Source of the DNA: Streptomyces sp. NBC_00223
GTDB taxonomy: Bacteria > Actinomycetota > Actinomycetes > Streptomycetales > Streptomycetaceae
Assembly: GCF_036199905.1 (NCBI RefSeq)
Contig: NZ_CP108109.1
Span: 3,829,501 to 3,893,500 of the forward strand
DNA length: 64,000 nucleotides
Direction: 5' to 3'
The position numbers and the translations under genes are program-made. Positions 1 to 64,000 of the stretch are shown here, piece after piece. Position 1 is the first letter of the stretch. Each line of letters opens with the position of its first letter. Below the pieces are notes generated by a model. That model had not been told where the DNA came from. It worked only from the letters and a program-made list of their open reading frames with translations, and did no database searches.

Positions 1-1
1 C

Positions 2-211
2 AGCGAGACGCTCTCCGTGTCGGGCAGCACGGACGGCAGCAGCTTCACCACGCTCAAGTCGTCGGCGAGCTACACCTTCGACCCGAGCGGCAATAACACG
101 GTCACCATCACGTTCCCCGCGACCACCCAGCGGTACTTCCGGGTGACCGTCACGGCGAACACGGGCTGGCCGGCCGGCCAGTTCTCCGAGTTCCAGGTCT
201 GGAACACCTGA
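2..211 (+). CDS. C-terminal end of a CBM32 (F5/8 type C) protein
   Basis: The left edge of the window cuts this gene; only the last 69 codons are present. The visible peptide is a beta-strand-rich module with the pattern SxDGSSFTTL near its start and RYFRVTVTANTGW followed by QFSEFQVW at its end. That is the usual end of an F5/8 type C (discoidin-like, CBM32) carbohydrate-binding module, and it closely resembles the two CBM32 modules of the GH16 enzyme at 4511-6367. The protein is probably secreted and binds polysaccharide, but its catalytic part, if any, is outside the window. A strong hairpin follows at 261-291. Confidence 0.75.
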   Translation, partial: SETLSVSGSTDGSSFTTLKSSASYTFDPSGNNTVTITFPATTQRYFRVTVTANTGWPAGQFSEFQVWNT

Positions 212-260
212 CCCGACTCCCGGTCGGGCACCCCCCGACCGGACCCGCCCATGCATGACA

Positions 261-291
261 AGGGGCCCCACCGCGGCGCGGTGGGGCCCCT
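261..291. terminator. Hairpin terminator
   Basis: A 12-bp perfect stem (AGGGGCCCCACC / GGTGGGGCCCCT) with a 7-nt loop lies 50 nt after the stop of the CBM32 gene. It has no T-tract, as is common for actinomycete terminators. Confidence 0.7.
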
Positions 292-613
292 GCCTCTCCC
301 CTGTGGACCACGTCCGCCACTCCGGATCCGCCGTGGGGTGCACGGTCAGGAACTCCGCAGAGCGGATCGGCACGCCCGCCGCCCGACCGGCTCCGCCGCT
401 CCCGAAGGAGCCCGGTCAGAGTGGCCCGGCCCCCACGGCGGCGGCCCGGACGGACGAGCACGTCGCCCGCTGGCCGGCGCGGCGCCGCCGAGCACGCCCA
501 CCGCGTCGCGGAGCGCGTCGGCAACGGCAGCCGAGCCCCACGGGGGCGGACGAGACGGACGAGCGTCGCCCGTCGGCCGGGACGGACGGGTGCGTCACCC
601 GTCGGCCGAGGGT

Positions 614-925
614 GAGCCGACGCGGCGCCGCCGAACACGTCCACCACGTCGCGGAGCGCGTCGGCAACTGGAGCCGGCCCCCACGGGTGGCGGGCCGGAC
701 GGACGAGTACGTCGCCCCCCGGCCGGGGCTGAGCCGCCGCGGCGCCGCCGAACACGCCCACCGCGTCGCAGAGCGCGTCGGCAACTGGAGCCGGCCCCCA
801 CGGGTGGCGGGCCGGACGGACGAGTACGTCGCCCCCCGGCCGGGGCTGAGCCGCCGCGGCGCCGCCGAACACGCCCACCGCGTCGCGGAGCGCGTCGGCA
901 GCGGGAGCCGGGCCCGACTCGGCTG
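614..925. repeat. 117-bp tandem repeat in a gene-free stretch (212-1145)
   Basis: Two complete units (614-730 and 731-847) and a third partial unit (from 848) repeat with a period of 117 bp. A more degenerate copy can be seen at about 480-540. Units two and three are almost identical. The period is divisible by three, so several long open frames run through the array on both strands, but they are proline/arginine-rich and resemble no protein family. I therefore call no gene between 212 and 1145. At 1058-1178 there are further short direct repeats (CGGGCTCAGAACG twice, TCGGTCGCAGACC-like twice). Confidence 0.75.
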
Positions 926-1145
926 TCGGATCGGCATGTCCGGCCTCCTCGATCGCCTCGCGTCCGAGCCCCCGGCTCCTGGGTCCGCGCCGCGGGGGCG
1001 CGGAGGTCAGGAAGGGGAGCGGGCCCGGGCCGGGGCCCGGGAAGGGGGAGCCGCCCCGGGCTCAGAACGCCGGGTACCGGCCCGGGCTCAGAACGCGGTG
1101 TCGGCCGGCGCTCAGAACCCGGGAAGCATCGGTCGCAGACCGCGC

Positions 1146-2849
1146 TCAGGACACGGGAAGCGCCGGTCGCAGACCGGGCTCGCGGATCAGCGCGGTGACC
1201 TCCGCGGCCGCCCGCGACGCGCAGCTCGGCCGCCCCGACCACCGTTCCAGCCGCGGCGAACCGACCATGCCGATCCGTATGTCGTCGACCCCTTCACGGC
1301 AGGCGAGGCCCAGCTCGCCGCGCGCGTTGTACACGACGGCCGTGGCGTCGTCCCAGGGGCGGTGGTGCGTACGCCACAGGGTCCGCACGTACAGACCGTC
1401 GGGCGCGGCCACGATCCGCCACCGCGCGATCCGGGCCAAGGGGACCACCCAGCACAGCCACATCAGGTACCAGAAGGTCAGCGGCGACGGGTGAACCCCC
1501 CACAGGTACAGCGCGACCGGCCCCGCGGCCACCACCGCGAACAGCACCAACGCCGTCACGAACGCCACCGGCCCCGGCTGCCAGCGCACCCGGGCCGGCC
1601 CGGTGGCCAGAGCGGCCCGCGCCTCGCGCACCCGGTCCTCGGCTGCCGCCCGGTCCTTCGCGGGACCCCCGCTGACCGGGACGCCGTCGGCCTGGGGCAG
1701 GTCGGGCGCGGCGCCCGGACGTATCGGGGAGACCGACACCTCGACAAGCCACTGGCCTGATTCCGTGGCGCTCGCCAGCACCAACTCCCGGTCCCCGCGG
1801 ACCGGTCCGTAGAGCAGGGCCTGGCGCAGCGTCTCACGGGCGCCGATGTGCGGCCGGTAGTGCAGCACGGGGTCGAGGCCGGCGGTGTCGTCGGCGGCGT
1901 ATATCTCCGTGTTCCCCCCGTTGCGGCGGGTCAGGACGCGCAGGACGGGCACGGGAGCGCTCAGCAGCGCCGTCACCCGGTGGCGGGCGAGCAGGCCCGA
2001 CGCGATCAGGGTCACCCCGACCCCCGCGAGGACCACCGCCAGCAGCTGACGGCCGCTCCGGTCGCCGTAGGGCTCGCCCGCGAGCCGCGTCCAGTCCCCG
2101 TGGACGAGCACCCGCACCCGGTGCTGCCCGCGGTAGTCGCCCACGACGGCGAAGCGGTGGCGGGTGCCGTCGGGGAGCCGGACGGTCAGGGCGTAGTCGC
2201 CGGCGTTGTACTTCACCACGGGAACGTCCCGCGCGGTGGCCGTACGAGCGGTACGGTCGTCGGCCCGGTTGTCCGCGACGACGGTGGCGACCACGGCGGC
2301 GCCCGCCGCGCACAGCAGCGCGCCCGCGACCCAGCGGATCACCCCCCGCCGGGCCGGGCGCACCCCGGCGGGCGCCGGAGCCGCGACCGCGAGACCGCCG
2401 GCCGCGTCGCGGATCAGCGCGTCCTGACGGCGCCGGACCCGCAGCCGCGTCACGCCGGACACCAGGCCCCAGCACAGCGCGGCGACGACGAAGCAGTCCG
2501 CCGCCTTCTCCTCGGGGCCGCCCGCCCAGGTACCCGGCCCGGCCATGTAGAGCAGCAGCAACGGACCGGATATCAGGGCGAGTTCGGGGAGGAAGAAGAG
2601 GCACAGCACATGCGGCAGGAACCACGTCGTGGCGATCCCGTCGACCCACTGCGCGCCGCACGGCGCCGCCGGTGTGCACGACGGGTCGGGCGAGACGATC
2701 ACCGCCCAGAACACGGCGACCGCCACCAGCACCGCGGGGCCCACCGGCCGTGCCCACACAGGGACCTGTAGATGCCGCCACCGCCGGGCGTCGGCGGACA
2801 GCCACGGTCGCGCGGGCACATCCGTGAACGGCACGGAACTCGTCGTCAT
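1146..2849 (-). CDS. Membrane protein with C-terminal PH-like domain
   Basis: A protein of 567 aa with about six hydrophobic segments: near residues 30-50, 75-105, 170-190 and 270-290, plus a pair around 440-490. The region after the last pair (RIVAAPDGLYVRTLWRTHH...PWDDATAV) has the feel of a bacterial PH-like domain, in which a strand pattern ends with a tryptophan before an acidic residue. The central part is predicted extracellular or periplasmic. The ATG at 2849 was chosen because the frame upstream runs into the 25-bp tandem repeats. I do not recognise a specific function. It shares its direction with the next membrane protein (3038-4171) but is separated from it by 188 nt. Confidence 0.6.
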   Translation of the reverse strand: MTTSSVPFTDVPARPWLSADARRWRHLQVPVWARPVGPAVLVAVAVFWAVIVSPDPSCTPAAPCGAQWVDGIATTWFLPHVLCLFFLPELALISGPLLLLYMAGPGTWAGGPEEKAADCFVVAALCWGLVSGVTRLRVRRRQDALIRDAAGGLAVAAPAPAGVRPARRGVIRWVAGALLCAAGAAVVATVVADNRADDRTARTATARDVPVVKYNAGDYALTVRLPDGTRHRFAVVGDYRGQHRVRVLVHGDWTRLAGEPYGDRSGRQLLAVVLAGVGVTLIASGLLARHRVTALLSAPVPVLRVLTRRNGGNTEIYAADDTAGLDPVLHYRPHIGARETLRQALLYGPVRGDRELVLASATESGQWLVEVSVSPIRPGAAPDLPQADGVPVSGGPAKDRAAAEDRVREARAALATGPARVRWQPGPVAFVTALVLFAVVAAGPVALYLWGVHPSPLTFWYLMWLCWVVPLARIARWRIVAAPDGLYVRTLWRTHHRPWDDATAVVYNARGELGLACREGVDDIRIGMVGSPRLERWSGRPSCASRAAAEVTALIREPGLRPALPVS

Positions 2850-2905
2850 GCGGGCATTATGCGGCCACGCCGGTCCGCGGACGCGGCCCGTACGGAGAAC
2901 ACCGG

Positions 2906-3020
2906 CCCCGCGCGAAAAGCCGCACGTCCGCCCCGCGCGAAAAGCCGCACGTCCGCCCCGCGCGAAAAGCCGTACCTCCGCCGCGCGCGGAAAGTCGTAC
3001 CTCGGCCCCGCGCGGAACGG
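2906..3020. repeat. 25-bp tandem repeat, about 4.5 copies
   Basis: The unit CCCCGCGCGAAAAGCCGCAC plus five bases starts at 2906, 2931, 2956, 2981 and (partial) 3006. The first two copies are identical and the later ones diverge. The array fills the space between the stop of the 3038-4171 gene and the start of the 1146-2849 gene, so it lies in the upstream region of the latter, both genes being on the minus strand. 25 bp is not a multiple of three, which argues against coding. Confidence 0.85.
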
Positions 3021-3037
3021 TGAACACCCCGCCGGCC

Positions 3038-4171
3038 TCAGCGCGGGTGGCGCGCGGTGACATGGGCCCCCGCGTCCGCCTCCAGGGACACCGACCCGTG
3101 ATCGTCCTTCACCGACACCCGGATGACCGTCTTCCCGCTCTTCGCGTCCTTGCCGACGGTCAGCCGCCAGGACGTGGGGGCCTTGACGCCCAGCGTCGTG
3201 CGCGCCTGGTGGATCAGCGCGGGCAGCCGCTCGTACGGAATCGCCCGTACGTCGATCAGCGGATCGGGGCCCAGGGTCAGGGGGATGCCGCCGCGCAGCG
3301 TCATGGTCCGGGCGCCGATGGTGAGTTCGAGGACGTCGGGTGTGCCGGTGGCGGAGATCAGGCTCTCGGAGGTACGGCGCATCTCGCCCTCCCGCAGCAG
3401 TGGTTCGCCGGACCCCGAGACGGTCGCCGACGACGTGAAGCCGGTCCCGGTCACCGTGAACGACGTACTCGTGGACGACGTGGAGGACGACACCGTCGGG
3501 GACGCGGAGGACTTGGCCGGAACGTCGTCCTTGAAAAGGTCCCCCCGGTAGAGCAGTACGACGAGCGCCCCGCCGACCAGGAGTCCCAGGACGGTCAGCA
3601 GACACAACCCGCCTCCCATGGGGGGCGATTCGACCTTGGCGGACTCGGGGGCGGAGTCCACCGACTCCTCGGCCACCCGCCGCGCCCACTCCGGCGACGG
3701 CCGGTCGACGATCTTGACCTTCCACGGCCGGTCGACGCGGTAGGTGACGACCAGCATCCGGCCCGGCGGATAGTCGGGGATGTCGACGAGGTTGATGTCC
3801 ATCCGGGCCTCGGACCGGAACGCCGGGCCGCCCTCCGGCGCGACCGTCAGCTCGAACTGGACGGGTATGTCCCCGGTTTCGCTGCCGCCCGCGCGCCGGC
3901 TCTCGATGACGGCGAGCGCCGTCAGCCGCTGCGGCTCGGGCAGTCTCGCCCGCCGCCAGCTGTTGAGGACGACCACGAAGACGACGACGAGAACCGCGAG
4001 GCCGGCGCCGATCAGCGCCGGACGAAGCTCCTTGATCACCGACCCGACCACCACGCCCGCCAGCGCGGCGCCGACCATGCCGCTGACCACGAACCCGCGG
4101 AGCAGAGCGACCGGCCCGGCGGACGCCCGCGCCTCGGCGGAAGCGGACGTCTGGGCCCCGGAGATCGTCAT
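3038..4171 (-). CDS. Hypothetical membrane protein, two-lobed
   Basis: A 377-aa protein. It has two adjacent hydrophobic segments near the N-terminus (FVVSGMVGAALAGVVVGSVI and LIGAGLAVLVVVFVVVL), a soluble beta-rich domain (about 80-170, with the pattern PVQFELTV...PPGRMLVVTYRVDRP), a third transmembrane segment (LCLLTVLGLLVGGALVVLLY, about 190-210), a Ser/Thr-rich linker and a C-terminal soluble domain. The start at 4171 removes a 17-aa extension that carries no clear ribosome-binding site. No known family is recognised. The first soluble domain is reminiscent of DUF3592-type extracytoplasmic domains, but this is only an impression. Confidence 0.55.
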   Translation of the reverse strand: MTISGAQTSASAEARASAGPVALLRGFVVSGMVGAALAGVVVGSVIKELRPALIGAGLAVLVVVFVVVLNSWRRARLPEPQRLTALAVIESRRAGGSETGDIPVQFELTVAPEGGPAFRSEARMDINLVDIPDYPPGRMLVVTYRVDRPWKVKIVDRPSPEWARRVAEESVDSAPESAKVESPPMGGGLCLLTVLGLLVGGALVVLLYRGDLFKDDVPAKSSASPTVSSSTSSTSTSFTVTGTGFTSSATVSGSGEPLLREGEMRRTSESLISATGTPDVLELTIGARTMTLRGGIPLTLGPDPLIDVRAIPYERLPALIHQARTTLGVKAPTSWRLTVGKDAKSGKTVIRVSVKDDHGSVSLEADAGAHVTARHPR

Positions 4172-4382
4172 ACCGGCGATTATGCCGCCCCCCGATGTAC
4201 ACCGTAAGGACGATCGCGGCACAGCACGGCAACGGCGATTTTCAGCCGTCCCCGGCCATGACCGCAGGGCTTCCGGGCCCTGAAGCGGGCCTGAACTCCC
4301 GGTTCACCACGTCCGCTTGACGGCCCGCCGACGCCGGACCAGCGGCCGGGCAACTGATGTTCCGTAAACGTTGCCGGTTCTC

Positions 4383-4428
4383 TTGACAGCGCTCCGAGCG
4401 GAGGAACACTCTCCTGAGAGCGCTCTCA
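4383..4428 (+). promoter_or_regulatory. Promoter and LacI/CebR-like operator of the glucanase gene
   Basis: TTGACA at 4383-4388 is a consensus -35 box. About 27 nt further on, the perfect 14-bp palindrome TGAGAGCGCTCTCA (4415-4428) covers the expected transcription start region. It differs by two symmetric positions from TGGGAGCGCTCCCA, the operator of the cellobiose repressor CebR in Streptomyces. The arrangement suggests repression by a LacI-family sugar sensor. The -10 box is weak (near AACACT, 4405-4410). The rest of the 4172-4510 gap shows no gene; AAAGGAG for the next gene is at 4493-4499. Confidence 0.6.
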
Positions 4429-4510
4429 CCCTCTCCATCCCCCACAACGGCGTGCCCCCGTCCCGGCCGGACGCGGACCCGCCGCCCCCACAAAAGGAGA
4501 AAGAGTACGC

Positions 4511-6367
4511 ATGTGGACTCGAAGTTCCCGAAATAGGCGCGCGCGCCTCCTGCCGCGCCGAACGGGCGGTCGGATCACGGTCGGTCTGGCGGCCGTCGTC
4601 GCCCTCGCGACGGTCACCCTGACGGGCTCCCCCACCGCCTCCGCCCAGGCCCCCGCCCGCGCCGCACTCTCCGCGGCACAGGCCCAGGCCGCGCCCGCAG
4701 CCGCGCCCGCCGCCGTACCCGCGCCGCCGGCCGGCTTCACCACCGCCTGGAGCGACGACTTCAGCGGCGCCGCCAACACCGGTCTGAACACCGACACCTG
4801 GCGTTACGACGCGGGTGACGGCTGGACCTTCGGCACCGGTGAGATCGAGACGATGACCAACAGCACGGCCAACGTGTACCAGGACGGCAACGGCCACCTG
4901 GTGCTCAAGGCCCTGCACTCGGGCACCGACCCCAACTCCGGCTGGACCTCCGGCCGGGTCGAGACGCAGGCCGACGGCTTCGGCGCCCAGCCCGGCGGCG
5001 TGGTCCGGATGCAGGCGTCCATCCAGCAGCCGAACGTCACCACGGCGAACGGCGCCGGATACTGGCCCGCGTTCTGGATGCTGGGCTCGCCGCTGCGGGT
5101 CGGCGTCCCGTGGCCCGGCTCCGGCGAGGTCGACATCCTGGAGGACATCAACGGCCGCAGCTCGGTCTTCGGCACGCTGCACTGCGGTGTCGGCAGCGGT
5201 GGTCCCTGCAACGAGACCAGCGGGGTCGGCAGCGGCGAGCACGCCTGCGCCGGCTGCCAGACCGGTTACCACACCTACGCGGTGGAGGTCGACCGCTCGA
5301 CCTCACCCGAGCAGATCCGCTGGTACCTCGACGGCGCGAACTACTTCACCCTCAAGTCGAACCAGGTCGACGCCACGGCGTGGGCCAACGCGGTCGACCA
5401 CAGCTTCTACATCATCTTCGACCTGGCGATCGGCGGCGGCTTCCCGGCCGCGTTCGGCGGCGGCCCCAACGCGGCCACCGTTTCCGGCGGCCAGATGAAC
5501 ATCGACTACGTCGCCGTCTACAACAAGCCGCCGGCGGGCAACTTCGGCGCCAACATCGCCCAGGGCAAGCCCACCACGGCCTCCTCGGCGGAGAGCGCCC
5601 TGTTCCCGGCGTCGAACGCCACGGACGGCGACATCACCACCCGCTGGTCGAGCGGCTTCAGCGACCCGCAGTGGCTCCAGGTCGACCTCGGCCAGTCGTA
5701 CAACCTGACGCACGCCACCGTGACCTGGGAGGCGGCCTCTGCATCGGCCTACCAGATACAGACATCCGCCAACGGCTCGACCTGGACCACGGTCTACAGC
5801 AACAACAACAGTCCGGCCGACATCCAGGACACCGCGCTCTCCGGCACCGGACGCTATGTCCGGATCTACGCCACGAGCAGAGCCTCGCAGTACGGCGACT
5901 CGCTGTACGAATTCGCGCTCTACGGCACACCGACGTCCGGCGGCGGCGACCCCGGCAACCCGGGCAATCCCGGCGGCCCCGCCACCCTGCTCTCGCAGGG
6001 CAAGACGGCCACCGCGTCCTCCAGTGAGAACGACAGCTTCACGGCCCCGAACGCGGTCGACGGCAACACCGGCACCCGGTGGTCGAGCGGGTTCTCCGAC
6101 CCGCAGTGGCTCCAGGTCGACCTCGGCGCCAGCCACACCATCAGCCAGGTCGTGCTCAACTGGGAGGCCGCGTACGGCACGGCCTACCAGATCCAGACCT
6201 CGGCGAACGGCTCCACCTGGACCACCGTCTACTCGACGACCACCAGCACCGGCGGCGTCCAGACGATCCCGGTGACCGGATCGGGCCGCTACGTACGCCT
6301 GTACGGCACGGCCAGGTCGACCCAGTACGGGTACTCGCTGTGGGAGTTCCAGGTCTACGGCACCTGA
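4511..6367 (+). CDS. Secreted GH16 beta-glucanase with two CBM32 modules
   Basis: The protein has 618 aa. A long signal peptide ends near residue 46 (PTASAQA), followed by an Ala/Pro-rich spacer. The GH16 catalytic domain (about 75-340) has the signature E-V-D-I-L-E: E206 nucleophile, D208 and E211 acid/base. The extra residue between D and the last E is typical of the laminarinase/lichenase branch. A first F5/8 type C (CBM32-like) module spans about 347-473, a Gly/Pro linker (GGGDPGNPGNPGGP) about 477-490, and a second, closely related module about 493-618; both contain WSSGFSDPQWLQVDLG. The likely role is extracellular hydrolysis of beta-1,3- or mixed-linked glucans. A clear AAAGGAG lies upstream and a CebR-like operator suggests induction by oligosaccharides. 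Confidence 0.9.
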   Translation: MWTRSSRNRRARLLPRRTGGRITVGLAAVVALATVTLTGSPTASAQAPARAALSAAQAQAAPAAAPAAVPAPPAGFTTAWSDDFSGAANTGLNTDTWRYDAGDGWTFGTGEIETMTNSTANVYQDGNGHLVLKALHSGTDPNSGWTSGRVETQADGFGAQPGGVVRMQASIQQPNVTTANGAGYWPAFWMLGSPLRVGVPWPGSGEVDILEDINGRSSVFGTLHCGVGSGGPCNETSGVGSGEHACAGCQTGYHTYAVEVDRSTSPEQIRWYLDGANYFTLKSNQVDATAWANAVDHSFYIIFDLAIGGGFPAAFGGGPNAATVSGGQMNIDYVAVYNKPPAGNFGANIAQGKPTTASSAESALFPASNATDGDITTRWSSGFSDPQWLQVDLGQSYNLTHATVTWEAASASAYQIQTSANGSTWTTVYSNNNSPADIQDTALSGTGRYVRIYATSRASQYGDSLYEFALYGTPTSGGGDPGNPGNPGGPATLLSQGKTATASSSENDSFTAPNAVDGNTGTRWSSGFSDPQWLQVDLGASHTISQVVLNWEAAYGTAYQIQTSANGSTWTTVYSTTTSTGGVQTIPVTGSGRYVRLYGTARSTQYGYSLWEFQVYGT

Positions 6368-6416
6368 TCCGTCCGCGGCACCCGGTCGACAACAGCCGAC
6401 CGAGAACAGCTGACCG

Positions 6417-6454
6417 AACGCCCTTGGCGCGCCGACGGGCGCACCAAGGGCGTT
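6417..6454. terminator. Hairpin terminator after the glucanase gene
   Basis: The stem AACGCCCTTGG / CCAAGGGCGTT is extended inwards by GCGCC / GGCGC. It lies 50 nt downstream of the GH16 stop codon and just before the insertion sequence. Confidence 0.75.
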
Positions 6455-6494
6455 CCCCTCCTTCGCGGCTCCCCCCGCGCCGGAGACATGAACG

Positions 6495-8010
6495 GGCCCC
6501 GGGGTCGACGTCTTGGGTTCTAACGGTCCTCGCAACACCTGCGATCTGTGGGAGTTGCGGGGACTGTGGGCGTTGAGTGTGGGGATCGTGTGGGGTTGCG
6601 GGAGCGTTTCCTTGCGCGGCTGGATGCTGTGGGGAACGTGACGGTGGTGGCCCGTGAGCTGGGGGTGAACCGGAACACTGCTTTCGGCTGGGCCCGGAAG
6701 GCCGGACAGGGCTCGGTGCGCCTGCCGCGGCGGCATCCCGGGCGGGATGAGTACGAGCGGCTTCGGGCCGCCGGTGTCGCACGCCGGGTGGCGGCCCGGC
6801 AGGTCGGTGTGAACGAGCGCACGGCCAAGGACTGGGACTGGGGCGTCAAGAAGAGCGGCACCACACGCACCTATGCCGACGGCCGCCGTGTCGACTACAC
6901 CACCGGGACCGTCACGATGGGCGGTGTGACCACAGTACCGGTGGGCCTGCCAGCCCTGGAAAAGCAACTGCATCCGCGATTTCTGACACTGGCCGAGCGC
7001 GAACAGATCCGCGATCTGCGTGCGCTGGGCTGGTCGCTGCGGGCGATCGGGCGTGCCCTGGGGCGGCCGGCGAGCACGGTCAAGCGGGAGATCGACACGA
7101 ACTCCGGCACCGGGGGCTACCAGCCCTACGCCGCCCACCGCGCCGCTGCCGCGCGCAGGCCCCGGCCCAAGGACCGCAAACTACTGCGCGAGGGACGGCT
7201 GCGCCGCTTCGTCCAGGACGGACTGCGCAGGCGGTGGTCACCGGAGCAGATCTGCCACGCTCTGTTCAAGGAGCATCCCGACGACCGGAGCATGCGGGTG
7301 AGCGTGGAAACGATCTACCAGGCACTGTACTTCCAGGCCCGTGGCGGCCTGAGGCGGGAAGTGCAGGCCGCCGTCCGTTCCGGCCGGACCCGCCGCAAAC
7401 CACGCCGCGACCCGCAGCGGCGCACACCACGGTTCACCGACCCGATGGTGATGATCAGCGACCGCCCCGCCGATATCGAGGACCGGGCGGTGCCCGGCCA
7501 CTGGGAAGGCGATCTGATCATCGGCGCGGGCGGGCGCTCCGCGATCGCCACCCTGGTCGAGCGGACCACCCGCTACACCATGCTGGTCCACCTGCCCGGC
7601 GCAGCCCACGACGCCGAAACCGTCCGCGACGGCCTCGTCGCCACGATCCAGACCCTGCCCGCCCACCTGCGCGGCTCCCTCACCTGGGACCAGGGCAGCG
7701 AGATGGCACGCCACCAGCAGTTCACCATGGCCACAGGCATGCCCGTCTACTTCTGCGACCCCGCCTCACCCTGGCAACGCGGCTCCAACGAAAACACCAA
7801 CGGCCTGCTCCGCCAGTACTTCCCGAAGGGAACCGACCTCAGCATCCACAGCCCCGAAGACCTCGAACACGTCGCCCAGGAACTCAACGGCCGCCCACGC
7901 AAGACACTCGACTGGGATACCCCAGCCGAGCGCCTACGTGATCTACTCACCACCTGAAACCAGGCGGTGTTGCGACGACCCCATGAACCCAAGCGTACGA
8001 CCCCGGGGCC
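6495..8010 (+). mobile_element. IS30-family insertion sequence, apparently complete
   Basis: The element is about 1516 bp with imperfect terminal inverted repeats of roughly 45 bp. Both ends begin GGCCCCGGGGTCG and share TTGGGTTC and TCGCAACACC at matching distances. The dinucleotide CG flanks both ends (6493-6494 and 8011-8012), which could be a short target duplication, although CG is palindromic and so also extends the inverted repeat. One transposase gene fills the inside. It sits between the glucanase terminator and the DEAD-box helicase stop codon, so it probably disrupts no gene. Confidence 0.85.
6548..7957 (+). CDS. IS30-family transposase
   Basis: A 469-aa DDE transposase that cuts and joins the ends of the element at 6495-8010. 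An N-terminal helix-turn-helix-like region (VTVVARELGVNRNTAFGW) is followed by the IS30-type HTH around residues 140-185 (FLTLAEREQIRDLRALGWSL...STVKREI). The catalytic core follows, with D322 (GHWEGDLI), D381 (LTWDQGSE) and E415 (QRGSNENTNG). The 33 residues between the second D and the E match the family. The first possible start is GTG 6548, but a start further inside the frame is also possible. The frame is intact, so the element may still be active. Confidence 0.9.
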   Translation: MGVAGTVGVECGDRVGLRERFLARLDAVGNVTVVARELGVNRNTAFGWARKAGQGSVRLPRRHPGRDEYERLRAAGVARRVAARQVGVNERTAKDWDWGVKKSGTTRTYADGRRVDYTTGTVTMGGVTTVPVGLPALEKQLHPRFLTLAEREQIRDLRALGWSLRAIGRALGRPASTVKREIDTNSGTGGYQPYAAHRAAAARRPRPKDRKLLREGRLRRFVQDGLRRRWSPEQICHALFKEHPDDRSMRVSVETIYQALYFQARGGLRREVQAAVRSGRTRRKPRRDPQRRTPRFTDPMVMISDRPADIEDRAVPGHWEGDLIIGAGGRSAIATLVERTTRYTMLVHLPGAAHDAETVRDGLVATIQTLPAHLRGSLTWDQGSEMARHQQFTMATGMPVYFCDPASPWQRGSNENTNGLLRQYFPKGTDLSIHSPEDLEHVAQELNGRPRKTLDWDTPAERLRDLLTT

Positions 8011-8037
8011 CGGAGAAATCAGCCGTTCGGCCGACCG

Positions 8038-9537
8038 CTAGACGGACGCGGCCGAGGAGCGGCGGTACTGGGCCGGGCGGCTGCGCCGGCCGCGGGCCGA
8101 CTGCGCGCTGCGCTTGGCCCGCTCCACCACCGGCACGGTGATGGTGACCGGCACCCCGGAAGGCGCCTGCGCCCCGGTGATCCGGGTCAGCTCGGCCTCG
8201 CCGGAGCGCACCTGCGTGGTCTGCGGGGTGATGCCCGCGGCGGCCATCAGCCGGGTCATCTCGCGGCGCTGGTTGGGCAGCACGAGGGTGACGACGCTGC
8301 CGGACTCGCCCGCGCGGGCGGTACGGCCGCCGCGGTGCAGATAGTCCTTGTGGTCGCTCGGCGGGTCGACGTTGACGACCAGGTCGAGGTTGTCGACGTG
8401 GATGCCGCGGGCGGCGACATTGGTGGCCACCAGGGCCGTGACGTGCCCGTTCTTGAACTGCTCCAGGGTGCGGGTGCGCTGCGGCTGCGACTTGCCGCCG
8501 TGCAGCGCCGCCGCCCGTACCCCGCTGTTGAGCAGGTGCTCGACCAGCCGGTCCACCGCGTGCTTGGTGTCCAGGAACATCAGCACCCGCCCGTCGCGGG
8601 CGGCGATCTCCGTGGTGGTGGCGTACTTGTCGGCGCCGTGCACATGCAGCACGTGGTGGTCCATCGTGGTGACCGTGGCCGACGAGGGGTCGACCGAGTG
8701 GACGACCGGGTCCTGGAGGTAGCGGCGGACCAGCAGGTCGACATTGCGGTCCAGGGTCGCCGAGAACAGCATCCGCTGGCCGCCGGGGCGCACCTGGTCG
8801 AGCAGCTCGGTGACCTGCGGCATGAAGCCCATGTCGGCCATCTGGTCGGCCTCGTCCAGCACGGTGATCGCGACCCGGTCCAGCCGGCAGTCGCCGCGCT
8901 CGATCAGGTCCTTGAGCCGTCCGGGCGTCGCGACGACGATCTCGGCGCCGCCGCGCAGCGCGCCGGCCTGGCGGCCGATCGACATGCCGCCGACCACCGT
9001 GGCGATCCGCAGCCGCAGCGAGCGGGCGTACGGGGTGAGCGCGTCGGTGACCTGCTGGGCCAGCTCACGGGTGGGGACCAGGACCAGGGCCAGCGGCTGC
9101 CGGGGCTCGGCCCGCTGTCCGGCCGTGCGGACGAGCATCGCCAGGCCGAAGGCGAGGGTCTTGCCGGAGCCGGTACGGCCGCGGCCCAGCACGTCACGCC
9201 CGGCCAGCGAATTCGGCAGGGTGGCGGACTGGATCGGGAACGGCTCGTTGACACCCAGGCTGACCAGCATCTTCACCAGCGCGGCGGGCATGTCCATCTC
9301 CGCGAAGGTCGCGGCGGGCGGCAGGCCGGGGGTGACGGTGACCGGCAGGGCGAATTCACCCTGCGGAGCGGCCGGGCGGCGGCCGTAGCCACCGGAGCGG
9401 GCCGGGGCGCCGGACCGGCCGGAGCCGCCGGAGCGGGTGGGGGCCTGCGAGCGGAAGCCGCGGCCGGAGGAACCGGCGGAGCCGCCGCCGGTACGGGTAC
9501 GGGAGTAGCGGTCGTTGGTGCGGGTGGTGCGGTTCAT
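8038..9537 (-). CDS. DEAD-box RNA helicase
   Basis: A 499-aa ATP-dependent RNA helicase, probably unwinding structured RNA in the cytoplasm in the cold. The N-terminus (1-75) is rich in Arg, Gly and Ser. The core shows the Q-motif, Walker A (GRTGSGKT), PTRELAQQ, DEAD (VLDEADQM), SAT, then in the second RecA-like domain ATNVAARGI and HRGGRTARAG. The tail is basic (RSAQSARGRRSR), useful for RNA binding. The start at 9537 has a good site (GAGGAAGG). It lies 203 nt downstream of cspA in the same direction, a common actinomycete pairing; a terminator-like hairpin at 9687-9720 separates them, so read-through may be partial. Confidence 0.92.
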   Translation of the reverse strand: MNRTTRTNDRYSRTRTGGGSAGSSGRGFRSQAPTRSGGSGRSGAPARSGGYGRRPAAPQGEFALPVTVTPGLPPAATFAEMDMPAALVKMLVSLGVNEPFPIQSATLPNSLAGRDVLGRGRTGSGKTLAFGLAMLVRTAGQRAEPRQPLALVLVPTRELAQQVTDALTPYARSLRLRIATVVGGMSIGRQAGALRGGAEIVVATPGRLKDLIERGDCRLDRVAITVLDEADQMADMGFMPQVTELLDQVRPGGQRMLFSATLDRNVDLLVRRYLQDPVVHSVDPSSATVTTMDHHVLHVHGADKYATTTEIAARDGRVLMFLDTKHAVDRLVEHLLNSGVRAAALHGGKSQPQRTRTLEQFKNGHVTALVATNVAARGIHVDNLDLVVNVDPPSDHKDYLHRGGRTARAGESGSVVTLVLPNQRREMTRLMAAAGITPQTTQVRSGEAELTRITGAQAPSGVPVTITVPVVERAKRSAQSARGRRSRPAQYRRSSAASV

Positions 9538-9686
9538 ACGGAACCTTCCTCGACGTGGCACGTATCGAGGAACTCCCGGTGGAAACGAGCAGCACGGAGA
9601 ATCGCAAGAACGAGCCGGAACATCAATGAAAAAGCGACCGGGCCACGGAAATATTCCGGGAACGGCTTTCCTGGGAAAAGCGACGA

Positions 9687-9720
9687 GCCGGGTCCCGCAC
9701 CCCAAGGTGCGGGCCCCGGC
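9687..9720. terminator. Hairpin between cspA and the helicase gene
   Basis: The stem is GCCGGG-T-CCCGCACC with GGTGCGGG-C-CCCGGC, 14 pairs with one symmetric mismatch and a 4-nt loop. It lies 20 nt after the cspA stop (minus strand) and probably terminates or attenuates the cspA transcript before the helicase gene. Confidence 0.75.
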
Positions 9721-9740
9721 TTGCGCCGTACGCCTGAGGG

Positions 9741-9944
9741 TCAGGCGGGAACGATGTTCTCCGCCTGCGGGCCCTTCTGGCCCTGGGTGACGTCGAAGGT
9801 CACCTTCTGGCCCTCGCTGAGCTCACGGAAGCCCTGCGCGGCGATGTTCGAGTAGTGGGCGAAGACGTCGGCGCCGCCGCCGTCCTGCTCGATGAAGCCG
9901 AAGCCCTTTTCTGCGTTGAACCACTTCACGGTGCCACTGGCCAT
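9741..9944 (-). CDS. cspA: Cold-shock protein (CspA family)
   Basis: A 67-aa single OB-fold cold-shock domain, a cytoplasmic RNA chaperone. The RNP1 motif KGFGFIEQD and an RNP2-like motif (DVFAHYS) are intact, and the start [18 protein letters not shown] is the usual actinomycete form. GAAGGAG lies 8 nt before the ATG. The messenger has an unusually long leader (see 9945-10266). A hairpin follows the stop codon, then a DEAD-box helicase in the same direction. Confidence 0.95.
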
Positions 9945-10266
9945 GTCATATCTCCTTCGGGGCAGTGCCCGGAGCCCACACCGTGCGGACTCCGCGTCGC
10001 CGCGATGATCGCCCCTCCGGAATAACACCGGAAATACAGAAGTGCGCCCACCGGGTCGAAACACGGCGAGAGCACTTGTAAGTTTTTGGGAACCACAACT
10101 GCAACTGAGCACAACGGTAGCACGATGCAGGCGGTCAGGCGCGGCGAGTAATTTCACTGCGCCGGTCGGCGCATAAATCCTCACCGCGGGTCGAAGTTAT
10201 TTCTGTTCCGGTGACATCAGATATTCTGCCGTCGGCGTGGGGCCAGGGCCGGGGGCCACCGCAGGA
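9945..10266 (-). promoter_or_regulatory. Long upstream leader of cspA
   Basis: There is no gene in these 322 nt. On the minus strand the part close to cspA holds several AT-richer blocks (for example GTGGTTCCCAAAAACTTACA, about 10078-10097) in an otherwise GC-rich setting. Two TTGCAGTTG/TTGTGCTC-like motifs lie further upstream. Long structured leaders that regulate translation by temperature are known for cspA genes of other bacteria; that this one works in this way is inference. The transcription start cannot be fixed by eye. Confidence 0.4.
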
Positions 10267-10686
10267 TCAGGACTCGGAGGTCCCGCCCGTGTCCCCGCCG
10301 TCCCGCCCCCGCTCACCGCTGTCGGCCCCGGACCCGCGCAGCTTCTCGTTGAGCCGCAGGGCCTCTTCGAGCTGGTCCTCCAGGATGACGATGCGGCACG
10401 CGGCCTCGATCGGGGTGCCGGCGTCCACGAGCTCCCGGGCGCGGGCGGCGATACGCAACTGGTAGCGGGAGTAGCGGCGGTGCCCGCCGTCGGAGCGCAG
10501 GGGCGCGATCAAGCGGGCCTCGCCGATGGCCCGCAGGAAGCCGGGAGTGGCACCGATCATGTCGGCGGCGCGCCCCATGGTGTACGCGGGGTAGTCGTCG
10601 TCGTCGAAACGGTCGGTGGCGTGCTGTTTGGCTTCTGGGGACACTTGCACCTCGTCCAAGACCCGTCGAGAGGCCCGATACCTCAT
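10267..10686 (-). CDS. MerR-like helix-turn-helix regulator
   Basis: A 139-aa protein. The segment around residues 33-100 reads YTMGRAADMIGATPGFLRAI, GGHRRYSRYQL and IEAACRIVILEDQLEEAL. This is a MerR-type winged helix (the RRYS wing is diagnostic) followed by a short helix and an acidic, Gly-rich tail. There is no ligand-binding domain, so it is a short, stand-alone family member of the kind often found beside cspA in streptomycetes. ATG 10686 has a poor ribosome-binding site. An internal GTG (about codon 15, preceded by GACGAGG) is an alternative start. Confidence 0.75.
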   Translation of the reverse strand: MRYRASRRVLDEVQVSPEAKQHATDRFDDDDYPAYTMGRAADMIGATPGFLRAIGEARLIAPLRSDGGHRRYSRYQLRIAARARELVDAGTPIEAACRIVILEDQLEEALRLNEKLRGSGADSGERGRDGGDTGGTSES

Positions 10687-10901
10687 CGCACGAGCTCACT
10701 ATCCCTAGCCTACCAACGACAGATTTTCCCGGGCCGGTGGACGAGGTGCCGGGACGCGGCGCGTCTGCGCCGGGTCGGCCCGGGCGTTTCCGCGGGCCCG
10801 GCCGGACGTGTTTCCCCGGGGTCGGCCCGGGCAGGCGCTCCGACGGGGAGGCCGGTGACAGCCGGTGGCCAGTGGTACCGAGCCGACGGAAGGAAGTCCT
10901 C

Positions 10902-11075
10902 ATGAGCGCCAGCGACAAGGCCAAGGCCAAGGCCCAGGAGGCCAAGGGAAGGGCCAAGGAGGCCGCGGGCGGCGCCTCCGGCGACAAGAACATGGAAGCC
11001 GAGGGCCGCGCCGAGCGGACCAAGGGCAGCATGCGCCAGGCAGCGCAGAAGGCCAAGGACGCCTTCAAGCACTGA
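10902..11075 (+). CDS. CsbD-like stress protein
   Basis: A 57-aa, highly charged, Lys/Ala-rich helical protein starting MSASDKAKAKAQEAKG. Its composition, size and the GxxxGDKxMEAEGRAERTKG pattern fit the CsbD family, whose members are often part of general stress regulons (sigma-B in Bacillus); the exact role is unknown. GGAAGGAAG lies upstream. A strong hairpin follows at 11107-11131. No promoter of the SigB type is obvious to me upstream. Confidence 0.8.
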   Translation: MSASDKAKAKAQEAKGRAKEAAGGASGDKNMEAEGRAERTKGSMRQAAQKAKDAFKH

Positions 11076-11106
11076 CCCGGCGCACGGCCCGTACGGGACG
11101 GGAGGT

Positions 11107-11131
11107 GCCTCCCCCACCAGGTGGGGGAGGC
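11107..11131. terminator. Bidirectional hairpin terminator
   Basis: A nearly uninterrupted palindrome, GCCTCCCCCACC / GGTGGGGGAGGC, sits between the convergent ends of the CsbD-like gene (plus) and the 11147-12592 gene (minus), and can serve both. Confidence 0.75.
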
Positions 11132-11146
11132 GCCTCCCGCGTCCGT

Positions 11147-12592
11147 TCAGCTTCCGTAGCGCAGATACACCGTGTCCCCGAGGTGCACGGTCGTGCCCCG
11201 GGAGGCGGCCACGAGGGCCGAGCCGTCGAGACCGGCCCGCCAGGTGGCAGCGCCGGCGTTCGCCGTGCCGTTCAGCGCGGTGATCGTGCCGCTGCCGGTC
11301 GCCGGGGTGAGAGAGGTCACGCAGCCGCTGGGGGTGGCCGCGGCCTTCGCGGCGTCCAGCACGGCGCCCAGCGTGGTGGTGGCGCCACCGGCCGTCACGG
11401 GCACCGAGCAGACCCGCAGCGTGCCCGTGCCGTCGTCCACGACCAGCGCGAGCGGACTGGTGGCGCCGCTGGTGAAGTCCGTGGTGCCGACCCAGCGCGG
11501 TGCCCCGGCCGTCACCGGGGTCGGCGGCGCGGCGGTGAAGCCGCCTCCGGCGACCGCGCGCAGGGCGTCGATGGAGGAGTACGCGGAGGGCGAGGTGTCC
11601 GTCGGCAGGTACTTGAAGCCGCCGGCGGGGTTGAACTGCTGGGCGAGGAGGAAGTCCAGGGGCGTCTTGCCGGCGGGCGTGGTGAAGTCGGCGCCCTGGG
11701 GGTTGAATCCGCAGGCGTTCAGACCGGACACCGCCCAGCCGTTGGAGTCGCTGTTGGCGCCGAACATCGAGTTGAACGCCCCGGAGCCGTTGACCAGCTT
11801 GCCCTTGAGGAAGTTCTTGCCCGCCACCACGGCCGGGTCGGTGTTGGCCACCCCGCTGACGCACAGGGAGGCCAGCGTCGCGCCCGTCATGTCGATGTCG
11901 CTGGTGGCGGCGAGCGAGGTCGGATTGCCCGCGGCCTGGCCGTAGTTCCAGCCGCCGTCGTTGTGCTCGTTGGCCCGGACCACGGCGACCGAGGCGTCGA
12001 GCAGCGCCTGCGGCACGCGCTGTACGCCTCCTTGGGTCTTCGCGCCGCCCAGCGCGAGCAGCGCGAAGACCGTCCCGTTGAAGTTCGCCGGGGGACCGTA
12101 GTAACCGGGCGAGGACGTCTGCCAGTACGAGGCGATGTCCGCGATCAGATTGCGGCCGGTGCCGACCCGGGCCGGATCGATGCCCGCGGCGTACGCGTTG
12201 AGGGTGCCGCGCTCGTAGTCGGTGACGACCGGTGAGGCGCTGGGCCAGGAGGAGGCCGCGAGTTGGCCCCGGTAGACGGTACGGGCGTTCTTGGTGGTGT
12301 CACCGCCCGGAGCGAGGTCCACGGCGGCGGTGCCCGCGGCGGCCAGCGCGCTGAACGCCCACTCGTTGGAGAGCCCGCTGCCGGCGAAGCTGCCGTCGGA
12401 CGCCTGGAGGGTCTTGAGGTAACCGACCCCGTTGGCCTTGGAGGTGGCGATCTGGGCCGGGGTCGAGGTCGCGCCGGCGGGTGCGGACGCGAGGACGAGG
12501 GCGCCGACGGCCAGCGGGACGGTGAGCGCGAGCGCCCGTCTGCCGGGCCGGTGCGCGGTGCGGGTGGTGAACACAGAGGTGAGCGCGGTCAT
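11147..12592 (-). CDS. Secreted transcobalamin-like protein (alpha-toroid plus DUF4430-like domain)
   Basis: A 481-aa exported protein with a signal peptide ending near residue 43 (APAGATS). Residues about 50-345 contain prenyltransferase/squalene-oxidase-type helical repeats (QASDGSF, NEHNDGGWNYG, GAFNSMFG, NPAGGFKYLP) that build an alpha/alpha toroid. Residues about 385-481 form a beta-rich end with TLGAVLDAA, ITALNG, a WRAGLDG strand and LGDTVYLRYG, fitting DUF4430. An alpha6/alpha6 barrel followed by a DUF4430-type beta domain is the architecture of intrinsic factor and transcobalamin. A cobalamin riboswitch lies in its leader (12676-12812). The inferred role is extracellular binding of cobalamin or a related corrinoid. 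Enzymatic terpene cyclisation is unlikely because no DxDD/QW active-site pattern is seen. RBS: GAGGAG. Confidence 0.8.
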   Translation of the reverse strand: MTALTSVFTTRTAHRPGRRALALTVPLAVGALVLASAPAGATSTPAQIATSKANGVGYLKTLQASDGSFAGSGLSNEWAFSALAAAGTAAVDLAPGGDTTKNARTVYRGQLAASSWPSASPVVTDYERGTLNAYAAGIDPARVGTGRNLIADIASYWQTSSPGYYGPPANFNGTVFALLALGGAKTQGGVQRVPQALLDASVAVVRANEHNDGGWNYGQAAGNPTSLAATSDIDMTGATLASLCVSGVANTDPAVVAGKNFLKGKLVNGSGAFNSMFGANSDSNGWAVSGLNACGFNPQGADFTTPAGKTPLDFLLAQQFNPAGGFKYLPTDTSPSAYSSIDALRAVAGGGFTAAPPTPVTAGAPRWVGTTDFTSGATSPLALVVDDGTGTLRVCSVPVTAGGATTTLGAVLDAAKAAATPSGCVTSLTPATGSGTITALNGTANAGAATWRAGLDGSALVAASRGTTVHLGDTVYLRYGS

Positions 12593-12675
12593 GGGAAGGG
12601 CTCCTCGGGTGAGGGGCGCCGTACGCCCCGGCCCCGGGTCCGCTCGGACCACCTCGTGCCGAGGCGGTCGCCGCC

Positions 12676-12812
12676 CGATCGCGTGGTCAGGCTTCCGCGG
12701 TGCTGCGTCGCCGAACGGGTGATCGGGCTGAGCCGACCGGGGCCTCAACACCCCATGACCGGCTACACCGTTGCGCGTCAGCCCCGGAATCACACCGGGT
12801 TCCCCCGGTCGG
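12676..12812 (-). ncRNA. Cobalamin riboswitch, leftward
   Basis: Read on the minus strand, the conserved core is present in order: GGGGAACCCGGTGTGATTCC, then GGGGCTGACGCGCAACGGTG, a variable stem-loop region, and the B12-box-like GGAAGCCTGACCACGCG. A short outer stem (CCGA/TCGG) may close the aptamer. The box ends in CACGCG rather than ACCTGC, so it is a diverged member. The start codon of the transcobalamin-like gene lies 84 nt downstream, and the last part of the leader could pair over its GAGGAG site. In this class, bound cobalamin turns the gene off. Confidence 0.85.
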
Positions 12813-12822
12813 TGACACGGTG

Positions 12823-12850
12823 AGGCTAACGCAGTGCGGCGGGCGCGCAA
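12823..12850 (-). promoter_or_regulatory. Leftward promoter of the riboswitch gene
   Basis: On the minus strand TTGCGC (12850-12845) and TAGCCT (12828-12823) are separated by 16 nt. This is a good vegetative-type promoter, about 10 nt before the riboswitch core begins. Confidence 0.6.
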
Positions 12851-12888
12851 GGGCGCCGGGAGAGTGGCGAAGGCGACTGCGCACGGCG

Positions 12889-12918
12889 TTGACGCGCCCT
12901 CGGCCGCCGTGTTCACAT
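12889..12918 (+). promoter_or_regulatory. Rightward promoter of the ECF operon
   Basis: TTGACG (12889-12894) is followed after 17-18 nt by TTCACA/TCACAT (12912-12918). The -10 box is only fair. The start site would fall just before the P1 stem of the rightward riboswitch. Confidence 0.5.
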
Positions 12919-12934
12919 GAAACGCATTTCCGAT

Positions 12935-13025
12935 TCAGCAGCCAGGGGAAGCCGGTCGAATTCCGGCGCTGACCCGCAACCGTAGGCCCGCCGCCGAGGC
13001 GGGCGAGCCGGACCACCTGCGCTGA
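12935..13025 (+). ncRNA. Cobalamin riboswitch, rightward
   Basis: The core matches the class closely: AGGGGAAGCCGGTCGAATTC, CCGGCGCTGACCCGCAACCG, a GC-rich hairpin (GCCCGCC/GGCGGGC-type), and the B12 box AGCCGGACCACCTGC at 13006-13020. TCAGC (12935-12939) and GCTGA (13021-13025) close the P1 stem. The 116-nt stretch to the GTG at 13142 can form a hairpin (GTACGGCCCC/GGGGGCGTAC, one mismatch, 13071-13095). It also holds the AGGGGG ribosome-binding site, so either termination or sequestration of translation is possible. Confidence 0.93.
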
Positions 13026-13141
13026 ACACGCAAGTCACGATCGCCGTCGAGGACTACGGCGCGGACGACGGTACGGCCCCGGCACGGGGGCGTACGGCTC
13101 CGCGGCCCGCCCTCCCCGCCGGCCGACCAGGGGGCCCACCG

Positions 13142-16100
13142 GTGCTTCATCTCGTCAGGCGTCGCCGTCACGGACAGCCGCGCGCGTTCACGCTGTTCAC
13201 GGCGGCCGTGCTCACCCTCGGCACGGCCGCGGCCGGCCTGCTGTCGGCGGCGGCGCCCGCGAGCGCGGACCCGCTCGGCGACTGCACGTCCACCACGGGC
13301 GCGATCGTCGCGGTGGACTACGGCCACTGGGGCGGCCCGGTCGTGCGCGGCTGCGACGCGCACCCGACGACGGGGATGAACCTGCTGCACAACGCCGGGT
13401 TCACCACCACCGGGACGGTCCACGACGGCCCCGGCTTCATCTGCCGGATCGGCGTCGACGCCTACGACGGCGGCGCCGCGTACCCGACCGCCGCCGAGGA
13501 GCCCTGCACGACGACCCCGCTGCCGTCGGCGTACTGGTCGTTCTGGATCGCCCCGCGCGGCCAGGACACCTGGACGTACAGCCCGCGCGGCGCGCTGAGC
13601 GACGTGCCGCTGGACGGCGAGGTCGAGGCGTGGGTCTTCGGCCCGACCGATGTCGGCGGCACGACCGGCGGCCCCTCCTTCACCCCGGCCTCGGTCCGCG
13701 CGGAGGGCGCCCCCACCACTCCGCCGACCACACCCCCGACCAGCCCGACGGCCCCCGCGGGCACGGCCGACCTGCCGGCCGCCGCGACCTGGCTGGTGGG
13801 GCAGCTCACCGACGGCGACCACGTCTACAACGAGAACTGGGAGACCGCCGACTTCAACCGCACCGCCGACGTGGCCCTCGCGCTGGCCGCCGCGCGGGAG
13901 CGTAAGGACACGATCGGCGCGATCGACGCCTATCTGACCGCGCACGTCACCGAGTACGTCTGGCCCGAGGGCGCCTCGGCCGCGCCCAGTCCGGCGGCGG
14001 CCGCCAAACTCGCCCTGCTCACCGAGGTCCTGGGCGGCGACCCGACCGACGTCGGCGGCCACGACCTGCTGGCCGCGCTCACCGACAACGTCTGCGACGC
14101 GGCGGGCAGCCTCGGCTACTGCACGGCGGCCGGTGACTTCCACGGCGCCTTCGCGCCCGAGGCGCAGGCGCTCGGAGTGCTGGCGCTGGCCCGCGGCGGC
14201 GTCACCCCGCCGGCCTCGACCGTCACCCGGCTGACCCAACTCCAGTGCAAGGACGGCGGTTTCGCCGGTTCCATGGTCGTCCCCGGCGAGTTCTGCGGGT
14301 CGGACGTCACGACCACAGGCGAGGCCGTACTCGCCCTGCGGCAGGTGGCCGGCACCGGCGCCACGCTGGACAGCGCCGAGGCGTTCCTGATCAAGCAGCA
14401 GGCGGACGACGGCGGTTACGAGCTGTGCCCGGGCGCGGGCACCGGCGACACCGGGACGACCTCGTCCGCCGCGCAGGCGCTGCTCGCGCTCGGCGACGAC
14501 GACCGGGCGGCGAAGGCCCGCGCATGGGTGGCGGCCCGGCAGACCGACGACGGCGGCTTCACGGCCGACGCGGCGAGCACCGACCCGGACCTGTACGCCA
14601 CCCCGCAGGCGGTGTTCGCCGTCACCGGGATCGACCTGGGCCGTTACGTCTACGACCCGGACCAGCCCACCACGCCGCCGACCACACCCCCGACGACTCC
14701 GCCCACCACGCCGCCGACGACACCGCCGACGACCCCTCCCACGACGCCGCCGACCACCCCGCCCGCCGGGGCCTCGCCCGACCTGGTCAAGGGCGTGTCC
14801 TACCTGGTCGACCGGGACCGGCTGCTCGACGGCCACTACTACGAGTCCTTCCCCGGCACCGGTTTCGCGGACTTCGGTCTGACCATCGACACGGTCTTCT
14901 CGCTCGCCGCGACCGGCGGCAACGACGCGGCACTGGAGCGGATCACCGAATTCCTCCAGCACGGCACGGACGGCTCCGGCCGCGGTATCGACGCCTGGAC
15001 GGCCATCGGCACCCCCTACGCGAGCGGCGGCTCGATCGGCAAGGAGGCGGTCCTCGCCCAGGTCACCGGGTACGACCCGCGGTCGTTCGGCGGCCACGAC
15101 CTGATCGCCGCGCTGGACGCTCTGGTCTGCGCCAAGGCGGACACCACGAAGGGCTGCGCCGCCGCGGGCAATTACGCCAACGCCCCCTCGGTCTTCTCCC
15201 AGTCGCTCGGCGTCATCGCCCAGTCGCGCGCGGGCGACGACGCCAAGGCGGCCGCGCCGATCGCCTACCTGGAGAGCCTCCAGCTGGCCGGCGGCGGCTT
15301 CCCGAGCCTGATCCCGTCCAACGGCGAGCCCGAGGTGGACAGCACGGCGATGGCGATCATGGCCCTCGACCTGGTGCCCGGGAACGCCGCCGCTCAGGCG
15401 GTCGCCAAGGGCGCGGCCTGGATCGCCGGGCAGCAGCAGGCCGACGGCGGCTTCCCCGGCGCGGCCGGCGACTCGGTCAACTCCGCGGCCCTGGCCGTCC
15501 AGGGGCTCAGCCTGGACCCGGCGAAGTACGCCGAGCAGATCGCCGCGGCCCGCGCCTTCCTGGCCCACGAGCAGAACTCCGACGGCGGCTTCCGGGTCGC
15601 CTCGGACTCTTCCTCGACCGAATCCGACGTGCGCGCCTCGGCGCAGGCGGTCGGCGGCAGCGTCGGCACGTCCTTCGGGACGCTGCTGCGGGACCTGCGC
15701 GACCAGAAGGCCGCGGCGGCCGGGGCGGCGTACCTGGTCAAGCAGCTCGGCGGCGGTGACCACCTCGCCAACTCCTACGGCCCCGACTACGGGCTGAGCG
15801 CCGACCTCGCGCTCGCGCTGGCCGCGGCCGGCGGTCAGGACACCGCGCTGACGAAGGTCACCGGCTACCTCGCGGACCACGCCGCCGACTACGCCGACCC
15901 GGCGGGCACCTCGGCCTACCCGGGCCCGTACACCGGCGCGGCGGCCAAGCTCGCGGTGCTCGCGGAGGTCACGGGCCGGGACCCGCGCGGCTTCGGCGGC
16001 TTCGATCTGATCGCGACGCTCACCGGCCATGTGTGCGCCGCCGCGACCGACGACGGCGCCTGCACGGCGCCGGGCGACTTCACGCAGGCGTACTCGACCG

Positions 16101-16830
16101 TGTCGCAGTCCCTCGGCGTACTGGCGCTGGCCAGGGCCGGAGTCACCCCGCCGGCCGCGGTCGTCACCCGGCTCACCCAACTCCAGTGCAAGGACGGCGG
16201 TTTCTCCTCCGCGCTGTTCACGCCCGGCACCGACTGCGTCTCCGACGTGGACACCACCGGCTACGCCGTGCAGGCGCTGACGCTGGTGCCCGGACAGGAC
16301 GCCGCGGTCGCCGCGGGCCGCGCGTACCTGGTGAAGTCGCAGCAGAAGGGCGGCGGTTACCCCGGCGCGGCGGGCGTCAACGCCAACTCGACGGGCCTGG
16401 CCGTGCAGGCGCTGCTCGCCACCAGTAAGGGGCGGCCCGAACAGGCCCGTACCGGGCAGGAGTTCCTGCGGTCGACGCAGAACACCGACGGCGGCTTCCG
16501 GATCACCACGGAGGCCGGTGACTCCGACACCCGGTCCACCACGCAGGCCGTACCCGCGCTGGCCGGGACCTCGCTGACCACGCTGGTGCAGGCGATCGCT
16601 CCGGGCGACGGATCGGGCTCCGGCTCGGGCGGGGCCTCGAACGGCGGCTCCGGCTCGGGCGGTACGTCGGACGGCGGGTCGGACTCCGGGAACGGCGGCT
16701 CCGGCGGCGGTTCGCTCGCCGCGACCGGCACCGACGCACTGGCGCTGGCCGGGCTCGCGGGCCTGCTGCTGGCCGCCGGCGGCACGGTCGTCGCGGCCCG
16801 GCGCAGGGCGGGGACGAACGGGAGGCACCA

Positions 16831-16834
<4 letters not shown>
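13142..16834 (+). CDS. Cell-wall-anchored giant with three alpha-toroid domains (corrinoid capture, inferred)
   Basis: A 1230-aa exported protein. The signal peptide covers residues 1-42 (APASA/DPLG). A Cys-containing beta domain (about 45-185, with AVDYGHWGGPVVRGC, GPGFICRIG, AYWSFW) resembles DUF4430 and is paralogous to the N-terminal domain of the next gene. Three helical-repeat domains of the prenyltransferase/squalene-oxidase fold follow at about 205-505, 545-855 and 857-1145, marked by QCKDGGF, DDGGF, QADGGF and NSDGGF motifs. Proline/threonine (PTTPP) linkers separate the first two. A Gly/Ser tail leads to LAATG (1192-1196), a hydrophobic stretch and an Arg-rich end: an LAXTG signal for class E sortase. 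GTG start. First gene behind a cobalamin riboswitch. Transcobalamin-type ligand binding is inferred. Confidence 0.8.
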
Positions 16835-17946
<1,112 letters not shown>

Positions 17947-17948
17947 CG

Positions 17949-19166
17949 GTGCCGACAGCCGCCGACGGCCCGGCCAGGGCGGTCCCGCCCGCCGGGTCCG
18001 GCCGCAGGCTGCCGCGCACCCTGCACCCGGTGGCGTGGTGGATCTGGGGCATCGGCCTGGCCACGGCGGTCAGTCGGACCACCAATCCGCTGCTGCTCGG
18101 CCTGGTGCTGGCCGTCCTCGGCTATGTCGTCTCCGAGCGGCGCACGGACGCGCCGTGGGCCCGCGGCTTCAAGTACTACCTGTGGCTGGCCCTGATGGTC
18201 ATCACCATCAGGGTGGCCTTCCGCTGTGTGTTCGCCAGCGGCATCACCCCGGCCGACCACATCATGTTCTCGCTGCCGCACATCCCCACCCCGCACTGGT
18301 ACGCGGGCATCCAGCTGGGCGGCCCGGTCTCGCTGGAGGCGACGCTCTCCGCCGCGACCGACGGACTGCGGCTGGCCTGCCTGCTGTGCTGCATCGGCGC
18401 GGCCAACACCCTCGCCAACCCCAAGCGCGCGCTGCGCGTCCTGCCCGGCGCGCTGTACGAACTCGGCGTCGCCGTCACGGTGTCCATGAGCGTCGCGCCC
18501 CAACTCGTCGAGAGCGCCCAGCGGGTGGCCCGAGCGCGACGACTGCGGGCCGACCGGGCCAAGGGGCTGCGGGCGCTGCGCAGCGTCATCATCCCGGTGC
18601 TCGAAGACGCCCTGGAACGCTCGCTGTACCTCGCCGCCGCGATGGACTCCCGCGGCTACGGGCGCGCGGGCACCGCCACCCGTGCCTCGCGCCGGGCCAC
18701 CGGGGCGCTGATGCTGCTGGGCATGCTCGGCCTGTGCACGGGGGTGTACGGGCTGCTCGACGGCACCACCCCGCGCTCGCTCGGGCTGCCCGCGATGCTC
18801 GCCGGGTCGCTGCTGTGCTGCGCCGGGCTGGCGCTGGGCGGCCGCCGGGTCCGCCGTACCAGCTACCGGCCCGACCCCTGGCGGACGCCGGAGTGGGTGG
18901 TCGCCGGGTGCGGCTGCGCATCCGCGGTCGTGCTGTTCGTCACCGTGGGGTACCAGGCGAACGACCTCAACCCCTCCCTCTATCCGCTGAGTTGGCCGTC
19001 GCTGCCGCTGCTGCCCGCCGCCGCGGTGCTGCTCGCCGGGGTCGCCGCCTTCGCCGCGCCACCACCCGTCCGTACACCCCGCGGCCCCGGTTCCGGCGCG
19101 GGTCGGCCTGCCCCCGCGCAGACCCGCGGCACCCGGAGCGACACCCCGAGCGAGGCCCTACTGTGA
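17949..19166 (+). CDS. ECF transporter T component (EcfT/CbiQ family)
   Basis: A 405-aa membrane protein that couples ATPases to the substrate-binding S component. Hydrophobic segments lie at about 25-60 and 75-95. The two coupling-helix signatures of EcfT are visible: ARARRLRADR (194-203) and AMDSRGYGRA (231-240). Further membrane segments lie at about 255-300 and 318-375. A Pro/Arg-rich cytoplasmic tail of about 35 residues is longer than in most family members. The GTG start is 2 nt after the preceding stop, and the gene ends in a GTGA overlap with the ATPase gene. It belongs to the cobalamin-riboswitch operon. Confidence 0.88.
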   Translation: MPTAADGPARAVPPAGSGRRLPRTLHPVAWWIWGIGLATAVSRTTNPLLLGLVLAVLGYVVSERRTDAPWARGFKYYLWLALMVITIRVAFRCVFASGITPADHIMFSLPHIPTPHWYAGIQLGGPVSLEATLSAATDGLRLACLLCCIGAANTLANPKRALRVLPGALYELGVAVTVSMSVAPQLVESAQRVARARRLRADRAKGLRALRSVIIPVLEDALERSLYLAAAMDSRGYGRAGTATRASRRATGALMLLGMLGLCTGVYGLLDGTTPRSLGLPAMLAGSLLCCAGLALGGRRVRRTSYRPDPWRTPEWVVAGCGCASAVVLFVTVGYQANDLNPSLYPLSWPSLPLLPAAAVLLAGVAAFAAPPPVRTPRGPGSGAGRPAPAQTRGTRSDTPSEALL

Positions 19167-20881
19167 TCCGATTCGACCAGGTCAGCGTGGTCTACGACGG
19201 CGCCGACCGGCCCGTGCTGCGCGAGGTGGACCTGCACATCGAGGAGGGCGAACTCTGCCTGGTGGTCGGCAGGACCGGCGCGGGCAAGTCCACCCTGCTC
19301 GGCGCGATCAACGGCCTCGTACCGCACTTCACCGGCGGCACCCTCGCGGGCCGGGTGACCGTCGACGGGCGTGACACCGCCCACCACCCGCCGCGTGAAC
19401 TCGCCGACGTGGTGGGCGTGGTGGGCCAGGACCCGCCCGCCGGCTTCGTCACCGACACGGTCGAGGAAGAACTCGCCTACGCGATGGAGCAGTTGGCGAT
19501 CCCCGCCGATGTGATGCGCAAGCGCGTCGAGGAGACCCTTGATCTGCTGGGGCTCGCCGAGCTGCGGCACCGGGCGCTCAGCGAACTGTCCGGCGGGCAG
19601 CAGCAGCGTGTCGCCATCGGCTCCGTCCTCACCGCCCACCCCCGGGTGCTGGTGCTGGACGAGCCGACCTCGGCGCTCGACCCGACCGCCGCCGAGGACG
19701 TACTGGCCGCCGTGACCCGGCTGGTGCACGACCTCGGCGTCACGGTCGTCCTGGCCGAACACCGGCTGGAACGGGTCGTGCAGTACGCCGACCGGGTCGT
19801 CCACCTGGCGGGCGACGGCACGGTGAGCGACGGCCCGCCCGCGCACGCCTTCCGTACGGCGTCGGTCGCGCCTCCCGTGGTGGACCTCGGCCGGCTCGCG
19901 GGCTGGGACCCGCTGCCGTTGTCGGTACGGGACGCCCGGCGGGCGGCGGCTCCGCTGCGGGAGCGGCTGACCGCGCTGCCCGTGCCGGCGCCGCGGACCG
20001 CGCGGGTGCCGGCAAAGGCGTCCGGGGAGGCGTCCGGGGAGGCGCTGCTCACGGCGCGGGGCGTGGTCGTCCGTTACGGCGAGGTCGTGGCCGTCCGCGA
20101 GGTCGACCTCGAACTACGGGCCGGGCAGGTCACCGCGCTGATGGGCCGCAACGGCTCGGGCAAGTCCTCGCTGCTGTGGGCTCTGCACGGGGCCGGGCCT
20201 CGGCAGGCGGGGACGGTACGGGTCGCCGGGGCGGAGAGTCCCGGCGCCGCAGAGGCCACGGAGAAGCGCGGAACGTCCGCGCGGCGCTGGTTCGGGGCGC
20301 GGCGCGCGGACGGCGCCGGGCCGCGGCGGCGGCTGGTCGGGCTGGTCCCGCAGACGCCGACCGATCTGCTCTACCTGGAGACCGTGGGCGCCGAACTCGC
20401 CCAGGCCGACCGGGAGTCCGACGGTGTCTCCGCGCTGTCCGCGCGGCAGATCCTGGACCGGCTCGCGCCCGGGATCGCCGACGGGTCCCATCCCCGTGAC
20501 CTGTCCGAGGGGCAGCGGCTCTCGCTCGTGCTGGCCATCCAGCTCACGTCGGCTCCGTCGGTGGTACTGCTGGACGAGCCGACCCGCGGCCTCGACTACC
20601 AGGCCAAGCACGCGCTGATCCGGATCGTGGACGCGCTGACCGCGGAGGGCCGCGCCGTGGTGATCTCCACGCACGACGTGGAGTTCGTGGCGGCGAGCGC
20701 GGACCGGGTGGTCGTGATGGCGGAGGGCGAGATCGTCGCCGACGGGCCGACGGCGGAAGTCATCGTCGCGTCACCGGCGTTCGCGCCGCAGACCGCGAAG
20801 ATCCTGGCGCCGCTGCCGTACTTGACGGTGGATCAGGTCGAGGACGCGCTCACCGGCATGACGACGGAGGACGGACGGTGA
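19163..20881 (+). CDS. ECF transporter ATPase, two nucleotide-binding domains fused
   Basis: A 572-aa cytoplasmic ABC ATPase that powers the ECF transporter. NBD1 has Walker A GRTGAGKST (36-44), signature LSGGQQQR (142-149) and Walker B VLVLDEP (162-168). NBD2 has Walker A GRNGSGKSS (328-336), a less usual signature LSEGQ (447-451) and Walker B VVLLDEP (467-473). The two halves are joined by an Ala/Arg-rich linker around 240-300 with a small repeat (ASGEASGEA). Most ECF systems use two separate ATPases, EcfA and EcfA'; the fusion fixes a 1:1 ratio. GTG start overlapping the previous stop. Confidence 0.92.
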   Translation: MIRFDQVSVVYDGADRPVLREVDLHIEEGELCLVVGRTGAGKSTLLGAINGLVPHFTGGTLAGRVTVDGRDTAHHPPRELADVVGVVGQDPPAGFVTDTVEEELAYAMEQLAIPADVMRKRVEETLDLLGLAELRHRALSELSGGQQQRVAIGSVLTAHPRVLVLDEPTSALDPTAAEDVLAAVTRLVHDLGVTVVLAEHRLERVVQYADRVVHLAGDGTVSDGPPAHAFRTASVAPPVVDLGRLAGWDPLPLSVRDARRAAAPLRERLTALPVPAPRTARVPAKASGEASGEALLTARGVVVRYGEVVAVREVDLELRAGQVTALMGRNGSGKSSLLWALHGAGPRQAGTVRVAGAESPGAAEATEKRGTSARRWFGARRADGAGPRRRLVGLVPQTPTDLLYLETVGAELAQADRESDGVSALSARQILDRLAPGIADGSHPRDLSEGQRLSLVLAIQLTSAPSVVLLDEPTRGLDYQAKHALIRIVDALTAEGRAVVISTHDVEFVAASADRVVVMAEGEIVADGPTAEVIVASPAFAPQTAKILAPLPYLTVDQVEDALTGMTTEDGR

Positions 20882-21729
20882 GCGCGGCGACGACTTCCCG
20901 GGTGCCTCCGGCCGCCGCCGGGCGTACGACGGCGGTCCGGATGCACACCATGGCCGTGGTCGCGATCGTGCTCGCGGCCTTCATCGGACTGGTGGCGTTC
21001 TTCTGGCCGTTCGTCGTGGCGCCGGGGCGCTTCGGCTCCTCGTACGCGCCCCCGCTGATCTTCGGTGTGCTGCTGGTCCTGGTCCTGGCGGTGGTGTTCG
21101 CGGAGATCGCCGACGGCGGCATCGACGCGAAGGCGCTGGCGATGCTGGGGGTGCTCTCGGCGGTCAACGCGGCGCTGCGGCCGCTGGGCGCGGGGACGGC
21201 CGGGGTGGAGACGGTGTTCTTCGTCCTGGTGCTGGCCGGGCGGGTCTTCGGGCCGGGCTTCGGCTTCACCCTGGGCTGCACCTCGCTGTTCGCGTCGGCG
21301 CTGCTGACGGGCGGGGTGGGGCCGTGGATGCCGTACCAGATGTTCGGCTGCGCGTTCGTCGGAATGCTGGCGGGGGTGCTGCCGCGGGCCCGGGGCAAGG
21401 CGGAGGTGGTGCTGCTCGCGGTGTACGGGTCGGCGTCGGGCTATCTGTTCGGCTTCCTGCTGAACCTGTCCTTCTGGCCGTTCTCCCTCGACCCGCACAG
21501 CTCGATCGCGTATCTGCCGGGGTTGCCGTTCACGGAGCAGTGGCACCGGTATCTGGCGTTCGACGTGGCGACGTCGCTGGGGTGGGACACGGGACGCGCG
21601 GTCACGAACTTCGCGTGCGTCCTCATCGCGGGTCCTGCGGTCCTGACCACGTTCCGCCGCGCGGCCCGCCGCGCCAATTTCACGGCGCCGGTCACCTTCA
21701 CGCCTCCGGAGCGGCAGTCACGGACGTGA
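20878..21729 (+). CDS. ECF transporter S component (corrinoid-specific, inferred)
   Basis: A 283-aa membrane protein with about six to seven hydrophobic segments (for example MAVVAIVLAAFIGLVAFFWP, LIFGVLLVLVLAVVFAEIA, MFGCAFVGMLAGVLP, AVYGSASGYLFGFLLNLSF). The core pattern ALRPLGAG...ETVFFVLVLAGRVFGPGFGF is the arrangement seen in ECF S components, where a glycine-rich helix packs against EcfT. Substrate specificity is inferred only from the cobalamin riboswitch and the transcobalamin-like partners; it would correspond to the CbrT-type role. A precursor such as dimethylbenzimidazole is an alternative substrate. GTG start overlapping the ATPase stop. Its stop codon lies inside the first copy of the 21726-22015 repeat family. 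Confidence 0.82.
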   Translation: MSAATTSRVPPAAAGRTTAVRMHTMAVVAIVLAAFIGLVAFFWPFVVAPGRFGSSYAPPLIFGVLLVLVLAVVFAEIADGGIDAKALAMLGVLSAVNAALRPLGAGTAGVETVFFVLVLAGRVFGPGFGFTLGCTSLFASALLTGGVGPWMPYQMFGCAFVGMLAGVLPRARGKAEVVLLAVYGSASGYLFGFLLNLSFWPFSLDPHSSIAYLPGLPFTEQWHRYLAFDVATSLGWDTGRAVTNFACVLIAGPAVLTTFRRAARRANFTAPVTFTPPERQSRT

Positions 21730-22015
21730 CACCCTCTCACCGACGCGAGCGCCGCGCGGGCGCGCGCCCGGACGAAGGCCCGGCCGCGCCGACCGGGACC
21801 GACAAGACCGGTGACACCCCCGAACCAGCGTGAGACCCTCTCACGAACGCAACCTGCGTGCCCTATAGCGAACGTAAGACCCTCTAACAAAAGCGACCCA
21901 CGCGCCCGTAACGAACGTAAGACCCTCTCACCAACGCGAGCACACCCCGGCCGGACGGACGGTGGCCGCACACCCCGTCACAAGCGTGACACCCTCTCAC
22001 CGACGCGAGCGCCGC
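21726..22015. repeat. Dispersed short repeat, five copies in 290 bp
   Basis: Copies start at 21726, 21830, 21874, 21917 and 21986. The shared core is GTRAGACCCTCTCACCRACG or close variants, followed by CGAG in most. The first and last copies are identical over about 31 bp. Each holds a small palindrome (GTGAGA CCC TCTCAC in its best form). Spacing is irregular (104, 44, 43, 69 bp). They fill the gap between the ECF operon and the dehydrogenase gene (convergent ends) and may act in termination or processing. No gene is seen at 21730-22054. Confidence 0.8.
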
Positions 22016-22054
22016 GTTGGCGCGCGCCGACCCCGCCCCACCCCGGGCGGAGCC

Positions 22055-23104
22055 CTACGCGCGGAGGTCCACGACCACCTTCACGTCGTCCTCGCGCTTG
22101 CGCAGGCCCTCCGTGAACTCGGACATCCCCACGCGTCGCGTGATGACGCGGTCCAGCCAGGCCGGGTCCGCCGCGGCCAGCGCCTCGGCCGCCTGCTCGT
22201 AGTTGCGGCGGCCCGCGTTGACCGAGCCGAAGAGCACCGTGTTCTCCAGCACCGCCTCCCGGTTGAGTTCGTTCGCGCTCACCGCGACCTGCTGTCCGCC
22301 GGGCACGATGCCCGTCAGGCAGACGACCCCCACCGGCGCCACCTTCTTCGTCAGCGCCAGCACCAGCGACCCCACCCCCGTGCACTCGATGACCACGTCC
22401 GGCACCACCCCGACATCCCCCACGTCCCCGACGTGGAACGTCGCCCCCAGGTCCGCGACCAGCCCCGCCTTCGGCCCCCGGTCGTCGACGTCCAGCACAT
22501 GCGTCTCCAGCCCCCGCCGCACCGCCAGCATCGCCGCGAACAGCCCGATCGGCCCCGCCCCCGTCACCAGCGCCACTTCCGGCCGCCAGGAGGAGCGCGT
22601 GAAGATCCGTTCGGTCTGCTCCCACGCCTTGGCCAGCACCGACACCGGCTCCAGCAGCACCCCGCGGTCGCCGAGCCGGGGGTCGAGCCGGACCGCGTAC
22701 TCCGGTTCGATCCGCCAGCGCTCCGAGCCGAAGCCGTCACGTTCCTTGATGCCGCGCTCGGTGTAGAGACCGTTGCGGCAGAAGTCCCACTCGCCGTGCC
22801 CGCACGGCCCGCACGGCACCGGATCGGGCCGCCGTACGATCCCCGCGACCAGGTCGCCCGGCGCGAACCCGCTGCCCTCCGGCGCCTCGATCACCTCGCC
22901 GAGCGATTCGTGCCCGATCACCAGCCGGTCCCGGCCGGGCGGCGCCCAGCCGTAGCCCTGCCCGAGCACGATGTCCGCGTCCGTGCCGCAGATGCCGAGC
23001 AGCCGCCCCTCGACCAGCAGCGCGCCCTGCGCCGGATCGGGCTCGGGGACCTCGCCGACCTCCACCAGGTCGGGCTTGCCGGGTACGACCGTGATCGCTC
23101 TCAT
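22055..23104 (-). CDS. Zinc-dependent MDR dehydrogenase, glucose 1-dehydrogenase type
   Basis: A 349-aa medium-chain dehydrogenase. The catalytic-domain pattern GICGTD (C39, D42) and GHES (H65, E66) supply the catalytic zinc ligands, and CGPCGHGEWDFC has the cysteines of the structural-zinc lobe. The nucleotide-binding fold has VTGAGPIGLFAA followed by HVLDVDDRG. The sequence style (RRPDPVPC, NGLYTERGIKE, GFGSERWR, VLLEPVSVLAKAWE) is that of the glucose dehydrogenase subfamily, which oxidises glucose to gluconolactone with NAD(P)+. It lies 106 nt downstream of zwf in the same direction, giving two entries of glucose into oxidative sugar metabolism. ATG at 23104 is the only good start. Confidence 0.82.
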   Translation of the reverse strand: MRAITVVPGKPDLVEVGEVPEPDPAQGALLVEGRLLGICGTDADIVLGQGYGWAPPGRDRLVIGHESLGEVIEAPEGSGFAPGDLVAGIVRRPDPVPCGPCGHGEWDFCRNGLYTERGIKERDGFGSERWRIEPEYAVRLDPRLGDRGVLLEPVSVLAKAWEQTERIFTRSSWRPEVALVTGAGPIGLFAAMLAVRRGLETHVLDVDDRGPKAGLVADLGATFHVGDVGDVGVVPDVVIECTGVGSLVLALTKKVAPVGVVCLTGIVPGGQQVAVSANELNREAVLENTVLFGSVNAGRRNYEQAAEALAAADPAWLDRVITRRVGMSEFTEGLRKREDDVKVVVDLRA

Positions 23105-23210
23105 GCGCGCGTCCTCTCGCCTGTCCGTTCCCCCGTCCGCCTGCCCCGGTACACCCGCCCCGACCACCCGTCAGCCGGCCGCCCGCCGCGGCCCTGCCGG
23201 GACGACCCCC

Positions 23211-24614
23211 TCAGCTTCCCGCCGCCAGCCACGGCCGCTGCCAGTCCGAGTGCCCCCTGACCAGCGACTGCGCCTCCCCCGGCCCCCACGACCCGCGCGT
23301 GTAACCGTACGTCCCGGGCGGGCGGTCGAGCAGCGGCTGGACGATCCGCCAGGTCTCCTCGACGCTGTCCTCGCGGGCGAACAGCCGGTGGTCGTCGTTG
23401 AGCGCCGAGTACAGCAGCCGCTCGTACGGTTCCAGCGGCCGTCCCGTCTCGCGGCTGAACGTGGTGTCCAGGTGCACGGTCCGCCAGGAGTCGCCCGCCT
23501 GGACGGCCAGTTGGAGCCGCAGACCCGGGTCGGGGTCGATCCGCAGCACGATCTGGTTGCCCTCGACCCCGCCACGCCCGGGCAGGAAGGGCAGCGACGG
23601 CGGGGTACGGCGCAGCAGCAGCCGTACCTCGGTGACCCGCTCGGCCAGCGCCTTGCCCGCCCGCAGAAAGACCGGCACCCCGGCCCAGCGCCAGTTGTCG
23701 ATCTCCAGGTGCAGCGCGACGAATGTCTCCGTGGCGGACCCCTTCGCCACGCCCGGGGTGTCGAGATAGCCCTCGTACTGGCCGCGTACGCAGCGCTTCG
23801 GGTCGACCGCGGGCATCGCCCGGAAGACCTCGGCCTTCTTGTCGCGCAGGTCGTCGGCGCTGGCACCGACCGGGGGTTCCATCGCGACGAGGGCGAGCAC
23901 CTGCAACAGGTGGTTCTGCACCACGTCGCGCAGCGTGCCCACCGAGTCGTAGAACCGGCCGCGGTCCTCCACGCCGAAGTCCTCGGCCATGGTGATCTGG
24001 ATCGCGGAGACGCTTCGGCGGTCCCACACCTCGGCCAGCGCGAGATTGGCGAACCGCAGGTACTCCAGGCCGATGACCGGTTCCTTGCCCAGGAAGTGGT
24101 CCACCCGCAGGATCTGCGGCTCGTCGAGCACCTGGTGCAGCGCGGCGTTGAGTTCGCGCGCGGAGGCGAGGTCGTGCCCGAACGGCTTCTCGATCGCGAC
24201 CCGCGCGTCGCCCAGCAGCCCGGCGCGGCCCAGGTGCGCCACGACCGGCTGGAACAGCGCCGGCGGCAGTTCCAGGTAGTACAGCGTCCGCCGCCGGCCG
24301 ACCTCGGCGGCCAGCCGTTCGTACAGTTCGTCTCCGGTCACGTCGCCGTGCAGATACGACAGCCGCCCGGCGAACCGGGCGAAGATCTCTTCGTCGAGTT
24401 CCTCGCCCGACCCGACGATCGACTCCCGGGCGCGTTCCACCAACTGGGCGAGGGTCATGTCCTCCACCGCCACGCCGAGGACCGGGCAGCCCAGCCGCCC
24501 GCCGCGCTCCAGCCGGTACAGCGAGCGGAACGTCATCTTCCGGGCCAGATCGCCGGTGATCCCGAAGACCACCAGCAACTCCGCGGGGGAGTGCCCCCAA
24601 CCGTCGTCCGACAC
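23211..24614 (-). CDS. zwf: Glucose-6-phosphate 1-dehydrogenase
   Basis: The 467-aa protein catalyses glucose 6-phosphate plus NADP+ to 6-phosphogluconolactone, the first step of the oxidative pentose phosphate pathway. The Rossmann motif FGITGDLARKM lies near the N-terminus, the substrate signature RVDHFLGKEPV near residue 170, and EKPFGHD before it. The length is slightly short of the usual 480-510. GTG 24614 gives a compact N-terminus; its ribosome-binding site is weak. It is not next to tal/tkt/opcA as in the main actinomycete cluster, so this may be a second zwf copy paired with the dehydrogenase gene at 22055-23104. Confidence 0.93.
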   Translation of the reverse strand: MSDDGWGHSPAELLVVFGITGDLARKMTFRSLYRLERGGRLGCPVLGVAVEDMTLAQLVERARESIVGSGEELDEEIFARFAGRLSYLHGDVTGDELYERLAAEVGRRRTLYYLELPPALFQPVVAHLGRAGLLGDARVAIEKPFGHDLASARELNAALHQVLDEPQILRVDHFLGKEPVIGLEYLRFANLALAEVWDRRSVSAIQITMAEDFGVEDRGRFYDSVGTLRDVVQNHLLQVLALVAMEPPVGASADDLRDKKAEVFRAMPAVDPKRCVRGQYEGYLDTPGVAKGSATETFVALHLEIDNWRWAGVPVFLRAGKALAERVTEVRLLLRRTPPSLPFLPGRGGVEGNQIVLRIDPDPGLRLQLAVQAGDSWRTVHLDTTFSRETGRPLEPYERLLYSALNDDHRLFAREDSVEETWRIVQPLLDRPPGTYGYTRGSWGPGEAQSLVRGHSDWQRPWLAAGS

Positions 24615-24842
24615 CTTCGGCCTCCCAGCGCCCCGGCGGAGGGGACATCGGTACGAGCGTCCCCGCCCGCCATTCAACGCGCACTCGCCCGCCCCGACCA
24701 CCCGAGCGCAGGCCGAGCGCAGGCCGACCGCCGCGCCCGTTCGGACGCCGTCGGCTGGTGGTACGGCCGGGGGCCCGCATGATCGGACGGGACAGGCGGC
24801 GGCACCTCCGCCACGGGCGAGCGGACACGGGGTGAGCCGAGG

Positions 24843-25493
24843 TTGGGCCGGCACGGGGAAGAAGACGGGGAAGAACACGAAGAACACGAAGAACACAAAG
24901 GACACGGAGGACAGCAGGGGGGACGGCACGGGGACGCCCACCGGCACCCGCACGGCGCCCACCACCCGCCGGTACGGCTGTGGCTCACTGCCGCCGCCGG
25001 GGGCGTCGCGATGGTGGCGGCGTACTTCCTGCTCCCCCTGAACAGCCTGGGGCCGCGGCACCCCCAGCTCAGCTGGGCGCTCTTCATGGCCGCCCTGGTG
25101 CTGGTCGCGGTCCTGCTGCTGCGCCACATCCGCGATGTCCTGGTGAACCGGCCGGGCGCCCGCCCCGGGATGGCGATCCCGTTGCTGATGTGCCTGTCCG
25201 TCCTGGTCTTCGCGGCCGGGTACTTCGTCCTCGCCAAGCAGCCGGGCCAGTTCAGCGGGCTGCGGACCAGGGTCGACGCGCTGTACTTCACGATCGTCAC
25301 GCTGGCGACCGTCGGCTACGGGGACATCACCCCGGTAAGCCAGACCGCCCGGCTGGTGGACATCCTCCAGATCGTCTACAGCTTTGTCTTCCTCACCGCC
25401 GCCGCGACCGCGCTCACCCAGCGGCTGCGGTACCAGCTCGGCGAACGCTCCCGATCGGGCCCGCACTCCTCCGGCCGGGACCCGAAGCCCTGA
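24843..25493 (+). CDS. Small potassium channel with His/Glu-rich N-terminus
   Basis: A 216-aa membrane protein with hydrophobic segments at about 45-66, 75-95 and 107-128, a pore loop with the selectivity filter TVGYGD (156-161), and a last helix at about 168-190. This is an Ion_trans_2-type K+ channel subunit that would form tetramers. The first 40 residues are soluble and built on HEEHEEH-type repeats encoded by a GAAGAACAC nonamer. The only start before the first helix is TTG 24843, with no proper Shine-Dalgarno. ATG 25011 would remove most of the first helix. Confidence 0.75.
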   Translation: MGRHGEEDGEEHEEHEEHKGHGGQQGGRHGDAHRHPHGAHHPPVRLWLTAAAGGVAMVAAYFLLPLNSLGPRHPQLSWALFMAALVLVAVLLLRHIRDVLVNRPGARPGMAIPLLMCLSVLVFAAGYFVLAKQPGQFSGLRTRVDALYFTIVTLATVGYGDITPVSQTARLVDILQIVYSFVFLTAAATALTQRLRYQLGERSRSGPHSSGRDPKP

Positions 25494-25520
25494 CCCGAGG
25501 CCCCTGACCGGGGGCGGCGT

Positions 25521-25883
25521 TCAGCGGGAGCGCCGTCGGCGGCGTTCCAGCAGGAGGACGAGGACGAGGGCCGCCGCCATGAAGGCGAGGACGTCGAAGG
25601 CGGCCGAGGCGGCGGTCAGCCAGCCCGCGTCGTCGCCGTCGGCCGCGGTCGTGGCGGTGAACAGGCCGCCGACGCCCTTGATCAGGGCATAGCCCCCGTA
25701 GACGGAGACGGCCGCGGCGAGGCCGACCGGCAGCGTGAGCACGATCGCCGCCAGGTAGTAGTGGCCGTCCGCCCGCACACCGCCGAGGACGGCCAGGACG
25801 CCGACCGCGCCGACGTACACGCACTCCAGCGCCCGACGGCCGGCCGATCCCGGCCCGGACCCGACACCCTCGCTCAGGCTCAT
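25521..25883 (-). CDS. Small membrane protein
   Basis: A 120-aa protein with three likely transmembrane helices (about 20-38, 43-68, 88-110) and an Arg-rich cytoplasmic end ([10 protein letters not shown]). The ATG at 25883 has GGGGGAG upstream. It lies between the convergent K+ channel gene and metE. It does not match a family I can name. Confidence 0.55.
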
Positions 25884-25972
25884 GGCGCTCCCCCTCGCTC
25901 ACCTCGATGGTCCCACGCCCGCCCGCACACGGACCCGCCCTCACGGGAACCGAAGCGGGAAAGGACGGCCGC

Positions 25973-28300
25973 TCAGCCCCGCGGCGCCTCCACCTCGTCC
26001 CGTACGGTCCTGGCCGCCGCGACCAGGTTCTCCAGCGACGCCCGTGTCTCGGGCCAGCCGCGGGTCTTGAGGCCGCAGTCGGGGTTGACCCACAGCCGCT
26101 CGGCGGGGATGCCCTCAAGTCCGTTGCGCAGCAGGGCCGTCACCTCGTGCGTGTCGGGCACGCGCGGGGAGTGGATGTCGTAGACGCCGGGTCCGACCTC
26201 GCGGGGGTAGCCGTGGGCGGCGAGTTCGTGGGCGACCTGCATGTGGGAGCGGGCGGCTTCCAGGCTGATGACGTCGGCGTCGAGGTCGTCGATTGCCTGC
26301 ACGATGTCGCCGAACTCGGCGTAGCACATGTGCGTGTGGATCTGGGTGTCCGCGCGTACCCCGCCGGTGGCGAGCCGGAACGCCTCGGTGGCCCAGGCGA
26401 GGTACGCGGGCCGGTCGGCGGCGCGCAGGGGCAGGGTTTCGCGCAGGGCGGGTTCGTCGACCTGGATGACGGCGGTGCCTGCGGCCTCCAGGTCGGCGAC
26501 CTCGTCGCGCAGCGCGAGGGCGACCTGCCGGGCGGTGTCGGCGAGCGGCTGGTCGTCGCGGACGAAGGACCAGGCGAGCATGGTGACAGGCCCGGTGAGC
26601 ATGCCCTTGACCGGGCGGTCGGTGAGCGATTGTGCGTAGGAGGTCCAGCGGACCGTCATGGGCTCGGGGCGGGAGATGTCCCCGGCCAGGATCGGCGGGC
26701 GGACGTAGCGGGTGCCGTAGGACTGGACCCACCCGTGCCGGGTGGCGAGGTAGCCGGTGAGCTGTTCGGCGAAGTACTGGACCATGTCGCTGCGTTCGGG
26801 CTCGCCGTGCACCAGGACGTCCAGCCCGGTCTTCTCCTGGAAGGAGACGACCTCGGCGATCTCGGCGGCGATCCGCTCCTCGTACCCGGCGGTGTCGATC
26901 CGCCCGGCCCGCAGGTCGGCGCGGGCGGCGCGCAGGTCGCCGGTCTGCGGGAAGGAGCCGATGGTCGTGGTCGGCAGCAGTGGCAGCCCCAGGCGGGCGC
27001 GCTGGGCGGTGGCGCGTTCGGCGTACGGCTGCGGCCTGCGGGTCTCCGCCTCGGTGACGGCGGCGGCGCGGGCCCGTACGGCGGGGTCGCGGGTGAGCGC
27101 GGAGGCCGTACGGGAGGCGAGGTCCGCGCGGTTGGCGGCGAGCCGGGCGGCGACGGTGTCGGCGCCCTGGGCGAGCCCCTGGGCCAGCGTGACGACCTCG
27201 GCGGTCTTCTGCCGGGCGAAGGCCAGCCAGCGGGCGACCTGCGGGTCGAGCCCGCTCTCCGCGCCGAGGTCGAGCGGCACGTGCAGCAGCGAGCACGACG
27301 GCGCCACGTCCACCCGGCCGGCCAGGCCCAGCAGGGTGGCCAGCGTGGACAGCGACTTCTCCAGGTCGTTGATCCAGATGTTGCGGCCGTCCACGACGCC
27401 CGCGACCAGGCGCTTGCCGGGCAGCCCGCCGACGGCGGCGAGGTCGTCGAGATTGGCGGCGGCCGGGCCGGTGAAGTCCAGCGCCAGGCCCTCGACGGGG
27501 GCCTTGGCCAGCACCGGCAGCGCCTCGCCCAGCCGGTCGAAATAGGACGCCACCAGCAGCTTCGGCCGGTCGGTGAGCGCCCCCAGATCGCCGTAGACGC
27601 GCGCCACGGCGTCCAGCACGGCAGGCGGCTGGTCCTGGACAAGCGCGGGCTCGTCCAACTGCGCCCACTGCGCGCCCGCGGCCCGCAGATCGGCCAGCAC
27701 CTCGGCGTAGACCGGCAGCAGCCGGTCCAGCAGGGTCAGCGGCCGGAAGTCCGGGTCGACGCCGGGCGCGGGCTTGGCGAGCAGCAGATACGTGACCGGG
27801 CCGACCAGCACCGGACGCGCGTGCAGCCCCAGTGCCAGCGCCTCGGTCAGCTCGCCGACCTGCTTGGACGGGTCGGCGGTGAAGACGGTGCCGGGGCCCA
27901 ACTCGGGGACGAGGTAGTGGTAGTTGGTGTCGAACCACTTGGTCATCTCCAGCGGCGCCACCTCCTGCGTACCGCGGGCCATCGCGAAGTAGCCGTCCAG
28001 CGGGTCGGCCGCGACCGCGGCTCGGTGCCGGGCGGGCACGGCACCGACCATGACGGTGGTGTCCAGGACATGGTCGTAGTACGAGAAGTCGCCGGTGGGC
28101 AGCTCATCGACCCCGGCGTCGGCCAGCTGCCGCCAGTTGGCGCGGCGCAGCTCGGCCGCGGTCTCCCGGAGGGCGTCGGCGGTGACCCGGCCCTTCCAGT
28201 ACCCCTCGATGGCCTTCTTCAGCTCCCGGTGCCGCCCCTGGCGGGGGTAACCGTGCACGGTGGCGTACGAGGGGGTGGGAGGAGCGGGTCGATCGGCCAC
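25973..28300 (-). CDS. metE: Cobalamin-independent methionine synthase
   Basis: A 775-aa protein of normal length that transfers the methyl group of 5-methyltetrahydropteroyltri-L-glutamate to homocysteine. The N-terminal repeat of the fold starts after [20 protein letters not shown]. The catalytic half has [12 protein letters not shown], the zinc ligands in [10 protein letters not shown] and in [11 protein letters not shown], and [15 protein letters not shown] start with AAGGAG. MetE makes methionine synthesis independent of B12. In S. coelicolor metE is under a B12 riboswitch, but I find no such element in the 359 nt upstream of this copy. Confidence 0.96.
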
Positions 28301-28659
28301 GGAACTCTCCTTCGCGGTTCGCGGTACGGCCCGAGGGGTCGGGCGAAGGGGGGACACGGCCGGCGGCGCCCGGCTCCGTACGCGCCCGCCCGAGTCCGCC
28401 GCCGACCCGCCCACGAGGTCCACGAGATCACCGCGCGCGGGGAACCGCACGCGGACAGCGGCACGCGGACGGCGGCGGGTGGGCGGCGGCGGGTGGGCGG
28501 GCTCCCGGGCACATCCGGTACGGTCGCCCGCCGTCGCCCGGGCGCGTACTCGTGGGCCCGCCCCTGTCCGGCACCCCGCCCGCTGTCACACTCGGGGCGA
28601 GCGACAAGGGTCACATCCGCGGGTGTGACGATCCACGGCCTGCCGGACACCTACGGAAC
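28301..28659. other. Gap between divergent metE and ECF sigma genes
   Basis: No gene is seen in these 359 nt. There is a small direct repeat (GGCGGCGGGTGGGC twice, near 28470-28500). No cobalamin, SAM or other riboswitch core could be found on the minus strand. Confidence 0.5.
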
Positions 28660-29220
28660 ATGAGCAACGACGAAGCGTTCGCCGCTGCCTATCGCGAGCA
28701 CTACTGGGCGGTCAGCCGCTTCGTGGCTCGGCGACTGGACAGTCGGGCGGACGAGGTCGAGGAAGTGGTGGCGGAGGTGTTCACCGTCGCCTGGCGGCGC
28801 CGGTCGGACCTGCCGTCCTCGCCCCTGCCCTGGCTGTACGGCGTCGCCCGCAAGTGCCTGGCGAACACCGTGCGCGGCCAGGGCCGCCGCCGGCGCCTGC
28901 TGGACCGGCTGCGCGGTGACACGGCCGGGCACGGCCGCCGGATCGCGGCCGGCCCCGACGCCGAGCCGCCGGGCTCCTGGGTGCACGACGCCCTGGCCCG
29001 GCTCTCCCCGGCCGACCGGGAGGTGCTGCGGCTCACCGCCTGGGAGGACCTGACCGTTGAGGAGGTCGCGGTCGTCCTCGGCTGCGGCAGCGGGGCCGCG
29101 GCGATGCGACTGCACCGGGCGCGCGGCCGGCTGCGCGCCGAGATCGACCGCATGCGGGGGTACGAGGCCGCGCCCGGCCCCTTCCGCAGCGACCACCCGG
29201 AGGTCCAGGGCCATGGCTGA
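28660..29220 (+). CDS. ECF-type RNA polymerase sigma factor
   Basis: A 186-aa sigma-70-like factor with regions 2 and 4 only. Region 2 covers about 5-75 (YREHYWAVSRFVARRL, EEVVAEVFTVAWRR, PWLYGVARKCLAN). Region 4 covers about 108-160 (LSPADREVLRLTAWEDLTVE, AVVLGCGSGAAAMRLHRARG). The start at ATG 28660 has only a weak GGA. The next gene overlaps by eight bases and is probably its dedicated partner. It would direct RNA polymerase to an unknown regulon. Confidence 0.88.
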   Translation: MSNDEAFAAAYREHYWAVSRFVARRLDSRADEVEEVVAEVFTVAWRRRSDLPSSPLPWLYGVARKCLANTVRGQGRRRRLLDRLRGDTAGHGRRIAAGPDAEPPGSWVHDALARLSPADREVLRLTAWEDLTVEEVAVVLGCGSGAAAMRLHRARGRLRAEIDRMRGYEAAPGPFRSDHPEVQGHG

Positions 29221-30229
29221 CGAACTCGAACTGCTCCGCGCGGCCGACCCCGTGCGCTCCGACGACTCCCGCTGGGGCGACCGCCCGCTGGACGCGGCCG
29301 CGGAACTGCGGCTGCGCCGGCTCACCGGCGGCGCCGATCGGCGGCCCCCGGCCGTACGTCCGCCCGCCGCCGGGGTCTTCCGTACGGTCCCGGCCCGGCG
29401 GCTGGTCTGGGCAGCGGTGGCGGCCGGGGTCGCGGCCGTGACCGCGCTGGCGCTGACGACGGCCGGGCCGGGCGCTGTCCCGGCTGTCGGGGCGCCGGCG
29501 CCCCTGGCGCTTGTGTCCGCCGGCGCCCCGACGCTGGACCGGCTCGCCGACCTGGCCGCGGCTGCCGCGAAGGACGGCTCGGCGCCGCTGGTCCAGGGCA
29601 GCCATGTGCAGTCGTGGAGCCTCGGGATGACCTCGGGGCCGGACGCCACCGAGCCGATCACCCTCCCCGAGGAGCGGATCGTCCGTTGGCTGCCCGATGC
29701 CCGTCACATGGAACTGGTCGTGGCGACCGACCCGCGGCACCCGGGGAAGCCGGTACTCGCCGACGGGGACGACGGCCCGCGCATGGTCGAGGACGGCCAC
29801 GTCATCAGCCGGCAGACGTTCCCGCCGATGTGGAGCGACGCCCCGCCGATGGCCCGGCCTCCGCACGACCCGGCCCGGCTGCTGGCCTATCTGGACGAGG
29901 TGGATCGCGGCGCCGACCGGGACACCCCGACGCTGCTGGACGCGGTGAGCACGCTGCTGGACAACTGGACGCTGGGCGCCCGGGAGTCCGCCGCGCTGGT
30001 CCGGGTGCTGGCGGAAACGCCGGGGCTCAAGCCGGCCGGCCGGGTCACCGACCGCCTCGGCCGCCCGGGGCTCGCCTATGTGTACGCCACGCCGGACGTC
30101 CACGAGATGGTGATCCTGGCCCCCTCGTCCGGCACTGTCCTCGGCCTGGAGACGACGGCCGCGCGGGACGACCCGGACGTCCGGGTGTCGGCGGGCGACG
30201 TGATGTCGTACAGCGCCTGGATGCGGTGA
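29213..30229 (+). CDS. Membrane-bound partner of the ECF sigma factor (CU044_5270-like)
   Basis: A 338-aa protein with a cytoplasmic N-terminus of about 60 residues (MADELELLRAADPVRSDDSR), one transmembrane helix (RLVWAAVAAGVAAVTALALTTA, about 63-85), and a large extracellular domain. Such single-pass proteins coupled to ECF sigma genes (often labelled CU044_5270 family) are thought to influence the sigma factor from the membrane. No classical zinc-containing anti-sigma motif (HxxxCxxC) is present, so direct anti-sigma action is inference. ATG at 29213 overlaps the sigma gene stop. Confidence 0.7.
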   Translation: MADELELLRAADPVRSDDSRWGDRPLDAAAELRLRRLTGGADRRPPAVRPPAAGVFRTVPARRLVWAAVAAGVAAVTALALTTAGPGAVPAVGAPAPLALVSAGAPTLDRLADLAAAAAKDGSAPLVQGSHVQSWSLGMTSGPDATEPITLPEERIVRWLPDARHMELVVATDPRHPGKPVLADGDDGPRMVEDGHVISRQTFPPMWSDAPPMARPPHDPARLLAYLDEVDRGADRDTPTLLDAVSTLLDNWTLGARESAALVRVLAETPGLKPAGRVTDRLGRPGLAYVYATPDVHEMVILAPSSGTVLGLETTAARDDPDVRVSAGDVMSYSAWMR

Positions 30230-30407
30230 GGGACGGATGTACGTCCGCCGGGCGGACAACGGCTCCGGTGGACGTACGGGCCACTCCGACCACGACTCCG
30301 CTGGACGTACGGCCCCCCGCGGACGGCCGGATTCCGGGGGTCCGTACGGTGGTCGGTGAGCCGCCGTGCCCGTGCGGCCCCCGCCGGCGGAAGGACCATC
30401 GACCGAC

Positions 30408-30836
30408 ATGAGCCACACGCCCGCCGCGCTCGCCACCGCCGTCGTCTTCGTCTGGCTCGGGATGATCCTGGCCATCTCGTTCCTGGAGGCGCCGCTGAAG
30501 TTCCGCGCGCCCGGGGTGACGATTCCGATCGGGCTCGGCATCGGGCGGCTGGTCTTCCGCGCGCTCAACGCGGTGGAGGCCGTGTTCGCCGTCGTCGTGA
30601 TCGTGGCGGTGTGCGTGGGCCGGCCGCCGGTGTCGGTGAGTGTGCTGACCGCGGTGGTCTCGGTGGTGCTGGCCGCGCAGCTCATGGCGATCCGGCCGGT
30701 GCTCAACCGCCGTTCCGACCGGGTGCTCGCGGGGGAGAACCCGCCGCAGTCGCGGGCGCATCTGCTCTACATCGGCGCCGAAGGGGTCAAGACGGTGGCG
30801 CTGCTGGCGCTGGGGATCCGCGTACTCGCCGCGTAG
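30408..30836 (+). CDS. Four-helix membrane protein
   Basis: A 142-aa integral membrane protein with four hydrophobic segments. The first (AVVFVWLGMILAISFLEAPL) is followed by a conserved-looking KFRAPGV and GLGIGRLVFRALN. GGAAGGA lies upstream of ATG 30408. It resembles small DUF4149-like or uncharacterised actinomycete membrane proteins; no activity can be assigned. Short GGACGTACG repeats precede it (30236-30320). Confidence 0.6.
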   Translation: MSHTPAALATAVVFVWLGMILAISFLEAPLKFRAPGVTIPIGLGIGRLVFRALNAVEAVFAVVVIVAVCVGRPPVSVSVLTAVVSVVLAAQLMAIRPVLNRRSDRVLAGENPPQSRAHLLYIGAEGVKTVALLALGIRVLAA

Positions 30837-30917
30837 GCGGTCGCCCCGGGCCGGCCGGGGCTTTGTTCGGCCGGGGTTCGTCGGCCCTCCGCGCGGACCG
30901 GCCGCCGGAATGCCGAA

Positions 30918-30951
30918 CGGGCCGTCGGCCAGGGAAAAGGCCGACGGCCCG
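30918..30951. terminator. Hairpin terminator for the rodlin gene
   Basis: The 13-bp perfect stem CGGGCCGTCGGCC / GGCCGACGGCCCG has an 8-nt A-rich loop. It is between the convergent ends of the 30408 gene and the rodlin gene. Confidence 0.8.
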
Positions 30952-30979
30952 CGGTGGGGCAAGAAGGATCAGACCGCGA

Positions 30980-31390
30980 TCAGCTGTTGCCCGCGCCGTT
31001 GCCCGAGAGCACCGGGATGTTGCTCAGGATGTGCGAGAGCGGCTCGTCACCCTTCGACTGGGTGGAGTTCTCGGCGCACTGCTGGTTCTGCGGCGAGGCC
31101 AGGACGTTGACGTCCTGGACGGTGATCGGGATGAGACCGATCAGGGAGCCGACGTTGGCCTTGACCGGCAGACCGATGCAGGGCTTGTTCAGGGTGCCCT
31201 GGATCAGGCCGATCTGGGGGCTCTGGGTGCCGCCGGTGTGGGTGTTGCCGTAGTTCTGCTCGGCGCCGTTGCCGTTCACCGTGGTGGTGCCCTCGTCGTT
31301 CCCGATGGCCATGGCCTGCGGGGCGGCGGTGGCACCGACAGCGACGACCGACGCGGCGAGAGCAGCACCGGCGAGCATCTTCTTGATCAT
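30980..31390 (-). CDS. Rodlin
   Basis: A 136-aa secreted protein with a signal peptide of about 28 residues (AAPQAMA). The mature part has the rodlin pattern: GTTTVNGNGAEQNYGN, NKPCIGLPVKANVGSLIGLI, PITVQDVNVL, SPQNQQCAEN, KGDEPLSHIL. Rodlins assemble with chaplins into the rodlet layer that makes spores and aerial hyphae hydrophobic. It is highly similar to the second rodlin at 32809-33219. In S. coelicolor the two rodlin genes rdlA and rdlB are divergent; here both are on the minus strand with two other secreted protein genes between them. Confidence 0.93.
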   Translation of the reverse strand: MIKKMLAGAALAASVVAVGATAAPQAMAIGNDEGTTTVNGNGAEQNYGNTHTGGTQSPQIGLIQGTLNKPCIGLPVKANVGSLIGLIPITVQDVNVLASPQNQQCAENSTQSKGDEPLSHILSNIPVLSGNGAGNS

Positions 31391-31548
31391 GGTTGTCCCT
31401 TTTTTGTTGCTTAATCGCACGGTTCTGGAAGGTCAGAGCGATCTGATCAACCGCTCAGACGGGGTTTGGTTCCGGTGATTCACCCCGATGGGGGAGTGTC
31501 CGGACCGGCGTTGCCGTCGAGAGCGGGCGCGGCCGGGGGCGACGGCGG

Positions 31549-32022
31549 TCAGCCGCCGAGCGGCAGCCCGCCACCGAGGAGGCCCCCGAGCGGAAGACCG
31601 CCACCGAGCAGCGAGCCGACCGGCAGGCCGCCCAGCAAGGAGGTGACCGGGGTCGCACCGGTCAGGTCGGACGCCGCGGGCAGCGCGCCCTGGGTGGCGC
31701 CGGTCAGCGCGGACGTCGCGGGCAGCGCGCTCTGGGCCGCGCTGGTCGCCGGGGTGAGCAGCGTGCCGGCCTGGGTGCCCCGGAGGTGGTCGGTGGCCGT
31801 GTCGACGGCGTCCAGCAGTGTGTCGGCGTGCGCGGCGCCGGTCACCTTCTGCAGCGGCTGCTCGTTCAGGGCCTGGTCCACGCCGCCGTTGATGCTCGTG
31901 GGCATCGTCGACATGTTGTCGACGGAGACGGGGGCGCTCATGTCGTCGGCAAAGGCGGGCGCGGCCATGCCGACCGCCATCACGGAACCGGCCATGAGCG
32001 CTGCAACCTTCGAGTACTTCAC
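31549..32022 (-). CDS. Secreted protein with LPLGG repeats
   Basis: A 157-aa protein with a signal peptide (to about residue 25, AAPAFA). The middle part (about 30-95) is helical with VTGAAHADTLLDAVDTATDHL. The C-terminal 60 residues are built from short hydrophobic repeats: ALPATSALTGATQGALPAAS, then GGLPVGSLLGGGLPLGGLLG to the end. GTG 32022 is preceded by AAAGGGTGG. It is located between a rodlin and a chaplin gene and could be another component of the hydrophobic coat, but I know of no characterised homologue. Confidence 0.65.
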   Translation of the reverse strand: MKYSKVAALMAGSVMAVGMAAPAFADDMSAPVSVDNMSTMPTSINGGVDQALNEQPLQKVTGAAHADTLLDAVDTATDHLRGTQAGTLLTPATSAAQSALPATSALTGATQGALPAASDLTGATPVTSLLGGLPVGSLLGGGLPLGGLLGGGLPLGG

Positions 32023-32177
32023 TTGCCACCCTTTCAGTAGCTGACGCCGCAGACCGACGCCGAAGTCTGTCGCCAGTAACAACGACGGACGACAGCCGCG
32101 GAAACGAGAAGTACGCCGCACGGCGGACAATCACCCGAAAGTGCGGAAAGGAAGCGTAATTCTCGTACTAATGGCGG

Positions 32178-32210
32178 GACCGCGGCTTCCCCGGGCCCGC
32201 GGTCACTTTT
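32178..32210 (+). terminator. Hairpin followed by T-run
   Basis: GACCGCGG / CCGCGGTC (32178-32185 with 32197-32204) is followed by ACTTTTTC. The T-run lies on the plus strand, so a classical intrinsic terminator here would serve plus-strand transcripts. On the minus strand it could still act as a structure downstream of the chaplin gene. Confidence 0.45.
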
Positions 32211-32217
32211 TCAGCGC

Positions 32218-32250
32218 ACCGCCCCGGGGCGCGGAGCGCTCCGGGGCGGT
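32218..32250. terminator. Hairpin terminator of the chaplin gene
   Basis: The 10-bp perfect stem ACCGCCCCGG / CCGGGGCGGT has a 13-nt loop. It lies 36 nt downstream of the chaplin stop codon (minus strand). Confidence 0.7.
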
Positions 32251-32285
32251 AGCCGATCAGGACCTCGCGGCCCGACAGCTCAATG

Positions 32286-32519
32286 TCACTTGTTGACGCA
32301 GACGTTGCCGAACGCCGGGTTCAGCAGCGCGATGATGTCGATGCTGTTGCCACACAGGTTGATCGGAATGTGAATGGGGACCTGCACGACATTGCCGGAC
32401 AGCACACCGGGCGAACCGATGGCGGCACCGCCGGCACCGGCGTCGGCGAACGCGGGGGTGGCCGCGCCCAGCGCGAAGAGAGCACCGACGGCGACCGCAG
32501 CGACCTTCGTGAACTTCAC
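32286..32519 (-). CDS. Short chaplin
   Basis: A 77-aa protein with a signal peptide (about 1-26, ATPAFA). One chaplin domain follows: GGAAIGSPGVLSGNVVQVPI, HIPINLCGNSIDIIALLNPA, FGNVCVNK. The two conserved cysteines (in NLCGN and GNVCV) form a disulphide in this family. It is a short chaplin (ChpD-H type), secreted and amyloid-forming at the air-water interface. AAGGAG precedes GTG 32519. It sits within the rodlin cluster, fitting co-regulation during aerial growth. Confidence 0.94.
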   Translation of the reverse strand: MKFTKVAAVAVGALFALGAATPAFADAGAGGAAIGSPGVLSGNVVQVPIHIPINLCGNSIDIIALLNPAFGNVCVNK

Positions 32520-32808
32520 GGTTTCTCCTTTTCCGGAGCGGTGCCTGGCGCCGTCACGACCCTCGTGCCGACCGGCCACGTATTCCCGTGTCCGCGCGCA
32601 CCGCTACAAAGGGAGCTAACGACCGCTGATGACGCGAGGCAACTCCTGGCCCTCCGCAGCGGGAAGTATCCACCCGAATGGACCGCGAACAGCGGAACGC
32701 CGATAAATAATCGTCCGCGGCGAATTCTTGGCCCGAATGGCGGCGGCCCCGGCCGGCCGACAACGCGTCGGCGGGCGGGGCCGCGCGGGACCGCGGTGGA
32801 GCTCCGGC

Positions 32809-33219
32809 TCAGCGGTTGGCGGCGCCGTTGCCGGACAGGATCGGGATGTTGTCCAGGAGGTGCGAGAGCGGCTCGTCGCCCTTGGCCTGCGTGGAGTTCT
32901 CGGTGCACTGCTGGTTCTGCGGCGAGGACAGCACATTGATGTCCTGGACGCTGATCGGCACGAGGCCGATGAGCGAGCCCAGGTTGGCCTTGGCGGGCAG
33001 CGCGATGCAGGGCTTGTTGAGCGAGCCCGCGATCAGCGCGAACTGCGGGCTCATGTAGCCGCTGGTGTACGTGTTGCCGTAGTTCTGCTGGGAACCGTTG
33101 CCGTTGGCGGTGGTGGTTCCCTGGCTGTCGCCGATGGCCATCGCCTGCGGCGCGACCGTCGCGGAGACACCCGCGATGGAGGCGGCGACAGCGGCCGTGG
33201 CGAGGATCTTCTTGATCAC
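32809..33219 (-). CDS. Rodlin (second copy)
   Basis: A 136-aa paralogue of the 30980-31390 rodlin with the same length and pattern (MIKKILATAAVAAS signal peptide, NGNGSQQNYGNTYTSG, NKPCIALPAKANLGSLIGL, SPQNQQCTENSTQAKGDEPL). Both conserved cysteines are kept. Duplication of rodlins is usual in streptomycetes that make rodlets. The 289 nt between this gene and the chaplin (32520-32808) contain no other gene. Confidence 0.93.
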   Translation of the reverse strand: MIKKILATAAVAASIAGVSATVAPQAMAIGDSQGTTTANGNGSQQNYGNTYTSGYMSPQFALIAGSLNKPCIALPAKANLGSLIGLVPISVQDINVLSSPQNQQCTENSTQAKGDEPLSHLLDNIPILSGNGAANR

Positions 33220-33613
33220 GGTTGGTCCTTCTGGAGAGTGATTGCCCCGGTACCAGGGCCGCCCTGCCCAACAGTGCGACGCCGCGTTGGTAATGAAGCT
33301 TCACCCGAATGGATACGAGTGGGGCGCCACGCGGCACACATCGGGCGCGGAAGTGTGGCGTACGCGCCCGCCTTGACGCTCCGTCAACGGCGGTCATGTG
33401 ATCGTCATAAGAAATCTCGACCGGCATAAGGGCCGCGCGTCCTGCGTGATTTACGCCCATTCGTCTGTCAGCGTGCATTTCTGATTCGTGGGGATTACCT
33501 GACAGGACGGTTTTCGTCGACCGCGCGGCCCGTTGGTCATCACCGGTGGCGCGGCACCGCGGACCGTACGTGCTCCGGCTGCCCCAGGTCGTCGAGAGAG
33601 AGAACGGCGCGCG
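33220..33613. promoter_or_regulatory. Divergent intergenic region, rodlin / exopolysaccharide locus
   Basis: There are 394 nt without a gene. The perfect palindrome TTGACGCTCCGTCAA (33373-33387) contains a -35-like TTGACG in each direction and may be a regulator site or part of the promoter of the exopolysaccharide operon. The segment 33400-33500 is less GC-rich than its surroundings (for example CATAAGAAATCTCG). No clear -10 could be chosen. Confidence 0.4.
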
Positions 33614-34810
33614 ATGCCGCAACACCAGTACGGGCTCGACGGGTTGACGGTGCTGCACCTGACGCAGCCCGTCGAGGGCGGCGTCGCCCGTGTCGTCACG
33701 GACCTGGTACGCGCCCAGGTGCGGGCGGGTGCCCGGGTCGTCGTCGGCTGCCCGGCGGAGGGCTCCCTGCCGCGGGCCGCCGCGGAGTCGGGCGCCGAGG
33801 TCGTACGGTGGGCCGCCCGCCGCTCCCCCGGCCCCGGGCTCGTCCGCGAGGTCAGGGCCGCCGCCCGGCTGATCCGCGCCGCCCGGCCCGACCTGCTCCA
33901 TCTGCACAGCTCGAAGGCGGGTCTCGCGGGTCGGCTGGCCGCCCGCGGCCGCCTGCCCACGGTCTTCCAGCCGCACGCCTGGTCGTACGAGGCCGCGAGC
34001 GGGCTCACCGCGAAGGCGGCCGTGCGGTGGGAGCGGGGCGCCGCGCGCTGGGCGGACCGGGTGCTGTGCGTCAGCGACGCGGAGCGCTCCTCCGGGGAGC
34101 GGCACGGGGTGCGGGCCGCGTGGGCGGTGCTGCCCAACGGTGTCGACACCGTCCGCTTCACCCCGCCGGTCCGCCGGGACGGCGTACGGGCCGCGCTTCC
34201 CGCGCTGTCCGACCTCGGACCCGGCACACCGCTGGTCGTCTGTGTCGGCAGGCTCTGCCCGCAGAAGGGCCAGGACGTGCTGCTGCGCGCCTGGCCCGAG
34301 GTCGGCGCGCGGCTGCCCGAGGCCCGGCTGGTGCTCGTCGGAGACGGGCCCGACCACCGGCGGCTGCTGGCGGACGCGCCCGAGGGCGTACTGCTCGCCG
34401 GGGCCGCGCGGGACCCGCTGCCCTGGTACCGGGCGGCCGATGTCGTGGTGCAGCCGTCCCGCTGGGAGGGGATGGCGCTGGCGCCGCTGGAGGCCATGGC
34501 GTGCGGGCGGCCGGTCGTGCTCACGGATGTCGGCGGGGCGCGGGAGTGCGTGCCGCCCGCGGACGTGGCCGGGTGCGTGGTGCCGGTCGGCGATCCGGCG
34601 GCGCTCGCCGGGGCGCTGCTGCGGCTGCTGACCGATCCGGCGCGGCGGGCGGCGGCCGGGCTGCGGGCGCTCGCGCGGGTACGGGACCGGCACGACGTAC
34701 GGGCGACGGCGGGGGCCGTGACCGCGCTCTACGGTGAGCTGCTCGCGCTTCCCGCGCCCTCGCCGGAGCCCGAGCCCCAGGCCGACGGCGGCCGGAGGTC
34801 CCCCCGGTGA
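33614..34810 (+). CDS. GT4-type glycosyltransferase
   Basis: A 398-aa GT-B-fold glycosyltransferase, cytoplasmic, adding a sugar to the lipid-linked exopolysaccharide precursor. The N-terminal half has HLTQPVEGGVARVVTDL, a glycine-rich acceptor loop. The donor-binding half has VLPNGVDTVRF, VVCVGRLCPQKGQDVLLRAW, LVLVGDGPDHRRL and the EX7E-like PSRWEGMALAPLEAMACGRP. A Pro/Glu-rich tail follows. First gene of an eight-gene coupled locus. ATG 33614 is preceded by GAGAGAG; the frame is open further upstream without a better start. Confidence 0.88.
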   Translation: MPQHQYGLDGLTVLHLTQPVEGGVARVVTDLVRAQVRAGARVVVGCPAEGSLPRAAAESGAEVVRWAARRSPGPGLVREVRAAARLIRAARPDLLHLHSSKAGLAGRLAARGRLPTVFQPHAWSYEAASGLTAKAAVRWERGAARWADRVLCVSDAERSSGERHGVRAAWAVLPNGVDTVRFTPPVRRDGVRAALPALSDLGPGTPLVVCVGRLCPQKGQDVLLRAWPEVGARLPEARLVLVGDGPDHRRLLADAPEGVLLAGAARDPLPWYRAADVVVQPSRWEGMALAPLEAMACGRPVVLTDVGGARECVPPADVAGCVVPVGDPAALAGALLRLLTDPARRAAAGLRALARVRDRHDVRATAGAVTALYGELLALPAPSPEPEPQADGGRRSPR

Positions 34811-36768
34811 CCCGCCCGCCCACCGGCCACCCCCCCTCCATCACCCCACCCCGCCCCCACGCCGACGACGCGAACGCGCCCGGCGGGCTCCCGTGCCCCG
34901 AGCCCACCGACCTGGCCACCACCTCGGGAACCCGCCCCCACGCGAGCGACACCCCAACGCCCCCGAACGCCCCCGCAGGCGAGACGGCTGCCGACAGAAC
35001 CACGAATAGCCCGGCGGCCCACCCCGCGAGGTCTGCCCCCGTATCCCCACCGCGCCCTCATACGGATGACGCGGGCCCGGCGGCCGAAACCGCCGTCGCC
35101 ACCCCGTCCGCCAGCACGGCCGCCGACCCGGCGGCCCCCGCCGAGGTTTCCGCGCCCCGCACCCGCGCGAGCAGCGCCGCGACCGTTCCCAGCGCCATCG
35201 CCGTATCCCCAGCGCGCGCCCACGCGAGCGACACCCCAACGCCCCCGAACGCCCCCGCAGGCGAGACGGCTGCCGACAGAGCCGCGCACGGCCCAGCGGC
35301 CAACCCCGCCGGCCCTACTGCCGTATCCCCACCGCGCACGCACGCGGATGACGCGGGCCCGTCGGCCGAAACCGCCGTCACAACCCCGTCCGCCAGCACG
35401 GCCATCGGCCCGATGGGGGGATCTGGGACCCGCGCCCACGTAACCGGCCCGGCGGCCGTCGGCGCCGTAGCCGCGCCGCGCGGCGCTGGGAGCGGGGGCA
35501 CGGGCCCGGCGGGGGGTCCCGCCGATGTCGCTGCGCCGCGAGGCGGCGGTCGGGGCTGGGGAGTGGTGGGGGCCGATGTCGGGGGTGGGGTGGCGGGGTT
35601 GGCCCTGGCGGAGCCGCGAGGTGGGGTGGTGCTCGCCGGGGCGCTGCTCGGCGTTCTGCTGCTCGCGCACCGCGCGGCCGGGCCGCACCGGCCGGCCCCC
35701 GCGCCCTCCGCGCTCGCCGAACTGCCCCTCCTCGTCTCCCGGACCGTACTCGTCTGGGGCCTCGCCGCCGCGGCCGTCGCCGCGACCGCGCCGGGCGACG
35801 CGCTCGGCTGGAGCGACCTGCTCGGCGCGGTCGCGCTGACCGCGCTCACCACCGTCGCCCTGCGCGCCCTCGCGTACCGGCTCCGCCGGCCCACCGCCGC
35901 GCTGATTGTGGGCAGCGGCCCGGCGGCCCGCCGGATCACCGCCGTGCTCCGCGCCCACCCGGAGTACGGCCTGCGACCGGCGGCCGGCCCCGACGCCGCC
36001 CGTTGCGCCCTCGTCGCCGGACCCGCCGCCGCGCTCGACGCCCGGTCGGCCGCGACCGTACGCGCACTGGCCGCGCGCGGGTGCCCGGTGTGGGAGGTCG
36101 GCGCGGAAGGCGCCCCCGTATCGGGCCCCCACCACCTGTGGGGCTACGCGTGCCGCCCGCTTCCCGGGGAGCCGTACCCCGCCGCGCCGGCCGCCCGCCG
36201 GGCGAAGCGCGCGCTCGACGCCGTCGTCGCGGCCACCGCGCTGCTCGCGCTCGCGCCCGTGCTCGCCGCCTGCGCGCTGGCCGTACGGCTCGCGGACGGC
36301 CCCGGCGTGATCTTCCGGCAGGAACGCGTCGGGCTGGGTGGACGGCCGTTCACGCTGCTGAAGTTCCGTACGCTGCGCCCCGGGGACGTGCACGAGGCCG
36401 CGACCCTGTGGAGCATCGCGCACGACAAACGGATGAGCGCGGCCGGCCGGCTGCTGCGGCGTACGTCCCTGGACGAGCTGCCGCAGCTGTGGAACGTGCT
36501 GCGCGGCGACATGAGCCTGGTCGGTCCGCGCCCCGAACGCCCGCACTTCGTCGAGCAGTTCAGCGACGTCCACCCCGGCTACCGGGACCGGCACCGGATG
36601 CCGGCCGGTATCACCGGGCTCGCGCAGGTGCACGGGCTGCGCGGCGACACCTCGATCGCCGACCGCGCCCGCTTCGACAACCACTACATCGACACGTGGA
36701 CGCTGTCGCAGGACATCGCGATCCTGCTGCGCACGGCCCTCGCCCTCTTCCGGCTCGGCGGCAGCTGA
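34807..36768 (+). CDS. Priming sugar transferase with repetitive N-terminal extension
   Basis: 653 aa if the GTG at 34807 (overlapping the previous stop) is used. Residues 1 to about 255 are a low-complexity Pro/Ala/Thr segment built from a 94-aa (282-bp) imperfect repeat. Hydrophobic helices follow (about 275-365), then a nucleotide-binding-like fold (AALIVGSGPAARRITAVL). The bacterial sugar transferase domain is at 467-650: KRALDAVVAAT, FRQERVGLGGRPFTLLKFRT, RRTSLDELPQLWNVLRGDMS, LVGPRPERP, MPAGITGLAQVHG. It transfers a sugar phosphate to undecaprenyl phosphate, starting the repeat unit. The start is uncertain: a GTG/ATG after the repeats would give a normal-sized enzyme. Confidence 0.85.
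   Translation: MTRPPTGHPPSITPPRPHADDANAPGGLPCPEPTDLATTSGTRPHASDTPTPPNAPAGETAADRTTNSPAAHPARSAPVSPPRPHTDDAGPAAETAVATPSASTAADPAAPAEVSAPRTRASSAATVPSAIAVSPARAHASDTPTPPNAPAGETAADRAAHGPAANPAGPTAVSPPRTHADDAGPSAETAVTTPSASTAIGPMGGSGTRAHVTGPAAVGAVAAPRGAGSGGTGPAGGPADVAAPRGGGRGWGVVGADVGGGVAGLALAEPRGGVVLAGALLGVLLLAHRAAGPHRPAPAPSALAELPLLVSRTVLVWGLAAAAVAATAPGDALGWSDLLGAVALTALTTVALRALAYRLRRPTAALIVGSGPAARRITAVLRAHPEYGLRPAAGPDAARCALVAGPAAALDARSAATVRALAARGCPVWEVGAEGAPVSGPHHLWGYACRPLPGEPYPAAPAARRAKRALDAVVAATALLALAPVLAACALAVRLADGPGVIFRQERVGLGGRPFTLLKFRTLRPGDVHEAATLWSIAHDKRMSAAGRLLRRTSLDELPQLWNVLRGDMSLVGPRPERPHFVEQFSDVHPGYRDRHRMPAGITGLAQVHGLRGDTSIADRARFDNHYIDTWTLSQDIAILLRTALALFRLGGS
34938..35405 (+). repeat. 282-bp imperfect direct repeat
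   Basis: The block starting at 34938 (CGCGAGCGACACCCCAACGC...) recurs at 35220, and the block at 35041 (GTATCCCCACCGCGC) recurs at about 35323. The offset is 282-284 bp. It encodes the Pro/Ala/Thr-rich N-terminus of the sugar transferase gene if the upstream GTG start is real. Confidence 0.8.
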
Positions 36769-38132
36769 TGGCACTCGCCGCGACCGCCGCGACCCGGAAG
36801 CCGACGCGGCCCCATCGACTGACACCAGCTCAATTCAGCTGGCTCGCACCCCTGTTACCCGCCCTCGCCACCGTCCTGCTGCTGGCCGCACCCGTCGCCC
36901 CCGGCGACGTCCGCGCGTCCGGCAAGGTCACCCCGGCGGACGCCGCCTCGGCCGTCCTCGTACTGACCTGCGCGGTCCGTCTGCTGCGCGACCGCCGCCG
37001 CCCGCTCACCCCGGCGGCCGCCGCCGTACTCGGCGCTCCCCTGATCGGCTTCGCGGTCGCCGCCGTCACCTCGGCCGACCCGGCCGCCGGCCTCGCCGGA
37101 TTCCTGCGCTACGCCCAGGTGTTCGTGCTCGTGCCCGCCGCGCTCGTACTGCTGCTGCGCGACCGGCGGGACTTCGCGGTGGTCGCCGGGGCGCTGGTCG
37201 TACTCGCCCTCGTCCAGGGCGGCGTGGGCGTGTGGCAGTACGCGACCGGCACCGGCGCCTCGTACATGGGCGAGGACATCCGCGCGGTCGGCACGTTCGG
37301 GCCCTCCGACATCATGGGCATGGCCACGGTCGTCGCGTACGGCCTGGTGATCGCGGTCGGCCGCGCGCTGGCACCCGGCCCGCGCCGCCCGAGGCTGGCC
37401 GCGCTCGGCTGCGCCGCCGTGCTGGCCGTACCGCTCACCGTGTCGTTCAGCCGGGGTACGTGGATCGCCACGGCCGTCGCGTGCGCGGCGATGACCGTAC
37501 TGGCGGGGCGGCGGCAGGCGGTACGGGTCTTCGGCGTGCTCGCCGCGTGCGCGGTCCTGCTGGTCGGCGGGGTCGGCGTGGGCTCGCACCTGATCGGCGA
37601 CCGGCTGGCGAGCATCACCCGCGTCACCGACGCCCCCGACCCCTCGGTCACCGACCGGTACGCCCTGTGGTCCGCCGCCCTGTCGATGTGGCGCGAGCAC
37701 CCGGTCACCGGCGTCGGCCTCAAGCGCTTCCCCGACGAACGCGACGCGCACGCCTCCCTCGCGCTGTCCTCGGGCAGCGACACGGCGGGCGCGGGCCAGG
37801 CGTTCACCCGCGAACCGCTGCTGTCGCCGCACGACATGTATCTGCTGACGCTCTCCGAACAGGGCCTGCTGGGCTGTGTGCTGCTCACCGGCTGCTGGGC
37901 GGCGGGCCTGGTCGCGGGTACGGGCCGGCTGCTGCGTGTCCGCCGGGGGAACGCCGACCACGGCGACGGGAGCGCCGGCGCCACCGGGCTCGCGGCCGTC
38001 GGCCTCCTGCTGTGGAGCTGCGTCGACTTCCTCTACGCCGACATCGGCGGCCCCTGCACCGTGCTGACCGCGGTGGTCCTGGGACTGGCCGCCTGGTGGG
38101 CGCTCGACCCGGCGCGGGAGCGGTCCCGATGA
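36768..38132 (+). CDS. O-antigen ligase / polymerase-type membrane protein
   Basis: A 454-aa protein with 10-12 hydrophobic segments. The large external loop of the Wzy_C/O-antigen ligase family is visible around residues 290-355 (SVTDRYALWSAALSMWREHP, VTGVGLKRFPDERD, SPHDMYLLTLSEQGLLG). It probably polymerises the exported polysaccharide units or ligates the chain outside the membrane. The ATG shares one base with the stop of the sugar transferase (TGATG). Confidence 0.85.
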   Translation: MALAATAATRKPTRPHRLTPAQFSWLAPLLPALATVLLLAAPVAPGDVRASGKVTPADAASAVLVLTCAVRLLRDRRRPLTPAAAAVLGAPLIGFAVAAVTSADPAAGLAGFLRYAQVFVLVPAALVLLLRDRRDFAVVAGALVVLALVQGGVGVWQYATGTGASYMGEDIRAVGTFGPSDIMGMATVVAYGLVIAVGRALAPGPRRPRLAALGCAAVLAVPLTVSFSRGTWIATAVACAAMTVLAGRRQAVRVFGVLAACAVLLVGGVGVGSHLIGDRLASITRVTDAPDPSVTDRYALWSAALSMWREHPVTGVGLKRFPDERDAHASLALSSGSDTAGAGQAFTREPLLSPHDMYLLTLSEQGLLGCVLLTGCWAAGLVAGTGRLLRVRRGNADHGDGSAGATGLAAVGLLLWSCVDFLYADIGGPCTVLTAVVLGLAAWWALDPARERSR

Positions 38133-40264
38133 CCGCCGCGTACGAGGCTGTGCCGCCGGGGAACTCCCGCATCCGCAAAGCCCCCCGGCGGCACGGCCTC
38201 GCGCGGGCCGCCGGGGTGACGGCCGCGCTGTCCGCGGCCGGGTCGGGCCTCGGGCTGGTGCGCGACCAGGCCATCGCGCACCTCTTCGGGGCCGGGGCCG
38301 AGAGCGACGCGTTCCTGGTGGCCTGGACGGTGCCGGAGATGGCCGCGACCGTGCTGATCGAGGACGCGATGGCGCTGCTGATGGTCCCCGCGTTCAGCGC
38401 GGTGCTGGCCAGGGGGGCGGCGCGCGGCGGTGTACGCGGCCTGGTCCGGGGTACGTTGCCGCGGCTGCTGGTGCTGCTCGGGGTGCTGACCGCCGGGTTG
38501 GTGGCGGGGGCACCGTATGTCGTGCGGGTGCTGGCCCCCGGTCTGGCCGATCCGCGCGCGGCGGTGGACTGCACCCGGCTGACCGCGTTCACCGTGCTCA
38601 CGTTCGGCGTCGCGGGTTATCTCAGCGCGGCGCTGCGGGCGCACCGCCGCTTCCTGCCTCCCGGCGCGATCTATGTGGCGTACAACGTGGGGATCGTCGC
38701 CACCCTCCTGGTCCTGCACGACCGCTTCGGCGTACGGACGGCGGCCGCCGGGGTCGCGGTGGGCGGCGCCCTCATGATCGCGGTCCAACTCCCCTCCTTC
38801 ACCCGCATCCTGCGCCACGGCCCCGGCACCCTGGCAGGCGTCGAGCGAGCGCCCGACGCCACGCTTCCCGCGCCCACCACCGACGAACAACCGGCCCTCC
38901 CGACACCGGAACCCGCCCCCGGGCCGGCACCCCGACCCACCACTGCCGGCGGCTGCCCGCCGCCCCGACCGCAGCCGCCCACCCCCGCGCTACCCGTGCC
39001 CACCACGGGCGAGGGCCCGGCGGCCGCCGCCCAGGGCAGCCCGACGACCGCCGCGGCAGCCGTACCCCCGGCCACCGCCGGTGAGGCAGTACCCCGACTC
39101 ACCACCGACAGCGGCCACCCCCCGACCCCGCCGCAGCCGCATGCCCCCGCGCTACCCGCCCCCACCGCACGCGCCGCGGCAACCACCACCGCACAAGGTC
39201 GCGAAGACGCCGCCGCAGGCGAGGGACCGGCGGCCGCCGGAGCCCGGCCGTGGACGGCCACCCCCGCAGGGGAGCAGCCGACGACCTCGGCACCAGAGCC
39301 CACCGCCGCAGGCGAGGGACCGGCGGCCGCCGGAGCCCGGCCACCGGTGGCCGCCACCACGCCGCTCACGCCCGCCGCAGGCGGGCCCGTGGGCGTTGGA
39401 GTTCAGCGCCAGGCGCTGGGCCTGGCGCTGGTCGCTCCTGTCGTGCTGTTCACGCTCGGCCGCCAGGCCCAAGTGCTGCTGGAGCGGTACTTCGCCTCCC
39501 CCCTCCCCGCGGGAGCGATCTCGCACCTCAACTACGCCCAGAAAGTCGCCCAGTTGCCGATGGCGCTGTCGCTGATGATCTGCACGGTCACCTTCCCCGT
39601 CGTCTCGCGCGCGCTCGCCGAGGGCGACCGGGAGCGAGCCGGGAAGCGGGTCGAGCGGGACCTCGCGCTCGCCTGTCTGGTCGTGCTGCTCGGCACCGCG
39701 TACGTCGTCGCGTGCGCCCCGCAGATCGTCCATGTGCTCTTCCAGCGCGGGGAGTTCGACGCCGCCGACACCGCCGCGACGGCCCGGGTGATGCGGGTGT
39801 ACGCGCTGGGCCTGCTCGGCCAGAGCCTCGTGGGCGCGCTGGTCAGACCGTACTTCTCGGCGGCCCGCCCGACCTGGTACCCGGCCGCCGCGATGGCCGT
39901 CGGCCTGCTGGTCACCGGCGTGGTGGACGCCACCGCGACCGGCCCGTGGGGGGTGTACGGGATCGCCGCGGGCAACGCGGGCGGCATCACCGTCACCGCC
40001 GCGCTGCTGCTGCGCGGGCTCGGGTCCCGCAGCGTCGCCGTACGGGCCCGCGCGGTCGCCCCCGGCCTGGCCCGCACCGTGCTGGCCGCCGCCGTCGCGG
40101 CCGCCGCCGGGTGGGCGCTGACCACGCGGGTGCCCGACCCGCTGACCGCCGCGCTGGCCTGCGGGCTGGCCGTACCCGCCGCGTTCGCCGCCGCGGCCGC
40201 GGCCGTACGCGCGCCCGAAGTCCCGTATCTGCTCGCCACCGTGACACGAAGGGCTCGCCCATGA
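38129..40264 (+). CDS. MurJ/MviN-like lipid flippase with a large central insertion
   Basis: 711 aa, against about 500-550 for the family. The N-terminal lobe (about 25-238) has SGLGLVRDQAIAHLFGAGAE, DAFLVAWTVPE and AALRAHRRFLPPG. The C-terminal lobe (about 425-711) has GRQAQVLLERYFAS, GAISHLNYAQKVAQLPMAL, HVLFQRGEFDAADT and VRPYFSA. Between them, residues about 240-422 are a Pro/Ala/Thr-rich, repetitive insert with GEGPAAAGARP copies, in the position of the cytoplasmic linker between the two lobes. The likely role is flipping the lipid-linked repeat unit across the membrane. ATGA overlaps at both ends. Confidence 0.86.
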   Translation: MTAAYEAVPPGNSRIRKAPRRHGLARAAGVTAALSAAGSGLGLVRDQAIAHLFGAGAESDAFLVAWTVPEMAATVLIEDAMALLMVPAFSAVLARGAARGGVRGLVRGTLPRLLVLLGVLTAGLVAGAPYVVRVLAPGLADPRAAVDCTRLTAFTVLTFGVAGYLSAALRAHRRFLPPGAIYVAYNVGIVATLLVLHDRFGVRTAAAGVAVGGALMIAVQLPSFTRILRHGPGTLAGVERAPDATLPAPTTDEQPALPTPEPAPGPAPRPTTAGGCPPPRPQPPTPALPVPTTGEGPAAAAQGSPTTAAAAVPPATAGEAVPRLTTDSGHPPTPPQPHAPALPAPTARAAATTTAQGREDAAAGEGPAAAGARPWTATPAGEQPTTSAPEPTAAGEGPAAAGARPPVAATTPLTPAAGGPVGVGVQRQALGLALVAPVVLFTLGRQAQVLLERYFASPLPAGAISHLNYAQKVAQLPMALSLMICTVTFPVVSRALAEGDRERAGKRVERDLALACLVVLLGTAYVVACAPQIVHVLFQRGEFDAADTAATARVMRVYALGLLGQSLVGALVRPYFSAARPTWYPAAAMAVGLLVTGVVDATATGPWGVYGIAAGNAGGITVTAALLLRGLGSRSVAVRARAVAPGLARTVLAAAVAAAAGWALTTRVPDPLTAALACGLAVPAAFAAAAAAVRAPEVPYLLATVTRRARP

Positions 40265-41031
40265 CCGCAGACCTCGTCACCACCGGAGCGACCCCCCGCG
40301 CCGCGCGCCGCGCGCCCTGGACGCTGATGTACCACTCGGTGGGCGACCCGAGGAACGACCCCTACCAGGTCACCGTCAGCCCCGACCGGCTCTCCCGGCA
40401 TCTGCGCTGGCTCAGCCGCCGGGGGCTGAACGGCGTCAGCATGCGCGAACTGCTCGCCGCCCGCGCCGAGGGCCGGGCCGGTCGGCTGGTCGGGCTGACC
40501 TTCGACGACGGCTACGCCGACTTCCTGGAGACCGCGCTGCCGCTGCTGCACCAACTCGGCCACACGGCAACGGTGTTCGTGCTGCCCGGGCGGCTCGGCG
40601 GCACCAACACCTGGGACGAGGAGGGCCCGCGCCGGTCGCTGCTCACCGCGGACGGCATCCGGCAGGCCCGCGCGGCCGGCATGGAGATCGGCTGCCACGG
40701 CCTGGCCCACCGCGATCTCACCGCCCTGGACGACGCCGCGCTGACCGCCGAAGTCGCCCACAGCCGCCAGCTGTTGACCGAGATCACCGGCGCGGTACCG
40801 GGCGGCTTCTGCTACCCGTACGGCGCCGTCGACCCCCGGGTCCTGCTCGCCGTGCGCCGGGCCGGATACGCCTACGCCTGCGCGGTGGACCCGGGCCCGC
40901 TCGCGGGACTGCACGCCCTGCCCCGCACCTACGCGGGTGAGCGCGACAGCTCCGCCCGCCTGCACGTCAAACGCTTCCTGCACCGCATTCGCCGCACCGA
41001 ACTCACGGCACTCCCAGGAGAGATCGCATGA
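40261..41031 (+). CDS. Polysaccharide deacetylase (NodB fold)
   Basis: A 256-aa CE4 family protein without a signal peptide. The catalytic motifs are clear: TFDDGY (80-85; D82 base, D83 metal), metal-binding H146 and H150 in CHGLAH, and CYPYGAVDPRV as the third motif. It would remove acetyl groups from N-acetyl sugars of the nascent lipid-linked polysaccharide on the inner face, since no export signal is seen. It overlaps both neighbours by 4 nt. Confidence 0.9.
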   Translation: MTADLVTTGATPRAARRAPWTLMYHSVGDPRNDPYQVTVSPDRLSRHLRWLSRRGLNGVSMRELLAARAEGRAGRLVGLTFDDGYADFLETALPLLHQLGHTATVFVLPGRLGGTNTWDEEGPRRSLLTADGIRQARAAGMEIGCHGLAHRDLTALDDAALTAEVAHSRQLLTEITGAVPGGFCYPYGAVDPRVLLAVRRAGYAYACAVDPGPLAGLHALPRTYAGERDSSARLHVKRFLHRIRRTELTALPGEIA

Positions 41032-42281
41032 AGGTACTGCACATCATCACCGGACTCGGGGTCGGCGGGGCCGAGCGGCAGTTGCGGCTGCTGCTGCGGC
41101 ACCTGACCGCCGACTGCGAGGTCGTCACGCTCACCAACCCCGGCCCGCTGGCCGACGCGATCCGCGAGGACGGTGTCCCGGTCACCCACCTCGGGATGCG
41201 CGGCAACCGCGATCTGAGCGCGCTGCCCCGGCTCACCTCCCTGATCCGCTCCGGGCGTTACGACCTCGTGCACACCCACCTCTACCGCGCCTGCGTGTAC
41301 GGGCGGCCCGCCGCGCGGCTGGCCGGGGTGCGCGCGGTCGTCGCCACCGAGCACTCGCTCGGCGCCACGCAGATCGAGGGACGTCCGCTGAGCTTCGGCA
41401 CCCGGGCCCTGTACCGGGCGACCGAACGGCTCGGCAAGGGCACCCTCGCGGTCTCCCCGACCGTCGCCCACCGCCTCGACGAGTGGGGCGTCCCCTCGCC
41501 GCGCGTGCATCTCGTGCCCAACGGCGTCGAGCCGTCGCACCTCCGCTTCGACCCGGCCGTCCGCGCCGAGACGCGTGACCGGCTCGGCATCCCCCGGGAC
41601 GCCTTCGTGGTCGGCGGGGTGGGCCGCCAGGTCCCCGGCAAGAACTTCGACACCCTGATCCGCGCGGTGGCCGGTTCCCCCGACACCCATCTGCTGCTGG
41701 TGGGCGACGGGCCCGAGCGGTTCGGGCTGCTGCGGCTGATCCACCAGCTGCGGCTGGCCTCGCGGGTCCATCTGACCGAGGGCGAGGTGCCCGGACTCCT
41801 CGCCGCCATGGACCTGTTCGTGTCCCTCTCGACGGAGGAGGCGTTCGGCGTCGCCGTCGTCGAGGCGCTGGCGGCCGGGCTGCCCGCGCTGTACACGGCC
41901 TGCCCCGCCGTGGAGGACCTGGCGTCCGAGGAGGCTCCCGGGGCGCGTCGGATCACCCGGGAGGAGCTGGCCGCCGTCCTCCGCGAGGAGCGGCTGGCCG
42001 GACCGCGCCGGCTGCCGGTGCCCGCCGCCGTCGAGCGGTACGACATCGCCCGTACGGCCGAGCGCGTGATGGCGCTGTACGCGCAGGCCACCGAGCGGCG
42101 GCGGTGGTTCCGCCGTACGCCGGCGGCGAGCGCGGCGGGGGCCTCGGCCGGAGCGCTGCCGGCCGCGCGGGACGCCCAGCAGAACGGCGCCGTACCCGCG
42201 CCCGCCGCCCCTTCCGCATCCGCTTCTGTCGCCGCGCAGGCCACCGGGCCCGCCGCGTCGGCCGCGCCCGCCGAGAAGTGA
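41028..42281 (+). CDS. GT4-type glycosyltransferase
   Basis: A 417-aa GT-B glycosyltransferase starting MKVLHIITGLGVGGAERQL, the classic GT4 start. Later motifs are LVPNGVEPSHL, VGGVGRQVPGKNFDTLIRAV, HLLLVGDGPERFGLL and the donor-site STEEAFGVAVVEALAAGLP. The tail after about residue 350 is Ala-rich and not part of the fold. This is the second glycosyltransferase of the locus, so the repeat unit probably has at least three sugars including the priming one. ATGA overlap with the deacetylase gene. Confidence 0.88.
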   Translation: MKVLHIITGLGVGGAERQLRLLLRHLTADCEVVTLTNPGPLADAIREDGVPVTHLGMRGNRDLSALPRLTSLIRSGRYDLVHTHLYRACVYGRPAARLAGVRAVVATEHSLGATQIEGRPLSFGTRALYRATERLGKGTLAVSPTVAHRLDEWGVPSPRVHLVPNGVEPSHLRFDPAVRAETRDRLGIPRDAFVVGGVGRQVPGKNFDTLIRAVAGSPDTHLLLVGDGPERFGLLRLIHQLRLASRVHLTEGEVPGLLAAMDLFVSLSTEEAFGVAVVEALAAGLPALYTACPAVEDLASEEAPGARRITREELAAVLREERLAGPRRLPVPAAVERYDIARTAERVMALYAQATERRRWFRRTPAASAAGASAGALPAARDAQQNGAVPAPAAPSASASVAAQATGPAASAAPAEK

Positions 42282-42928
42282 GCGGGCACATGGACGAGAT
42301 CCGCGACCCCGGCGGGCCCGCTCCCCGCCGACGCGTGCCGCCGTGGCTGCCGCTGCCACTCGGCATCGCGATCGGGCTGCTCGGCGGGCTGGGCTACGGC
42401 CTGACGGCGACCCCGATGTACTCCGCGACCAGCTATGTGATGGTCGTACCGAAACAGGCGGGCGACTCCGCGACCGCCCTCGGCTTCGCCCAGGCGTACG
42501 GCCGGGTCGCCACGGCGTCCGCCGTACTCGCGGGCGCCCAGGGCTCGGCCCGCACCTCCGCCGCGGTGCTCAAGGGCCATGTGCGGACGGAGACGTCCCC
42601 CGACGCGCCGATGATCGCGGTGACCGGCACGGCGACGCGCGGGACGACCGCGGCCCGCATCGCCAACGCCGTCGCCCGCTCGCTCACCGCGACCGGTGAC
42701 CGCGACGCGGCGAGCACCGGCGTACGCCTGCTGGTCTTCGCGCCCGCCGACCCGCCCGCTTCCCCCGCCTCGCCGTCCGCCGCCCTGTCCGGCGCGGTCG
42801 GCGCGAGCGCGGGCGGCCTGCTGGGCGCGCTGGCGCTGCTCGTACGGCCGAAGGAACGGCGGTACGAGCGGGAGGCGGCGGCCGTACCGGCTCCGGTACG
42901 GTCCGAACCCGCCCGGGCGGCGGTGTGA
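42278..42928 (+). CDS. Wzz-like chain-length protein, short form
   Basis: 216 aa from GTG 42278 (GTGA overlap); ATG 42290 is an alternative, 212 aa. The N-terminal helix (WLPLPLGIAIGLLGGLGYGL) is followed by TPMYSATSYVMVVPK, typical of Wzz/chain-length-determinant proteins. An extracellular domain of about 110 residues and a second helix (ALSGAVGASAGGLLGALALLV) come next, then a basic tail. No tyrosine kinase domain is attached. The likely role is control of polymer length with the O-antigen-ligase-like protein. Confidence 0.75.
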   Translation: MSGHMDEIRDPGGPAPRRRVPPWLPLPLGIAIGLLGGLGYGLTATPMYSATSYVMVVPKQAGDSATALGFAQAYGRVATASAVLAGAQGSARTSAAVLKGHVRTETSPDAPMIAVTGTATRGTTAARIANAVARSLTATGDRDAASTGVRLLVFAPADPPASPASPSAALSGAVGASAGGLLGALALLVRPKERRYEREAAAVPAPVRSEPARAAV

Positions 42929-44106
42929 CCTCCGCGGCGCCCTCCCGGCCGGTGCCCGTACGGGCCGCCCCCGCGCTGTCGGTCGGCGTCTGCCGCGACC
43001 CGCGGGAGTTCGCCGCCCTCGCCCCACAGTGGGCCGCGCTGATGAGCCGCTGCCCGGCGGCGACACCCTTCCAGAGCCACGCGTGGCTGCACTCCTGGTG
43101 GCTGTCGTACGGCGTCCCCGGCCGGCTGCGGCTGGTGCTGGTCCGCCGCGGCCCCCGCCTGGTCGCGGCGGCCGCGCTGACCCTCGTGTACCGCCCGCTG
43201 CCGGTGCTCGTCCCGCTCGGCGGCGACATCACCGACTACACCGACGTGCTGATCGACGCCGACGACACCGGGGAGGCGACCGCCGCACTGGCCCTCGGGG
43301 TACGGCGGGCGGCGCGCGGCGCGCTGGTCGATCTGCGCGAGGTGCGGCCGGGCGCGGCGGCCGAGCGGCTGTACGACGTCTGGCGCGGGCCGAAGCGGCG
43401 GCTCGCGGACTCGGTGTGCCTGGAGCTGCCGGGCCTGCCGATGGAGCGGCTGATCGCCAGGGTCGGCAGCTCACGCGGCCAGCGGATCCGCTCCGACCTG
43501 CGGAAACTGGCCGCCGCCGGTATCGAGGAGCACGAGGCCGCGCCGCACGAGGTACCGGCCGCCGTGGCGACGATGCTGCGGCTGCACCGGGCGCAGTGGC
43601 AGGGCCGCGGGGTGACGCCCGAGCATGTACGGCCGAGGTTCGCCGCGCATCTGACCCGTGCCGCGCGGCTGATGGTGGCCTCGGGGGAGGCGGTGGTCAC
43701 GGAGTTCCGCCGGGGCGGCGAGGTGGTCGCGGCGAATCTGGTCGTGCTCTCGCCGGGCCTCGCGGGCGGCTATCTCTTCGGCGCCCACCCCGGTCTGCGC
43801 GCGGCGAAGGTCGATGTCACCACGCTGCTGATGCGGCACGGCGTACGGCACGCGGCGGGCGGCGGCCGTTCCGCGCTGAGCCTGCTGCGCGGCGCGGAAC
43901 CGTACAAGTCGCACTGGCGGCCGGAGCGTCGGGTCAACCAGCGCCTGCTGCTGGCCCGCCGCCCGCTCGCCCCCGTCCTCCGCACCTACGCCGCCCTGGC
44001 GACGGCCCGCACCCGCCTGACCTCCGCGGCGGCCCGCCGCCTCCCCGCCCTCCGCGCCTGGCACGCCCGCCTCAACGACCACCTCGCGCGCCCCGCGAGG
44101 GCCTGA
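42925..44106 (+). CDS. GNAT-type acyltransferase (CelD/BcsL-like)
   Basis: A 393-aa cytoplasmic protein of the Acetyltransf_6 type. CPAATPFQSHAWLHSWW near residue 45 and the C-terminal GNAT half (MLRLHRAQWQGRG, VVTEFRRGGEVVAANLVVL, GYLFGAHPGLRAAKVDV, LLRGAEPYKSHW) match the CelD/BcsL family found in cellulose and exopolysaccharide clusters. It may acylate a sugar of the polymer. GTGA overlap; last gene of the coupled operon. Confidence 0.82.
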   Translation: MTSAAPSRPVPVRAAPALSVGVCRDPREFAALAPQWAALMSRCPAATPFQSHAWLHSWWLSYGVPGRLRLVLVRRGPRLVAAAALTLVYRPLPVLVPLGGDITDYTDVLIDADDTGEATAALALGVRRAARGALVDLREVRPGAAAERLYDVWRGPKRRLADSVCLELPGLPMERLIARVGSSRGQRIRSDLRKLAAAGIEEHEAAPHEVPAAVATMLRLHRAQWQGRGVTPEHVRPRFAAHLTRAARLMVASGEAVVTEFRRGGEVVAANLVVLSPGLAGGYLFGAHPGLRAAKVDVTTLLMRHGVRHAAGGGRSALSLLRGAEPYKSHWRPERRVNQRLLLARRPLAPVLRTYAALATARTRLTSAAARRLPALRAWHARLNDHLARPARA

Positions 44107-44409
44107 CGGACGCGGCACCGCGTCGGACGCGTCTGACCGACCGCCGCAACCGCCGGCCCCGACCCGGGCCCGAAGGCCGTGCCGACAGCGGCGGGCGAGG
44201 CGACCCGGCGGATCTGACGCAGCGCCGGACGACCACGTGCGGCAGGCGCGCCCCGGCAACCACCGGGCCGGGCCTCGGGCCCGAAGCCCGTGACCGGCGG
44301 AGTCACGGCCCGGTGGAACCGAGGTGCGCTGTCGCGGACCCACGCCGTGCCGCGCGAGGCGATCCGCCCGGCCCAGCGGGCCTGCCGCCTCACGCCGCAC
44401 GGCCGGGCG
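44107..44409. other. Gap after the exopolysaccharide operon
   Basis: 303 nt between convergent genes with no gene and no clean terminator. Several imperfect GC-rich inverted repeats are visible (for example GGGCCCGAAGGCC and GGGCCCGAAGCCC). Confidence 0.4.
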
Positions 44410-44868
44410 TCACCAGGCGTTCGGGCCCGCCACCATGCGGGTCGCGCCGTTGAGCCGGTTGAAGAGGTTGGTCACGCCGATCATCAGGACGATCGCGGCG
44501 AGCTGTTCCTCGTCGTAGTGCGCGGCGGCCGCCGCCCAGATCTCGTCGGTGACGCCCGGCGCGCCGTCGGCGATCCGGGTCGCCGCCTCGGTGAGCGCGA
44601 GCGCGGCCCGCTCGGCGTCGGTGAAGTACGGCGCCTCACGCCAGGCCGCGACCGCGAAGAGCCGTTCGTCGCTCTCTCCGCCCTTTTTGGCGGCCCGCGC
44701 GCCCGCGTCGACGCACGCGCTGCACCCGTTGATCTGGCTGGCCCGCAGATGGACCAGCTCCAGCGTGGCCGACGCCACCCCACCCTTCGAGGTGGCCTTG
44801 TACAGGTCGAGGACCGCCGGCATCGCGCCGGGGACGATCTGCGCCGGGTTCTTCATACGTGCCTGCAT
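44410..44868 (-). CDS. AhpD-like / carboxymuconolactone decarboxylase family protein
   Basis: A 152-aa all-helical protein of the AhpD-like fold. The redox site is NGCSACVDAGARAAKKGG, that is CxxC followed by a conserved histidine-position region (here with A/D instead of the usual H), and E before it in ATLELVHLRASQ. ATG 44868 is preceded by GGAGGG. The probable role is alkylhydroperoxidase-type peroxide defence. The missing His after the second Cys suggests reduced or different activity. Confidence 0.82.
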   Translation of the reverse strand: MQARMKNPAQIVPGAMPAVLDLYKATSKGGVASATLELVHLRASQINGCSACVDAGARAAKKGGESDERLFAVAAWREAPYFTDAERAALALTEAATRIADGAPGVTDEIWAAAAAHYDEEQLAAIVLMIGVTNLFNRLNGATRMVAGPNAW

Positions 44869-44970
44869 CGTTGCTGCCCTCCGGGGCTCTCGTGTGTTCG
44901 CCTTGCACCTCACTGACCGATCCGGGCGGCGAAGTGTGACCGAAGGAAGGGAACGTTTTCGAAGAACTCT

Positions 44971-46299
44971 CTACGGGGTGGCCACCGGCGCCGCGGACTC
45001 CCTCGGCCGGAGCTCCACGCAGACCTGACCGCTGTCGTAGGTCACCTTGAGCGTGTCGGTGAGCTCCATCGGCACGCAGGACGCGGCGGACGCACCGGCC
45101 GGCGCGGCGCTCCCCGCACCCGTGACGGCCGGGGCCGAAGTCGGCGTTGGTGTCGGAGTCGGCGTCGGCGTGCCGCCCGGACTCGCGGCCGCCGCCGTAC
45201 CCCCGGCGGGCGCGGTCTTCCGCGCGTACAGCAGCGCCCGGTACACCTGCGACGCCTTCGGGTTCTCCGTGCACTGGAGCACACCGTGCGGGCAGTAGTC
45301 GGTGAGCGTCTGGTAGAGCGGCCGGTGCGCGAAGATCCACTCCAGCATCAGGCTCATGTAGTCGGGGTCGTCGCCGTTCCTGAACAGCCCCCACTCCGGG
45401 TACGAGATCGGCTTCTTGTGCGCGGCCGCGAAGTCCACCTGCGCCTGGAGTCCGTACGGTTCGGTCACCTCGTCGAAGAAGGTCTCGCCGCGCGGCTGAT
45501 CGTAGGAGTCCATGCCGATGACGTCGACGGAGGCGTCGCCCGGGTAGCACTCGGTCCAGGCGATGGCGTCCTGGCCGCGGTTCGGCGCGAAGTCGAAGCG
45601 GAAGTGCTGCCCGGGCACCGCCCGCATGGCGGTGACGATCCGCTTCCAGTACGTCTTCCAGTCCGCCGGATCGGGGCCGCAGCGATGGGTGTAGGTGGTG
45701 CCGTTCATCTCCCAGCCGAGCACGATCACCGTGTCGGGCACGCCCAGCTTCACCAGGCGGCGGGCGAGGGCCGTGAAGTGGGCGTCGTTCGCGCCGCGCG
45801 CGCCCGAGCGGATCCGGTCGCGCACCTCCTGGTCGGAGAGGTGGTCCTCGTTGTTCTGCTGCATCGGCACGTTGAGCACGAACATCCGGCCGGACGCGGC
45901 CCGGGTCCACTGCGCCCAGGGCTGGAGCAGTTCGTCGTCGCCCTCGATGCTCTCCCAGTTGTCGCCGGGCAGATAGGTGTGGCCGACCCGGACCTCGGTG
46001 CCGCCGAGCCAGGTCTGGAGCTCGGCCAGGCTCGCCACACCGTCGGCGCCCGAGTCGGTGAACGCGCCCAGCGGGGACAGCTCGCCCGCGAGCGGGACGG
46101 CGAAGAAGGGCGCGGACGCGGCCGGGTCGGCGGATCCAGAGGAAGCGGCCGTCGTCTCTTCGGAAGCGGAGTCGGCGACTGCGCCGGAGCCGGGCGTCGC
46201 CTCGTCGCCGAGCGCGGACGTCGCCGGGCCGGACAGCAGCAGGGCGGCCGCGACCGCTCCGAGGCCCGTTCTCGTCCACCACTGACGGCGGTCGGCCAT
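44971..46299 (-). CDS. Secreted GH26 glycoside hydrolase
   Basis: A 442-aa protein with a signal peptide ending near residue 31 (TSALG). The GH26 catalytic barrel spans about 60-355, with acid/base E197 in VLGWEMNG and nucleophile E302 in SYPEWG. A (PT)-repeat linker (TPTPTPTPTPT) and a small C-terminal domain with two cysteines (SCVPMELTDTLKV, SGQVCVELRP) follow. GH26 enzymes are mainly beta-mannanases and related glycanases. Its location next to the exopolysaccharide operon suggests trimming or release of that polymer, but a role in nutrition is equally possible. RBS: GAGGAGC. Confidence 0.88.
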   Translation of the reverse strand: MADRRQWWTRTGLGAVAAALLLSGPATSALGDEATPGSGAVADSASEETTAASSGSADPAASAPFFAVPLAGELSPLGAFTDSGADGVASLAELQTWLGGTEVRVGHTYLPGDNWESIEGDDELLQPWAQWTRAASGRMFVLNVPMQQNNEDHLSDQEVRDRIRSGARGANDAHFTALARRLVKLGVPDTVIVLGWEMNGTTYTHRCGPDPADWKTYWKRIVTAMRAVPGQHFRFDFAPNRGQDAIAWTECYPGDASVDVIGMDSYDQPRGETFFDEVTEPYGLQAQVDFAAAHKKPISYPEWGLFRNGDDPDYMSLMLEWIFAHRPLYQTLTDYCPHGVLQCTENPKASQVYRALLYARKTAPAGGTAAAASPGGTPTPTPTPTPTSAPAVTGAGSAAPAGASAASCVPMELTDTLKVTYDSGQVCVELRPRESAAPVATP

Positions 46300-46616
46300 C
46301 GTCGCTCCTCGATCAGTAGCACCGGCGCCGGAAAGACACCTCGTCCCGTTAAGTCATAACGTATGAAGAACTTATTCTCCGTATTCTCCTGCCGCCCGTG
46401 TGTCCGCACATGAATTCGACCGGGCGCGCCGCGCCGCGCATTGGCGGACAGCGAATTACCGCTACCCCGCTATTACCGGCAGGAAGCCCAGGGCGATATC
46501 ACTCGGGCGGATGAATTTTCGGCTTACCCTCACTGATAATCCGCCGTTTCTCACCCCTACGGCTGCAAGATGAGCCGCGTCGACGACCGGCCGCGGGCGA
46601 ATGGGAGAACTCGGAC
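46300..46616. promoter_or_regulatory. Divergent region GH26 / melC
   Basis: 317 nt without a gene. The segments 46340-46380 (GTCATAACGTATGAAGAACT) and 46495-46545 (GATGAATTTTCGGCTTACCC) are clearly richer in A+T than the surroundings and probably hold the two promoters; no hexamer pair is convincing enough to name. Confidence 0.4.
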
Positions 46617-47078
46617 ATGGTGACGCGCAGGAGAGTGCTCAGAACCGGCCTCACCACGGTGACCGCCGCGGCCGCTACGACGGCGGCGCTGTGGCCGATG
46701 CTCGCCGCCGGAGAGCCGGGCACCACGGCGACGGACACGGCATACACAGCGAACTCAGCGGACACAGCGGACGGCAAGGACGCCGGGGCCCCGGGGGCCG
46801 GGGCCGCTCAGACGCCGCCGGCGGACGGCACGGGCGCGGTGCTCTTCGACGAGGTCTATCGGGGACGCCGTATCCAGGGCTACGACTCGGCCGCGCCCAG
46901 CGGGGTGGAGATCCTCGTGGACGGACGTCCCCTTGAGGTCATGCGGCGGGTGGACGGCAGCCTGATCAGCATGGCCAACCACTACCAGCCGTACCCGACC
47001 CCGCGCGAAACCGCCCGGGCCGCGGTCGACGTGATCGGACGGGCCCCGCTGTCCGCGATCGCCCCGCACCACCACTGA
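46617..47078 (+). CDS. melC1: Tyrosinase cofactor / copper chaperone MelC1
   Basis: A 153-aa protein that delivers copper to tyrosinase and carries it through the Tat pathway. The N-terminus has a twin-arginine signal (TRRRVLRTGLTTVTAAAATT). The conserved part starts at VLFDEVYRGRRIQGYD and includes VEILVDGRPLEVMRR, SMANHYQPYPTPRE and a histidine-rich end (APHHH). It is 27 nt upstream of melC2. GGGAG precedes ATG 46617. Confidence 0.93.
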   Translation: MVTRRRVLRTGLTTVTAAAATTAALWPMLAAGEPGTTATDTAYTANSADTADGKDAGAPGAGAAQTPPADGTGAVLFDEVYRGRRIQGYDSAAPSGVEILVDGRPLEVMRRVDGSLISMANHYQPYPTPRETARAAVDVIGRAPLSAIAPHHH

Positions 47079-47105
47079 TCGACCGATGTCGAGGGGACCC
47101 GTCCG

Positions 47106-47975
47106 GTGTACACCCGTGTGAACCAGCGGAATCTGACCAGCGCCCAGCGCGCGCGGTTCGTCCAGGCCGTCCTGGAACTCAAGCGAAGGGGCGGGTACGA
47201 CAAGTACGTCAGGCTGCACGGCCAGTACTTCGCCGCCGACGGCGAGACCGGACTGCGGGTGGCCCACATGGCGCCCACGTTCTTCCCCTGGCACCGGCAG
47301 TTCCTGCTCACCTTCGAGGGCGAACTGCGCGGTATCGACCCGCAGGTCACCGTCCCGTACTGGGACTGGACCCGGGACAGAGCGGCGGACTCACCGCTGT
47401 GGGACCCGGACTTCATGGGCGGCGACGGACGGGACCGCGACGGCCAGGTGACGACCGGCCCCTTCGCGTACCGGACCGGCGACTGGCCGATCGTCTACGG
47501 CGTCACCAACGAGCGCTATCTGACCCGGAACATCGGCCGCCCGGACCGGCCGATCGTGCTGCCGACGGCGGCCGAGCTGAACGACGCGCTGACGACGGCG
47601 GTCTACGACACCGCGCCGTGGAACTCCGGGCAGAACACGCGGGGCTTCCGCAACAAGATCGAGGGGTGGACGGTCAGCGACACCCAGGGCGGCTATCTGC
47701 ACAACCGGGTGCATCAGTGGGTCGGCGGCCACATGATCGGCGGCACCTCACCGAACGATCCGGTGTTCTGGCTGCACCACGCCTTCATCGACCTGATCTG
47801 GGCCCGCTGGCAGCGGGCGCACCCCGGCTCCGGCTACCTGCCCGCCCGGCCGCTGTCGGCGGCGGACCCCCAGCACGGCCGGGTGATCAGCGCGGACGAG
47901 CCGATGCCGCCCTTCGACGTGAAGCCGTCGGAACTGTGGGACCACCGCAGGTTCTATACGTACGAGGAGGGCTGA
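47106..47975 (+). CDS. melC2: Tyrosinase MelC2
   Basis: A 289-aa type-3 copper monooxygenase that oxidises tyrosine and o-diphenols to quinones, leading to melanin. CuA ligands H38 (VRLHGQYF), H54 (VAHMAP) and H63 (FPWHRQF) are at the classical Streptomyces positions. CuB ligands are H199, H203 (YLHNRVHQW) and H225 (FWLHHAF), spaced 4 and 22 as expected but nine residues later than in the usual 273-aa enzymes. So there is a small insertion between the two copper sites. It has no signal peptide and depends on MelC1 for export. GTG start after GAGGGGA. Confidence 0.95.
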   Translation: MYTRVNQRNLTSAQRARFVQAVLELKRRGGYDKYVRLHGQYFAADGETGLRVAHMAPTFFPWHRQFLLTFEGELRGIDPQVTVPYWDWTRDRAADSPLWDPDFMGGDGRDRDGQVTTGPFAYRTGDWPIVYGVTNERYLTRNIGRPDRPIVLPTAAELNDALTTAVYDTAPWNSGQNTRGFRNKIEGWTVSDTQGGYLHNRVHQWVGGHMIGGTSPNDPVFWLHHAFIDLIWARWQRAHPGSGYLPARPLSAADPQHGRVISADEPMPPFDVKPSELWDHRRFYTYEEG

Positions 47976-48101
47976 CGCCCGCGAAGGGAGCGAGCAGAAA
48001 GCCCGACCAAAAAACACGCGGGCTGACGCCCCAGCTCCCGCAGTGGGCGGTCGGGGCGCCGACCCGGCCTATCCCCGCCGGGGAGCGGCCGGGGCAGGGG
48101 A

Positions 48102-48135
48102 ACGGCCTCCCGCACGCGAGGTGACGGGAGGCCGT
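48102..48135. terminator. Hairpin terminator of the third chaplin gene
   Basis: The 11-bp perfect stem ACGGCCTCCCG / CGGGAGGCCGT has a 12-nt loop. It lies 13 nt after the chaplin stop on the minus strand and also faces the melC transcript. Confidence 0.8.
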
Positions 48136-48147
48136 ACAGGCACCGGA

Positions 48148-48435
48148 TCAGTACTGGGCACCGTTGTCGCCGCCACCGGCGCCGCCGAAACCGGTGGAGG
48201 AGTTCTCGCACTGGTTGCCGAACGCCGGGTTGAGCAGCCCGATAATGTCGATGGTGTTGCCGCAGAGGTTGATCGGAACGTGCACGGGAACCTGCAGGAG
48301 GTTGCCGGAGAGCACACCCGGCGAACCGACCGCGGCACCCGCGGCACCGGCGTCGGCAGCGGCCACACCGGCGCCACCGGCCAGAACGGCACCCGCGGCG
48401 GCGGTGATCGCCGCAGCCTTTGCGATACGCGACAT
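48148..48435 (-). CDS. Chaplin with short C-terminal extension
   Basis: A 95-aa protein with a signal peptide to about residue 28 (GAGVAAA). The chaplin domain is GAAVGSPGVLSGNLLQVPVH, VPINLCGNTIDIIGLLNPAF, GNQCEN with both conserved cysteines. A Gly/Ser/Asn tail of about 18 residues (SSTGFGGAGGG...) extends beyond the usual end of short chaplins. No sorting signal is present. GGGAG precedes ATG 48435. It is secreted and probably part of the hydrophobic fibrillar coat. Confidence 0.93.
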   Translation of the reverse strand: MSRIAKAAAITAAAGAVLAGGAGVAAADAGAAGAAVGSPGVLSGNLLQVPVHVPINLCGNTIDIIGLLNPAFGNQCENSSTGFGGAGGGDNGAQY

Positions 48436-48468
48436 CAAGATCTCCCTGAGACGAAACGACGAAACACA

Positions 48469-48485
48469 GCCGCAGGACCTGCGGC
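48469..48485. promoter_or_regulatory. Perfect palindrome in the chaplin leader
   Basis: GCCGCAGGACCTGCGGC is a 17-nt sequence with 7-bp arms (GCCGCAG / CTGCGGC). It is 34-50 nt upstream of the chaplin ATG and could be an operator or an mRNA hairpin. The rest of 48436-48785 holds no gene. Confidence 0.5.
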
Positions 48486-48785
48486 CTTTTGACGACCTGC
48501 GCAACGGGCCGAGTTCGCCGATGGTCACGCAAGTTGAGCTGAACCGGTGACGGCGTACCGGAATACGCCGTCACGGTGAACGGCCGCCCGTAATGGAATA
48601 CCTGTGCGACCGGCGGACATAACCCTGAAGAACGTCGCGGCGGAAACACACGGGGGGCTCATGCGGGACATCTGACGGAAATCCGGTCGGACAACTCCAC
48701 GAACGGGGGAATCCCGCGCCCTGCCGTCCCCCGGTGAGGTGACATCCGCCGGGAAAGGGGCCGCTCGGCCGTTAGGGTCCGGCCC

Positions 48786-49283
48786 ATGAGCCAGACCAAC
48801 ACGGCGTCCGCGCCGTCACTCCAGAGCCGCCTGGGCACCCTCGTGGTGATCCCGTGGGCCGGCGCATACGAGGACGGCGCCGACATGCCGTTCCTGATGG
48901 CGTACTCGCTCGGCGACGGGGTGGACGGGCCCGAGGGGACGGGGGACGCGGTGACCGCCGCGGCCAAGGAGATCGGGCTGCCGGTGGGCGGCGCGATCCT
49001 GGAGATCGAGCACGCCCCGAAGGTACCGGTCAAGCTGCTCGTCGAGGGCGGCAAGGCGGTCCTCACCATGCCGTATCTGCATGTGACCTGCCCGGTCCCC
49101 GACCAGTGGACGGCGGCTGCCCGGGCGCGCGGCCGGGTGTACGTCATCCTCGCCTCCCGCCCCTGGCCCACGGCCGCCCCCGGCACGGAGGTCACCGAGG
49201 AGGCGCTGCGCGCGTTCGCCTCCGACGAGGACGTGCTGCGCTCGGCCGCGCACTGCCTGGTTCCGATCGGCTCGCTGAGGTAG
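48786..49283 (+). CDS. Conserved actinomycete protein (DUF5949-like)
   Basis: A 165-aa soluble protein without a signal peptide. The readable segments LGTLVVIPWAGAYEDGADMP, FLMAYSLGDGVDGPEGTG and EIEHAPKVPVKLLVEGGKAV suggest an alpha/beta domain. I associate the pattern with the DUF5949 family of streptomycetes, from memory only. Function unknown. It is followed by a very strong hairpin. Confidence 0.65.
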   Translation: MSQTNTASAPSLQSRLGTLVVIPWAGAYEDGADMPFLMAYSLGDGVDGPEGTGDAVTAAAKEIGLPVGGAILEIEHAPKVPVKLLVEGGKAVLTMPYLHVTCPVPDQWTAAARARGRVYVILASRPWPTAAPGTEVTEEALRAFASDEDVLRSAAHCLVPIGSLR

Positions 49284-49316
49284 CCACCGCGCGCCTCACG
49301 CCTCACGCCACACGCC

Positions 49317-49355
49317 GAAGGGCGTCCCCTCCCGCGCCGGGAGGGGACGCCCTTC
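49317..49355. terminator. Strong bidirectional hairpin
   Basis: The 17-bp perfect stem GAAGGGCGTCCCCTCCC / GGGAGGGGACGCCCTTC has a 5-nt loop. It sits between convergent stop codons at 49283 and 49379. Confidence 0.9.
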
Positions 49356-49378
49356 GTACGGACGGCAACGGCCGCCGG

Positions 49379-49642
49379 TCAGCCGTTGACCAGCTCGTTC
49401 CCCGCGCTGACCGCGTCCGCCCCGGCCCGCACGGCCTTCTTGACGGCGGAGACCTTCTGGCTCACGCCGGTCTCCTGGAGCGCCCCGGAGGTGGCCGTCC
49501 CGGCCTGCTCCCCCGCGGCCTGTGCGGTCACCGCGGTACTGGTCAGCGTGCTGCTCAGGTCGGCGGCCTGTGCGACGGGTGCGGCGGCGGCCAGCAGGAA
49601 GGAACCGGCGGCGGCTGTGGTGAGGATTCGGCATACGTTCAT
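49379..49642 (-). CDS. Small secreted protein
   Basis: An 87-aa protein with a signal peptide (ILTTAAAGSFLLAAAAPVAQ, cleavage about residue 27). The mature 60 residues are Ala/Thr/Val-rich and probably helical (QKVSAVKKAVRAGADAVSAG). No cysteines are present after cleavage. I do not recognise it. Its size, export signal and neighbourhood (a chaplin 1 kb away) suggest a cell-surface role, without further evidence. The ribosome-binding site is weak. Confidence 0.6.
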   Translation of the reverse strand: MNVCRILTTAAAGSFLLAAAAPVAQAADLSSTLTSTAVTAQAAGEQAGTATSGALQETGVSQKVSAVKKAVRAGADAVSAGNELVNG

Positions 49643-49948
49643 GCCCGGCACAACGCCCCAACCCCCCGCGAGGGCACGCCTCACCCACCCTCCGTCACCC
49701 CGCGTCCACCCGGTTCACTCTTCGGGCGGCACCGAGGCCCCGCGAGGGCGCCACGGGGGTCCTACGGGGCCGCGCGGAGGGGCCGTACGGAGGCCGCGCA
49801 GACGGACGTACGGGGGCCGCGCGGCGGCGGTCCGGGACCCTGTTGCCCGTCCGTGACAACTACCGCACAGCGCGGCGACGTTGCCTCGGCACGCTGTACT
49901 CAGCGCAGTGTGCGCACCGCCGACACCGTTCGTTCTGGGGGAACCGTC
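49643..49948. other. Divergent gap upstream of the lipoprotein gene
   Basis: 306 nt without a gene. It shows small direct repeats (GGCCGTACGGAGGCCGCGC and GGACGTACGGGGGCCGCGC, about 49780-49825). No clear promoter pair was found. Confidence 0.4.
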
Positions 49949-51040
49949 ATGCCCGCTTCCGGCCGCCGTCGCAATCGCCGCAGCACCGCAGCCGCCGTCG
50001 CGCTCACCGCGGGCATCACCGCGGGCGCCGCCCTGCTGCTCTCCGCGTGCGGGCCGAACGACCCGGTGGCCGACCCCGCGACCGCCCCGACGGCGAACGG
50101 CAGCGCGGCGGCGGCCGGTTCGGGGTCCGGCAAGGGGTCCGGCAAGGGCGCGGACGGCAGCGCCCAGGCGCCGAGCGCGACCGTGTCCGCCAAGCCGGCC
50201 GGCTCCTCGGCCACCCTCAACGGCACCGCGAACAACGGACTGACCATCAGCGACGGCACCCGCTACGTCGTGATGAACGGCACCCGCGTCGACTTCGGCA
50301 CCGAGGTCCGCGACCTGGCCTGGTCCCCGAACGGCGCCAAGGCCGTCTTCATCGACGGCGACGGCGACCTCGCGGTCAGCGACCCCGACGGCGGCGGCCG
50401 GGTGATCGCCGCGAAGAACCCCGGCGGCCAGACCTGGTCGCACCCCACCTGGCAGATCCGCCCGGACTACTCGGACCCCGATGTGCGGACGAACCACCTC
50501 ATCTTCGTGGTCCGCTCCGGCGGCGTCTCCAAGCTCTACCGGGTACCCGCCACGGGTCAGTACGCCACTCCCAAGGCGCTGAGCCTCGGCTCCGCTTCAG
50601 GCGAGGACGCCAAGCCGCTGCCGCAGACCGGCAACATCTGGCCGAACGCCGCCGGAAACCATGGCACCTCGGTGTACGCCAACTCCGCCGACGGTGAGGT
50701 CTACATCCGCGACGACTACCTGCGGCAGCAGGGCTACCAGCTCACCCAGGGCTCCGAGCCCGCGCTGTCGCCCACGCCCGACCAGCTCGACATCGTCTTC
50801 GTCCGCTCAGTCGGCGGCCACGACCACCTCTTCGTCGAGCACTCCGCTGACGACGGCCCGGTGTACAAGGACCTCACCCCGCACGCCACCACCGACTACA
50901 CCGAGCCCGCCTGGTCCCCCGACGGCCGTACCATCGCCGCCCGTACCGCCGACGGCGTCGTGACACTGCCGGCCGACGGCTCGCGGGCGCCCGTGAAGGT
51001 GTCCGGCTACCAGGGGCTGCCCGCCTACCGGACCTCCTGA
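49949..51040 (+). CDS. Beta-propeller lipoprotein
   Basis: A 363-aa lipoprotein. The lipobox LLLSAC puts lipidated C34 at the start of the mature protein. A flexible Gly/Ser/Ala spacer (to about residue 90) leads to a domain with WD40/TolB-like blades: DLAWSPNGAKAVFIDGDGDL, QGSEPALSPTPDQLDIVFV, EPAWSPDGRTIAARTADGV. Lipoproteins of this type line the outer face of the membrane and are often linked to signalling or cell-wall functions; the specific role is unknown. ATG with GGGGGA. The last 16 nt overlap the convergent gene at 51025. Confidence 0.78.
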   Translation: MPASGRRRNRRSTAAAVALTAGITAGAALLLSACGPNDPVADPATAPTANGSAAAAGSGSGKGSGKGADGSAQAPSATVSAKPAGSSATLNGTANNGLTISDGTRYVVMNGTRVDFGTEVRDLAWSPNGAKAVFIDGDGDLAVSDPDGGGRVIAAKNPGGQTWSHPTWQIRPDYSDPDVRTNHLIFVVRSGGVSKLYRVPATGQYATPKALSLGSASGEDAKPLPQTGNIWPNAAGNHGTSVYANSADGEVYIRDDYLRQQGYQLTQGSEPALSPTPDQLDIVFVRSVGGHDHLFVEHSADDGPVYKDLTPHATTDYTEPAWSPDGRTIAARTADGVVTLPADGSRAPVKVSGYQGLPAYRTS

Positions 51041-51618
51041 GCCCGCGCGGCCAGTTCGGCGCGCAGCTCGTCGAGGTGCGCGTCGGCCGTGTCGTGCGGC
51101 AGGAACTCGACCACGTCGAGGAAACGGAACAGCGTCTGCGTCGGCGTGATCGCGAACTCGTAGTCCGCGAACCCGACGACCGCGCCCGACTCGCCCCGCA
51201 CCGCGCCCCGTACGACATGCGCCGTCATGTCGTCGGGGCCCTCGGCCGCCAGACCGCGCCGGGCGTTGGGCCGGGCCAGATACGGGCACACCATCGAGGC
51301 GTAGAGCATGCACGCCCGGTGGCCGGGGCCCTCCAGGGTGGGCGCGAGATTGCGGTACGGCCGGCCCGCCGCCAGCGCCTCGGCGATCGCCCCGCTCTCC
51401 GTGGCGCCCACCACCCGCCACACCGGGCCGCGCGGCATCAGCGTGCCGCACACCGAACACAGCCGCCGCCGGGCGCACTCGGCGCTGCGGGCGGGGTCGG
51501 TCAGCGCGAACTGCGGCTGCTCGTCCGCCCACGGAGTGATCGCCGGTACGGGGTAGCCGCGGACGTCGTGGGGCCGGGCCTCGACGGACGGCGGCTCGGG
51601 AACGGCTTCGAAACGCAT
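51025..51618 (-). CDS. Cys-containing hypothetical protein
   Basis: A 197-aa soluble protein. A CSVCG motif around residue 54 and cysteines in GHRACMLYASMVCPYLARP may bind zinc or another metal. The rest is mixed alpha/beta (GAVVGFADYEFAITPTQTLF). No family recognised. ATG 51618 with AGGGGC. It overlaps the convergent lipoprotein gene by 16 nt. Confidence 0.65.
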   Translation of the reverse strand: MRFEAVPEPPSVEARPHDVRGYPVPAITPWADEQPQFALTDPARSAECARRRLCSVCGTLMPRGPVWRVVGATESGAIAEALAAGRPYRNLAPTLEGPGHRACMLYASMVCPYLARPNARRGLAAEGPDDMTAHVVRGAVRGESGAVVGFADYEFAITPTQTLFRFLDVVEFLPHDTADAHLDELRAELAARAQEVR

Positions 51619-51711
51619 GGGCCCCTGCCTATCAGGCCGTTCGGCTCCGGGTGAAGGGTGGCCCGGCCGACGGGCGGTGGGCCAGGAGCGCGGGCTCGTA
51701 CCCCGACCGGC

Positions 51712-52131
51712 TCAGCCCGCCTGGGCGTTGCCTTCCGGCTGACCCGCGCGCCAGTCGGCCACGACCTGTTCGGCGTCGAAGGGCGCGAGGCCCAGCGGCG
51801 GGCCCTCCGGCGGGCGCCTGATCGCTGCCTCGATCTTCTCGTTGATCTCCGCGACGATCCGCCGTACCTGTCCCTCGGAGCGGGCCCGCGACACGGCCTC
51901 CACCGCGTCCTCCGCCTCCTTGCGCAGCAGCAGCGACGGCGGCAGGAAGGACAGCCCCTCGCGCTGCATCTTCCCCTTGATCCACCACATCTCGTCGTAA
52001 GGGGTGTTCAGCGACGGCAGCGGCTTGCCGACGCCCGGCAGGTCGGCGAAGTCACCGCGCGCCTCGGCCTCGCGGATCTGCTTGTCGACCCATGTCTCGA
52101 AGGGGACACCCGGCGGCTTGCGTTCGGTCAT
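51712..52131 (-). CDS. DnaJ-homologue-type DUF1992 protein
   Basis: A 139-aa protein with the DUF1992 pattern close to its start: FETWVDKQIREAEARGDFAD, LPGVGKPLP, TPYDEMWWIKGKMQREGLSF, LPPSLLLRKE. A helical segment (SEGQVRRIVAEINEKIEAAI) follows. Members are widespread in bacteria and are sometimes annotated DnaJ subfamily C member 28-like. Function not established. Confidence 0.85.
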   Translation of the reverse strand: MTERKPPGVPFETWVDKQIREAEARGDFADLPGVGKPLPSLNTPYDEMWWIKGKMQREGLSFLPPSLLLRKEAEDAVEAVSRARSEGQVRRIVAEINEKIEAAIRRPPEGPPLGLAPFDAEQVVADWRAGQPEGNAQAG

Positions 52132-52307
52132 GCCTCACTCCTCGGTCCGAAGGCTCGGGCGGCGGCGCCCACGCCTTCGAGGCTACAAGGAGAGCCGGGG
52201 TTCGGGCGGGGCCGGGTACGAACCGGTCCTCGGCACATCGGTCCGCCGGCGAACCCGGCCGCGCCGCCGGGCCCGCCGGAACGCGGACGCGCGTCGTACC
52301 CCCCCGC

Positions 52308-54053
52308 CTACCGGGCGACGGTCGGCGGCCGTACACGGGCGGCCATGATGGCCACGTCGTCCTCGTCGGCGGCCGGCGAGAGCCGTTCCACGATCCGCGC
52401 GAGCAGCGCGTCGAGCGGCCCCTCCGTGTGCGGCAGGCGCAGCCCCGCGAGCCGGGCGAGCGAGCGGTCGATGTCCTCGGTACGGCGTTCCACCAGGCCG
52501 TCGGTGTAGAGCAGCAGCGTGTCCCCGCTCCGCCAGGGCACGTACACCGTCTCGTACATGCCGCGCAGGTCGGCGCCGAGCGGCGGGCCTGGCGGCACGT
52601 CGAGCAGTTCGACCCCGCCCGCGCGGGTGACGACGGCGGGCGGCAGATGGCCCGCGCTGGCGAACCAGCAGCCGCCGCGGGCCGGGTCGGCCAGGCCCAG
52701 CAGGCAGGTCGCGGGCCGTTCGGCGCAGGCCGAGGTGAGCAGCCCGTCCATCCGGGTCAGGATGCGGTCCGGCGCGTCGCCCCGGCCCGCGACGGCCCGC
52801 AGCATCGAGCGGTACTGGCTCATCTCGACGGCCGCGCCGACCCCGTGGCCCATCACGTCGCCCATGGCGAGCAGGGTGAGCCCGCCGGGCAGCGCGACCG
52901 TGTCGAACCAGTCGCCGCCGACCAGGTCCGAGGCGCCGGCCGGCAGATAGCGGGTGGCGATGTCGATGCCGGGGTGCGGGATGGCGGGCGGCGCGGCCAG
53001 CAGGGCGCGCTGGAGCTCGACGGCGATGTCGTGCTCGCGGGTGTAGCGGCGGGCGTTGTCCAGGCTGATCGCGGCCCGGTCGGCGAGCGTGGTGGCGATG
53101 GTCACGTCCTCGTCGTCGAAGGCGGGCGAGGCACCGGCCCTGACCATGGAGACCGTGCCGATCTGGCCGCCGCGGGCGGCCAGCGGGACGATCAGCCCGG
53201 AGTGGATGCCGGCCGCGCGGTAGGCGGAGACCCGCTCGGTGTTCGGCGCGGACCGGCTCATCTCGTCGTCGGGCAGCAGATTCTGTACGACCGGGCGGCC
53301 CGTCTCCAGGCAGCGCGGGATCGCCGAGCCGCCCTGGTAGTCGACGTACTCGCCGCGCACGCCGAACGCCTTGACCTTCTCGCGCAGCGCGGGCCTGGCC
53401 GCCATCGCGGCCCGCCGCAGCCGCAGGGTGCCCGATGGTGGCGGGCGGTGGCCCTCGCGGCCGCCCATCGCCAGCACTTCGACGGTCGCGGCGTCCGCGA
53501 GCACCTCGACCAGCAGGTCGGCCAGTTCCTGGCAGGTCTGGTCCATCTCCAGGGTGGAGCCGATCCGTACGGCGGCGGCGTCCAGCAGGAGCAGGCGCTC
53601 GCGGGCGAGTTCGAGGTCGCGCCGGGTCTCGCGGTCCGCGCTGACCTCCAGGACGACCACGCCCAGGCCGAGCGTGCGGCCGCCGTCGTCCTCGATCCGG
53701 TGGTAGAGGCCCTGCCAGTAGCGCTCGGGGTGCGGGGAGGGGGCGTGGGTCTGGCCGCTGGCGACGGTCTCGCGCGGCTCGCCGTCGGCCAGCACCTGCC
53801 GCATGACGTCCTCTCCCGCGTCGATCCCCGGCAGGACCTCCCACAGCGTCCGGCCGAGGTGCGCGTCGACGGCGACGCCGTTCATCCGGGCGAGCGCGGG
53901 GTTGATGTAGACGTAGCGCAGGTCGTTGTCGAGGACGGCGATACCGGCGTCGGTGCCTTCGAGCAGGGCGTGCCACATGGGGTCGAGCGGGGGCGGCCCG
54001 GAGCAGCCGGGCCCGGGCTCGGAGCCGCCCGGGCCCGGAGGGTCGACGTGCAT
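52308..54053 (-). CDS. PAS-GAF-SpoIIE (PP2C) phosphatase
   Basis: A 581-aa cytoplasmic signalling protein. A PAS domain covers about 25-135 (AGIAVLDNDLRYVYINPALA), a GAF domain about 165-335 (LIVPLAARGGQIGTVSMVRA), and a SpoIIE/RsbU-type PP2C phosphatase about 370-575 (GGDWFDTVALPGG, LLAMGDVMGHGVGAA, CLLGLADPARGG, FASAGHLPPAV, LLLYTDGLVE). The metal-binding Asp residues of GGDWFD and GDVMGHG are present. Such proteins dephosphorylate anti-sigma-factor antagonists and control SigB-type factors, of which two are encoded at 61.9-63.7 kb. ATG at 54053. Confidence 0.92.
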   Translation of the reverse strand: MHVDPPGPGGSEPGPGCSGPPPLDPMWHALLEGTDAGIAVLDNDLRYVYINPALARMNGVAVDAHLGRTLWEVLPGIDAGEDVMRQVLADGEPRETVASGQTHAPSPHPERYWQGLYHRIEDDGGRTLGLGVVVLEVSADRETRRDLELARERLLLLDAAAVRIGSTLEMDQTCQELADLLVEVLADAATVEVLAMGGREGHRPPPSGTLRLRRAAMAARPALREKVKAFGVRGEYVDYQGGSAIPRCLETGRPVVQNLLPDDEMSRSAPNTERVSAYRAAGIHSGLIVPLAARGGQIGTVSMVRAGASPAFDDEDVTIATTLADRAAISLDNARRYTREHDIAVELQRALLAAPPAIPHPGIDIATRYLPAGASDLVGGDWFDTVALPGGLTLLAMGDVMGHGVGAAVEMSQYRSMLRAVAGRGDAPDRILTRMDGLLTSACAERPATCLLGLADPARGGCWFASAGHLPPAVVTRAGGVELLDVPPGPPLGADLRGMYETVYVPWRSGDTLLLYTDGLVERRTEDIDRSLARLAGLRLPHTEGPLDALLARIVERLSPAADEDDVAIMAARVRPPTVAR

Positions 54054-54262
54054 CGGGCGTCCCTTCCTCGCGGACCGGCGGCCGGCGCGCCGGGAGTACG
54101 TACGCGCTTCGTACGTTCCACAGTGCCCGCAGCGCCACGAATCGGCGATTCCAGCACCCCCTCCCGCCCCGCAACCCCGGGCCCGCGAGCCATTCGCCGT
54201 TCCGCCACCACCCGCGCGCGAGCGCAGGGACGTAGCGGGGCGGTCCGGATCGGGGCTCGGGG

Positions 54263-54432
54263 CACGAAGGCAGCGAGGGCGGGCGTTACGCAGGCCTTCG
54301 CTGGCGCGTGTCGGAGCGTCGGATGCCTGGGGTGCGGGGGCCCAAGGCACAAGGGCAGCGAGGGCGGGCGTTCCGCAGGCCTTCGCTGGCGCGTGTCGGA
54401 GCGTCGGATGCCTGGGGTGCGGGGGCCGGGGG
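54263..54432. repeat. 85-bp tandem duplication in a gene-free gap
   Basis: The block with CAGCGAGGGCGGGCGTTACG and CGTGTCGGAGCGTCGGATGC (54271 onwards) recurs from 54356 with one or two changes. The rest of 54054-54462 contains no gene. The duplication lies just downstream of the stop of the DUF5994-like gene and upstream of the phosphatase gene, both on the minus strand. Confidence 0.85.
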
Positions 54433-54462
54433 ATCGGGCGGAGGTCCGCTGGCGGGGCGGGG

Positions 54463-54864
54463 TTACATGCGGACGGCCGCGCCGGCCAGGACGCGGCGGG
54501 CGCGGAGCGGGTTTGTCTCCGGGGCCACCACGACCAGGTCGCAGCGCCCGACGCCCGGGCACAGCAGACAGACCGTGTCGCCGCGCCCACCCGCCGCCGA
54601 CCGGCTGATCCGCAGCGTGTGCCCGCCGAGCACCATCGCCGACCTGCCCTCCAGCCATTCGGCGGAGTCCAGCGTGATGTGCGTGATCCGCCCCCACCGC
54701 CCGTCGAGGGCGGCGAGCAGCGGCGGGATCTCCTTCGCCGGGTCCCGGGTCCGCGGCCACCACGCGCCGTCGATCCGTACCGGTCCGCCGCCGGGCCGCA
54801 CCAGGGAGAGCCGGGCCGGAGGCCCGTCCCACTGGGGCAGCGTGCAGGAGGAGTGCGCGCTCAT
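54463..54864 (-). CDS. DUF5994-like protein
   Basis: A 133-aa soluble protein with the pattern DGAWWPRTRDPAKEIPPLLA, WGRITHITLDSAEWLEG and a C-terminal GRCDLVVVAPETNPLRARR. It is clearly related to the protein at 55616-56179 (DGAWWPRSRD..., WPRITRVSVNPAHWPD), so this small operon holds two paralogues. DUF5994 is my family assignment; the function is unknown. Its ATG overlaps the preceding stop (ATGA). Confidence 0.75.
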   Translation of the reverse strand: MSAHSSCTLPQWDGPPARLSLVRPGGGPVRIDGAWWPRTRDPAKEIPPLLAALDGRWGRITHITLDSAEWLEGRSAMVLGGHTLRISRSAAGGRGDTVCLLCPGVGRCDLVVVAPETNPLRARRVLAGAAVRM

Positions 54865-55265
54865 GTGCGGGGCCTGTCTCCGGACGTGTCGTCCGGCTCG
54901 GTGGACCGGGGCGGTGTCGCGGCCCCGTGCGTACGGCCACGACCGCGGCCGCGGTCCTGCTCGCCGCCGACCAGCCGCAGCTGGAACGGCCCCGACGCCT
55001 CGGGGATGTGCACCGTGTCCACGGTGAGGGACAACCGGGTGCCGTCACCCGTACCGCCGGCCGGACGGCCGCCCTGCTCCGCCACGGCGAACCGCAGCCG
55101 CAGCACTTCGGCGATCATGCGAGCCGTCTCGGCGCTCGCGGCGACGATCCGGACCTCGGCGAAGCCCGGCGCGGGCAGCGACTCCCGCACCTCGACCTCG
55201 CCCCCGGCCCCGACCGTGCCCGCGCCGGACGCGTCCGCCTCCGGGCCCGCCTCCGCGCCTGTCAC
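54861..55265 (-). CDS. Hypothetical protein between the DUF5994 genes
   Basis: 134 aa from GTG 55265, which follows GAAGGGCGG. It has one alpha/beta unit (EVEVRESLPAPGFAEVRIV, AASAETARMIAEVLRLRFAV, TRLSLTVDTVHIP) and a charged, Arg/Gly-rich tail. Family not recognised. It overlaps both neighbours by 4 nt, so all four genes at 54463-56179 are probably translated together. Confidence 0.6.
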   Translation of the reverse strand: MTGAEAGPEADASGAGTVGAGGEVEVRESLPAPGFAEVRIVAASAETARMIAEVLRLRFAVAEQGGRPAGGTGDGTRLSLTVDTVHIPEASGPFQLRLVGGEQDRGRGRGRTHGAATPPRSTEPDDTSGDRPRT

Positions 55266-55570
55266 GTACGTCCGCCCTTCGCGGCGCCACGCCCGTGCCC
55301 GTACCCGTGCCCGCGCGCGGCCCGGCGGCGCTGACTCGACCGCCCCCGCCCGCCGTCGCGGTGGTCCCGTCGGGTCCCCGCGACCTCGTCCGCGCGGTCC
55401 GCGGGCGGCGTCTCGGCCCGCCCGGCCGTACGGTCCCCCGCGCCCGGCGCCGTACGGCTGTAGCGGAAGGCCGCGATGCGCTCGTCGTGCTGTCCGTTGA
55501 GCCGATTGATCAGCAGGACGCCCACGCTGATCAGTCCGAGGATCACCAGGACGGTGACGAAGTTCTGCAT
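55262..55570 (-). CDS. Small single-pass membrane protein
   Basis: A 102-aa protein with an N-terminal helix (FVTVLVILGLISVGVLLINR, about 4-23) followed by a polar, Arg/Gly/His-rich cytoplasmic tail (GHGYGHGRG). ATG at 55570. The gene is 45 nt downstream of the DUF5994-like gene and overlaps the next one by 4 nt. Unknown role. Confidence 0.6.
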   Translation of the reverse strand: MQNFVTVLVILGLISVGVLLINRLNGQHDERIAAFRYSRTAPGAGDRTAGRAETPPADRADEVAGTRRDHRDGGRGRSSQRRRAARGHGYGHGRGAAKGGRT

Positions 55571-55615
55571 GATGCATCAAGTCCCTTCGCGCGAAGGTGC
55601 GTTGCCATGCGGATC

Positions 55616-56179
55616 TCAGGCCGCCGCGGCGCTGACGGACGCCGGACCCACCGGGCCGTCCGACCCTGCCCCCTGCCGTGCCATCAGCGCGCGCACGGTG
55701 AGCCTGTTGCCGGGATCGGCCGCCGCGTCCATCAGCCGGACGGCGTCGAGCTCGGGCGTGAGCGGCGGCACGACCAGCAGATTCCAGCGTTCCGAGCGGT
55801 ACGAGAGCAGCAGCAGCTCGTTCGGGTCGAGCTGGGTCGTGAACCAGCCGACGTACAGCCGCCGCCCGCCGACCGGCAGCTTCGCCGGGATGTCGGGCCA
55901 GTGCGCCGGGTTGACCGAGACCCGGGTGATCCTCGGCCAGTACGGGTCGAGCGCGCCGACCAGCGCGGGCAGTTCGACGCGGAGGTCGCGCGAGCGCGGC
56001 CACCAGGCGCCGTCCAGCAGCCCGGAATCGTTCATGCCACGACCGGGTCGTGTGCTCAGCGGTGAGAGCTGGAAGCGGACCTCGCCGTCCGAACGGGGAC
56101 CCGCGAGACCGGGCGGGTGGACCAAGGGACCGGTGATCGGGTGAACCACCGGATCGTCGGTCGAGTGCATCGGGTACAT
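55616..56179 (-). CDS. DUF5994-like protein, longer paralogue
   Basis: A 187-aa soluble protein. The shared core lies at about 55-135 (LLDGAWWPRSRDLRVELPAL, WPRITRVSVNPAHWPDIPAK, VGWFTTQLDPNELLLLSY). A helical extension (AVRLMDAAADPGNRLTVRAL) is missing in the shorter paralogue at 54463. Start ATG 56179, or the second Met at 56170. First gene of the small operon; the upstream gap to 56545 contains its promoter, which I cannot pinpoint. Confidence 0.75.
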   Translation of the reverse strand: MYPMHSTDDPVVHPITGPLVHPPGLAGPRSDGEVRFQLSPLSTRPGRGMNDSGLLDGAWWPRSRDLRVELPALVGALDPYWPRITRVSVNPAHWPDIPAKLPVGGRRLYVGWFTTQLDPNELLLLSYRSERWNLLVVPPLTPELDAVRLMDAAADPGNRLTVRALMARQGAGSDGPVGPASVSAAAA

Positions 56180-56533
56180 GGCGCGGACCCATCCCCGGGC
56201 CCGCGTACCTGAGGCCCGGTGCCGTCATTCGCCGCGAACGACGCCGACGCAGCTGCCGGTGTGCGAAAAGCCCTCGGTGGTTGAACCCTACTCCTGCCGG
56301 GTCCCGGTCACCCCCGGCGTACGGCCTGCGCCGGAACCCCGACCGACGGTACCCACGCCGGCGGTCCGGCCCCGAAGCACCGGCGCGCTGGTACCGCTGT
56401 GGCCTGCGGTACGGCTGCGCGTCGACCGCCGGGGCGCACTTCGCTCCGCACCGGCTTCCGATTCGTACGACTATGCGGCCTTTGCTCCTCAGCCGCCCCG
56501 GTGCCGCTGCTGCGCCCGGACAAGCTGGGCCGG

Positions 56534-56539
56534 TAGGCT
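56534..56539 (+). promoter_or_regulatory. -10 element TAGGCT, leaderless type
   Basis: TAGGCT ends 6 nt before the GTG at 56546, so transcription would begin at the start codon itself. No Shine-Dalgarno sequence is present. The rest of the 56180-56545 gap contains no gene. Confidence 0.55.
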
Positions 56540-56545
56540 TTCCGT

Positions 56546-56842
56546 GTGATCTTCAAGCGCATCGGAAACGGGCGGCCGTACCCGGACCACGGCCGGGTGA
56601 GCACGCGTGAGTGGGCGGACGTCGCCCCCCGTCCCGTGCGGCTGGACCAGTTGGTGACCACCAAGGGACAGCTCGACCTGGAGACACTTCTGGCCGAGGA
56701 TTCCACGTTCTACGGCGATCTGTTCGCCCATGTCGTGAAATGGCAGGGCGACCTCTATTTGGAGGACGGCCTGCACCGGGCGGTGAGAGCCGCGCTCCAG
56801 CAGCGCCAAGTGCTCCACGCCCGGGTCCTGGAGATGGACTGA
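56546..56842 (+). CDS. Conserved small protein (often labelled VapB-family)
   Basis: A 98-aa protein, MIFKRIGNGRPYPDHG..., with the well-kept block RLDQLVTTKGQLDLETLLAE, DSTFYGDLFAHVVKWQGDLY, LEDGLHRAVRAALQQR. I recall nearly identical proteins in many streptomycetes, sometimes annotated as VapB-type antitoxin. There is no toxin gene beside it, so a toxin-antitoxin role is doubtful. It is 21 nt upstream of the LytR_C protein gene. A -10 box at 56534-56539 suggests leaderless translation. Confidence 0.75.
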   Translation: MIFKRIGNGRPYPDHGRVSTREWADVAPRPVRLDQLVTTKGQLDLETLLAEDSTFYGDLFAHVVKWQGDLYLEDGLHRAVRAALQQRQVLHARVLEMD

Positions 56843-56851
56843 CAATCCGCT

Positions 56852-56857
56852 TACGCT
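56852..56857 (+). promoter_or_regulatory. -10 element TACGCT, leaderless type
   Basis: TACGCT ends 6 nt before ATG 56864. It would give the LytR_C gene its own leaderless start in addition to read-through from the small upstream gene. Confidence 0.5.
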
Positions 56858-56863
56858 GCGCTC

Positions 56864-57541
56864 ATGAGCATGCTGACTCCCCCCGGAATGGGCGGGAAGT
56901 ACCGGGTGACGGGGACCACGTACCCGAGGATGCGCCCGCCCAAGCGGCGTGGCCGCATCGTGGCGGCCACGGTCGCCTCGGTCGTCGTCCTCGGTCTCTT
57001 CGGCTGGGGGGCGCTGCAGCTTGTCGATGTCTTCTCCGGCAACGACACCGTCGACACGAAGGCCAACGGCGCCCCGCAGAACCGTCCCACCTGCAGACCC
57101 GCGCCCACCCCGAAGCACACCGGTAAACCGGCCCCGCTGCCGCAGCCGGCCAGGGTGACGCTCAATGTGTACAACGCCACACCACGCGGCGGCCTGGCCA
57201 AGTCCACCGCCGACGAGTTGGCCAGGCGCGGCTTCAAGGTCGCCAAGTTCGCCAACGCGCCGACCGGCTACGACAACAAGGTGAACGAGTCGGCGCTGCT
57301 GGTCGCCGGGCCGGGCGGCGAGGCTGCGGCGCGCGAGGCCGGTACCCAGGTGACGGGCTCGACCGTGAAGATCGACCCGAAGCGCAAGGGCGACAGCGTC
57401 GATCTGATGATCGGTACGGCCTTCACCAAGCTGGCCGCTCCGGCGGAGGTGGCCAAGGCCCGGGTGATCGCGGCCAACCCGCCGCCGGCGAAGCCGGTGT
57501 GCGAGACGACGGGCGCGAGCCCGTCGGCGGCGGCCCGCTGA
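56864..57541 (+). CDS. LytR_C domain membrane protein
   Basis: A 225-aa protein with a basic N-terminus, one transmembrane helix (IVAATVASVVVLGLFGWGAL, about 31-50), a proline-rich spacer and an extracytoplasmic LytR C-terminal-type domain (about 98-195: RVTLNVYNATPRGGLAKSTA, DELARRGFKVAKFANAP, SVDLMIGTAFTKLA). LytR_C domains occur with LCP cell-wall ligases; here the domain stands alone, so it may assist attachment of wall polymers. Confidence 0.85.
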   Translation: MSMLTPPGMGGKYRVTGTTYPRMRPPKRRGRIVAATVASVVVLGLFGWGALQLVDVFSGNDTVDTKANGAPQNRPTCRPAPTPKHTGKPAPLPQPARVTLNVYNATPRGGLAKSTADELARRGFKVAKFANAPTGYDNKVNESALLVAGPGGEAAAREAGTQVTGSTVKIDPKRKGDSVDLMIGTAFTKLAAPAEVAKARVIAANPPPAKPVCETTGASPSAAAR

Positions 57542-57775
57542 GGCATACGGCGGGGGCGGCGCGCTGAGGCGTACGGCGGGGGCGCCTCGGCGTTTCCCCC
57601 GCCGGCCCGCGGCCGCGCCGGCGCCCGGGCCCCCGTACGCGCGGCTCGCCGGGAGCCGGTCCCGCACCCGCCGGCCGGCGGTCCCGTACGGACCTGACCG
57701 CAGCGCCGCTCGCCGGGAGCAGGTCCCATACGGACCTGCCCGCCGTCCCGTACCCGCCGCGGCGGGAGCCTCCCG

Positions 57776-58411
57776 CTACCCGGCCGTCCCGTAGAGCCGG
57801 TCGCCCGCGTCGCCGAGGCCCGGGACGATGAAGCCCTGCTCGTTGAGCCGCTCGTCGACCGCGGCGGTGACCACGGTGACCGGCTGGCCGGCCAGCTCGC
57901 GTTCCATCACCTCGACGCCCTCCGGCGCCGCGAGCAGGCACAGCGCGGTCACGTCGTCGGCGCCGCGCTCGATCAGCAGGCGGATGGCCGCCACCAGGGT
58001 GCCGCCGGTCGCCAGCATCGGGTCGACCACGTACACCTGCCGCCCGGACAGGTCGTCCGGCATCCGGGTGGCGTAGGTCGTCGCCTCCAGGGTCTGCTCG
58101 TCCCTGACCATGCCCAGGAAGCCCACCTCGGCGGTCGGCAGCAGCCGCACCATGCCGTCGAGCATGCCGAGCCCGGCCCGCAGGATCGGCACCACCAGCG
58201 GGCGCGGGTGGGAGAGCCGTACCCCGGTGGTCGGGCCGACGGGCGTGCGGATGTCGACCTGCTCGGTCCTGACGTCCCGGGTCGCCTCATAGGCGAGCAG
58301 GGTGACCAGCTCGTCGGCGAGCCGGCGGAAGGTCGGCGAGTCGGTGCGCTCGTCGCGCAGGGTGGTGAGCTTGTGCGCGACCAGGGGGTGGTCGACAACG
58401 TGGAGACGCAT
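57776..58411 (-). CDS. upp: Uracil phosphoribosyltransferase
   Basis: A 211-aa cytoplasmic enzyme making UMP from uracil and PRPP (pyrimidine salvage). [20 protein letters not shown] is the usual start. Also present are [19 protein letters not shown], the PRPP-binding loop [11 protein letters not shown] and the uracil-binding end [20 protein letters not shown]. There is no Shine-Dalgarno before ATG 58411; a -10 box 7 nt upstream suggests a leaderless message. Confidence 0.96.
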
Positions 58412-58418
58412 GGGCACG

Positions 58419-58424
58419 ACTGTA
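58419..58424 (-). promoter_or_regulatory. -10 element of upp, leaderless type
   Basis: On the minus strand TACAGT (58424-58419) ends 7 nt before the upp ATG. That spacing puts the transcription start at or one base before the start codon. Confidence 0.55.
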
Positions 58425-58570
58425 TCCGCCGCGCGCGACAGCGTGCCCCGGGCGGTCGCCCGCGCACCTTCTGGGCGCGGAGTGGGGTAAACCGCGCGAA
58501 CGAGGGAAACTGATCCCGTACACCCCGGTGTACCTCCCGGGCGAAGCGAACCGCGGGGACGGTGGCCCAT

Positions 58571-58783
58571 ATGGCGGACAGAACCGACGCGAACGGCGGC
58601 GGACGCGGCGACCGGACGGGGCCGGGCGCCCTGGACGACCGGGAGCAGGAGCGGCGCCGCAAGCGGGCGGTCTTCCTCAGCGAGCTCAACGAGGCCAAGG
58701 CGCTGCGCGAGCGGGTCCAGCCCCGACGCGCCCGGGCGGCCCGGATGCGGCAGCAGATGCGGATGCGCACCTTCCGCTGGTGA
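58571..58783 (+). CDS. Small basic protein
   Basis: 70 aa from ATG 58571 (GTG 58562 would add three residues). It is very rich in Arg and in charged residues: [49 protein letters not shown]. It is probably helical and could bind nucleic acid. No family recognised. Confidence 0.6.
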
Positions 58784-59106
58784 CCGGCTCGCGCCCCGCT
58801 CGTGCGGGCCGCGCGCCCACCGGAGGCGAACCGCCAGCGCCGGGCCCTGTCTTGCACAGGCCCTGTGTGAGCACTGTGTAACCGCTGTGTGGCGGTCGGG
58901 TGACCGGACGGGCCGACCGGCCGACCCCCAGGAGCGCGGTTTTCCGGGAAAGTGACGAAGACCTGGCACGTCGCGGTGCCGAAGACCCTTCGCAACGCCC
59001 TGGTTTCTGCCACGATGCCGAGTGGGCGGGGTCTTCATGAACCCTCATGACTTCGCAAGGCGGCCTCGCCCGGTCCGGACGGCCTGAGACCTGTGGGAGA
59101 GTCACG
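58784..59106. other. Gap upstream of the tadA group
   Basis: 323 nt without a gene. The element GGCCCTGT occurs twice around CTTGCACA (58840-58870), and TGTGT-rich steps follow (58864-58895). No sure promoter could be named. Confidence 0.4.
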
Positions 59107-59646
59107 GTGTACTTCGCCGCACTGCTCGCGCGCACCGAGGACGGTTGGCAAGCGAGCGAACCCGATCTCGACGATGTGGAAACCCTCGCCGATCTGAGTG
59201 ATCTGGCCCGCGCGGCCGGCGAGGAGGAGGAAACGGTTCTGGTCTTCATCGAGCAGGAGGACGCCTGGTTCGGCGTCATCCGGGTCGACGGTGAAGAGGA
59301 TCCCAGGATCTATGTGTCCGACGCGGCGGCGGCCGCCCGCAGTTCGTACGGGGAGATTCTGCTCACCGACGAAGTGCTGGGCCGCGACCCGGAGGACCTC
59401 GACGACCTGGTCGACCTCGACGGCACCGAGGACGGCGACAACGACGACACGCTGGATTCCGTGGCCGGCCCCTCCGAGGACCATGTGCCGGTCGGCCCCC
59501 TGGGTGACACCGAGATCCTCACGGACCTCGGCATGGGCACCCCGGAACTGCTGGAGCTCAGCGGCGACGGGGCGCTGACCGGCGAGGCGCTCGGTGAGAT
59601 CGCCGAGGCGCTGGGCTGCGCCGACGTACTGGAGGCGGTCCGCTGA
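59107..59646 (+). CDS. tRNA adenosine deaminase-associated protein
   Basis: A 179-aa acidic protein. The N-terminal part (VYFAALLARTEDGWQASEPD, LDDVETLADLSDLARAAGEE) and the strand VLVFIEQEDAWFGVIRVDGE are typical of the actinomycete family always found upstream of tadA. A long Asp/Glu stretch (DPEDLDDLVDLDGTEDGDND) follows. GTG 59107 was chosen over the upstream ATG 59047 because GGGAGAG lies directly before it. It may assist TadA; there is no experimental basis that I know of. Confidence 0.85.
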   Translation: MYFAALLARTEDGWQASEPDLDDVETLADLSDLARAAGEEEETVLVFIEQEDAWFGVIRVDGEEDPRIYVSDAAAAARSSYGEILLTDEVLGRDPEDLDDLVDLDGTEDGDNDDTLDSVAGPSEDHVPVGPLGDTEILTDLGMGTPELLELSGDGALTGEALGEIAEALGCADVLEAVR

Positions 59647-59705
59647 CGCCACTCGAACCGCTGCCCCCGACCGGGGACCCCGTCCGCGACCCCTGGGCGC
59701 CCGCG

Positions 59706-60140
59706 ATGCGGCTCGCCCTGGCGGAGGCCGAGCACGCCCCGCTCACCGGTGACGTACCGGTGGGCGCGGTCGTGCTGGGCCCCGACGGGACGGTGCTGGC
59801 CCGCGCCCGCAACGAACGCGAGGCCACCGGCGACCCCACGGCCCACGCGGAGGTGCTGGCCATCCGCCGCGCGGCCGAGGCCGTCGGTGAGTGGCGGCTG
59901 ACCGGCTGCACCCTCGCGGTCACCCTGGAGCCCTGCACGATGTGCGCGGGCGCCATCGTCCTGTCCCGCCTCGACCGGGTGGTCTACGGAGCCGCCGATC
60001 CCAAGGCCGGCGCCGCCGGGTCCCTGTGGGACGTGGTCCGCGACCGCCGCCTCAACCACCGTCCCGAAGTGATCGCCGGCGTCCTCCCCGCCCCCTCCGC
60101 CGCCCTCCTCGGCCACTTCTTCCGTCCGAACGATTTCTGA
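59706..60140 (+). CDS. tadA: tRNA-specific adenosine deaminase
   Basis: A 144-aa zinc enzyme converting A34 to inosine in tRNA-Arg(ACG). With ATG 59706 the zinc ligands are H47 (TAHAEVLA), C77 and C80 (PCTMCAGA), and the catalytic base is E49. This ATG has no Shine-Dalgarno. In the same frame the sequence is open back to a CTG at 59643 that overlaps the previous TGA and is preceded by GGAGG, giving 21 more residues (TPLEPLPPTGDPVRDP...). So the real start may be the rare codon CTG. Confidence 0.93.
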   Translation: MRLALAEAEHAPLTGDVPVGAVVLGPDGTVLARARNEREATGDPTAHAEVLAIRRAAEAVGEWRLTGCTLAVTLEPCTMCAGAIVLSRLDRVVYGAADPKAGAAGSLWDVVRDRRLNHRPEVIAGVLPAPSAALLGHFFRPNDF

Positions 60141-60164
60141 CCACGCCCCGCGGTGGGCTAGGAT
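60137..60164 (+). promoter_or_regulatory. Promoter of the tRNA gene
   Basis: CTGACC (60137-60142) and TAGGAT (60159-60164) are separated by 16 nt. The -10 box ends 7 nt before the first base of the tRNA. The -35 overlaps the tadA stop codon. Confidence 0.55.
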
Positions 60165-60171
60165 CTCTCTC

Positions 60172-60258
60172 GGTAGCGTGTCCGAGTGGCCTAAGGAGCA
60201 CGCCTCGAAAGCGTGTGTGGGGGCAACTCCACCGTGGGTTCAAATCCCACCGCTACCG
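60172..60258 (+). tRNA. tRNA-Ser (anticodon CGA)
   Basis: An 87-nt class II tRNA. The acceptor stem is GGTAGCG / CGCTACC with discriminator G60258. The anticodon arm CACGC-CTCGAAA-GCGTG gives anticodon CGA, reading UCG serine codons. The long variable arm (GTGGGGGCAACTCCAC) and the T-arm GTGGG-TTCAAAT-CCCAC are complete. CCA is not encoded. Confidence 0.97.
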
Positions 60259-60336
60259 CTCTCAGCAGTGGGAACGCCCGTCTACTCCTCCGAGTCAGGC
60301 GGGCGTTTCCGCGTTCGCGCTCCCGCGGGGTGAGGT

Positions 60337-60963
60337 GTGGACACGGTCCGGCAGGTCGAGGCCCGGTGTGAGCGTCCCGGGCCGGTCGAGCGGGTCTGGT
60401 ACGCCGCCTACGGCACGAACACGCACTCCGAGCGGCTGCGCTGCTATCTCGCCGGCGGACGCCCGCCCGGCGCCTCCGTGACGTATCCCGGCTGCCGGGA
60501 CGGCAGTCCGCCGCTGCGGTCGGTGGCGGTGGAACTGCCGGGCACGGTCTACTTCGCCACCGAGTCGCCCGTGTGGAACGGCGGCCGGGCCTTCTACGAC
60601 CCGGACGCGCCCGGCCGGGTCTGGGCGCGGGCGCACCTTCTGACGGTGGGCCAGTTCTCGGACATCGCCGCGCAGGAGATGTACGCGCCGCCGGGCCGTG
60701 ACCTCGACCTGACCGGGGTCCTGCGCGACGGCCGGGACCGGCTCGGCCCGGGGCGCTACGAGACGCTGGTCCACCCCGGCCGGCTCGACGGCTTCCCGGT
60801 GCTCACCTTCACCGCTCCCTGGCGGATGGCCGACGTCCCGCTCGTCCCGCCGTCCGCGCCCTACCTCGGCCACCTGGCGGCGGGTCTGCGCGAGGCGGAC
60901 GCCTGGCCGGAAAACGCCCTCGCCGGCTACCTCTCCGGCCTCCCGGGCGTCACCGCGAGCTGA
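60337..60963 (+). CDS. Gamma-glutamylcyclotransferase-like protein
   Basis: A 208-aa soluble protein. VWYAAYGTNTHSERLRCYLA near the N-terminus is the Y-G-S/T-N motif of the GGCT/AIG2-like fold, and GRVWARAHLLTVGQFSDIAA fits the later strand-helix. The central acidic catalytic residue expected of true gamma-glutamylcyclotransferases is not obvious. Some related proteins carry the misleading label histone deacetylase. GTG 60337. Confidence 0.65.
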   Translation: MDTVRQVEARCERPGPVERVWYAAYGTNTHSERLRCYLAGGRPPGASVTYPGCRDGSPPLRSVAVELPGTVYFATESPVWNGGRAFYDPDAPGRVWARAHLLTVGQFSDIAAQEMYAPPGRDLDLTGVLRDGRDRLGPGRYETLVHPGRLDGFPVLTFTAPWRMADVPLVPPSAPYLGHLAAGLREADAWPENALAGYLSGLPGVTAS

Positions 60964-61153
60964 CCGCCGCGGCGGCGCCTCGCCGTCCCGCCCCAGGCGG
61001 CGGCGGGGCTCGGCACCATGGACTCGAAGCTTCATCGTTTTAGCTCATGATTAGGCCACGCCGCCGCCTCGTTGGGCCGTCCGGTGGATAGACTTCATCG
61101 ATTGCACACTTGTGACCGCTGGTGCGGAGTCGCGGCTGGGGAGGACAAGGAGC

Positions 61154-61318
61154 ATGGCACAGGCGAGGAAGATCACCATGTACATCGTGGTGGCCTTCGT
61201 GCTCTACACGATCATCGACCAGCCCGCCCGGGCCGCCGATCTCGTTCAGGTAGGGTTCGAAGGTATATCGAACGCGGCCAAGAGCGTCGGGAAGTTCATG
61301 CACGATCTGGCCAACTGA
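61154..61318 (+). CDS. 54-aa membrane protein
   Basis: A short protein with one helix (MYIVVAFVLYTIIDQPARAA, about 9-28) and an amphipathic end (GFEGISNAAKSVGKFMHDLA). AAGGAG is correctly spaced before ATG 61154. It is 29 nt upstream of the Dabb gene and probably cotranscribed with it. Unknown role. Confidence 0.75.
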   Translation: MAQARKITMYIVVAFVLYTIIDQPARAADLVQVGFEGISNAAKSVGKFMHDLAN

Positions 61319-61347
61319 GCGGCGCTGAGCGGGCAAGGAGTTCCCCC

Positions 61348-61641
61348 ATGATCCGGCACCTGGTGCTGTTCAAGCTCAACGAGGGCGTCCGGCGGGACGA
61401 GCCGCGCGTGGTGGCCGGCGGCCGCGCCTTCGCCGAACTCGGCGCCCAGATCCCCGATCTGGCCTCCTGGGAGTGCGGCTGGAACGTCTCCGACCGGCCG
61501 ATCGCGTACGACTTCGCCATCAACTCCTCCGCCGCGGACGCGGACGCGCTGCGGCGCTACCTCGAACACCCCGCCCACCAGGCCGCGGTCGCGTCCTGGA
61601 AGGAATTCGCCACCTGGGTGATCGCCGACTACGAGATCTGA
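61348..61641 (+). CDS. Dabb (stress-responsive A/B barrel) protein
   Basis: A 97-aa ferredoxin-like alpha/beta-barrel protein: MIRHLVLFKLNEGV, FAELGAQIPDLASWECGWNV, YDFAINSSAADADALRRYLE, HPAHQAAVASW. This is the Dabb pattern with the conserved HPxH. Members form dimers; the ligand is unknown. AAGGAG before ATG 61348. Confidence 0.88.
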   Translation: MIRHLVLFKLNEGVRRDEPRVVAGGRAFAELGAQIPDLASWECGWNVSDRPIAYDFAINSSAADADALRRYLEHPAHQAAVASWKEFATWVIADYEI

Positions 61642-61882
61642 GGCCACGGGACGCCGTATCGCGTTCGCACCTCACCCGTACGGCTCTGCTCGGCACCCCC
61701 ACGGCACCGCCCGGCGCCCGGCGCTCCACCCTGCTCCGCGCCTGACATCACGCCCGGCATTTCCCCTGCCGTCACACCCCCGTTCGTACAACACGGCAAT
61801 ATGCGGTGCTTGCACAAAGCACACATGAATTGTGATGCTATGACCGCTTTTGACGGATGTGTGGACCGATGAGGGGTGTGGT

Positions 61883-62710
61883 GTGCCGGTGTCGGCCCGT
61901 ACGGCGTCAACAACGTATCCGCGCCGCAGAACGCGGACGCCCAGCGCCAACGCGATGGACGCGCGCGCCCTCACCCAGGTGCTCTTCGAGCAGATCACCG
62001 GGCTGGAGCCCGGCACCCCCGAGCACACCCGCGTACGGGCCGCGCTGATCGAGGTGAACCTGCCGCTGGTGCGCTACGCCGCCGCCCGGTTCAGAAGCCG
62101 CAACGAGCCCATGGAGGACGTCGTCCAGGTCGGCACGATCGGTCTGATCAACGCGATCGACCGGTTCGACCCGGAGCGCGGGGTGCAGTTCCCGACCTTC
62201 GCGATGCCCACCGTGGTCGGTGAGATCAAACGTTACTTCAGGGACAACGTGCGGACCGTCCACGTACCGCGCCGGCTGCACGAGCTGTGGGTCCAGGTCA
62301 GCGGCGCCATCGAGGATCTGACGGTGCTGCACGGCCGTTCCCCCACCACCGCCGAGATCGCCGAGCGGCTGAAACTCGCCGAGGAGGAGGTGCTGGCCTG
62401 CCTGGAGGCGGGCCGCGCCTACCACGCCACCTCGCTGGAGGCCGCCCAGGAGGGCGACGGCGCCCCCGGCCTGCTCGACCGGCTCGGCTACGAGGACCCG
62501 GCGCTGTCCGGCGTCGAGCACCGCGACCTCGTCCGTCACCTTCTGGTGCAGCTCCCCGAGCGCGAGCGGCGGATTCTGCTGCTGCGCTATTTCGGCAACC
62601 TGACGCAGTCCCAGATCAGCGCGGAACTGGGGGTTTCGCAGATGCACGTCTCCCGGCTGCTCTCCCGCAGCTTCGCCCGACTGCGGTCCGCAAACCAGAT
62701 CGAAGCGTAA
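61883..62710 (+). CDS. SigB/SigF-family RNA polymerase sigma factor (first)
   Basis: 275 aa from GTG 61883, which follows GAGGGG; upstream in-frame TTG 61850 and GTG 61859 are possible. Region 2 is [59 protein letters not shown]. Region 3 is [20 protein letters not shown]. Region 4 is [31 protein letters not shown]. It is a group 3 (SigB/F/G-type) sigma factor controlling stress or sporulation genes. It lies 166 nt upstream of a close paralogue. Such factors are usually held by an anti-sigma partner, which is not encoded next to it. Confidence 0.93.
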
Positions 62711-62794
62711 CCCAACGGGATTAAGCCACCTGCGCAGATATGTCGACTTGGCGCTACAGCGTGTTGCCGACATGTGACATTCTGCGGATACCGC

Positions 62795-62820
62795 GTTTGT
62801 CGAGGGCGCGCCTCCGGTAT
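62795..62820 (+). promoter_or_regulatory. SigB-type promoter before the second sigma gene
   Basis: GTTT (62795-62798), 16 nt, CGGTAT (62815-62820) is one base from the GTTT-N14-16-GGGTAT consensus of streptomycete SigB-type factors. It stands 57 nt before ATG 62877 and suggests control by one of the neighbouring or another SigB-type factor. Confidence 0.5.
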
Positions 62821-62876
62821 TCCAGAGGAGGAACAACGTCGCTCGCGACACCCGTCCGCGACCTCAAGGGGGTGGC

Positions 62877-63716
62877 ATGTCCGTACAGGTGGGCAGTCCC
62901 AAGGTGCTCCGCTCCGACGCGGCCGCACCGCATGATGCTCTTCACGGCGAGGCCATCGACACCCGTACGCTGTCCCGTTCGCTGTTCCTGCGACTCGCGG
63001 AACTGCCGATGGACAGCCCGGAACGCACCTATGTACGCGACACGCTGATCGAGCTCAACCTGCCGCTGGTGCGGTACGCGGCGGCCCGGTTCCGCAGTCG
63101 CAACGAGCCGATGGAGGACATCGTCCAGGTCGGCACGATCGGCCTGATCAAGGCGATCGACCGCTTCGACTGCGAACGCGGCGTGGAGTTCCCGACGTTC
63201 GCGATGCCCACCATCGTCGGCGAGGTGAAGCGGTTCTTCCGGGACACCTCGTGGTCGGTACGGGTCCCGCGCCGCCTCCAGGAGCTGCGGCTCGCGCTGA
63301 CCAAGGCGAGCGACGAGCTGGCGCAGCGGCTCGACCGCTCCCCGACCGTGGCCGAACTCGCGGTCTGCCTCGGCGTGTCCGAGGAGGACGTGGTCGACGG
63401 TCTCGCGGTGGGCAACGCCTACACCGCGAGCTCGCTCGACTCCCCGCCGCCCGAGGACGACGGCGGCGAGGGCACCCTGGCCGACCGGCTCGGCTACGAG
63501 GACTCCGCTCTGGAGGGGGTGGAGTACCGCGAGTCGCTCAAGCCGCTGCTGGCCCAACTGCCGCCGCGTGAACGTCAGATCATCATGCTGCGATTCTTCG
63601 CGAACATGACCCAGTCGCAGATCGGCGACGAGGTCGGCATCTCGCAGATGCATGTGTCACGGCTGCTGACCCGCACCCTGGCACAGCTGCGCGAGGGCCT
63701 GACCGCGGAGGCGTAG
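62877..63716 (+). CDS. SigB/SigF-family RNA polymerase sigma factor (second)
   Basis: A 279-aa paralogue of the preceding sigma factor with the same region 2 ([60 protein letters not shown]), region 3 (LDRSPTVAELAVCLGVSEED) and region 4 ([38 protein letters not shown]). The two differ mainly at the N-terminus and in region 3. AAGGGGG before ATG 62877. A SigB-type promoter lies upstream. Confidence 0.94.
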   Translation: MSVQVGSPKVLRSDAAAPHDALHGEAIDTRTLSRSLFLRLAELPMDSPERTYVRDTLIELNLPLVRYAAARFRSRNEPMEDIVQVGTIGLIKAIDRFDCERGVEFPTFAMPTIVGEVKRFFRDTSWSVRVPRRLQELRLALTKASDELAQRLDRSPTVAELAVCLGVSEEDVVDGLAVGNAYTASSLDSPPPEDDGGEGTLADRLGYEDSALEGVEYRESLKPLLAQLPPRERQIIMLRFFANMTQSQIGDEVGISQMHVSRLLTRTLAQLREGLTAEA

Positions 63717-63768
63717 GAAGGGACGGAGTGGTCGCCGATCCGCCGCCCACGGCGTGATGTGCCACCTC

Positions 63769-63791
63769 GTGACGTCGGTCGGCGACGTCAC
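63769..63791. terminator. Bidirectional hairpin
   Basis: The 9-bp perfect stem GTGACGTCG / CGACGTCAC has a 5-nt loop. It lies between convergent stop codons at 63716 and 63828. Confidence 0.75.
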
Positions 63792-63827
63792 GTCATGACA
63801 CCTCAGGGCGGGACCTCATGGCGAGCG

Positions 63828-64000
63828 TCAGCGCATGGCGAGCGCGACCACTCCGATCACGACGACCAGGGCCACCACGACACCGATCACCAGTCCGGCC
63901 TTGCTGCGGCCCTGCGCCCGCTGCACCTGGGCGGCGGGCGGCTCCTCGTCGACGAAGGCGCGGAACATCTGTGTGCTGCCGGCCGGGTCGTAGTTGTTCT
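63828..64000 (-). CDS. C-terminal end of a single-pass membrane protein
   Basis: The right edge of the window cuts this gene. The visible last 57 residues are NNYDPAGSTQMFRAFVDEEP, a Gln/Arg-rich stretch (AQVQRAQGRSKAG) and a C-terminal helix (LVIGVVVALVVVIGVVALAM) that ends one residue before the stop. It is a tail-anchored-type arrangement with the N-terminal part in the cytoplasm. Function unknown. Confidence 0.65.
   Translation of the reverse strand, partial: NNYDPAGSTQMFRAFVDEEPPAAQVQRAQGRSKAGLVIGVVVALVVVIGVVALAMR

Follow-up and report, generated by a model that had tools for sequence, protein, structure and literature searches.

A predicted sortase-anchored protein with a transcobalamin-like beta domain and three toroids, probably part of a B12 scavenging system in Streptomyces sp. 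NBC_00223

The 1230-aa protein described here probably acts at the cell surface in a system for scavenging B12 (corrinoids). It is encoded in a 64,000-nucleotide stretch of the Streptomyces sp. NBC_00223 genome (the window), whose genus we take to be Actinacidiphila. Two cobalamin riboswitches, an operon with the genes of an ECF transporter, the domain folds and a sorting signal were found to be conserved together. The riboswitches and the ECF operon support the corrinoid theme that a first-pass annotation had proposed for the protein.

The gene starts with a GTG codon and has the sequence AGGGGG upstream (Table 1). The distance between the start and the beta domain is 43 aa and is identical in several orthologues. 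The earlier description of an exported chain with a beta domain, three toroids and an LAATG signal holds; however, PTTPP linkers, which were thought to join all three toroids, are present at two junctions only, as T2 and T3 abut and the tail is Gly/Ser-rich. The mature part (1100 residues) was modelled with AlphaFold2 from 36 sequences with a mean pLDDT of 81; the pTM of this long model is 0.53 and the relative placement of the domains in it is unreliable.

Table 1. Position of the features in the window
Feature	Position	Strand	Remarks
Divergent secreted toroid protein, 481 aa	11147..12592	-	own riboswitch, without LAxTG
Divergent cobalamin riboswitch, upstream of the 481-aa protein gene	12697..12836	-	RF00174 27.6 bits, E 6e-5; R1 105.2 bits
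Cobalamin riboswitch upstream of the operon	12905..13039	+	RF00174 31.1 bits, E 6e-6; R1 133.6 bits
1230-aa protein	13142..16834	+	signal peptide, beta domain, three toroids, LAATG sorting signal
Signal peptide (predicted from sequence)	13142..13270	+	residues 1-43; RRRR, hydrophobic core, ASA before DP
N-terminal beta domain	13271..13711	+	residues 44-190
PTTPP linker 1 (from sequence)	13712..13756	+	residues 191-205, before T1
Toroid T1	13757..14641	+	residues 206-500
PTTPP linker 2 (from sequence)	14642..14770	+	residues 501-543, between T1 and T2
Toroid T2	14771..15676	+	residues 544-845; widespread core toroid
Toroid T3	15677..16567	+	residues 846-1142; no linker to T2
Gly/Ser-rich spacer (from sequence)	16568..16714	+	
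LAATG sorting signal, hydrophobic stretch, RRR tail	16715..16831	+	LAATG at residues 1192-1196
Second beta-domain protein	16831..17946	+	single C-terminal membrane helix, without LAxTG
ECF T component, CbiQ family	17943..19166	+	PF02361 8e-8
ECF double ATPase	19163..20881	+	TIGR04520 E 1.6e-82
ECF S component	20878..21729	+	TIGR04518 weak, 25.6 of 60 bits; relatives match PF12822

The three toroids match Pfam Prenyltrans (E 1e-18) and are homologous to each other, with BLASTP identities of 48% for T1/T3 (8e-65), 44% for T2/T3 (7e-49) and 35% for T1/T2 (8e-27). Twelve helices are predicted by AlphaFold2 in each of T1, T2 and T3. The annotation as three toroid-fold domains is thus supported by computation. 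In the PDB the closest folds and profiles are those of class II terpene cyclases, which match better than transcobalamin; glycosidases are also found, and transcobalamin 4zrp is among the matches with an E-value of 2.5e-5 over about 313 aligned columns. When the whole protein was compared with the PDB by phmmer, the significant matches were squalene-hopene cyclases only. Pfam PF01122 reaches 17.8 bits with the toroids, below its gathering score of 25 bits, and gave weak matches in 5 of 30 toroids. Matches of the toroid profile to TAL effectors were taken as repeat artefacts.

These similarities raise the alternative that the toroids are enzymes, similar to terpene or prenyl cyclases or to glycosidases, with a substrate at the surface, and that the riboswitch reflects no more than a B12-linked pathway. 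QW-like Gly-Gly-aromatic repeats, present in 140 of 144 toroids, would agree with it. The catalytic DxDD motif of class II cyclases, however, occurs in 1 of the 144, which makes catalysis of this type unlikely, and a terpene cyclase function was dropped for this reason. Moreover, the toroid proteins are exported with a wall-sorting signal, the toroids are fused to a transcobalamin-type beta domain and the operon contains ECF genes, so that we give the enzyme reading very little credence and retain corrinoid capture.

The beta domain is 51.7% identical to the domain of the second beta-domain protein, and it was found in 29 of 296 genomes sampled across the phylum. Its profile retrieved no relative in the PDB or Pfam by sequence; Pfam DUF4430 (PF14478) matched neither the genome nor any of 23 beta domains. 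A relative was obtained by fold search alone. The domain has low confidence inside the long model and was modelled with a pLDDT of 88.6 when treated alone (AlphaFold2, 45 sequences). Ranks 1-5, 7 and 8 of the PDB fold search with this model are taken by transcobalamin (three entries), the DUF4430 protein 3u7z (two chains), haptocorrin and intrinsic factor. The scores are weak (best E 0.041, TMq 0.39-0.50). Despite these modest E-values chance is hard to invoke, because B12 carriers and DUF4430 top the list. The models thus support, at the level of the fold, a transcobalamin-type domain. Its position ahead of the toroids, opposite to that in transcobalamin, is as first annotated.

One cobalamin riboswitch precedes the operon, its RF00174 match spanning 12887-13009, and a second one precedes the divergent gene. 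With Rfam at the RF00174 gathering score (31.5 bits) both were missed, as they score just below it; they were found by a permissive scan, by their orthologues and by a family model. Among the orthologous copies those of L039, L041, L042, L046 and L049 on the operon side and those of L043 and L048 on the divergent side exceed the gathering score (32.4-38.5 bits). The family model, R1, is a covariance model built from nine riboswitch copies, and it ranks the two window copies first genome-wide by construction, since both belong to the training set. R1 found a riboswitch before the toroid gene in 59 of 59 orthologous loci and likewise before the divergent gene in 59 of 59. Most of these loci lie outside the training set of R1, and L089 is not among them. 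Two further sites of the genome resemble cobalamin riboswitches according to R1 (7869763-7869888, 52 bits; 5675240-5675324, 48 bits), and a strong additional one (85.8 bits) was seen downstream of the operon of a congener (L039:16023-16243).

The gene of the 1230-aa protein heads an operon in which successive genes overlap by 4 bases, its stop being overlapped by the start of the second beta-domain gene (GTGA). A complete ECF set follows, with a T component, two ATPases and an S component. The order of toroid protein, beta protein and ECF T-A-S genes is kept in Streptomyces, Kitasatospora, Micromonospora, Catellatospora and Dactylosporangium. For the S component no related PDB chain, CbrT included, was retrieved even by profile.

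We considered whether the ligand could be another B12-related compound, namely cobalt, a corrinoid precursor (cobinamide, for example) or a lower-ligand base. Uptake genes for such ligands are also under the control of B12 riboswitches. The T component belongs to the CbiQ family, the searches with the S component point to no substrate or substrate class, and a CbiC gene in the genome indicates that the B12 synthesis pathway exists at least in part. On the other hand, the resemblance of the alpha and beta halves to those of transcobalamin suggests a ligand of the size of a corrinoid, and no cobalt subunits of the CbiM/CbiN type were recognised in the operon. We consider a ligand other than cobalamin unlikely. 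Import of B12 by the putative system may be salvage, given the CbiC gene.

The gene of the divergent 481-aa protein is of a type that forms the divergent partner in most loci. An alignment of this protein with the toroids had been suggested; the similarity is remote: BLASTP recovers T3 only (E 1e-5), and profile-profile comparison with the three-toroid family by hhalign gives a probability of 96.8% (E 2e-10). The region C-terminal of its toroid resembles another beta domain by eye only. As the beta-domain profile gave no match when compared with this protein, we do not claim it as such. The neighbours at 8038-11075 of the window are ordinary genes for a DEAD-box helicase, a cold-shock protein, a MerR-type regulator and a CsbD-like protein.

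The 1230-aa protein has all marks of a class E sortase substrate, i.e., a signal peptide, LAXTG, a hydrophobic stretch and a basic tail. LAxTG is kept in 53 of 60 orthologues; MPVTG or MASTG is found in three more, and the last four are truncated or broken close to the ends of contigs. This recurrence argues against a chance occurrence of LAATG. In proteins of the second beta-domain type the motif was found in 0 of 74. The class E sortases of S. coelicolor recognise LAXTG (PMC5148588), and the genome studied here encodes two class E sortases in tandem (NF033747, 253 and 245 bits). As far as the sequence can tell, the class E sorting signal of the first-pass annotation is therefore well founded.

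In species genomes the scan recovered 74 loci, which belong to Actinacidiphila, Streptomyces, Kitasatospora, Micromonosporaceae and a number of MAGs. Of the 60 proteins in which an N-terminal beta domain is joined to toroids, 53 have two toroids and four have three; three, cut or broken, have one. The three-toroid form was seen only in the genus Actinacidiphila, where the locus is present in 12 of 35 genomes (seven with three toroids, four with two, one with one). In the tree the first toroids of the two-toroid proteins group with T1 and the second ones with T2, whereas the T3 copies, confined to the genus, form a group of their own next to the first-toroid lineage (99/96). T1 is the fastest-changing toroid and is absent from some congeners: three two-toroid congeners carry T2 and T3, which indicates that T1 was lost there, and one carries T3 alone. 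Triplication had been regarded as a meaningful state. With two toroids as the usual form, a range from one to three and a genus-level, unstable third copy, special functions should not be assumed for it, and avidity, storage or differing corrinoid preferences of the toroids are speculation. Nor can a chain be assumed to have three complete transcobalamin-like sites, as each has one beta domain.

In the split operons of Catellatospora and several MAGs a single-toroid gene adjoins a separate beta gene. These lone toroids are mostly best matched by T2; the anchored ones match T2 best, and so do the second toroids of two-toroid proteins. Separate neighbouring genes suggest that the partners need not share one chain. 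Because toroid number varies and T2 matches the lone toroid of the split operons, the 1230-aa protein is a variable fusion of transcobalamin-like halves. The usual set of two beta domains and two toroids per operon would give two composite sites. Separate beta-domain and single-toroid genes were also noted in L061, L062, L067 and L057 at about 8600-11200 (in L057 to 13967); there the single-toroid gene has LAxTG or a similar motif, and some of these pairs lie next to a complete two-toroid operon. In Kitasatospora/Streptomyces and Micromonosporaceae a toroid gene and a beta-domain gene form a second pair, which is unanchored (L058:4675-6369, L060:4864-6836, L065:3881-5674, L095:1-1639, L098:5503-7202, L109:3349-5159). 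Several of these pairs have their own cobalamin riboswitch, and they possibly encode a secreted, split B12 binder.

The surplus of toroids without matching beta domains in Actinacidiphila, together with the LAxTG anchoring signal, could also mean that the protein stores or buffers corrinoids at the wall, or keeps them from neighbours, and does not feed the transporter. We hold this to be quite improbable, since the operon linkage with the ECF genes is strict and one congener is down to a single toroid.

For the preferred reading, corrinoid capture, we infer repression by cobalamin, binding, hand-over and anchoring. At low cobalamin the riboswitches would switch on both divergent genes. After export of the 1230-aa protein, a class E sortase would cleave it at LAAT-G and link it to peptidoglycan. 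A corrinoid would be held between the toroids, as the alpha half, and beta domains, as it is between the two halves of transcobalamin; the beta domains involved would be the one on the same chain and that of the membrane-tethered product of the next gene. The corrinoid would then be handed to the ECF transporter at the membrane. In evolution, an ancestral system of one toroid and one beta domain would have gained T1 and then T3.

Several points count against capture. The toroid to beta ratio in the window operon is 3:2, so that at least one toroid is left without a beta partner, and a protein fixed to peptidoglycan may sit far from a membrane transporter. In addition, the toroids are closer to terpene cyclases than to transcobalamin, the S component has no detectable relation to CbrT or to any PDB chain, the beta domain stands before the toroids and its fold E-values are individually weak. 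A more far-reaching idea, which we put forward tentatively as possible rather than probable, is an actinobacterial transcobalamin of interchangeable halves. These would ancestrally be encoded by separate neighbouring genes, act in trans between wall-bound and membrane-bound proteins, and have been fused and multiplied to one, two or three toroids, tuning B12 capture.

Compared with known systems, this is probably a bacterial B12-catching system with parts folded like the two halves of transcobalamin. Transcobalamin, intrinsic factor and haptocorrin likewise have an alpha6/alpha6 toroid, and the B12-linked context is shared; their beta domain resembles the modelled one in fold, with weak scores. 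In contrast to that family, the beta domain comes first here, there are two or three toroids per chain and a wall-sorting signal, the Pfam thresholds of PF01122 and DUF4430 are not reached, and B12 binding is putative. The SCO2321/SCO2322 families of NCBI also have a toroid gene and a beta-domain gene before an ECF operon with a cobalamin riboswitch, but their single toroid carries a membrane anchor. The 1230-aa protein scores 243.8 bits with the SCO2321 family NF053823, below the 300-bit cut-off, and several congeners carry loci of both types.

The BtuG lipoproteins of Bacteroides are surface B12 catchers encoded with B12 transport genes (PMC6143338). Compared by description alone, they differ from the 1230-aa protein in anchoring and cell envelope. 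We are aware of no surface binder that works with CbrT. ECF-CbrT, the vitamin B12 transporter of the ECF class (PMC5997447), is likewise an ECF-class importer and has the substrate proposed here, but the S component of our operon has no detectable relation to it. Chaplins and other Streptomyces SrtE substrates share the LAXTG class E sorting signal (PMC5148588); the domains here are of a ligand-capture type and not those of an aerial-hypha coat.

Literature on SCO2321-2325, on DUF4430 with cobalamin and on actinobacterial B12 uptake contained no study of the system, subscription papers lying largely outside this search, and in the searchable literature we found no description of filamentous Gram-positive bacteria catching B12 outside the cell. 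If our reading is true, a riboswitch-controlled, sortase-anchored, transcobalamin-like binder beside an ECF transporter would be the missing surface step. It would also give a function to the unnamed SCO2321/SCO2322 families, and reveal that a fold known best from the B12 carriers of animals has bacterial relatives in the form of separate halves. With its natural forms of one, two and three toroids, the family would be a ready experiment on the reasons for which a binder is multiplied.
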